From positions 1 to 35,916 of the forward strand of contig CAMWWU010000003.1 of NCBI GenBank assembly GCA_947178025.1: DNA of 35,916 bases. The letters are read 5' to 3'. The notes under the pieces are model-generated. The model worked only from the letters and a program-made list of their open reading frames with translations. It had not been told where the DNA came from and ran no database searches. A program made the translations under genes and the position numbers. Origin of the DNA: an uncultured Alistipes sp. GTDB lineage: Bacteria; Bacteroidota; Bacteroidia; Bacteroidales; Rikenellaceae. Of this stretch, positions 1 through 35,916 are shown piece by piece (positions within the stretch are counted from its first letter, which is position 1; each line of letters begins with the position of its first letter).

Positions 1-1
1 C

Positions 2-541
2 TACAAGCCCTGCGTGCCGCGCATCGTTCAGATCACCATCCCGCAGGATATGATCGGTCCGGTTATCGGCCCCGGCGGCAAGGTGATCCAGGACATCCAG
101 AAGACCACCAACACCACCATCACCATCACGGAGGTGGACAACAAGGGTATCGTCGACATCTTCGGTATCGACAAGGAGGCGCTCGACGGTGCGCTGGCCC
201 GCATCAAGGCCATCGTCGCCATCCCCGAGGTGGGCGAAACCTACCACGGCAAGATCCGTTCGATCGTGGCCTTCGGCGCCTTCGTGGAGATCATGCCGGG
301 CAAAGACGCGCTGCTCCACATCTCGGAAATCGACTACAAGCGTTTCGAGACGATGGAGGAGACCGGCCTGAAAGAGGGCGACGAGATCGACGTGAAGCTC
401 ATCGGCGTCGACCCCAAGACCAATAAACTCAAGCTGTCGCGCAAGGCCCTGCTGCCCAAACCGGAGGGTTACGTGGAACGCGAGCGTCGCCCCCGCCCCG
501 AGCGCGGCGAGCGTCGTGAGCGCCGCGACCGCCACGAGTAG
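2..541 (+). CDS. pnp: Polynucleotide phosphorylase, C-terminal part (KH + S1 domains), truncated by window start
   Basis: Translation [31 protein letters not shown] (KH GxxG) then [33 protein letters not shown] (S1); basic Arg-rich tail; frame open to the window edge. Confidence 0.95.
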
Positions 542-596
542 CGAACTCCGCAACGGGCGATCCGCTGGCAAAAAACGTCATTTCGACCGGCGGATA

Positions 597-627
597 TTGC
601 ATAATTGTTGAGAGTTTTCTATATTTG
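597..627 (+). promoter_or_regulatory. Bacteroidota sigma-ABfr-type promoter (TTG-N20-TATATTTG)
   Basis: TTG at 597-599, 20-nt spacer, TATATTTG at 620-627, about 97 nt upstream of the ATG at 724. Confidence 0.6.
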
Positions 628-723
628 CGATGTTCGGAGGGACCGCATTCGCGGCCCGCTCCGGACAGCAGCAGACAGAAGGTAACGAAAAACATCAAAA
701 ATAAAACATTAACTTACCTGATT

Positions 724-2457
724 ATGAAAAATTTACTTAAGATGAGCATGGTGCTCGCAGTCGCCGCCCTGGCGTTCTCGAGCTGCAACTGCTTCAAAAA
801 AATGGCCAAGAACCGGGACGACATCAAGCTGACGGTCAACCCCGAGATTCTGACGCTGAACAACGGCATCGTAGCCGCTGACATCAACGTAACCATCCCC
901 GAGCAGTATTTCAACAAGAAGGCTGTCGTTAAGGTAACTCCCGTCATCGTATTCGAGGGCGGCGAGGTTGTCGGCACCTCCAAATACTATCAGGGTTCGA
1001 AGGTAGACGAAAACTACACGGTCGTAGACAAGAAGAACGGCGGCAACTTCACGCAGCACGTCGAGTTCCCCTACGATCCCCGCATGGACCAGTGCGCACT
1101 CCAGCTCCGCGCCGAGATCAAGTGCCCGAAGGGTGCCTGCAAGGAGTTCACGCTCGTCAACCTGAACACGGGCGCCGTTCCGACCAAGGAGCAGGCTGCC
1201 GTGCTCGCCGGCAACGACGCTGCCGCCAAGGCCGCCATCGCCAAGGAGTTCGGTCTGACGGTCGCTTACGGTCTGAACACGCTCCAGAAGGATCTCAAGT
1301 ACGGCGATCTGATGGCTCCGATGGCCAACAACTACAAGAAGGTGACCACCGTAGTCGAGAAGACCGACCTGCTTTACGCCATCAACTCGTCGAAAGTCAC
1401 CAAGAAGAACGAGAAGGCCGCCAACCTCGACGCTTTCAAGGCCGACGTAGACGCCAAGCTCGGCAACGACCGCGCCACGCAGAACATCGCCGTGAAGGGT
1501 TACGCTTCGCCCGACGGTCCGGAGAAGTTCAACGACAAGCTCTCGAAGGCCCGCAGCGAATCGGGTAAGAAAGTGGTTGTCAAGCTGCTCAAGGATTCGG
1601 GTCTGGATGTGGACGCCGCCGCTTACGGTGAGGACTGGGAAGGCTTCAAGGAGCTGGTCGAGAAGTCGAACATCAAGGACAAGAACCTCATTCTCCAGGT
1701 ACTGAGCCTCTACACCTCGTCGTCGCAGCGCGAGAACGAGATCAAGAACATGTCGACGGTATTCACCGAGCTGAAGAAGGACATTCTGCCCGAGCTGCGC
1801 CGTTCGCAGATCGTCAACAGCACCGACATCCAGGGTAAGACCGACGCCGAGATCATGGCTGCCGTGAAGAACGGCAACGAGCTCACCGTCGAGGAGTACC
1901 TCTACGCTGCGGAGACGCTGGCCAGCAACCCCGACGAGCAGGTATTCATCCTGACCGCCGCTTCGAAGAAGTACAACGACGCCCGCGTATGGAACAACCT
2001 GGGTATCGCCCAGACCAAGGCCGGCGACAAGGCTGCCGCCCTGAACTCGTTCGCCAAGGCCGCCAAGACCGATTCGTCGAAGGAGATCAACAAGAACCTG
2101 CTCCTGGCCAACCTGGCTAACGGCAACACCGCCGAGGCCAAGAAGTACGCCAAGGGTGCCGACGCCGAGGCTCAGGCCGCCATGGCTGCCGCCGAGGGCA
2201 ACTACGCCGCTGCCGCCAAGAACCTGAGCGGTTACAACGAGGCTGTCGCTCTGGTGATGAACAACAACCTGGCCGGTGCCAAGAAGGCCATCGCCAAGGA
2301 CAACTCGGCCGATGCCGACTACCTGCGCGCCGTAATCGCCGCCAAGGAGGGTGACACCAAGACCGCCGAGGCTCAGCTCAAGAGCGCCGTTTCGAAGAAC
2401 CCGAAACTCGCCGAGAAGGCTGCCAAGGACATCAACCTGAAGGCCATTCAGAAATAA
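724..2457 (+). CDS. OmpA-like / TPR-containing lipoprotein
   Basis: MKNLLKMSMVLAVAALAFSSC lipoprotein signal with lipobox; OmpA-like segment IAVKGYASPDGPEKFNDKLSKARSESGKKV; C-terminal TPR-like repeats (VWNNLGIAQTKAGDKAAALNSFAKAAK). ORF track starts upstream at 625, but 724 fits the signal peptide. Confidence 0.8.
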   Translation: MKNLLKMSMVLAVAALAFSSCNCFKKMAKNRDDIKLTVNPEILTLNNGIVAADINVTIPEQYFNKKAVVKVTPVIVFEGGEVVGTSKYYQGSKVDENYTVVDKKNGGNFTQHVEFPYDPRMDQCALQLRAEIKCPKGACKEFTLVNLNTGAVPTKEQAAVLAGNDAAAKAAIAKEFGLTVAYGLNTLQKDLKYGDLMAPMANNYKKVTTVVEKTDLLYAINSSKVTKKNEKAANLDAFKADVDAKLGNDRATQNIAVKGYASPDGPEKFNDKLSKARSESGKKVVVKLLKDSGLDVDAAAYGEDWEGFKELVEKSNIKDKNLILQVLSLYTSSSQRENEIKNMSTVFTELKKDILPELRRSQIVNSTDIQGKTDAEIMAAVKNGNELTVEEYLYAAETLASNPDEQVFILTAASKKYNDARVWNNLGIAQTKAGDKAAALNSFAKAAKTDSSKEINKNLLLANLANGNTAEAKKYAKGADAEAQAAMAAAEGNYAAAAKNLSGYNEAVALVMNNNLAGAKKAIAKDNSADADYLRAVIAAKEGDTKTAEAQLKSAVSKNPKLAEKAAKDINLKAIQK

Positions 2458-2478
2458 TTCGGTTCGCCGAATGAACTT

Positions 2479-2512
2479 GAGGCCCGGACTTGCGAGTTCG
2501 GGCCTCTTTTTT
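2479..2512 (+). terminator. Intrinsic terminator after the OmpA/TPR gene
   Basis: GAGGCCCGGACT-tgcg-AGTTCGGGCCTC followed by TTTTTT. Confidence 0.85.
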
Positions 2513-2617
2513 GCAAGAGGCCCCAAAAAACACGGCCCGTTCGACCGGTCTGAAAGACCGGACCGACGGAAATCCGAAAAATAATCGCAACGGCATGGGA
2601 CGAACGAGATTTTTTGC

Positions 2618-2625
2618 TACTTTTG
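2618..2625 (+). promoter_or_regulatory. Bacteroidota -7 element TACTTTTG upstream of deoC
   Basis: TAnnTTTG match 18 nt upstream of the start codon at 2643. Confidence 0.5.
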
Positions 2626-2642
2626 TAAAAAACAGCCATACT

Positions 2643-3524
2643 ATGGAATACGCCAATCAACTCAACGAATATGCTCCGGCCTGGAGTGCGGAGCGCGTCG
2701 ATGCGGAGGTCTCCCGAATCCGGGAAATCGCAGCCGCACGCAACCACAACACCGACGTATACAAATTCTGCTACTCGTCGATCGACCTGACGACCCTCTC
2801 GTGCAACGACTCCGTGACCTCGGTGACCGAATTCGCCCGCAAGGCGGCCGAGTTCTACCAGCTCTACCCGGAGATTCCCAACGTGGCGTCGATCTGCATC
2901 TACCCCGCGTTCGTCGAGACCGTCGGACTGGCTGTCGACGGCACGCCGATGCGCATCACCTCGGTGGCCGGCGGCTTTCCCGCAGCTCAGACGTTCCTCG
3001 AAGTGAAAGCGCTGGAGGTGGCTATGGCCGTAGAGAACGGCGCCGACGAGGTGGACATCGTGCTCAACGTCGGCCGCATGCTCACGGGCGAATACGACGA
3101 AGCCGCCAATGAGGTGGAGGTGATCCGTTCGGAGATGGACGCCGACGTGGTGCTGAAAGTCATCATCGAATCGGGCGCCCTGAAGACACCCGAACTGATC
3201 CGCAAGGCATCGCTTCTCTCGATGTTCGCCGGCGCCGACTTCGTGAAGACTTCGACCGGCAAGATCGACGTCGCCGCCACGCCCGAAGCAGCCGTCGTGA
3301 TGTGTCAGGCCATCCGCGACTACTACGAGAAGACCGGCCGCAAGGTGGGCTTCAAAGCCGCCGGAGGCGTCCGCACGGCCGAAGACGCCGCACTCTACTA
3401 CACCATCGTGGAGGAGATCCTGGGCAAGGAGTGGCTTACGACCGACCTCTTCCGCATCGGCGCGTCGTCGGCCGCGAACAACATCCTCTCGGCCATCCAG
3501 GGCGAGCCGGTGAAGTACTATTGA
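2643..3524 (+). CDS. deoC: Deoxyribose-phosphate aldolase
   Basis: DeoC motifs: YKFCYSSIDLTTL, VASICIYPAFV, GADEVDIVLNVGRMLTGEYD, VVLKVIIESGAL, GADFVKTSTGK, VGFKAAGGVRT. Confidence 0.93.
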   Translation: MEYANQLNEYAPAWSAERVDAEVSRIREIAAARNHNTDVYKFCYSSIDLTTLSCNDSVTSVTEFARKAAEFYQLYPEIPNVASICIYPAFVETVGLAVDGTPMRITSVAGGFPAAQTFLEVKALEVAMAVENGADEVDIVLNVGRMLTGEYDEAANEVEVIRSEMDADVVLKVIIESGALKTPELIRKASLLSMFAGADFVKTSTGKIDVAATPEAAVVMCQAIRDYYEKTGRKVGFKAAGGVRTAEDAALYYTIVEEILGKEWLTTDLFRIGASSAANNILSAIQGEPVKYY

Positions 3525-3544
3525 CCATACCCGCAACCGACAGA

Positions 3545-3577
3545 AAAATCCTCCGGCCCGCTCCGGAGGATTTTTTT
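3545..3577 (+). terminator. Intrinsic terminator after deoC
   Basis: AAAATCCTCCGG/CCGGAGGATTTT hairpin followed by a T-run. Confidence 0.85.
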
Positions 3578-3647
3578 CATAAAAATGCCGACCTTCGAAA
3601 ATATGTTCCTCGCCCGTTCGTCTGCATAAGAGAACACAAGGAGAAAC

Positions 3648-4061
3648 ATGAAACCGGAACTCAAACTCTACACCTATCATTGCACGGGCTGCGGCCGTTG
3701 CACGAGGGCTTGCCGCCGAGACGTGCTGCAATTGGCGGATAACGGCAGCTGCCGATTCGTCACGATCGCCGACGCCTCGCGCTGCCGCGGATGCGGCCAT
3801 TGCGTCCGCTCCTGCCCGCACGAAGCGATCGCACTGCACAAAACGGCCGAAGTCGAAAAATTCCGCTGGTGGCAGCGGCTACGCATGGTTCTGCAATTCG
3901 TTCTGCCCGTAACGATCGCCTGGCCCTGGGCCTCCGGAGCCGCAGCCTGGAAAGAAGCCGACTACTGGCAGCTATTCGGATTATTCGCGCTGCTGCATCT
4001 GCTGCTGTTCCATCTCCGCCTGCCGCGCTTCCTTCGCAAAACACAGAAAAACATCGAATAA
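3648..4061 (+). CDS. Membrane-anchored ferredoxin with two [4Fe-4S] motifs
   Basis: CTGCGRCTRAC and CRGCGHCVRSCP (CxxCxxCxxxC twice), followed by a hydrophobic C-terminal domain with YWQLFGLFALLHLLLFHL. Confidence 0.8.
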   Translation: MKPELKLYTYHCTGCGRCTRACRRDVLQLADNGSCRFVTIADASRCRGCGHCVRSCPHEAIALHKTAEVEKFRWWQRLRMVLQFVLPVTIAWPWASGAAAWKEADYWQLFGLFALLHLLLFHLRLPRFLRKTQKNIE

Positions 4062-4062
4062 C

Positions 4063-4422
4063 ATGAAACACTCATTCGGAAAGCACGCCTTGTATCTGGC
4101 AGGCGGCATCGCCCTGCTGGCAGCGCTGGTCGCCGCAACCATGTGGCTGTGGAATGCGCTCATTCCCGACATCATCGGTTGGAAAAGCATCACCTACTGG
4201 CAGGCCGCCGGTCTGCTGATTCTGATACACCTGATCTTCGGACACATCGCCCGGCCGTCGCTCAACGACCGGCAGCACGAAAAACATCTGCACGAGATGA
4301 TGCACGGCATGTCGCGCGACGAGAAGCGGGAGTTCATCCGACGTCGGATGCGGAGGCTCTGCGAGCACGACACCCGGGATCCGCAATCGGAAGCGAAGAG
4401 ACGGGATGAAGTCGACGAATAG
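4063..4422 (+). CDS. Small membrane protein with WNALIPDI...YWQAAGLLILIHLIFG module
   Basis: 119 aa, two hydrophobic segments and a charged C-terminus; 1 nt after the ferredoxin stop, so probably co-transcribed. Confidence 0.65.
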   Translation: MKHSFGKHALYLAGGIALLAALVAATMWLWNALIPDIIGWKSITYWQAAGLLILIHLIFGHIARPSLNDRQHEKHLHEMMHGMSRDEKREFIRRRMRRLCEHDTRDPQSEAKRRDEVDE

Positions 4423-4957
4423 CCCCGAAGCGATCTTCGGCCGCTACCGACGGCAGCTGTTGGCCTTCATCGCCCGCCGGGCTCCGGCCGACGAAGCGGA
4501 AGATATTCTTCAGGAGGTATTTCTACGCTTCGTGCAGACCGATGCCATCAGCCCGATCGAACAGGTTGCAGCCTGGCTCTTCCGCACGGCCCGCAACCGC
4601 ATCATCGACCGGCTGCGCAAGCGGCGTGAAGAGACGCTGCCCGCAGCCCGGCAAGCTCCGGACGACGACACGGGCCTCGTAAGCGAAATCACCGCCCTGC
4701 TGACCGACGACCGGGAGTCGCCCGAAATGGAGTATTTGCGCAAACTGGTCTGGGAAGAGTTGGAGAAGGCGCTCGACGAACTGCCCGAGGCGCAACGCGA
4801 CATCTTCTGGCTCACCGAGATCGAGGGCTTCTCGTTTCGGGAGCTGGCCGAAGACACGGGCATCTCCGTCAACACGCTGCTCGCGCGCAAGCACTATGCC
4901 GTCCGCCACCTGCGCAAACGCCTGGCGGATATCTACGAAGCGCTGCTCGGCGATTAG
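4406..4957 (+). CDS. ECF-type RNA polymerase sigma factor (sigma-70 family)
   Basis: Region 2 (DEAEDILQEVFLRF...AAWLFRTARNRIIDRLRKRR) and region 4 (LDELPEAQRDIFWLTEIEGFSFRELAEDTGISVNTLLARKHYAVRHLRKRL). Confidence 0.92.
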   Translation: MKSTNSPEAIFGRYRRQLLAFIARRAPADEAEDILQEVFLRFVQTDAISPIEQVAAWLFRTARNRIIDRLRKRREETLPAARQAPDDDTGLVSEITALLTDDRESPEMEYLRKLVWEELEKALDELPEAQRDIFWLTEIEGFSFRELAEDTGISVNTLLARKHYAVRHLRKRLADIYEALLGD

Positions 4958-5184
4958 TTCTCCGTCAGCGAATCGGCCCTCTGCCCGAGGTCGTCCACCC
5001 CGACGGCCGCATCGGACGCTGCGGCAGCCGAATCCGCCGAACCCCGGGCCGGACCGGCAGCGGCCGTCGCCGGCTCCGAAGCGTCGAAACACATCGACCG
5101 ATAGGCATCGCGGTGCATCACCGTCCATACGATCACGGCCGCCACCGCCAGCGCCGCAACCACTCCGATCATTCGTTTAATCAT
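4954..5184 (-). CDS. Small single-pass membrane protein
   Basis: MIKRMIGVVAALAVAAVIVWTVMHRDAYRSMCFDASEP; start overlaps the stop of the upstream S41 protease gene (8-nt overlap), supporting translational coupling. Confidence 0.55.
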   Translation of the reverse strand: MIKRMIGVVAALAVAAVIVWTVMHRDAYRSMCFDASEPATAAAGPARGSADSAAAASDAAVGVDDLGQRADSLTEN

Positions 5185-6814
5185 CGTTCCGCGATTCGTC
5201 GAGTACCTCGATGGCACGCAGGATCACGTTGTCCACGGGGTAGATGTTAGCATAGAATCCGTTGTCTTCGAGCGCCGTATTGCGACCGATGTAGGCCCTC
5301 AGCTGCGCCTCGATCAGCCGGCGCGAACGGGCGATGTCCGCCTGCCGCGGCGCCACGCCCTGCCGGGCCGCATAGCGCACGAAATCCTCGACCAGCGTCC
5401 GGTCGGCGTCCAGCAGCGCCTGCAACTCGTCGAGCGTCTGCACGGCGTTGAGCGCCTCGCGATGCCGGTCGGCATACTCGATCGTATACCTATATAAAAT
5501 ATTCCGTCCCGCTACCTCGACGTAATACTTCGTCAGATCGGTCGTGTCGGCCGGCACGAAGAGATCGGGCATGATGCCGCCCCCGCCGTAGACCACCTTG
5601 CCGGCGGGCGTCACCCGACGCAGCGAATCGGCGAAACGGATGCTGTCGGCCGAGAAGTATTCGTTGTTCCGATAGCGGTTCCACAGATCGGCCTCGTAGC
5701 TCTCCTCGTCGCCGATCGTGTAGGGTTTCTGGATGGAGCGGCCGGTCGGCGTGTAGTAGCGCGCCGTGGTGAGCCGCAGGGCCGAGCCGTCGGCGAAAGG
5801 CACCTGCCGCTGCACGAGCCCCTTGCCGAACGATCGGCGGCCGATGATCGTACCGCGGTCGTTGTCCTGCAAGGCGCCGGCCAGAATCTCGCTCGACGAG
5901 GCGCTCCCCTCGTCGATCAGCACGGCGACCTCCATATCCTGGGCCGATCCGGTACCGTCGGCGTATTCGCGCAGCTGCTCCCGCTTACGGTCCTCGGTGT
6001 AGACGATCAGCTGCCCCTCGTGCAGAAACTCGTTGGCGATCAGAATCGCCTGATCGAGATAGCCGCCCGAGTTGCCGCGCAGGTCGAAGATCAGCTTCGT
6101 GACCCCTTCGGCCCGCAGCGAAGCCAACGACCGTTCGAGCTCCTCGAACGACGTGCGGGCGAACTGCCCGAGCCGCACGTAGCCGATGCCCTCGGCGATG
6201 CGGAACGACGACTCGATGCTCCGGATCGGAATGACGTCGCGCACGACGTCGACGTCGACCAGCCCCTCGATCCCCTGCCGGCCGAGGCCCAGCCGCACGG
6301 TCGTGCCGCGCGGACCGCGCAGCCGCTTGACGATCCTGTTCTGCGGAATCTTCCGTCCGGCGACCAGCGAATCGTCGATCTCGATGATCCGGTCGCCGGC
6401 CTTGATGCCGGCCTTGTCGCTCGGCCCCTTGGGGATGACGTTCAGCACGATCACCGTGTCGGTCGCCATGTTGAATACCACGCCGATGCCGTCGAACTCC
6501 CCTTCGAGCGGCTCGTTCAGCTCGGCCATCTCCGAAGCGGGGATATAGACCGAATGGGGATCGAGCTCCTCGACGAGCAGCGGAATGACCCGCTCGGCGA
6601 GCGAGTCCATCGGCACGGGGTCGACATACTGGTTCTCGATGAGCGAGAGGGTCTGCGTGAGCTTGTTGTGGGGCATACTCGCCTGCTGCAACAGCCCGCG
6701 CAGCTGCGTCGCCGTGTCGTGACGCCCCAGCCAGTTGCCCAGCAGCAGTCCCGCCGCGACGCCCGCCGCGAGCAGCAGCGGGAAGAGAACGGTGCGTTTC
6801 GTATTCCGGTACAT
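5177..6814 (-). CDS. S41 family C-terminal processing peptidase with PDZ domain
   Basis: N-terminal TM; PDZ segment GIGVVFNMATDTVIVLNVIPKGPSDKAGIKAGDRIIEIDD; catalytic region DLRGNSGGYLDQA, LIDEGSASSSEILAGALQDNDRGTIIGRRSFGKGLVQ. Confidence 0.9.
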   Translation of the reverse strand: MYRNTKRTVLFPLLLAAGVAAGLLLGNWLGRHDTATQLRGLLQQASMPHNKLTQTLSLIENQYVDPVPMDSLAERVIPLLVEELDPHSVYIPASEMAELNEPLEGEFDGIGVVFNMATDTVIVLNVIPKGPSDKAGIKAGDRIIEIDDSLVAGRKIPQNRIVKRLRGPRGTTVRLGLGRQGIEGLVDVDVVRDVIPIRSIESSFRIAEGIGYVRLGQFARTSFEELERSLASLRAEGVTKLIFDLRGNSGGYLDQAILIANEFLHEGQLIVYTEDRKREQLREYADGTGSAQDMEVAVLIDEGSASSSEILAGALQDNDRGTIIGRRSFGKGLVQRQVPFADGSALRLTTARYYTPTGRSIQKPYTIGDEESYEADLWNRYRNNEYFSADSIRFADSLRRVTPAGKVVYGGGGIMPDLFVPADTTDLTKYYVEVAGRNILYRYTIEYADRHREALNAVQTLDELQALLDADRTLVEDFVRYAARQGVAPRQADIARSRRLIEAQLRAYIGRNTALEDNGFYANIYPVDNVILRAIEVLDESRNDD

Positions 6815-7981
6815 TTACTTGTTCTTGAACGTATAGGTCAGGCCGACGCTGAGCAGGGTCTTGGTCTGCACGTCGAAATTCTGCGCACGGTTGTAGTAGA
6901 GTTCGAAGCTCAGCGTCGTGGAGAGATACTTCGTCGCCTTGATGTCGATCGTATTGGTCCAACGCACCACCGGATGGATCGGCAGCCGGGGCTTGGTCTT
7001 GATATTGCCGTCCTCGGCTTCCCACTTATCCTTGGCCGCCAGGTAGTCGTGGTAGTCGCTGATCTTGTTGGCCTGTCCCATGTCCGAGATCCAGCCGTAG
7101 AAGGAGTAGAGCATCGTGCGGTAGCGCAGGAAGCCCGTCTTGCCGAACGTGCGGTCGAAGTCGATCTGGATCGAGGAACCGCCCTCGTATTTCGAGGTCT
7201 GGTCGGGATCCTCGATACCGTAGGAGTAGGCGGGCTTGATCTCCGTGCCGTCCGCATCGACCTGCCGCATACGGATCCAGTCGTTCTCGGCGAACGTGGC
7301 GTTGAGGGCTATGGGCGAGAGGTTGACCGTGATCGGGAACTTCTCCTTGGGACACTTGTAGGTGAAACCGAGCGACACGTCGAGGTAACCGGGGGTCATG
7401 AAGCGGCTCTTGCGGTCCTCCTTCTCCTGCTCCGTGCGCGACTTGTAGCCGTTGACGAACTGGCTGCGGAACTTGGCGATGGCTCCGTAGGACCAGTTCT
7501 TGGACATCTTGAACGACGGGGCCGTCGAGATCTCGAACTCGTCCTGGTTCTTGAACCAGATTCCCTTCTCGCCCTCGTCGATCTCTACTTTCATGCGGTT
7601 GTAGCCCAGTTTGGCAGTCACCTTGTTCTCGATGTTGAAGGTGTGCTTCGTGAAAGTGTGCTTGAGGTTGAACGTAGCCACCAGCGCGATGGAGTTGTCA
7701 CCGCCCGACACGGCCACCCACGGATCGTTGTAGGCCGTCAGCGCCCCCTGCAGGCCGCTGCTGATTTCGAGGTAGTTGCGCTCCTTGCGAATCGCGGCCC
7801 GTTCGGCCCGGTAGCGGGCGCGGTTGAAATATTCGGTCGACACCGGGATCGATTTCATCTCGTCCCGGAAAGATACGTTGTCCGACGGTGCCTCCACTTC
7901 GTCGACGGAGAACTGGGCCGCAGCGGGCCAGGCGGCGAGCAGCGTCGCGGAGAGCAGGAAAATCCGGTAGAATCGTTTCAT
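6815..7981 (-). CDS. DUF3078-like outer-membrane-associated protein with signal peptide
   Basis: MKRFYRIFLLSATLLAAWPAAAQ signal peptide; amphipathic beta-rich sequence, terminal LSVGLTYTFKNK. Directly abuts the S41 gene. Confidence 0.65.
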   Translation of the reverse strand: MKRFYRIFLLSATLLAAWPAAAQFSVDEVEAPSDNVSFRDEMKSIPVSTEYFNRARYRAERAAIRKERNYLEISSGLQGALTAYNDPWVAVSGGDNSIALVATFNLKHTFTKHTFNIENKVTAKLGYNRMKVEIDEGEKGIWFKNQDEFEISTAPSFKMSKNWSYGAIAKFRSQFVNGYKSRTEQEKEDRKSRFMTPGYLDVSLGFTYKCPKEKFPITVNLSPIALNATFAENDWIRMRQVDADGTEIKPAYSYGIEDPDQTSKYEGGSSIQIDFDRTFGKTGFLRYRTMLYSFYGWISDMGQANKISDYHDYLAAKDKWEAEDGNIKTKPRLPIHPVVRWTNTIDIKATKYLSTTLSFELYYNRAQNFDVQTKTLLSVGLTYTFKNK

Positions 7982-8002
7982 GTATAACTGGGATTTGGCC
8001 CA

Positions 8003-8010
8003 CAAATTTA
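8003..8010 (-). promoter_or_regulatory. -7 element TAAATTTG for the DUF3078/S41 operon
   Basis: CAAATTTA on + strand, about 22 nt upstream of the minus-strand start at 7981. Confidence 0.45.
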
Positions 8011-8032
8011 TGAATTTATTTACAAAATTCCG

Positions 8033-8040
8033 TACCTTTG
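8033..8040 (+). promoter_or_regulatory. -7 element TACCTTTG for nfo
   Basis: TAnnTTTG match about 27 nt upstream of the ATG at 8067. Confidence 0.5.
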
Positions 8041-8066
8041 AACGACGATAAATCCTTTCGAACGAC

Positions 8067-8912
8067 ATGAAATACTTCGGAGCACACGTAAGCGCCTCGG
8101 GCGGTGTCATGAACGCCCCCGTCAACGCGCACGCCATAGGAGCCACCGGCTTCGCCCTCTTCACCAAGAACCAGCGGCAGTGGACGGCCAAACCGTTCGC
8201 CGAGGGCGAGATCGCCGGTTTCCGCACGACATGCGGCGAGCTGGGCTACGCGCCGCAGCAGATTCTGCCCCACGATTCGTACCTGATCAACCTCGGGCAC
8301 CCCGATCCGGAGGCGCTGGCCAAGTCGCGCGAAGCGTTCTTCGACGAGATGCGCCGCTGCGAGCAGCTGGGGCTCGACCGCCTCAACTTCCATCCGGGCA
8401 GCCACCTGAGACAGATCTCCGAGGAGGCCTCGCTCGACCGCATCGCCGAGTCGATCAACCTGGCGCTCGACCGCACGCACGGCGTGACCGCCGTCCTCGA
8501 AAACACCGCCGGGCAGGGCTCGAACCTCGGCTACCGGTTCGAGCAGCTGGCCTACATCATCGAGCGCGTGGAGGACAAGCGCCGCGTCGGGGTCTGCATC
8601 GACACCTGCCACGCCTTCGCCGCCGGCTACGACCTCCGCACGGCCGAGGCCTGCGACGCCACGTTCGCCGAGCTGGACCGGACGGTCGGCCTGGAGTATC
8701 TGCGCGGCATGCACCTCAACGACGCCCTCAAGCCGCTCGCGAGCCGCGTCGACCGCCACGCCCCGCTGGGCGACGGCCAGATCGGCTGGGAGTGCTTCCG
8801 CTACATCGCGCGCGACCGGCGTTTCGACGAGATGCCGCTCATTCTGGAGACCCCCGACGAGAGCCGCTGGCCCGCTGAGATCGCCGCGCTGAAAGCCCTG
8901 AGCGAAGCGTAA
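8067..8912 (+). CDS. nfo: Deoxyribonuclease IV (endonuclease IV)
   Basis: [72 protein letters not shown]. Confidence 0.95.
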
Positions 8913-8917
8913 TGCAG

Positions 8918-8945
8918 CGGGGGTCCTCCGATCGGAGGACCCCCG
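8918..8945. terminator. Bidirectional terminator-like 28-bp perfect palindrome between convergent genes
   Basis: CGGGGGTCCTCCGATCGGAGGACCCCCG, between nfo (+) and the creatininase gene (-); short T tail on +. Confidence 0.6.
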
Positions 8946-8964
8946 TTTCACAGGCTGGCGCGTT

Positions 8965-9729
8965 CTACTCCTGCGTATAGATCGGCTCGGTCGCGAACTG
9001 ACGGAAAGCCGCCGCGAGCCGATCCGTCACCGCCTCGGCAAAACGGGCTCCCTTTTCGGCCGTCGCGCCGCGCGGATCGCCGATTCCGGTATCCGAGGTG
9101 ACTTTCGACCAGTCGCGCGGAAGCCAGAGCGTCTTTTCATTCAGGCACGCCATGGCGAAGGGCCGCGCACGCCCCTCCCCCGCCGCCGGCAGATCCACCA
9201 ACTCGGGCCGATAGTGCAGCATGACGGAGGTTTCGAGTTCGTCGGCATGTTCGCCCGGAGCATCGAAAAATCCCTCGCGGGGCACCATCGCATACCACTC
9301 GCAGCAGGCGATCGCGAAATCGGGATACGCCACGGCCAGATCGCGCACCATGTTCCGGAACGAATTTCCACCGTGCCCGTTGACGATCGCCAGTCGCCGC
9401 ATTCCCTGATGATGGAGCGACGCCACGACGTCGGTCAGCATGGCGCACTGGGTGCGATAGCTCGCATGAATACAGAACGGCTGCTCCCGCTGCCCGGGAT
9501 TCTGCGACCCGAACGTCACGGGCGGCAGCACCATACAGCGCACCGGGGCTGCCTTGCATGCCGCCTCCACGCTCACCGCCTGCGCGAGAATGGCATCGGT
9601 CAGGTAGGGCAGATGACGGTTGTGCGGCTCGGTCGCGCCCCAGGGCAGCACCGCCAGATCGTAATGTACGGCCGACGTATCGGCCAGCGTCGACACGCTC
9701 AGATCGACTCCTTTCATCATTCGGTTCAT
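8965..9729 (-). CDS. Creatininase-family amidohydrolase
   Basis: LPWGATEPHNRHLPYLTDA, IVNGHGGNSFRNM, GEHADELETSVML match the creatininase-family metal-binding pattern; starts 1 nt after the MFS stop. Confidence 0.85.
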   Translation of the reverse strand: MNRMMKGVDLSVSTLADTSAVHYDLAVLPWGATEPHNRHLPYLTDAILAQAVSVEAACKAAPVRCMVLPPVTFGSQNPGQREQPFCIHASYRTQCAMLTDVVASLHHQGMRRLAIVNGHGGNSFRNMVRDLAVAYPDFAIACCEWYAMVPREGFFDAPGEHADELETSVMLHYRPELVDLPAAGEGRARPFAMACLNEKTLWLPRDWSKVTSDTGIGDPRGATAEKGARFAEAVTDRLAAAFRQFATEPIYTQE

Positions 9730-9730
9730 T

Positions 9731-10966
9731 TTACTGCATATCATCGGTTTTCGGCCGCAGCACGATCAGCTGCATGGCCAGGGCCAGCCCCACGACGGCC
9801 GCCATCAGGGCGAATCCGAGTCCCAGATCGCCCGCCTCGGCCCACCGGCCGAGCACCTTGGTGATGACGGCTCCGGCGAAGACGCCCGTCATGTTCATCA
9901 CCCCGTAAGCCGACGCACGCTGCCGCGCCGGCACGAACTGGCAGAGAATCGGCATGTTGTTGGCATCGAACATGCCGTATCCTACGCCGAAGAAGAGCCC
10001 TGCGGAGACGGCGGCGAACATGCCGCCGCCCATGCCCAGCAGCACCAGGGCCGGAATCATCGCACCCAACCCGATCGCGCTCGTATAGATCCGCCCGCGC
10101 AGGTTGCGCCGCACCCACCGGTCCGAGATCGGACCGCCGATCATCACGCCGACGAACGACGACAGGGCGATCGTAACGGTCGAAACGGGTCCGGCCTGCG
10201 ACATCGGAATCCCGAGGCTCTCGGCGAAGAGGGTCGGCAGCCAGTTCTTGGTCGCCCACCCCGGCAGCGACGACGAGGCGAAGAAGAAGAGGATGGTCCA
10301 GAACGCGACGTTGGAGAAGATCAGCGAGAAGCTCCTCCACACGGGTTCCCCGACGGGTTTCGACTTTTCGCGCACGACGGGCTCCCGGCGTTTTTCATGC
10401 AGGAACAGCACCAGCACCCCGGCATAAAGGATGCCGGCCAGTCCGAACCAGTGGAACGCCGTCTGCCACGAGAAGGCCGCAGCCACCGTGGCCCCGAATC
10501 CGCCGACCGCCTGCCCGAGATAGAGACCCGTCATGTGGATGCCGATGGCCAGGCTGCGCGCCGAACCGGTGAAATAGTCGGCGATGAGCGACAACGCCGC
10601 CGGAATGTAGAGCGCCTCGCTCACCCCCATCAGCGCACGCAGCCAGTAGATCTGCGCAAACGACGAGGAGTAGCCCATCAACAGCGTCACGGCGGACCAG
10701 ACGCCGAGCGACAGCACGATCAGCCATTTGCGGCTGACCCGATCGGCGACGGCCCCCGCCACGGGACTCATGAATCCGTAGATCCAGAGAAAAATCGCCA
10801 TCAGCCGGCCGAAATTGACGGCCGACTCCAGTTCGGCGATGTCGATCTGCATCGCTTCGCGCATGGTCGACAGCATCTGCCGATCCATGTAGTTCAGCAG
10901 CGCCACCACCCACAGCAGCCCCACGACGACCCAGGGATAAATCTTCGAGTTTTTCATTGTCTCCAT
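9731..10966 (-). CDS. MFS transporter, probable sialic acid transporter by context
   Basis: 12-TM MFS pattern: YMDRQMLSTMREAM, GAVADRVSRKWLIVLSLGVWSAVTLLMG, GGPISDRWVRRNLRGR; context with the nanA/epimerase/mutarotase genes. Confidence 0.85.
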   Translation of the reverse strand: METMKNSKIYPWVVVGLLWVVALLNYMDRQMLSTMREAMQIDIAELESAVNFGRLMAIFLWIYGFMSPVAGAVADRVSRKWLIVLSLGVWSAVTLLMGYSSSFAQIYWLRALMGVSEALYIPAALSLIADYFTGSARSLAIGIHMTGLYLGQAVGGFGATVAAAFSWQTAFHWFGLAGILYAGVLVLFLHEKRREPVVREKSKPVGEPVWRSFSLIFSNVAFWTILFFFASSSLPGWATKNWLPTLFAESLGIPMSQAGPVSTVTIALSSFVGVMIGGPISDRWVRRNLRGRIYTSAIGLGAMIPALVLLGMGGGMFAAVSAGLFFGVGYGMFDANNMPILCQFVPARQRASAYGVMNMTGVFAGAVITKVLGRWAEAGDLGLGFALMAAVVGLALAMQLIVLRPKTDDMQ

Positions 10967-10975
10967 TCCGTATTG

Positions 10976-12157
10976 TCATTCGAATTTCAGAAACCACACA
11001 TCGGACGTCCGGATCCCGGGGCGGGTTTCGCCGCCGGCCAGCAGCAGCCCCTCTTCCGTCGCCACGAGCGCTGCGCCGGCACGCGCCGAACGCTCCGACT
11101 CGCCGATCCCGCTCCAACGCTCCGTCCGGGGGTCGAAGCGCCACACCGACCGGCGGAAACGATAGGCCGCGGCAGGCCGCGAGAGATACTCCCGCTGCTG
11201 CGACGCATCGCACCGCAACCCTCCGGTGAAGATCTCCCGGTCGACGCCGCCCGCAACGTACAACGTCCCGTCGGCCGACATCGCCGCCGCCGTTCCGGTC
11301 ATCGTTCCGCCGTCGGGCAATCCTTCGATGCGTTCCCAGCGTCCCGTCGCCAGGTCGCAGCGATATCCGTAATCGGCCGCCGTGCGCCGTTCGGGATCGA
11401 ATCCGCCCCAGACGTACAGCCTCCCCTCGCAAACCGCTGCCACGGGCTGCACGAACGGTTCGGGCATCTCGGCCACGACCCTCCAGGAGCGATCGCCGCG
11501 CCCGGTATCGCAGGCCAGCACAGCCCGCGAGGGCTTCCCGTCCGCCAGACCGCCCGCCAGATAGAGCACGCCGCCGGCCATCGCCGCCGCCCCCTGCTCG
11601 ACGGCGAACGGCAGATCCGCCGATCGACGGACCGTCACCCGACCGCCGTGCGGGCGCAACGAATAGACGCTCCGCAACGGCCCCGAGGCATTGGCCCCGC
11701 CGGCGACGATCAACTCCTCAGGCAGCGAGTAGCTCGCGCCGTAGGCCGCCGGTTCGGGCAGGCTGCCGGCACGGATCCACCCGGCGTGCCGCCCGCCGTC
11801 ATCGCGCAAGAGATGAATCACGTCGTAGAAGCGTTTCGCACCGCCCTCGGCCGCCGGGGTCTCCGGGAAATTGGCACCGCCCGCCACGATCGTCGACGCG
11901 CCGACGCGCCCCGCATAGAGTGCGGAGACCCCCTGCGCGAAATCCGCCCCGGAGAGCGCCAGACCGGGCATCGGCTGCCAGGAGACCGCAGCCGGCTCAT
12001 CCGCCGAGCGGAGCGCCGAAGAGCCCTCCGGCACGCGCTCTTCGCGGAGCTTGTCCGCCGTTCCGCCACCCCGTTCGTCCCCGAACGCCGGCAGCAGCGG
12101 AAGCGTTCCCGTCAGCAACAGCGCGGCGACACCCCGGCGCAGCATGCGGGTCCTCAT
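10976..12157 (-). CDS. Kelch-type, cyclically permuted mutarotase family protein (NanM-like), predicted exported
   Basis: Signal MRTRMLRRGVAALLLTGTLPLLPAFG; repeated IVAGGANFPE, LIVAGGANASG, LYLAGGLADG, LYVWGGFDPE, LYVAGGVDRE, LLLAGGETRPG blades. Starts with a 4-nt ATGA overlap with the epimerase stop. Confidence 0.82.
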   Translation of the reverse strand: MRTRMLRRGVAALLLTGTLPLLPAFGDERGGGTADKLREERVPEGSSALRSADEPAAVSWQPMPGLALSGADFAQGVSALYAGRVGASTIVAGGANFPETPAAEGGAKRFYDVIHLLRDDGGRHAGWIRAGSLPEPAAYGASYSLPEELIVAGGANASGPLRSVYSLRPHGGRVTVRRSADLPFAVEQGAAAMAGGVLYLAGGLADGKPSRAVLACDTGRGDRSWRVVAEMPEPFVQPVAAVCEGRLYVWGGFDPERRTAADYGYRCDLATGRWERIEGLPDGGTMTGTAAAMSADGTLYVAGGVDREIFTGGLRCDASQQREYLSRPAAAYRFRRSVWRFDPRTERWSGIGESERSARAGAALVATEEGLLLAGGETRPGIRTSDVWFLKFE

Positions 12158-13341
12158 CGGCTCTCGCCCAATATTTCGTCGCACAGCTGCGCCGCACGGA
12201 TCATCATGCGCGGAACATGGAACGGCCCCTTGAAGAGATTGCCCTTGGCGGGCTGGGCCACGGTTCCGTCCCGATGCAGATAGCCGTACCACTCGCCGTA
12301 CTCGGGGTCGGGGAAGACCCGGAAAGCGTAGTCGTGCGCCAGACGGTGCATCTCCAGATAGCGCTCCTCGCCCGTGGCCCGGTAGGCATACAGGGCGGCC
12401 AGGATCGTTTCGCACTGCGGCCACCAGAACTTCATGTCCTGCGAGTAGTCCTGCGGCGGGAAATTCCGGCAGTCGCGGAAATTGATCATGCCTCCGCAGG
12501 GCTCGTCCCAGCCCCACTTCCAGGCCCAGTCGATGATCGTCGTACCCATCTCGACCAGCTGCGCATCCCCGCCGCGGAACCGCGCCGCATCGAGCAGGAA
12601 CCATCCGGTCTCCATGCAGTGGCCGGGGTTGATCGTGCGGCCGGCCATCGTGTCGAGGAACTCGCCGTGCGGCCCGACGGTTTCGAGCACCGTTTCGAAC
12701 TCGGGGTGCATGAAGCAGCTGCGCAGCGTCTCGACGGAGCGGTCGATTTCGGCGTCGAGCGCCGGATCGTCGCTCACCTGCCGGATCACCAGCGCGACGT
12801 TGATGAGCATCATCGTGATGGAGTGGCCGATCGAAGGCACGGCCGTCTTCGCCGGCAGAAACCCCGGCTCGGAGAGCATGCGCAGCGTGCGGCGGAAGAT
12901 CTCCAGCGCCTTGGCGGCATAGGCGTCGTCGCCCGTGGCCGCCGCATATTCGGCCATCGCCACGGCGGCGAAGCACTCCGAGAAGACGTAGCGGCGCTTC
13001 TGCACCGGCGCCCCCTCGGCCGTCACCGTGAAGAACATGTGTCCATCCGTATCGATGCAGTGCCGCTCGATGAAGTCGAGCGCGCTCTTCGCCGCAGCCA
13101 GCCACTCCGCCCGCCCGCCGACGGCACGCGACGCCGCCGCGCACACGTAGGCGAAACGGCCCTGAAACCACACCGATTTGGTCGTATCCATCAACGTGCC
13201 GTCGCGATCGACGCACGTATAGACGCCGCCGTTCACGCGATCCACGCCGTGCCGCATCCAGAAAGGCAGGATGTCGCCGACCAGATCGGCCCGATAACGG
13301 GCGCGGCACGCTTCGAGATAGGATTTCTGTCGAGTTGTCAT
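12154..13341 (-). CDS. AGE-family N-acylglucosamine 2-epimerase
   Basis: LPFWMRHGVDRVNGGVYTCVDRDG, WFQGRFAYVCA, NPGHCMETGWFLLDAAR, FWWPQCETILAAL. Confidence 0.88.
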   Translation of the reverse strand: MTTRQKSYLEACRARYRADLVGDILPFWMRHGVDRVNGGVYTCVDRDGTLMDTTKSVWFQGRFAYVCAAASRAVGGRAEWLAAAKSALDFIERHCIDTDGHMFFTVTAEGAPVQKRRYVFSECFAAVAMAEYAAATGDDAYAAKALEIFRRTLRMLSEPGFLPAKTAVPSIGHSITMMLINVALVIRQVSDDPALDAEIDRSVETLRSCFMHPEFETVLETVGPHGEFLDTMAGRTINPGHCMETGWFLLDAARFRGGDAQLVEMGTTIIDWAWKWGWDEPCGGMINFRDCRNFPPQDYSQDMKFWWPQCETILAALYAYRATGEERYLEMHRLAHDYAFRVFPDPEYGEWYGYLHRDGTVAQPAKGNLFKGPFHVPRMMIRAAQLCDEILGESR

Positions 13342-13363
13342 GATTCGATCGTTTTTGAGTCGT

Positions 13364-14281
13364 TCAGAATCGATTGCAGCGTTCGAAGAAGCCGATCCGC
13401 TCCAGTTCGCGCTTCATCGCGGCCTCCTCCTCGTCGGTCATGTTGCGGAAAGGCAGGCGGTTGCGTCCCAGGTCGAGCCCGATGAGCTTCATGATGCGCT
13501 TGCCGCCGACGATGTTGCCGCGATAGTTGCAGATGACGTTGATCACCTCCTGCGAGAAGTTCTGCTTTTCGCGGGCCGTCTCCAGATCCCCGCGCTGCCA
13601 GGCTTCGATGATCCCCACCAGCTCGCGGCCGTTGTAGTTCGTCGTGCCGCCGATGCCGCCCTCGGCACCGCCCATCGCCAGCGAGGGGAGGATCGTCTCG
13701 TCCTGGCCGTGGAGCATGTCGTACTTGCCGCCTCCGTAGAGCCGGCACTGGTTGTACTCGTAGATGCTCTCGAAGGTGTATTTGATCCCCGCGAAGTTGT
13801 CGATGCGTCCGTCCACGGCCCGCAGCAGGTCGACCATCGGCAGGTAGGCCCCGTTGAAAGCCGGAATATGGTAGTAGTAGAACGGCAGCGACGGCGCCGC
13901 ACGGCAGATCGTCTCGCAGTAGGCCGCCAGCTCCTCGACACGTCCGATCTTCGGGAACGGCGGCGCCATGGCGCCGATTCCCCAGGCGCCGATTTCGGCA
14001 GCGTGCTCCGCCAGACGGGCGCTCGACTTCAGGCAGCAGCTGCCCACGTGCACGATCACCTTGAATCCGGCGGGAGCCGCCTCGACCCAGCGCTCGGCCA
14101 GCAACATGCGCTCCTCGTCGGTGAGCATGTAGCCCTCGCCCGACGAACCGTTGATGAATACGCCCTTCAGACCGTTTTTGGCGAGCATCGCCGCATACGC
14201 GGCAATAGGCTCCGGGTTCACCTCTCCGGCCGCATCGAACGGAGTAAAGGGAGCATCGATCAATCCCTTGATTTTTTCCAT
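13364..14281 (-). CDS. nanA: N-acetylneuraminate lyase (DHDPS/NAL family)
   Basis: GLKGVFINGSSGEGYMLTDEER, PFYYYHIPAFNGAYL, FAGIKYTFESIYEYNQC, GGAEGGIGGTTNYN. Confidence 0.88.
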   Translation of the reverse strand: MEKIKGLIDAPFTPFDAAGEVNPEPIAAYAAMLAKNGLKGVFINGSSGEGYMLTDEERMLLAERWVEAAPAGFKVIVHVGSCCLKSSARLAEHAAEIGAWGIGAMAPPFPKIGRVEELAAYCETICRAAPSLPFYYYHIPAFNGAYLPMVDLLRAVDGRIDNFAGIKYTFESIYEYNQCRLYGGGKYDMLHGQDETILPSLAMGGAEGGIGGTTNYNGRELVGIIEAWQRGDLETAREKQNFSQEVINVICNYRGNIVGGKRIMKLIGLDLGRNRLPFRNMTDEEEAAMKRELERIGFFERCNRF

Positions 14282-14321
14282 ATCCTTATCTGTTAAGAAA
14301 ATTATTTTCTACATACCCTTA

Positions 14322-14352
14322 CGAAAGTAAATACATTTCGCATATATTCCAA
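14322..14352 (-). promoter_or_regulatory. Candidate promoter of the nan operon (TTG-N20-TACTTTCG on minus strand)
   Basis: CGAAAGTA at 14322-14329 and CAA at 14350-14352 on + strand; correct spacing and about 40 nt upstream of nanA. Confidence 0.5.
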
Positions 14353-14427
14353 AATTCACAAATATTTTTTGCATCCCTGCCGCGACTGTCCGCACCCGCC
14401 ACCCGGAAACAGCCCTCCGCAACGACA

Positions 14428-14457
14428 CGAAAACACTGATTATCACCCGAAAACACT
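14428..14457. repeat. Two direct copies of CGAAAACACT at 20-bp periodicity
   Basis: Copies at 14428-14437 and 14448-14457 upstream of the nanA promoter. Confidence 0.6.
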
Positions 14458-14461
14458 TAAT

Positions 14462-14476
14462 ATACTTATTTAGTAT
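14462..14476. promoter_or_regulatory. Inverted repeat ATACT-TATTT-AGTAT, candidate operator
   Basis: Perfect 5-bp arms with a 5-bp A/T spacer in the AT-rich nanA/ROK-regulator intergenic region. Confidence 0.35.
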
Positions 14477-14516
14477 CTACGCATCAAGCCCCGATCCGCC
14501 GGCCTGCCGGCAGCGC

Positions 14517-14551
14517 AAAAAAAAGCGGGGACGCGCCCTGCGCATCCCCGC
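14517..14551 (-). terminator. Intrinsic terminator of the ROK regulator gene
   Basis: GCGGGGA (14525-14531) / TCCCCGC (14545-14551) stem with an A8 run on its left, i.e. a U-tract on the minus-strand transcript. Confidence 0.7.
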
Positions 14552-14571
14552 ACGAAAAAAAACTCCCGCCC

Positions 14572-15783
14572 CTACATCGTCCGGCCGAAAGCCCGTCGCC
14601 GCGCCAGCAGGCAGGCGCCGACCACGCCGGCCCGATCGCGCAGCGTCGAGAAGAGAATCCGCGTGTCGCCGCTCACCAGATTGAGCGAATATTTCCGGAC
14701 GGCGGTTTGGATCGGCTGCATCAGGTAGTCGCCGGCGCCGGCGAGCGTTCCGCCGATCACGACCTGTTCGGGATTGAAGATATTGATCAGATTGGCGAGC
14801 TGCTTGCCCATCTCCCGGCCGACGCCCTCGATCAGTTCGATGCAGAGCATGTCCTCGCGTCCCAACGCGCCGACGATATCGTACAGCGTCACCTCGCGCC
14901 CCTCCAGCACGTCGCACGAAAGCACCGACCCCTCGCCCGCCGCGACATGTTGCAGCAGCTTGCGGTGCAGAGCCGCTCCGGAGGCCTCGGTCTCCAGACA
15001 CCCCTTCTTGCCGCAATGGCACATGATCTCGTTGTTGTAGACGCTCATGTGGCCGAACTCGCCCGCATACCCCGACTTGCCGCAGTAGAGCTCTCCGTCG
15101 ATGATCAGCCCGATGCCGATGCCCCAGCCGGCATTGACGAAGATCATGTTCCGCCCCTCGGGCCGCTTCCGGCCGCAATATTCGCCGTAGGTCATGGCAC
15201 GCGTATCGTTGTCGATCGAAACGCGGCAGCCGATCCGCGCGGAGATCACCTCCGCCAGCGGACGCTCCTCGAAGTTGAAGATGCTGTAGCTGCTCCCCGT
15301 GTAGGGATTCACCCGACCCGAGATGTTGACATTGACATGCAGGATCTTCCGCGCATCGACCCCGCAGCCGGCGATGAATTCGCCGATGCGGCGGCACACC
15401 TCGTCGAGTTTTTCCGGCGTATTCTCGAAGCGGAACGAAGCGTCCTCCGAGACCTCGACCAGCTCGCCCGCGAAATCCATCAGTCCGATATGGAACGAGA
15501 ACCACTTGATGTCGACCCCGACGAAATAGCAGGCCTCAGCATGCAGCCCGTAGGCATTGGGGTGACGCCCTTCGCGCGTCTCCACCTTACCGAAGTCGCG
15601 CAGCAGCCCCGTCCCGCACATCTCAACGACGTACTTGGTAACGGTCGGCACGCTGTATTTCAACTCCTTGGCCACATCGGGAATCGGCAGATTCCCGCGC
15701 CGCAGCAGACAATCGACGATCTGCATCCGGATGGCGGAACTGCGCGACCCGGTCTCCGGCTCCTTAAAAAATGCCTCCAACAT
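14572..15783 (-). CDS. ROK-family transcriptional regulator (HTH + ROK, NagC/Mlc/XylR-like)
   Basis: HTH LLRRGNLPIPDVAKELKYSVPTVTKYVVEM; ROK VDIKWFSFHIGLMDFAG, SIDNDTRAMTYGEY, GYAGEFGHMSV, CHCGKKGCLETEASG. Confidence 0.88.
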   Translation of the reverse strand: MLEAFFKEPETGSRSSAIRMQIVDCLLRRGNLPIPDVAKELKYSVPTVTKYVVEMCGTGLLRDFGKVETREGRHPNAYGLHAEACYFVGVDIKWFSFHIGLMDFAGELVEVSEDASFRFENTPEKLDEVCRRIGEFIAGCGVDARKILHVNVNISGRVNPYTGSSYSIFNFEERPLAEVISARIGCRVSIDNDTRAMTYGEYCGRKRPEGRNMIFVNAGWGIGIGLIIDGELYCGKSGYAGEFGHMSVYNNEIMCHCGKKGCLETEASGAALHRKLLQHVAAGEGSVLSCDVLEGREVTLYDIVGALGREDMLCIELIEGVGREMGKQLANLINIFNPEQVVIGGTLAGAGDYLMQPIQTAVRKYSLNLVSGDTRILFSTLRDRAGVVGACLLARRRAFGRTM

Positions 15784-15873
15784 AAGTCAATTTCGGATGA
15801 TCGGAATACGGAATCTCCCCATCAAGCCGTGCCGGAACGATCGAATCCCGGCCGCCGGCACGCCCCGCCCCGG

Positions 15874-17076
15874 TCACAGCCGGTCCAGGCATCCGCGGAT
15901 GATCGCGGCGCTTTCGCGCACCTCCTCCTCCGAGATCGTGAGCGGCGGCGAGATGCGGAACGCCGTATCGCAATAGAGAAACCAGTCGCTGAGGATTCCC
16001 GCCTCTTTGAAGAGCTCCATGATGCGGTAGAGCTTCGCCGAATCGCCCAGCTCCACGGCCAGCAGCAACCCTGAGCGGCGGATCTCCCGCACAGCCGGAT
16101 GGTCGGCGAACAGCTCCTCGTAGAGCGCCCCCTTGCGCTCCACCCCCTCCACGACGCGATGGGCGAGCAGGTATTCGAACGCCGCGAGCCCCGCCGCGCA
16201 GCAGACCGGATGGCCTCCGAAGGTGGTGATATGCCCCAACACGGGATTCGCCTGCAAGGTATCCATGATTTCGTGCCGCGCGACGAACGCTCCCAGAGGC
16301 ATGCCGCCCCCGAACGCCTTCGCCAGACACATGATATCGGGCGTGACGCCGTACTTGAGCGACGCGAAGAGTTCGCCCGTGCGGCCCATACCGGTCTGAA
16401 TCTCGTCGAAGACGAGCAGCGCCCCCACCTCGTCGCAGCGTCGCCGCAGCGCTTCGAGGTACCCCGAGGCGGGCGTGCGCACGCCCGCCTCGCCCTGCAC
16501 GGGCTCCGCCACGACGCAGGCCGTGCGGCGGGTGATCCGCTCCAGCTGCGCGAAGTCGTTGAACTCGATGGCCCGGAAGTCGGGCAGCAGGGGCCGGAAG
16601 GCGTTTTTCCACTCTTCGCCCTCGGGCGCCCCCATCAGGCTCATCGCGCCGTGCGTCGAACCGTGGTAGGCGCGGCGCATGGAGATCACCTCCGTGCGGC
16701 GGGTGAAGCGCTTGGCGAGCTTGAGCGCCCCCTCGACCGCCTCGGCCCCCGAATTGACGAAGTAGACGCTTTCGAGCGGCTTCGGCAGCCGTTCGGCCAG
16801 CCGCGCGGCGTAGGTCACCTGCGGCGTCTCGATCAGCTCGCCGTAGACCATCACGTGCATGTAGCGCGCCGCCTGCTCCTGCACGGCCCGCACCACCTCG
16901 GGATTGGCATGCCCGACGTTGCTCACCGAGACCCCGGCGACCAGGTCGTAGTAACGCTTGCCCTCGGGCGTATAGAAAAAGGAGCCCTCGGCACGCGCCA
17001 CCTCGACCAGCATCGGCGAGGGCGACGTCTGCGCCACGTGGGCGAGAAACTGTTTTCTGAGAATATGATCGTTCAT
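15874..17076 (-). CDS. Class III pyridoxal-phosphate aminotransferase
   Basis: YYDLVAGVSVSNVGHANPEV, VYFVNSGAEAVEGALKLAKRFT, LLVFDEIQTGMGRTGELFAS, PDIMCLAKAFGGGMPLGAF. Confidence 0.88.
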   Translation of the reverse strand: MNDHILRKQFLAHVAQTSPSPMLVEVARAEGSFFYTPEGKRYYDLVAGVSVSNVGHANPEVVRAVQEQAARYMHVMVYGELIETPQVTYAARLAERLPKPLESVYFVNSGAEAVEGALKLAKRFTRRTEVISMRRAYHGSTHGAMSLMGAPEGEEWKNAFRPLLPDFRAIEFNDFAQLERITRRTACVVAEPVQGEAGVRTPASGYLEALRRRCDEVGALLVFDEIQTGMGRTGELFASLKYGVTPDIMCLAKAFGGGMPLGAFVARHEIMDTLQANPVLGHITTFGGHPVCCAAGLAAFEYLLAHRVVEGVERKGALYEELFADHPAVREIRRSGLLLAVELGDSAKLYRIMELFKEAGILSDWFLYCDTAFRISPPLTISEEEVRESAAIIRGCLDRL

Positions 17077-17172
17077 CGTTCGTAAGATTTTCGGTTTCCG
17101 GCAGGCCGCAGCCGGGAAAGGCCGCACCCGCCCGGCTCTGAAGCGCCGCAGCAGCATCGGAGGAAGAGATTC

Positions 17173-17856
17173 CTAATCCTTCATGCGCAGCCGAAGGATG
17201 GACTCCGCATCGGCCACGCTCGTGCGCATCCAGCGGTAGAGCACTTCGAGGCGCTCCTCTTCGGGCAGCCGCCAATCCGCGACCGTCTGCCGCATCCGCT
17301 CCGAGAGCATGTAGATCAGAATGGCCGCCGAGGCCGACACGTTCAGGCTCTCGACCATGCCGCACATCGGAATCCGCAGGAACTCGTCGGCCGAAGCGAT
17401 CACCTCGTCCGAGATGCCGGCATGCTCGGTCCCGAAGACCAGCGCGAAGGGGCCGCGCCCGACGTCGAACGTCTCGGGCGTCGCATCCTCGCGATGGGGC
17501 GTCGTGGCCACGATGCGGTAGCCCGAAGCACGCAGCGCGGCGAGCGCTTCGCCCGTCGAGGCGTGCTTCACGACATCGACCCAGCGGTCGGTGCCCCGCA
17601 CCACGGAGGCACTCGGTTCGAACTTGCAGAGCGCCTCCACGGTGTGCATGCGCTGCACGCCGAACGCCTCGCAGTGGCGGATCAGCGCCGCAGCATTCTG
17701 CCCGTGAAACGTATTCTCGGCCAGCACGGTCATGTAGCCCGTGCGCATACCGACCGTGCGGAGCAGCGTTTCGTAGCGTCCCGGCAGCATGAACTCCGCC
17801 AGCAGTTCGATGCGGCGCGCATACCACGCGGCATCCCTATTTGCGGTATTTGTCAT
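17173..17856 (-). CDS. trmH: TrmH/SpoU family tRNA (guanosine-2'-O)-methyltransferase
   Basis: VLAENTFHGQNAAALIRHCEAFGV, FALVFGTEHAGISDEVI, IPMCGMVESLNVSASAAILIY (SPOUT motifs). Confidence 0.85.
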   Translation of the reverse strand: MTNTANRDAAWYARRIELLAEFMLPGRYETLLRTVGMRTGYMTVLAENTFHGQNAAALIRHCEAFGVQRMHTVEALCKFEPSASVVRGTDRWVDVVKHASTGEALAALRASGYRIVATTPHREDATPETFDVGRGPFALVFGTEHAGISDEVIASADEFLRIPMCGMVESLNVSASAAILIYMLSERMRQTVADWRLPEEERLEVLYRWMRTSVADAESILRLRMKD

Positions 17857-18757
17857 CTTCGTCGAGCATTTTCAGATAGCTTTCGTAGCGCGCCGGGGCG
17901 ATCGTCCCCTCGCGCACCGCACCGACCACGGCGCACCCCGGTTCGTGGGTGTGCGTGCAGTTGTAGAAGCGGCAGCCGGAGGCCGCGCGCATCATCTCCG
18001 GGAAGTAGTGCCACAGTTCGTCGCCCTCGATGTCGATCAGTCCGAACCCCTTGATGCCCGGCGTGTCGATCACCGCCCCGCCGCCGGCCAGGGGATACAT
18101 CGTCGAGAAGGTCGTCGTGTGGCGCCCCTTGCCGTGGCTCTCGGAGATCTCGCCCGTGCGGATGTCGAGCGACGGGTCGATGGCCCGCACGAGGGTCGAC
18201 TTCCCGACCCCCGAGTTGCCCGAGAGCAGCGTCGTGCCCCCCGCGAGCAGCTCGCGCACCCGATCGACGCCCGTTCCGTCGACCGCCGAGACCTCCAGCA
18301 CCTCGTAGCCGGCATCCTCGTAGATCCGGCGAAATTCGGCCACGGCCTCCGCATCCTGCAAATCGCATTTCGAGAGCAGGATCGTGACCGGCACCTTGTA
18401 GGCCTCGCACGTCACCAGAAAGCGGTCGACGAACTCCGTCGGCGTCTCAGGCGCCCGGAGGGTCGCCATCAGCAGCGCCCGATCGACGTTGGCAGCGATG
18501 ATGTGCGACTCTTTCGAGAGGTTCGAGGCGCGCCGGATCACGTAGTTGCGGCGCGGTGCGATATCCACGATCGCCCGGTCGCCCGCGGCGTCCGTCTCGC
18601 ACACCACCCGGTCGCCCACGACCACCGGATTGGTCGAACGCACGCCCCGCAGCCGCAGCCGTCCCCGGATGCGGCATTGCGAACGCACGCCGTCGTGCAA
18701 CACCTCGTACCAGCTTCCGGTGGCCCGGACCACCACCCCTTCGAATCGTTCCGTCAT
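17837..18757 (-). CDS. rsgA: Ribosome small-subunit-dependent GTPase A
   Basis: OB-fold N-terminus, circularly permuted GTPase: LLSKCDL, SGNSGVGKSTLVRAI, GRHTTTFSTMYPL, DTPGIKGFG, zinc-finger region CRFYNCTHTHEPGCAV. Confidence 0.93.
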   Translation of the reverse strand: MTERFEGVVVRATGSWYEVLHDGVRSQCRIRGRLRLRGVRSTNPVVVGDRVVCETDAAGDRAIVDIAPRRNYVIRRASNLSKESHIIAANVDRALLMATLRAPETPTEFVDRFLVTCEAYKVPVTILLSKCDLQDAEAVAEFRRIYEDAGYEVLEVSAVDGTGVDRVRELLAGGTTLLSGNSGVGKSTLVRAIDPSLDIRTGEISESHGKGRHTTTFSTMYPLAGGGAVIDTPGIKGFGLIDIEGDELWHYFPEMMRAASGCRFYNCTHTHEPGCAVVGAVREGTIAPARYESYLKMLDEDDKYRK

Positions 18758-18760
18758 CGG

Positions 18761-19270
18761 TCAGTCGTTTTGCGGCTCCCGCGCGGCGGACACCTGTTCG
18801 CCGGCCCACGCCAGAAAAGGGAAAAGCGCATCCGCGGCCCGCAGGACGGGGCGATAGGTCACGGACGACTCGACGGTCTGCGGCCCCACGAGCGCATAGT
18901 CCTCGTTGAGGCGGTCGAACGCCGAGAAGAGCAGGCAGAGCAGCAGCAGCGTCTTGACCGCCGCGACCGCGATGCCCAGCAGGATGTCGGCGACGCCGAA
19001 TCCCACGATGCGGAAGAGCTTGCGGATCAGACGCGACAGCACGGCGACGACCACCAGCACGACGACCAGCACCGCGACGAAACCGCCCGGCGCCGCGACC
19101 TGCTCGTCGAGGCCGAGCCGCGCACCGACGGCCGCCCCCCAGCGCACGGCGCACCAGACGGCTGCGAAGAGCCCCGCCAGGCCGCACGCCTGCACGACGA
19201 ATCCCTGCCGCCAGCCATTCCAGACGGCGACGAGCAGGGCCAGTGCGGTTATCAGATCGATCCAGTTCAT
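18761..19270 (-). CDS. cvpA: CvpA family membrane protein
   Basis: MNWIDLITALALLVAVWNGWRQGFVVQACGLAGLFAAVW, four hydrophobic segments, FRIVGFGVADILLG. Confidence 0.8.
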   Translation of the reverse strand: MNWIDLITALALLVAVWNGWRQGFVVQACGLAGLFAAVWCAVRWGAAVGARLGLDEQVAAPGGFVAVLVVVLVVVAVLSRLIRKLFRIVGFGVADILLGIAVAAVKTLLLLCLLFSAFDRLNEDYALVGPQTVESSVTYRPVLRAADALFPFLAWAGEQVSAAREPQND

Positions 19271-19382
19271 TCCGTGCGTAAAGGTACGAAAAAAGGGCGA
19301 ACGCGCCAAATCCGCACCTCGGAACGGAGTTTGCTGCCGGCCTCCTGCGGGGTGCGGCAGCGGGCGCCGAAAAAAAAAGGAA

Positions 19383-19413
19383 TTGCATATCCCCGCCGAT
19401 TTTCGTAAATTTG
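19383..19413 (+). promoter_or_regulatory. Bacteroidota promoter TTG-N20-TAAATTTG upstream of the GH2 gene
   Basis: TTG at 19383-19385, TAAATTTG at 19406-19413; start codon at 19497. Confidence 0.6.
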
Positions 19414-19496
19414 TACCCGTGATCGTGCCGCCGCGCCCGGGAAACGCCGGCGCAGGCCGACAGCACGATCCCCGCACCGAACAGACGACAACGACT

Positions 19497-21530
19497 ATGA
19501 AACGATTCATCACGCTGCTGCTGACGCTCCTGCTCGCCGCCGAGGCCGGAGCCCGCGAAATATTCCCTCTGAACGAGGGGTGGCGCTTCTTCTTCAAGTC
19601 GGAGAACAGCTCCGACAACGCCCGCCACGTCACGCTGCCCCACAGCTGGAACACCGACCCGACGACCGAAGGCAACTTCCTCGAAACCACGGGCAACTAC
19701 CTCAATACGATCTACATCCCGGCCGAGTGGAAGGAGCAGCGGCTCTTCGTGAAGTTCTACGGCGCCCAGAGCGTCGCCGACCTCTTCGTCAACGGACGCC
19801 ACACGGGGACGCACCGCGGCGGCGCCACGGCCTTCGTCTTCGAAATCACCGACAAGGTGCGTTTCGGCGCCGACAACACGCTGCTGATGACCGTCAGCAA
19901 CGCCGCCACGGGCGACGTACTCCCCACTTCGACCGACATGAACCGCTACGGGGGCCTCTATCGCGAGGCGGAGCTCATCCTCACCGACCGGACCGCCGTA
20001 TCGCCCCTCTACCTCGGCACGGAGGGAGTGCTGATCCGCCCCCACGCCGTGACGGCCGCCCGGGCCGAGGGCGAAGCCGAAATCCACCTCACCTCCCGCA
20101 GCGGCAACGCCTGCACGGTGACGCTCGACATCGCGGCGCCCGACGGCCGGAAGGTCTTCACCCGCCGGCTGCGGGTACGCCCCGACGACAAACCCGTCGT
20201 CATTCCCTTCTCGGTCGACAAACCCGCGCTGTGGAGCCCCTCGACCCCCGCGCTGCACACGGTCACCGTGTCGCTGGGCGAGGACGAGGCCGCCCCGACG
20301 GATCGCGTGACGGTCCGCACGGGCTTCCGCACGATCGTCGTCGACACGCAGAACGGCATGCGGATCAACGGCGGACACATCGGCATCCGGGGTGTCACGC
20401 TCTACCACGACAACGCCACGTCGGGAGGCACGCCCACGGCACAGGATATCGACGAGGATCTGCAACAGATCGCCGACCTGGGGGCCAACGCCCTGCGATC
20501 GGCCGTGATGCCGCACAGCCGCTACCTCTACGACCGCTGCGACGAGCGGGGGCTGCTGGTCTGGATCGACATCCCGCTCCACCGCGTCTTCCTGAGCGAC
20601 ATCGCCTACTACGCGACGCCGGCTTTCGAGCAGAACGGCATGGATCAGCTGCGCGAGATCGTCGCCCAGCACCTCAACCACCCGTCGGTGGCGATGTGGG
20701 GCATCTTTTCGCGGCTCTGGACCCGGGGCGACGACCCCACGGGCTTCATCCGCCGGCTCAACGACGCAGCGCATGCGCTCGACCCGTCGCGCCCCACGGT
20801 GGCATGCAGCGATCAGAACGGCGACATCAACTTCGTGACGGATCTGGTGGTCTGGCAGCAGAACGTGGGCTGGGAGCGCGGTTCGACCGACGACGTGGCG
20901 CTCTGGCGCGACCGGCTGCGTCAGAACTGGTCGCACCTCCGCTCCGGCGTGGCCTACGGCGGCAACGGCATCCCCGGCCACACGTGCTACACGGCACAGA
21001 ACGAGCCCCGCTCCAACTGGCTGCCCGAGGAGCGGCAGACCCGCTTCCACGAGGAGTACGCCCGCAACCTGCAAAACGACTCGCTCTTCTGGGGCGTCTG
21101 GATCAACAACATGTTCGATTACGGTTCGGCGCGCCGTCCCTACGGCCTGAACTGCGAGGGGTTGGTCTCCCTCGACCGCCGCACGCGCAAGGACGCCTAC
21201 TACCTCTACCGGGCGCTGTGGAACGACGCCTCGCCGACGCTCCGTCTGGCCGAGAAGCGCCGCCAGCTGCGCGACGGCGAACGGCAGGCATTCCGCATCT
21301 ATTCGTCGGCCGGCGAACCGCTGCTGCTCGTAGGGGCCGACACGGTAGCCGTAACGGAGTACGCCGCCTGCCAATACCGGTCGGACACGGTGACCCTTCA
21401 GGGACGCGTCGAGGTACGCGTATCGGCCGGAGCACTGCGCGACAGCGTCACTTTGCTGGTAGGCAATATCCTAAGACAGAAGCAGAAGCCGGTCCTTCGG
21501 CGAACAGCAGATCGGCAAACGATAAATTAG
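19497..21530 (+). CDS. Glycoside hydrolase family 2-like protein, predicted secreted; catalytic residues apparently absent
   Basis: Signal MKRFITLLLTLLLAAEAGA; GH2 landmarks FPLNEGWRFF, VTLPHSWNTDP, YGGLYREAELI, IRGVTLYHDN, PHSRYLYDRCDERGLLVWIDIPL, NHPSVAMWGIF, WGVWINNMFDYGS, KDAYYLYRALWN. Confidence 0.87.
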   Translation: MKRFITLLLTLLLAAEAGAREIFPLNEGWRFFFKSENSSDNARHVTLPHSWNTDPTTEGNFLETTGNYLNTIYIPAEWKEQRLFVKFYGAQSVADLFVNGRHTGTHRGGATAFVFEITDKVRFGADNTLLMTVSNAATGDVLPTSTDMNRYGGLYREAELILTDRTAVSPLYLGTEGVLIRPHAVTAARAEGEAEIHLTSRSGNACTVTLDIAAPDGRKVFTRRLRVRPDDKPVVIPFSVDKPALWSPSTPALHTVTVSLGEDEAAPTDRVTVRTGFRTIVVDTQNGMRINGGHIGIRGVTLYHDNATSGGTPTAQDIDEDLQQIADLGANALRSAVMPHSRYLYDRCDERGLLVWIDIPLHRVFLSDIAYYATPAFEQNGMDQLREIVAQHLNHPSVAMWGIFSRLWTRGDDPTGFIRRLNDAAHALDPSRPTVACSDQNGDINFVTDLVVWQQNVGWERGSTDDVALWRDRLRQNWSHLRSGVAYGGNGIPGHTCYTAQNEPRSNWLPEERQTRFHEEYARNLQNDSLFWGVWINNMFDYGSARRPYGLNCEGLVSLDRRTRKDAYYLYRALWNDASPTLRLAEKRRQLRDGERQAFRIYSSAGEPLLLVGADTVAVTEYAACQYRSDTVTLQGRVEVRVSAGALRDSVTLLVGNILRQKQKPVLRRTADRQTIN

Positions 21531-22053
21531 GAGCGAAAGGCAGGCGGTCCGAGAAGACCTGCACATAGGGTTCGGCGACGAAAGCCGAACCCTTTTTTCG
21601 TTTGGGGCGCAGATCCAGATCGTCGGGCCCCGCCTCGACGTAGCGCTCGCTCACGGGCGGCAGCGTCAGCCCCGCCTGCGCGCAGAGCATCCGGGCCAGC
21701 TCCAGATCGTAGTCGGCCAGGAACTCCCATTCGCGGCGGTAGAAAGGCTCGAAGAGCGGGGCGTAGTGCTCGAAATAGGGCGACCCTTTATACGAGGCGA
21801 CCAGCGCCCCCCAGTGCTGATGCTGCCAACGCTTCGAATAGTCGATGCGCACCGACCGCATCGGCGTGTGCGGCCGGTCGGCATGGCAGACATGCACCGA
21901 AAGGTCCATCACGCCGTCCGAGGCGAGGATGCGCGCCCGGTTGCGCTCCGAGCGCTTGACGAAGTGCTCGCCCGCGTCGATGATGCAGTCGCCGCGCCGC
22001 ACGTGGGCGAACCACTCCACCGAAGGGAGGTAGGCCAAAGGGAGGATCGTCAT
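21448..22053 (-). CDS. WbqC-like family protein
   Basis: PLAYLPSVEWFAHVRRGDCIIDAGEHFVKRSERNRARILASDGVMDLSVHV, KRWQHQHWGALVASYKGSPYFEHY, LSFADLLFAEGP. Confidence 0.78.
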   Translation of the reverse strand: MTILPLAYLPSVEWFAHVRRGDCIIDAGEHFVKRSERNRARILASDGVMDLSVHVCHADRPHTPMRSVRIDYSKRWQHQHWGALVASYKGSPYFEHYAPLFEPFYRREWEFLADYDLELARMLCAQAGLTLPPVSERYVEAGPDDLDLRPKRKKGSAFVAEPYVQVFSDRLPFAPNLSFADLLFAEGPASASVLGYCLPAK

Positions 22054-22075
22054 GGAAAGGCGAGGTAATTACGGT

Positions 22076-23563
22076 TTATTGATTATCGTGCCAGTCCCCG
22101 TTCTCGCGGATCAGCTCGACGAGCCGGTCGAGCGCCTCCTCCTGCGGAATGTTGCGCGCGACGACCTCGCGGCCCTTGTAGAGCGTGATGCGCCCCGGCG
22201 CCGCGCCGACGTAGCCGTAGTCGGCATCGGCCATCTCGCCCGGACCGTTGACGATGCACCCCATGACCCCGATACGCAGGTTCTTCAGATGCGACGTGCG
22301 GGCCTTGATCGCCGCCAGGGTCCCCTCCAGGTCGTAGAGCGTGCGGCCGCACGAAGGGCAGGCGATGTATTCGGTATGCGAGAAACGCACGCGGGCCGCC
22401 TGAAGGATCATCAGCTCGATCTCGCGCAGCTGCGCCTCGCCGACACCCGGCGCCTCGATCCGCAGGCCGTCGGCCAGGCCGTCGAGCAGCAGCGGCCCCA
22501 GGTCGGCGGCGGCCTTCACGGCCAGCCGCTCCGGATCGCTCTCGTCGTAGCGGCGCGTCACCACGACGGGACGATCCGCCGGCTCCAGGTCGAGGATCGC
22601 GGCCCGCAGCTCGGCCGTCGGATTGCCCGACACGGCTTCGAGCACGAGAAAACCGTCGCACGGTTCGTCGCGGACGACGGGTACGGTCACGTGCGAGCGC
22701 CGCCGGTAGACGGTCGGCGAATAGCGTTCGGGGTGCGCCACGGGGAAGCGGCCCGGACGTTCGCGGAAGTGGTCCGCGAGGAGCTGCGCCACGGGGATCT
22801 CGTGCTCCGGAGCCTCGGTGAGCGACACGCGGATCGTGTCGCCGATGCCATCGGCCAGCAAGGCCCCGATCCCCACGGCGCTCTTGATGCGCCCTTCGAG
22901 GCCGTTTCCGGCCTCCGTAACCCCCAGGTGGATCGGATAGCGCATTCCCTCGGCCTCCATCGCCTCGACCAGCAGCCGGTAAGCGGCGACCATCACGCGC
23001 GTATTGCTCGACTTCATCGACACGACGACCTGATCGAAATCGAGCCGCCGGCAGACGCGCAGGAACTCCATCGCCGAGACGACCATCCCCTCGGGCGTGT
23101 CGCCGTACTCGTCGAACACCCGCTTGGCCAGCGAGCCGTGGTTGACGCCGATGCGCAGGGCGACGCCCCGCTCGCGGCACTGCTCGACGAGCGCCTCGAA
23201 CTCCCCGCGGTCGGTGCGGTAATTGCCCGGGTTGATGCGCACCTTGTCGACATACCGCGCAGCGATCGCGGCGATCTCCGGCACGAAGTGGATGTCGGCG
23301 ACCACGGCCGTATCGAAGCCGTCGGCCCGCAGTTCGCGGACGATATTCGCCAGATTCTCGCCCTCGCGGCGCCCCTGCGCCGTGAGGCGGACGATCTTGC
23401 CGCCGGCACGGTCGATGCGTTCGATCTGCGCCACGCTGGCCGCCGTATCGCCCGTATCGGTATTGGTCATCGACTGCACGGCCACGGGATGCGAGCCGCC
23501 GATCGTCGTCCGCCCGATCCGCACCTCGCAGGTCGGCCGGCGTCTGTATTCCGAAAGATTCAT
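22076..23563 (-). CDS. ispG: 4-hydroxy-3-methylbut-2-enyl diphosphate synthase
   Basis: VQSMTNTDTGDTAASVAQI, VADIHF, KVRINPGN, RIGVNHGSL, HLGVTEAG, GIGDTIRVSLT, IACPSCGRTLYDLEGTL, GVMGCIVNGPGEMADADYGYVG. Confidence 0.95.
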   Translation of the reverse strand: MNLSEYRRRPTCEVRIGRTTIGGSHPVAVQSMTNTDTGDTAASVAQIERIDRAGGKIVRLTAQGRREGENLANIVRELRADGFDTAVVADIHFVPEIAAIAARYVDKVRINPGNYRTDRGEFEALVEQCRERGVALRIGVNHGSLAKRVFDEYGDTPEGMVVSAMEFLRVCRRLDFDQVVVSMKSSNTRVMVAAYRLLVEAMEAEGMRYPIHLGVTEAGNGLEGRIKSAVGIGALLADGIGDTIRVSLTEAPEHEIPVAQLLADHFRERPGRFPVAHPERYSPTVYRRRSHVTVPVVRDEPCDGFLVLEAVSGNPTAELRAAILDLEPADRPVVVTRRYDESDPERLAVKAAADLGPLLLDGLADGLRIEAPGVGEAQLREIELMILQAARVRFSHTEYIACPSCGRTLYDLEGTLAAIKARTSHLKNLRIGVMGCIVNGPGEMADADYGYVGAAPGRITLYKGREVVARNIPQEEALDRLVELIRENGDWHDNQ

Positions 23564-23634
23564 GTAAAATCCCTATTAATTAAAATGCTCAAGTCAACGG
23601 GTCTCCGCCGCCCGCAGGCTGCGGCCCGCACGGC

Positions 23635-24951
23635 TCAGAGAGCCGCAGCACCGCCCCGCGTAAAGTCCGGCACGGCGACCGGAGCGCTGCCGTGCGCGAG
23701 CGACAGCTCCGTCAGGGAGCCGACGCACGACCACTCGGCCGCATCGTAGACATCCATGTCGAGCGGCAGGCCGTGCCGCAGGCAGTGGACGAGGCGGTAA
23801 TCCATAATGAAATTCATCCCGCCGCGCCGCTTGTCGACCTCGCGGGCCAGCTCCTCGATCCCCTCGACGAACGGATGGCGGTAACGCGCCGTCAGCTCCC
23901 GCACGAGGGGTTCGGGCAAGTATTCGTGGGGCTCCGCCCCGCCTCCGGGGAAGAGCTCCGCGAGCCGGTCGGCCGAAAAGGCGAAACCCTCGGCCGGGTA
24001 CTTCTCGGCGAAACCCTCGCTGCCGACCACCTGAAAACCGCGGCTGTACGGACGGGGCGTGACGACGTTGTGCTGCAACTCGACGGTGCGTCCGCGCTCG
24101 GTGCGCAGCAGCGTCGTGGTCTGATCGCCGTTGGCGAAGTGCTCCGCGGCAGCCCGCCGCCGGCCGTTGACCGACCGGGTATCCATCGCCACGAGGTAAT
24201 CGAGCCGGTCGCTGCGGTGGATGTCCAGCAGCCGGCACGCCGGTCCGAGGCCGTGCGTGGCGTAGAGGTCGCCCCGACGGGTGCGGTTGACCTCCAGCCG
24301 CCAATCCTCCCAGCTGTCGAGGCAGTGGACGTAGGCGCCCCCGACATGCAGCAGTTCGCCGAAGAGCCCCTCCTGCGCCATGCGCAGGGTCGTGAGTTCG
24401 AAGAAGTCGTAGATGCAGTTTTCGAGCATCATGCAGTGGCGCTGCGTCCGCTCGGCCGTGTCGACCAGCTGCCAGCACTCCTCCAGCGACATCGCCGCCG
24501 GAACCTCCACCGCCACGTGCCGCCCCTGCTCCATGGCATAGACGGCCATCGGCGCATGATGCTGCCACGGCGTGCAGATATATACCAGGTCGACATCCTC
24601 CCGACGGCACAGTGCGCGCCACCCCTCTTCGCCGGAATACCCCGCCGCATCGGGCTGCCCCGACTCGGCGAGCTGCCGCCGCACGGTCTCGACCCGTTCG
24701 GGGTCCAGATCGCACAGAGCCCGGATCTCCGCCCCCTCGATGCGGGCGAAGCGCTCCACGGCGACCGGGCCGCGCAGTCCGAGGCCGACGATCCCGATCC
24801 TCACGCACGGCATGGGGGCGGTCCGGAGCCGAAACACCGAGCGCTGCCCGGCGGCCCGGACCGGAGTGTCGAAAGCGAAACGCCCATCGGCATCGCGCCG
24901 GGCCCGCAGGGGCCCCGCCTCCTCGTCGCGACGATATTCGGAAAGATTCAT
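23635..24951 (-). CDS. Gfo/Idh/MocA-fold protein, GH109-like (NAD-dependent alpha-N-acetylgalactosaminidase family)
   Basis: VRIGIVGLGLRGPVAVERF Rossmann motif; VAVEVPAAMSLEECWQLVDTAERTQRHCMMLENCIYDFFELTTLRMAQEGLFGE, LYATHGLGPACRLLDIHRSDRLDYLVAM, PLDMDVYDAAEWSCVGSLTELSLAHGSAPVAVPDFTRG resemble GH109. Confidence 0.8.
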   Translation of the reverse strand: MNLSEYRRDEEAGPLRARRDADGRFAFDTPVRAAGQRSVFRLRTAPMPCVRIGIVGLGLRGPVAVERFARIEGAEIRALCDLDPERVETVRRQLAESGQPDAAGYSGEEGWRALCRREDVDLVYICTPWQHHAPMAVYAMEQGRHVAVEVPAAMSLEECWQLVDTAERTQRHCMMLENCIYDFFELTTLRMAQEGLFGELLHVGGAYVHCLDSWEDWRLEVNRTRRGDLYATHGLGPACRLLDIHRSDRLDYLVAMDTRSVNGRRRAAAEHFANGDQTTTLLRTERGRTVELQHNVVTPRPYSRGFQVVGSEGFAEKYPAEGFAFSADRLAELFPGGGAEPHEYLPEPLVRELTARYRHPFVEGIEELAREVDKRRGGMNFIMDYRLVHCLRHGLPLDMDVYDAAEWSCVGSLTELSLAHGSAPVAVPDFTRGGAAAL

Positions 24952-24984
24952 TGAAATTCGAATTTTACGACAAAAATAACCAAA

Positions 24985-25017
24985 TTTTGCGAATCCGGTA
25001 TTTTTCGCTAAATTTCG
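24985..25017 (+). promoter_or_regulatory. Candidate recG promoter TTTTG-N19-TAAATTTCG
   Basis: Spacing matches the Bacteroidota consensus; GTG start at 25087. Confidence 0.4.
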
Positions 25018-25086
25018 CAGCGATTGCACCGCTAACACACGACCCCCGAGGTCGCACCCGAAGCAAAGACACACTGAATCCGCACC

Positions 25087-27201
25087 GTGGAGAACTACCT
25101 GGACAACGACATCCAATTCGTCGCCGGCGTCGGCGAGGCGCGCGCCAAGGTGCTCGACCGCGAGCTGGGCATCCGGACCGTGGGCGATCTGCTGACCCAC
25201 TATCCGTTCCGCTACATCGACCGCACGCGCATCTACCCCGTCGCCGAGATCACCGAAGCCGCCGGGCTCTCCTACGTCCAGTTCCGCGCCCGCATCACGG
25301 GCATCGCCTACGCCGGCGAGGGACGCCGGCGCCGCTTCATGGCCTACGCGCAGGACGCCACGGGGCAGGCCGAACTGGTGTGGTTCCACAGCATCAAATG
25401 GATCGAAAAGCGCATCGAGGTCGGCCGCGAATACATCGTCTTCGGCCGCCCGGCCTTCTACCGCGGTGCGCTGCAAATGGCCCACCCCGAGCTGGAGAGC
25501 GTCGAGCAGGCCCTCTCGCGCAAGAGCGAAAGCGGCATGCAGGGGATCTACCCCTCGACCGAAAAGGTCTCGAACCTGCTCGGCGCCAAAGGGATGTATC
25601 AGATCGTCTGCAACGCCTGGGCGCAGGCCCGCGACCGCATCGCCGATCCGCTCCCCGAAGCCCTGCGCACGCAGTACGGACTCATGCCGCTGCGCGAAGC
25701 CTACCGCAACATCCACTTCCCGCAGTCACAGGAGGGGCTGCGGCAGGCGCAGTACCGGCTCAAGTTCGACGAGCTGCTGGGCATCCAGCTCAACATCCAG
25801 CAGCGGCGCACCGACCGCCTCGCGAAGAGCAACGGATTCCTCTTTCCGCGTGTCGGCGGCGTCTTCAACACCTTTTACAACGAAAAGCTCCCCTTCCCGC
25901 TCACGGGTGCCCAGAAGCGCGTGATCCGCGAGATCCGGCAGGACACCGTGACGGGCTATCAGATGAACCGCCTGCTGCAGGGCGACGTCGGCAGCGGCAA
26001 GACCCTCGTGGCGCTCATGTCGATGCTGCTGGCCGTGGACAACGGCTTCCAGGCCTGCATGATGGCCCCCACGGAGATCCTCGCGCGGCAGCACGTCGCG
26101 ACGATCCGCCGCATGCTCGACGGCATGCCGGTCCGCGTGGCCGTCCTCACGGGTTCGTCGAAGGCCCGCGAGCGCCGCGAAGCCCTCGAAGGGATCGCCT
26201 CGGGCGAGGTCGACATCCTGGTCGGCACCCACGCCCTGATCGAGGACCGCGTGCAGTTCGCCAACCTCGGCTTCGTGGTGATCGACGAGCAGCACCGCTT
26301 CGGCGTCGAGCAGCGCGCCCGGCTCTGGACCAAGAACGCGCAGCCGCCCCACATCCTCGTGATGACCGCCACGCCGATTCCCCGCACGCTGGCCATGACC
26401 CTCTACGGCGATCTGGACGTCTCGGTGATCGACGAACTGCCCCCGGGCCGCCGGCCCATCCGCACCGTCCACTACACCGATGCGGCGCGCATGCGGCTCT
26501 TCGGCTTCATGCGGCAGGAGATCGCCAAGGGGCGGCAGGTCTATGTCGTCTACCCGCTCATCCAGGAGTCCGAAGCGATGGACTACAAGGACCTGACCGA
26601 CGGCTACGAGGCCATCTCGCGCGACTTTCCGCTGCCGGAATACGTCACGACGATCTGCCACGGCAAGATGAAGCCCGCCGACAAGGAGGAGTCGATGCGT
26701 CAGTTCAAGTCGGGCGAGGCGCAGATCATGGTCGCCACGTCGGTGATCGAGGTGGGCGTCGACGTGCCGAACGCCACGGTGATGGTCATCGAGTCGGCCG
26801 AGCGCTTCGGCCTCTCGCAGCTCCACCAGCTGCGCGGACGCGTGGGTCGCGGCGGCGAACAGTCCTACTGCATCCTCATGTCGGGCGAGAAGCTCTCGAA
26901 GGAGTCGCGGGCCCGTCTGGCGGCGATGTGCGAGACGAACGACGGATTCCGGCTGGCGGAACTCGACCTCAAGCTGCGCGGCTCCGGCGACATCAACGGC
27001 ACGCTCCAGAGCGGCATGGCATTCGATTTGAAGATCGCCAATCCGACGCTCGACACCCAGATTCTCGCCGTCACGCGCGAAGCCGCAACCGCCCTGCTCG
27101 CCGCCGATCCGGCCCTCGCCGCCCCCGAACACCGGGGGCTCGACCGGCTCCGGAGACGCTATTCGGGACGCGACGAGATCGATTTCTCCCGCATTTCATA
27201 A
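25087..27201 (+). CDS. recG: ATP-dependent DNA helicase RecG (GTG start)
   Basis: Wedge domain plus GDVGSGKTLVAL, MAPTEILARQH, LTGSSKARER, VVIDEQHRFGVEQR, TATPIPRTLAMTLYGDLDVSVIDELPPGR, QLRGRVGRGGEQSYCIL. Confidence 0.95.
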   Translation: MENYLDNDIQFVAGVGEARAKVLDRELGIRTVGDLLTHYPFRYIDRTRIYPVAEITEAAGLSYVQFRARITGIAYAGEGRRRRFMAYAQDATGQAELVWFHSIKWIEKRIEVGREYIVFGRPAFYRGALQMAHPELESVEQALSRKSESGMQGIYPSTEKVSNLLGAKGMYQIVCNAWAQARDRIADPLPEALRTQYGLMPLREAYRNIHFPQSQEGLRQAQYRLKFDELLGIQLNIQQRRTDRLAKSNGFLFPRVGGVFNTFYNEKLPFPLTGAQKRVIREIRQDTVTGYQMNRLLQGDVGSGKTLVALMSMLLAVDNGFQACMMAPTEILARQHVATIRRMLDGMPVRVAVLTGSSKARERREALEGIASGEVDILVGTHALIEDRVQFANLGFVVIDEQHRFGVEQRARLWTKNAQPPHILVMTATPIPRTLAMTLYGDLDVSVIDELPPGRRPIRTVHYTDAARMRLFGFMRQEIAKGRQVYVVYPLIQESEAMDYKDLTDGYEAISRDFPLPEYVTTICHGKMKPADKEESMRQFKSGEAQIMVATSVIEVGVDVPNATVMVIESAERFGLSQLHQLRGRVGRGGEQSYCILMSGEKLSKESRARLAAMCETNDGFRLAELDLKLRGSGDINGTLQSGMAFDLKIANPTLDTQILAVTREAATALLAADPALAAPEHRGLDRLRRRYSGRDEIDFSRIS

Positions 27202-27243
27202 CATCCGCCCGCTTTTGTACGTTATCTCAGAAAACACCGACCG

Positions 27244-28044
27244 ATGAAACGACTGATCTTCACCATACTTCTGCTCGCAGCCTACGCGCCGCTCGCAGCC
27301 CAGCTCTACCACCCGGGCGAGCGCCTCGAATACCGCGTGAGCTACAAGGCCAAGATGTTCCCCAACACCGAGGTCGGCACCGTGGAGATCGTCACGGCCG
27401 AGGAGTCCGACGCCGATGGCCGCCCCCTTTACCGGGTGGAGGGCACGGGCCGCACGCTGCCCACCTACCGGTGGTTCTACAACATGCTGGACACCTACCG
27501 GATATGGGTCGACGCCGAAGCGCTGCGCCCCGTGCGCTTCGAGAGCGACCTGCGCGAAGGCGACTACACCTTCGAGAGCCACTACGACTACGACTGGGAC
27601 AGCCTGCGCATCGACACCCGCTGGCGGAGCCGGCAGCGGCCGTTCGAGCACAAGCGCATGGAGCTGACCCCGAAGAGCATGGACCCCGTATCGCTCTTCT
27701 TCAACCTCCGTTCGGCGCGGGCCGAGGAGTTCACCGAGGGCGAGCCCTCGACGCTCAGCATGGTGCTTCAGGACACGATCCGCGACATCCGCTACCGCTA
27801 CCTGGGGCGCGAGACGAAGAAGATCCGCAACATGGGCCGTTTCGAGACGCTGAAATTCGAATGCGAGCTCGGCACCACCGAAGAGTACTCGTTCACCGAC
27901 GGCACGATCTTCACGATCTGGATCTCGGACGACGAGAACAAGATCCCGCTCTACATCGAATCGCCCGTGAAGATCGGCAGCATCCAGGCCTACATTTCGG
28001 ATTACAAGGGTCTCAAATACCCGTTGTCGAGCAAGATTAAATAA
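27244..28044 (+). CDS. DUF3108-like protein with signal peptide
   Basis: MKRLIFTILLLAAYAPLAAQLYHPGERLEYRVSYKAKMFPNTEVGTVEI; C-terminal FTIWISDDENKIPLYIESPVKIGSIQAYI. Confidence 0.75.
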   Translation: MKRLIFTILLLAAYAPLAAQLYHPGERLEYRVSYKAKMFPNTEVGTVEIVTAEESDADGRPLYRVEGTGRTLPTYRWFYNMLDTYRIWVDAEALRPVRFESDLREGDYTFESHYDYDWDSLRIDTRWRSRQRPFEHKRMELTPKSMDPVSLFFNLRSARAEEFTEGEPSTLSMVLQDTIRDIRYRYLGRETKKIRNMGRFETLKFECELGTTEEYSFTDGTIFTIWISDDENKIPLYIESPVKIGSIQAYISDYKGLKYPLSSKIK

Positions 28045-28076
28045 ATTTTCGTATCTTCGCCCTCAAAACCGACCTT

Positions 28077-29015
28077 ATGGAAGAGAACAGAAACGGCTAC
28101 GACCCCTCCGAATACGAAGAGGAGGACTACTTGCCCCGCACGGCGGAGGCCGACAAGTCGATCCGCGGCTACCGCATCGTCATCATCATCCTTTCGGTGA
28201 TCCTGGTGGCGCTCTCGGCGCTCTATTACAGCATCCACCGCCAGCAGGCGTTCGAAAACGAACTGTTGCAGGCCGACCGCGACTCGATCCAGAGCGACCT
28301 CGGACGGCTGATGGTCGACTACGACAACCTCCAGATCTCGAACGACTCGATCTCGGCGAACCTCGACATCGAGCGCAGCCGCGCCGATTCGCTCATGACG
28401 CGTCTGAAGAAGGAGCGTTCGTGGAACCTGGCCAAGATCAAGCAGTACGAAAAGGAGGTCGGCACGCTGCGCACCCTCATGAAGGGCTACATCAAGCAGA
28501 TCGACTCGCTCAATACGCTCAACAAACGGCTCATCAACGAGAACGTCTCCTACCGCAAGGAGATCTCCTCGGCCAACCTGCGCGCCGACATGGCCGAAGA
28601 GAAGGCCGCCGAGCTCAACAACAAGGTACGCGCCGGATCGGTCATCAAGGCCCGCGACATCCGCCTCGCGGCTCTCAACGGCAAGAGCAAGCCCGTATCG
28701 CGCATCAAGAACGCCGAGCGGCTGCGCGCGGACTTCGTGCTCTCGGCCAACGAACTGGCCACGCCGGGCAACAAGGCCGTCTACGTGCGCATCACCTCGC
28801 CCGACGGCTACGTGCTGACCACCGAGGCGATGCCGACCGTCGAGATCGACGGCGAGCGCCTGAGCTACTCGGCCATGCGCGAGGTCGACTACCAGAACCA
28901 GGATCTCGAAGTGGGCATCTACTACAACTCGACGGGTTTCTCGGCCGGCACCTACCTCGTACAACTCTACTGCGACGGCCGCCAGATCGGCGAAGCGCAG
29001 ATCGCAATGAAGTAG
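28077..29015 (+). CDS. Membrane-anchored coiled-coil protein of unknown function
   Basis: Single TM (IVIIILSVILVALSALYYS), long heptad-like coiled coil, C-terminal beta-rich domain. Confidence 0.7.
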   Translation: MEENRNGYDPSEYEEEDYLPRTAEADKSIRGYRIVIIILSVILVALSALYYSIHRQQAFENELLQADRDSIQSDLGRLMVDYDNLQISNDSISANLDIERSRADSLMTRLKKERSWNLAKIKQYEKEVGTLRTLMKGYIKQIDSLNTLNKRLINENVSYRKEISSANLRADMAEEKAAELNNKVRAGSVIKARDIRLAALNGKSKPVSRIKNAERLRADFVLSANELATPGNKAVYVRITSPDGYVLTTEAMPTVEIDGERLSYSAMREVDYQNQDLEVGIYYNSTGFSAGTYLVQLYCDGRQIGEAQIAMK

Positions 29016-29019
29016 GCTC

Positions 29020-30753
29020 ATGAAGCGAAACGAACAATCCGACGGACGCACTGCGGTGCGTCCGTCGCGTTTTTTACGGCCGGTCACGGAGCACCCGCTC
29101 CTCTTCCTCGGAGCAGGCGTGCTGTCGCTGCTTCCGGACCTTCTCCTCCTTTTCCGCGGGCTGCCGGAGATCCATGCGGTCCGCAACTTCTTTTTCTGCG
29201 TACTGCTGGCCGTTTTCCGCTCCTACCTGCTGACGCTTCCGCTACTCATTCCGGGGGGGGGATTTTCCTGGCTCCGGATCGGCAAACGCATCTACCAGAC
29301 CGTCGTTCTGTCGGCGATCGGACTGCTGGCGGTCGCCGAGTGCTTCCTGCTGCTCCGGTTCGACCTCCGCTACACCTACTACATTCTGCTGCTCCTCTGG
29401 GAAACGGACCTCCGGGAAAGTTCCGAGTTCCTGACGGCCTATGCCGCCTCGCCGGCCCTGCTGGGCCCGACCGCCGTCGCAGCGCTTGCCGGCATCGGTC
29501 TCTGCGCGCTCCGGCGCCGTCTCTTCGCGCGATTCGAAGCGGGACGCAAAACCCGGCTCCTCCTGACGATCCTCCTGCTCGCCGGCGCCGGATGTTACGC
29601 CGCCCGGGGATGCCGCCAATACCGGATGACCCTCTCCGACGACTACCCCAGCGAGCTGTTCCGCAGCGCGGCCACCGTCTCGATGTTCGAACGGCTGCAC
29701 ACCGCCACGTTCTGGTTCCGCCAGCAATTCTCCGCCGAGCAGGCCGAACGACTGCTCCGCACCCTCGAAACGGTCGAAATACAGGGGTGTTCGTTCCGTT
29801 CGCCCTGCATCGTCCTCATCATCGGCGAATCCTTCAACAAACACCACTCGGAGCTCTACGGCTACCCGCTGCCGACCAACCCCCGGCTTCGCGAACGCAT
29901 GGAGCGCGGCGAGCTGCATCTCTTCCGGGAGGCCGAGACCTCGGCCAACATCACTTCCGAGGTGCTGACCCGCTTCTTCTCGGTCGCCGACGACATCGAT
30001 CGCTGGGCCGACGCTCCGCTCTTTCCGGCCCTCTTCCGGAAGGCGGGCTACGCCGTCTGCTACCTCGACAATCAATCGGCCGGAGCACATTGCGACTACT
30101 ACGACGTCGGGCTGAAACCGATGTTCAACTCCCGCAGCATCCCGCTGCTCTTCACCGCGGCCAACGACCGCACGTTCCCCTACGACGGGGCGCTCGTCGA
30201 AGAGTACGACCGGATCGTACCCCGCAACGGCACGCCCGAGCTGACGATCTTCCACCTGATGGGGCAGCACATGATCTACCGCGCACGCTTCCCCGAGGAA
30301 TACGCCCTCTTCGAGGCCGACGACATCCCGCGGACAGACCTGGACCGCGACCAGCGGCAGACGATCGCCGACTACGACAATGCCACGCGCTACAACGATG
30401 CGGTGGTCGACGCATTGATCGACCGCTTCGCCGACCGCGACGCCGTGGTCGTCTACCTCTCCGACCACGGGGAGGAGATCTACGACTATCGCGACTTCTG
30501 GGGAAGGTCCCACGGCGAAATCACGCCCGAAGTGTTCCGGCACCAGTACGAGATTCCGATGATGATCTGGACCTCCGCGAGCTATCGGCGCAACCGGCCC
30601 GACCTCGCAGAACGGATCGCCCGGGCCGCCGACCGGCCGTTCCGCTCCGACGACCTGTCGCATCTGCTGCTCGATCTGGCCGGCATCCGCTGCCGCTGGT
30701 CCGCCCCCGCACGCAGCGCGCTCGACGACCGATACGCCCCCTCCGCCCGATAG
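29020..30753 (+). CDS. Phosphoethanolamine-transferase-like membrane sulfatase-fold protein
   Basis: N-terminal multi-TM region; alkaline-phosphatase-fold motifs CIVLIIGESFNKHHSELYGYPLPTNP, TIFHLMGQHMIY, VVVYLSDHGEEIYDYRDFWGRSHG. Confidence 0.83.
   Translation: MKRNEQSDGRTAVRPSRFLRPVTEHPLLFLGAGVLSLLPDLLLLFRGLPEIHAVRNFFFCVLLAVFRSYLLTLPLLIPGGGFSWLRIGKRIYQTVVLSAIGLLAVAECFLLLRFDLRYTYYILLLLWETDLRESSEFLTAYAASPALLGPTAVAALAGIGLCALRRRLFARFEAGRKTRLLLTILLLAGAGCYAARGCRQYRMTLSDDYPSELFRSAATVSMFERLHTATFWFRQQFSAEQAERLLRTLETVEIQGCSFRSPCIVLIIGESFNKHHSELYGYPLPTNPRLRERMERGELHLFREAETSANITSEVLTRFFSVADDIDRWADAPLFPALFRKAGYAVCYLDNQSAGAHCDYYDVGLKPMFNSRSIPLLFTAANDRTFPYDGALVEEYDRIVPRNGTPELTIFHLMGQHMIYRARFPEEYALFEADDIPRTDLDRDQRQTIADYDNATRYNDAVVDALIDRFADRDAVVVYLSDHGEEIYDYRDFWGRSHGEITPEVFRHQYEIPMMIWTSASYRRNRPDLAERIARAADRPFRSDDLSHLLLDLAGIRCRWSAPARSALDDRYAPSAR
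29041..29075 (+). terminator. Intrinsic terminator-like hairpin inside the 5' end of the 29020-30753 CDS
   Basis: Perfect 10-bp stem GACGGACGCA-ctgcgg-TGCGTCCGTC followed by gcgTTTTTT. Confidence 0.75.
29253..29261 (+). repeat. Homopolymeric G9 tract within the phosphoethanolamine-transferase-like CDS
   Basis: ...CTCATTCC GGGGGGGGG ATTTTCC... Confidence 0.9.
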
Positions 30754-30765
30754 ATCAAAAACAGC

Positions 30766-30796
30766 GAGGGCTCCCGCCGCAATGGCGGGAGCCCTC
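30766..30796. terminator. Terminator hairpin between convergent genes
   Basis: Perfect 13-bp stem GAGGGCTCCCGCC-gcaat-GGCGGGAGCCCTC; A5 on the left gives a spaced U-run for the minus-strand transcript. Confidence 0.7.
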
Positions 30797-30814
30797 CGGC
30801 TCTTCTCCGGCATG

Positions 30815-31885
30815 CTACCGGATTCCGTGCTTGCGGAAAATCTTCAGCAGTTCGGGCTGCAGATTCTGCGCCCAGCGCCAGTAGCCCAGATCGGAAGGGT
30901 GGGTGCCGTCGGCCGACGTGGCGTGATCGTCGCCCGTGAGGCCCTCCTTATCGATGAAATATACGTTGTCGAAACGCTTCATCGCCACGGCCATCATCCG
31001 GCGGGCCATCGCTTTCTTCTCCTCCTCGAAGGCCCGCTTCTTGAGGTCGAAGTTGCCGCTCTCGCGGTAGATCGTCTGCACGAAGATGAGCGGCGTCTCG
31101 GGCAATCCCTCGCGGATCCGCTCGATGAAGGGGATCAGGCGCTCCTCGATCATCGCGGCGTCGGGATTCGAGAAAGCGTCGAAGACGATGGCGTCGGCAT
31201 CCTTCGCATCCGCGAGGTAGGCCGCGAAGTAGGGTTGCAGCTTGCAGTTGCCGCTGCACGCGATGCTGCAAAACTGAATGCCGGTCTGCCGTTCGATCAC
31301 CATCGGGTAGCTCATGCCGGCGCGCGACGTGCACACCCCGTGCGTGAAGCTCGATCCGAAGATCACGATCTTGTGCCGGAACGGATTCTCGATCGCCTCG
31401 ATATACGAATCCTCCGTCACGCAGACCTTGAGCGATCCCAGCTCGCTGTAAACGGGCAGATAGAGCAGACACTCCTTCTCGGAGTCGTCCATGTCGGCGA
31501 CGAGCGTCAGCGGCTCGCTCCGCTGGCGGGGCACCTGCGACGCAGCGTAGAGCCACTCGCCGTTCTTCCGGATATAGAGGTCGTAACCGGCGTAGGAGAT
31601 ACCGGGGGCGTTGTCGCCGCGCTGCTCGTAGAGATACTCGGCCACGACGTCGATGCGCGGGGAGTTGGTCTTGAAGGCGACCGCCAGACCGGCCGTGCAG
31701 CGCACCTGCCGGTTCTCGCCGCGCGTGAAGCCTTTGTAGACCGCCGTGTCGATCCGGTGCCAGGGATGCGACGTGGGCAGCACCTTGCCCACCGTCGTCA
31801 GCTCCGTCGCATCGATGCTGCGCATCTGCGCAGCGGCGGCTCCCGCCGCCAGCAGGGCGACGGCCGCCAGAAGAGTCTTTCTCAT
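30815..31885 (-). CDS. SGNH/GDSL-type hydrolase, predicted secreted
   Basis: Signal MRKTLLAAVALLAAGAAAAQ; block I-like IVIFGSSFTHGVCTSRAGMSYP; SIACSGNCK; C-terminal SADGTHPSDLGYWRWA with Asp/His. Confidence 0.8.
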   Translation of the reverse strand: MRKTLLAAVALLAAGAAAAQMRSIDATELTTVGKVLPTSHPWHRIDTAVYKGFTRGENRQVRCTAGLAVAFKTNSPRIDVVAEYLYEQRGDNAPGISYAGYDLYIRKNGEWLYAASQVPRQRSEPLTLVADMDDSEKECLLYLPVYSELGSLKVCVTEDSYIEAIENPFRHKIVIFGSSFTHGVCTSRAGMSYPMVIERQTGIQFCSIACSGNCKLQPYFAAYLADAKDADAIVFDAFSNPDAAMIEERLIPFIERIREGLPETPLIFVQTIYRESGNFDLKKRAFEEEKKAMARRMMAVAMKRFDNVYFIDKEGLTGDDHATSADGTHPSDLGYWRWAQNLQPELLKIFRKHGIR

Positions 31886-31920
31886 GATAGTTGGGTTGAT
31901 TGGGTTAGCTTATCTAAAGC

Positions 31921-31953
31921 CGGGAGGCGAAGCCCCGATGGCCCCGCCTCCCG
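31921..31953 (-). terminator. Possible weak terminator between the ROK kinase and SGNH hydrolase genes
   Basis: CGGGAGGCG / CGCCTCCCG 9-bp stem with 15-nt loop; poor U-tract. Confidence 0.4.
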
Positions 31954-31967
31954 CGCATGCTCCGGAT

Positions 31968-32972
31968 CTATTTGCACTCCTGCTGCCAGATCAGGGCCGA
32001 GGCGCCGAGGATGGCGGCGTTCTTGCCCTGGATGCCGCTCGGGAGCAGCTTCACCTTGTTCTTGAACACGAAGCACATGTTCTCCTCCATGTACCACTGC
32101 GTCGGCTCGAAGATCAGCTTGCCGGCCTTGGAGAGTCCGCCGAAGAGGAAGATCGCCTCGGGCGAGGTCACCGTCACCACGTCGGCCAGCGCCCGGCCCA
32201 GCATCTCGCCCGTGAAGCGGAACGTTTCGAGCGCCACGGGGTCGCCCTGCTCGGCAGCGGCCGAGATCATCGAGGCGTCGAAATCGTCGTAGGCGATGCC
32301 GCGCAGCTTGCTCGGCGCCGACATGCGGGCCATCATCTCGAACGCCGTGCGCTTGATGCCCGTCGCCGAAACGTAGGTCTCCAGACAGCCGCGGCGGCCG
32401 CAGCCGCACTCGCGGCCGTTGCGCTCCACGATCACGTGGCCGAACTCGCCGGCGAAACCGTCGTGTCCGTAGATCATCTCGCCGTTGGCCACGAATCCCG
32501 AGCCGAGCCCCGTGCCGAGCGTAATCATGATGAAATCGCGCATGCCCCGGGCATTTCCGTAGATCATCTCGCCGATCGTCGCGGCATTGGCATCGTTGGT
32601 GATGAGGGTCTTGACTCCGCCGAAACGCTGCGAGATATCCGCCGCCAGCCGGAAGATCCGGCGCGACGGGTCGGTGTCGGTCTCGTCCTCGCGGAAGCGC
32701 CAGAGGTTGGCGGGCGTCTCGACCGTACCTTTATGATAATTGGCGTTGGGAGCGCCGATACCGATACCGGTGAGTTCGTAGTCGAACGACAGGCTGTCGG
32801 CGAGCGCACGCATCGCCTGGCAGAGATCGTCGACATAAGCCGGATAGTCGTCCAGATAAGGGTATTTCTTGGTCGAGATGACCGATTCGGCATAGAGATC
32901 GCCGTTTTCGTCGACCAGACCGAACGCGGTGTTTATTCCGCCGATATCCACGCCGATAGCAAGTTTTTTCAT
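31968..32972 (-). CDS. ROK family sugar kinase (RokA-like hexokinase)
   Basis: MKKLAIGVDIGGINTAFGLVDENG, ITNDANAATIGEMIYG, ITLGTGLGSGFVANGEM, GEFGHVIVERNGRECGCGRRGCLETYVS; no N-terminal HTH. Confidence 0.88.
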   Translation of the reverse strand: MKKLAIGVDIGGINTAFGLVDENGDLYAESVISTKKYPYLDDYPAYVDDLCQAMRALADSLSFDYELTGIGIGAPNANYHKGTVETPANLWRFREDETDTDPSRRIFRLAADISQRFGGVKTLITNDANAATIGEMIYGNARGMRDFIMITLGTGLGSGFVANGEMIYGHDGFAGEFGHVIVERNGRECGCGRRGCLETYVSATGIKRTAFEMMARMSAPSKLRGIAYDDFDASMISAAAEQGDPVALETFRFTGEMLGRALADVVTVTSPEAIFLFGGLSKAGKLIFEPTQWYMEENMCFVFKNKVKLLPSGIQGKNAAILGASALIWQQECK

Positions 32973-33007
32973 AATATCGTCAACGATTAAGAAGTTGGAA
33001 TTTTCTT

Positions 33008-33037
33008 CAAAGTTAGGACAAAATTCGGCCACTCCAA
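33008..33037 (-). promoter_or_regulatory. Candidate promoter TTTG-N19-TAACTTTG for the ROK kinase gene
   Basis: CAAAGTTA at 33008-33015 and CAAA from 33035 on + strand. Confidence 0.5.
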
Positions 33038-33047
33038 ACTTTTTTCG

Positions 33048-33055
33048 TAATTTTG
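33048..33055 (+). promoter_or_regulatory. -7 element TAATTTTG for the polyprenyl synthetase gene
   Basis: TAnnTTTG match about 35 nt upstream of the ATG at 33090; no clear -33 partner seen. Confidence 0.4.
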
Positions 33056-33089
33056 GGACATAATAAAAGACGAAAAAGCGATTCAGGTC

Positions 33090-34061
33090 ATGCAAACCAA
33101 CGAGCGACTGCTCTCCGCAATCGAAAATTATCTGGCTCAGGCCGAGTTCCCGGCCGAACCCGAACTGCTCTACGCCCCGATCGGCTACTCGCTCTCGGGC
33201 GGCGGCAAACGGATCCGTCCGATGCTCGTGCTGCTCTGCTGCAACCTCTTCTCGGAGGAGGTGCAGCACGCACTGCCCGCAGCGGCGGCCGTGGAGATGT
33301 TCCACAACTTCACGCTGCTGCACGACGACATCATGGACAACGCCGCCGTGCGGCGCGGCAAGCCGTCGGTATACGCCAAGTGGGGCCGCAACGTAGCGAT
33401 CCTCTCGGGCGACGCGATGCTCATCTGCGCCTACCGGCTCCTCTCGGAGTCTCCGGCGCAGCTGCTGCCGCGCATCCTGAGGACCTTCGACGACATGGCC
33501 CTCGAAGTGTGCGAGGGACAGCAGTACGACATGGATTTCGAGCAGAAGCAGAAGGTCTCGGTCGTGGAGTACATGCACATGATCGAGCTCAAGACCTCGG
33601 CGCTGCTCGCCGGGTCGGCCGTGATCGGCGCCCTCCTGGGCGGCGCTTCGGAGGAGGACTGCCGCAAGCTGCGCCGCTTCGCCGTCGAGTTGGGTCTCGC
33701 GTTCCAGTTGCAGGACGACCTGCTCGACAGCTACGGCGACCAGCGGCTCGGCAAGGCGATCGGCGGCGACATCCTCGAAGGCAAGAAGACCTACCTGATG
33801 ATTACGGCCATGAGCCGCGCCGAGGAGAGCGCCCGCGACGTACTGCGCAACGCCTACCGCGACCCGATGCTCACCGACGCCGAGAAGATCGCCGCCGTGA
33901 AGGCCATCTACGACCGTTACGACGTGCCGCGCCTGGCCGAGCAGCAGATCTCGCTGCGCTTCGAGCGGGCGCTGGGCATCCTCGACACGCTCTCGGTCGA
34001 ACACTCCCGCACGCAGCCGCTGCGCGAGTTCGCCCTGAGTCTGATGGGACGGAGCAAATAG
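33090..34061 (+). CDS. Polyprenyl (trans-isoprenyl) diphosphate synthase
   Basis: GGGKRIRPMLVLL, FTLLHDDIMDNAAVRRGKPSVY (DDxxD), FQLQDDLLDSYGD (second Asp-rich motif). Confidence 0.92.
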   Translation: MQTNERLLSAIENYLAQAEFPAEPELLYAPIGYSLSGGGKRIRPMLVLLCCNLFSEEVQHALPAAAAVEMFHNFTLLHDDIMDNAAVRRGKPSVYAKWGRNVAILSGDAMLICAYRLLSESPAQLLPRILRTFDDMALEVCEGQQYDMDFEQKQKVSVVEYMHMIELKTSALLAGSAVIGALLGGASEEDCRKLRRFAVELGLAFQLQDDLLDSYGDQRLGKAIGGDILEGKKTYLMITAMSRAEESARDVLRNAYRDPMLTDAEKIAAVKAIYDRYDVPRLAEQQISLRFERALGILDTLSVEHSRTQPLREFALSLMGRSK

Positions 34062-34069
34062 ACCGCCGG

Positions 34070-35314
34070 ATGAAACGATCGGATATCGAAATCATGGCCC
34101 CCGTGGGCTCCTACGAGTCCCTCGCCGCGGCGATCCGGGCCGGCGCCGACTCGGTGTATTTCGGCGTCGGGAAGCTCAACATGCGCTCGGCCTCGGCAGC
34201 CAATTTCACGCTCGACGACCTGGCCCGGATCGTGCGCATCGCCCACGCGAGCGGCGTGAGGACCTACCTGACGGTCAACACGATCGTCTACGAAGACGAG
34301 CTGCGCGCCGTGCACGAAGTGATCAACCGCGCCCGGGCCGAGGGGGTCGACGCCATCATCGCCTCCGACCTGGCGGCCATTCTCTACGCCCGGCGCATCG
34401 GACAGGAGGTGCACATCTCGACCCAGAGCAACATCTCGAACTCCGAGGCCGTGAAGTTCTACGCCCAGTGGGCCGACACGGTGGTGCTGGCCCGCGAGCT
34501 GACGCTCGAACAGGTGGCGGCCATCCGCCGCGAGATCGTCGAGAACGACATCCGCGGTCCGCGCGGCGAACTGGTCGAAATCGAGATGTTCGCCCACGGC
34601 GCGCTCTGCATGTCGATCTCGGGCAAGTGCTACCTCTCGCTCTACGAAACCAACTGCTCGGCCAACCGCGGCGCCTGCCGCCAGCTGTGCCGCCGCAAAT
34701 ACACCGTCCGCGACCGCGAAACGGGCGCCGAGCTCGATGTCGACGGACGCTACGTCCTCTCGCCCAAGGACCTCTGCACGGTGGACTTCCTGGACCGGAT
34801 GATCGGCGCCGGCGTCCGCGTGCTGAAGATCGAGGGCCGCGCACGCGGCGCGGAGTACGTCAAGCGGGTCGTCGAGACCTACGACGAGGCGCTGCGCGCC
34901 ATCGAGGCCGGCACCTACACCCCCGAAGCGGCCGCGGGCTACAAGGCGCGGCTCGCCGAGGTCTTCAACCGCGGATTCTGGGAGGGCTACTACGCCGGGC
35001 GTCCCGTCGTGGAGCACAGCCCCGCCTACGGCTCCTCGGCCACGCGCCGCAAGGTCTACGTCGGCAAGGTCGTCAACTTCTACAAGAAAATATCGGTCGC
35101 CGAGGTCCTCGTCGAGGCCTCGCCGCTCGACGTCGGCGCGGAGATCTTCTTCCTCGGCCCCACGACGGGCGTCGCCGAGCAGCGCCTCGAAGAGCTGCAC
35201 GGTCCCGACGGCCAGCCCACCGGACGGGTCGTGCAGGGCGAGCTGTGCGCCATCCGCACCCCCGGCGTCGTCCGCCGCGGCGACCAGCTCTGCAAATTCG
35301 AAAAGGCGGAATAG
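34070..35314 (+). CDS. U32 family peptidase (possible tRNA hydroxylation protein)
   Basis: MAPVGSYESLAAAIRAGADSVYFG, MFAHGALCMSISGKCYLSLYETNCSANRGACRQLCRRKY, YVLSPKDLCTVDFL, LKIEGRARGAEYV. Confidence 0.88.
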   Translation: MKRSDIEIMAPVGSYESLAAAIRAGADSVYFGVGKLNMRSASAANFTLDDLARIVRIAHASGVRTYLTVNTIVYEDELRAVHEVINRARAEGVDAIIASDLAAILYARRIGQEVHISTQSNISNSEAVKFYAQWADTVVLARELTLEQVAAIRREIVENDIRGPRGELVEIEMFAHGALCMSISGKCYLSLYETNCSANRGACRQLCRRKYTVRDRETGAELDVDGRYVLSPKDLCTVDFLDRMIGAGVRVLKIEGRARGAEYVKRVVETYDEALRAIEAGTYTPEAAAGYKARLAEVFNRGFWEGYYAGRPVVEHSPAYGSSATRRKVYVGKVVNFYKKISVAEVLVEASPLDVGAEIFFLGPTTGVAEQRLEELHGPDGQPTGRVVQGELCAIRTPGVVRRGDQLCKFEKAE

Positions 35315-35326
35315 ACGCGCCCCGCC

Positions 35327-35916
35327 ATGCGATCCGCCCCCGACATACCCGACGGAGTGCCGATGCCCCGACGCCTCGGGGCCATCCTCGCCATCGCCTT
35401 CGGCGTCGGGCTCTCGGTCCTCGACAGCGCCATCGCCAACGTCGCCCTGCCGACGCTCGGCCGCGAACTGGCCATCTCGTCGGCCGATACGGTATGGATC
35501 GTCAACGCCTACCAGCTGGCCATCGTCATCTCGCTGCTCCCCTGCTCGGCGCTGGGCGAGCGGATCGGCTACCGCCGGATCTACGTCGCCGGCATCGCGC
35601 TCTTCACTGCCGCCTCGGCCGGGTGTGCGCTGGCCGGATCGTTCGCGACGCTCGTCCTCGCACGCGTCGTGCAGGGCTTCGGCGCCGCGGCCGTCACATC
35701 GGTCAACACCACCCTGATCCGCATCGTCTACCCCCGGGCCCGCCTGGGCCGCGGACTGGGCATCAACGCCACGGTGGTCGCCGTGTCGTCGGTCGCCGGC
35801 CCCACCGTCGCCGCCGGCATCCTCGCCGCCGCCGACTGGCCGTGGCTCTTCGCCGTCAACATTCCGATAGGCAACGCGGCTTTAGCGCGGCGCCGACGCT
35901 TCCTCCCCGCAAATAC
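35327..35916 (+). CDS. DHA2/EmrB-type MFS transporter, N-terminal part (runs off window)
   Basis: FGVGLSVLDSAIANVALPTLGRELAISSADTVWIVNAYQLAIVISLLPCSALGERIGYRRIY, frame open to the window end. Confidence 0.85.
   Translation, partial: MRSAPDIPDGVPMPRRLGAILAIAFGVGLSVLDSAIANVALPTLGRELAISSADTVWIVNAYQLAIVISLLPCSALGERIGYRRIYVAGIALFTAASAGCALAGSFATLVLARVVQGFGAAAVTSVNTTLIRIVYPRARLGRGLGINATVVAVSSVAGPTVAAGILAAADWPWLFAVNIPIGNAALARRRRFLPAN

Follow-up and report, generated by a model that had tools for sequence, protein, structure and literature searches.

DNA inversion is the familiar route to phase variation in gut Bacteroidales, and their invertases switch SusC/D-type and capsule genes. Inversion-type switching is what a 2025 review names for Bacteroides (PMC11868660). 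Homopolymeric tracts of more than seven G have been classed as hypermutable, with 1e-5 to 1e-2 changes per division, and Campylobacter jejuni is without mismatch repair (PMC4235727). Tract lengths in Campylobacter are concentrated at nine (53%) and ten (26%), and 77% of the tracts are located within open reading frames (PMC6321876). The pptA gene of Neisseria meningitidis, which encodes a pilin phosphorylcholine/phosphoethanolamine transferase, is phase-variable through a poly-G tract that codes for poly-glycine and is ON at 8G. At 11G the extra glycine inactivates PptA, and switching was seen in about 1 in 100 colonies (PMC3656113). In a literature search restricted to papers free of subscription, none of the titles listed dealt with phase variation by homopolymers in Alistipes, Bacteroidales or Bacteroidetes. 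The mechanism itself is classical, and what is new here, as far as this literature goes, is its apparent use across a genus of Bacteroidales.

The window, that is the whole 35.9-kb stretch of DNA that was analysed, contains a single G or C run longer than six bases. This is a run of nine G (G9), in frame within an open reading frame of 577 aa and between the predicted second and third transmembrane (TM) segments. The features of the locus are listed below.

29020..30753, + strand: phosphoethanolamine-transferase-like membrane protein, 577 aa, EptC/CptA-like (Pfam, NCBIfam and PDB matches)
29194..29250, + strand: hydrophobic segment, residues 59-77, predicted TM2, directly before the tract (hydropathy)
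29253..29261, + strand: G9 tract, putative slipped-strand switch, P78-G79-G80-G81
29299..29355, + strand: hydrophobic segment, residues 94-112, predicted TM3, past the tract (hydropathy)
29432..29434, + strand: TGA that ends the frame after loss of one G (137 aa)
29827..29829, + strand: Glu270, aligned with the metal-binding Glu of EptA/EptC (alignment)
29953..29955, + strand: Thr312, aligned with the catalytic Thr of EptA (alignment)
30463..30468, + strand: Asp482-His483, aligned with the metal-binding Asp-His pair (alignment)
30882..30884, + strand: TAG that ends the frame after gain of one G (621 aa, wrong frame past the tract)

The protein has a single Pfam domain, Sulfatase (PF00884), at residues 263-556 with an E value of 2.9e-38. 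According to the hydropathy analysis, the first 200 residues contain about five hydrophobic segments and are followed by the Sulfatase-type catalytic domain, which is the architecture of the class. Among the NCBIfam models, CptA ranked best and other phosphoethanolamine transferases came next, with every score below its cut-off. The two CptA models, NF007933 and NF012179, scored 203 bits against a cut-off of 404 and 176 bits against 900, respectively. The MCR-type polymyxin resistance models, which are of the NCBIfam exception type, scored at most 56 bits against cut-offs of 1075-1250. Among solved structures, C. jejuni EptC (PDB 5zzu) is the best relative, with an E value of 2e-35 over residues 263-574. 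Alignment with EptC and EptA showed that the Glu, the Thr and the Asp-His pair of the EptA/EptC/CptA/MCR class are present, as E270, T312, D482 and H483. By the roles of these positions in the family, E270, D482 and H483 would bind metal and T312 would be catalytic. Judged from the sequence, a sensible name would be phosphoethanolamine transferase or a near relative. A structure prediction from the single sequence had a mean pLDDT of 35 and was set aside. About 6 kb from the transferase gene, an inverted segment and an insertion of about 4 kb were observed between two species that are 95% identical (L086:2961-13290 against G159:C2:55300-61830, L090-L091). No convincing inverted repeats were found flanking this species-specific inversion near the transferase gene.

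The tract covers the third base of Pro78, all of Gly79 and Gly80 and two bases of Gly81, within the peptide P-G-G-G-F. The first-pass annotation had placed it in a phosphoethanolamine-transferase-like gene, coding for PGGG near codon 80 between predicted TM segments, and the sequence bears this out. Its frame arithmetic was also correct. Loss of one G leads to the TGA upstream of the catalytic domain, and gain of one G opens a long alternative frame that runs on to the TAG. The tract is uninterrupted and longer than seven G, which places it in the hypermutable class, and a change of one unit in either direction abolishes the product according to the computed frames. For an estimate of the chance level, the synonymous codons of the open reading frame were redrawn with local usage, and a run of at least nine G was present in 235 of 20,000 reshuffles (1.2%). 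Therefore, the single tract is moderately unusual and is weak evidence alone. It stands well above chance because of its conservation among orthologs and a genus-wide excess of exactly nine G. For the same reason, the retention of nine G in related species and their strong over-representation across the genus, the run probably serves as a switch that turns on and off at random.

Five full-length orthologs, with 47-56% amino acid identity, were retrieved from 180 genomes of the genus. The first-pass annotation had named interrupted tracts in close relatives as evidence against phase variation. An uninterrupted run of exactly nine G is found at the same loop, in frame, in four of the five orthologs, and the fifth (L008) has no tract. 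The residues of the loop vary among the species (P-GGG-F, R-GG-V, N-GGG-S and I-GGG-S), and the tract starts at codon position 3, 2 or 1 depending on the species. With unlike flanks and three codon phases in use, what has been conserved is the nucleotide tract and not the peptide. A protein constraint for Gly-Gly-Gly was ruled out by the three phases and by the RGGV of one species. Thus the tract is kept in homologs beyond what the protein would impose. Between two species with about 90% nucleotide identity, a 7-nt indel adjoins the tract and the nine G are unchanged. All four tract-bearing orthologs are ON at exactly nine, and in each of them the frame is broken by one G more or less.

The length distribution was determined for the 180 genomes of the genus. 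The counts of exact G7, G8, G9 and G10 were 1373, 1729, 4732 and 352, and G9 was the commonest of the four in 143 of the genomes. On the other hand, 118 other genomes of the order had 4437 G7 and 353 G9, with G9 exceeding G7 in one genome. The other genera of the family are mostly low, with few exceptions (G313 with 37 and G318 with 51). The source genome (2.23 Mb in 186 contigs) contains 51 exact G9, 12 G7, 10 G8 and 6 G10. In 370 kb sampled from it, G/C runs numbered 381, 36 and 2 at lengths five, six and seven, and 11 at nine. A genome assembled as one 3.8-Mb contig (G013) has 109 G9 against 7 G7. An unselected stretch of 400 kb from G013 gave 387, 17, 1, 1 and 10 G/C runs at lengths five to nine, and the counts of A/T runs in the same stretch fall smoothly with length. 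The genus therefore shows a genome-wide excess of long poly-G with a peak near nine, as in the phasome of Campylobacter. Two genomes of the same genus, G001 and G017, are without the excess; they have 0 and 2 exact G9 and 26 and 31 G7, respectively. MutS and MutL were also found in these two. In each of the 15 genus genomes tested, whether rich or poor in G9, the genes mutS1 and mutL scored above cut-off. Therefore, loss of mismatch repair does not explain the excess and was ruled out as its cause.

Tract positions were surveyed in 1.71 Mb from six genomes of the genus and G155, of which 90% was called coding by a simple codon-model gene finder. The survey yielded 88 tracts of at least eight bases. 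Coding tracts were the minority (32 of 88, about 36%); the other 56 were intergenic. The corresponding densities are 2 and 33 per 100 kb, a difference of about 16-fold. The intergenic tracts lie mostly 3' of a gene on the same strand, often 1-40 nt past the stop codon, and in several species they lead into long purine-rich (GA) spacers. Examples are found in L126-L145 (G002), L088-L094 (G159) and L095-L100 (G009). Some of them occupy orthologous places across several species. Their abundance and shared places indicate a mutational tendency that needs no selection on coding sequence.

Even so, the distribution of the coding tracts is clearly non-random. They were assigned by Pfam to TonB-dependent receptors, hybrid two-component sensors, glycosyltransferases, FG-GAP proteins, a BACON lipoprotein and others. 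A second membrane protein of the Sulfatase family also carries a tract. Eight of the 25 TonB receptors in the sample, about a third, have one (P about 1e-4), and the first fifth of the gene holds 16 of 28 coding tracts when the transferase gene is counted once (P about 2e-5). Both values come from a sample in which some source-genome stretches had been picked because they hold tracts, and for which the gene classes were defined post hoc. The unselected G013 stretch contained the same kinds of tract genes. FG-GAP surface proteins of two species (L069:3570-5519 and L117:6746-8803) each have a nine-base tract, but the two tracts differ in both position and strand (one is poly-C and one poly-G), as though acquired twice. 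Another G9 is located at codon 10 of a 56-aa open reading frame (L072:5514-5681). This short frame precedes a lipoprotein-like gene of 1056 aa in the same orientation and is possibly a switchable leader.

A frame test of the coding tracts gave 34 ON copies and four credible OFF copies, so that about 90% are ON. Three copies are OFF by one base: a TonB receptor on source contig C57 (G9), a hybrid sensor on source contig C58 (C10) and a TonB receptor in G013 (C8). The fourth, a 383-aa frame on source contig C19 (C10) without a Pfam family match, is less certain. Every OFF copy has a long intact frame past the tract, a state more in keeping with a recent slip than with decay. These copies indicate that coding tracts do reach lengths other than nine and that their genes go out of frame. 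In contrast, the high share of ON copies argues against very fast, unselected switching. Two further apparent OFF calls were dropped. At C45:1832 the gene downstream comes with a start and a signal peptide of its own, and the score of G002 C1:36504 is weak. The four credible OFF copies lie in L164 (about 5236-5244), L165 (about 5592), L123 (about 13184) and L150 (about 3020).

From these sequence comparisons, the G9 tract is quite likely to be a contingency locus of the slipped-strand type, comparable to Neisseria pptA. The tract would gain or lose a G at a raised rate during replication. Lengths of 8 and 10 would place the catalytic domain out of frame, and 9 would be the ON and commonest state. 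Consequently, some cells of a population would have a membrane transferase of phosphoethanolamine or a similar phospho-substituent and others would lack it. The locus would be one of dozens of poly-G or poly-C tracts in the genome, belonging to a genus-wide repertoire around nine G. We infer active switching at this tract, and likewise the donor and the acceptor of the enzyme and the benefit. The ON/OFF switching proposed by the first-pass annotation is thus the best-supported reading, through the orthologs, the genus-wide mode at nine and the OFF copies elsewhere. Its interpretation is supported in part, as the lipid A or LPS modification and the polymyxin and host-peptide resistance that it attached to the switch are possible consequences. 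However, no length variant of this tract was seen, and the tract-bearing orthologs are all ON at exactly nine. Furthermore, the 16-fold intergenic density points to a mutational tendency independent of coding selection, the share of ON copies is above that of fast unselected switching, and the MutS and MutL present in the genus should slow slippage.

These same observations can be read as a mutational by-product, in which short G runs grow to a stable nine anywhere. The loop of the transferase would then be merely tolerant, there would be no selected switching, and rare OFF cells would be purged. We consider this rather unlikely; nevertheless, the mostly intergenic tracts together with the ON bias of the coding ones make a slippage equilibrium without selected switching a serious rival. 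It accounts for the many tracts that directly follow stop codons and recur at matching sites in several species, for a length that is nearly always nine, and for the ortholog in L008, which lacks the tract at no visible cost. It does not account for the clustering of coding tracts at 5' ends and in genes for surface proteins and sensors. The tract has also outlived about 45% protein divergence in the transferase gene while third codon positions elsewhere vary, and intact genes that are OFF by one base exist. The constancy of the tract has another conceivable origin at the RNA level. RNA polymerase or the ribosome could slip on G9 so that each cell makes both full-length and truncated protein from a fixed DNA. 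A fixed nine with the frame ON, constant across the tract-bearing orthologs, is the expected look of such a slippery site. The flanks, however, have no conserved signal, and three different phases are used to read the tract. Moreover, the same mode at nine occurs in intergenic DNA, and changes of DNA length do occur in other coding tracts, so this origin appears very improbable. An artefact of homopolymer sequencing or assembly is hardly credible. Longer, messy poly-G is indeed present at contig ends of the source genome G000 (the end of C10, the start of C39 and the end of C42), and these ends are perhaps two-colour sequencing artefacts or assembly breaks. G9, on the other hand, is internal and in frame, and the single-contig genome G013 has the same mode at nine. 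The recurrence of the tract at the orthologous site in independent assemblies has largely eliminated the artefact.

A broader proposal, in which our belief and our doubt are about equal, is that the genus possesses an undescribed poly-G phasome. A set-point would hold slippage at nine despite mismatch repair. As a result, outer-membrane receptors, sensor kinases and envelope-modifying enzymes would carry switchable tracts, and many conserved nine-G marks would be left just past stop codons. If true, the genus would use poly-G slippage in addition to inversion or in place of it, and gut commensals would have a second, independent means of diversifying their surface, one that is invisible to inversion-finding software. 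The consequences would extend to phage resistance, polysaccharide use, immune recognition and cationic-peptide tolerance. A set-point as sharp as nine in the presence of MutS and MutL also makes the genus a good natural case for the study of homopolymer length control.

Compared with the known systems, the invertase switching of Bacteroidales belongs to the same order but operates by DNA inversion, whereas homopolymer slippage is proposed at G9. C. jejuni EptC is the closest solved relative of the catalytic domain, and no phase-variable tract is known in C. jejuni eptC. The Campylobacter phasome resembles the present case in its dozens of tracts per genome, its peak at nine, its frame switching by one base and its over-representation of surface and carbohydrate genes. 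It differs in that most of its tracts are within open reading frames, in contrast to about 36% in the surveyed sample, and in a second peak at ten, a length that is almost missing from the genus. Mismatch repair is absent from C. jejuni, whereas MutS and MutL are present in the genus. Neisseria pptA is ON at 8G and is the one of the two genes for which switching has been measured, while the Alistipes gene is ON at 9G. The two would nevertheless share a phospho-substituent transferase, an intragenic poly-G tract that codes for poly-glycine, and an OFF state that is one G away.
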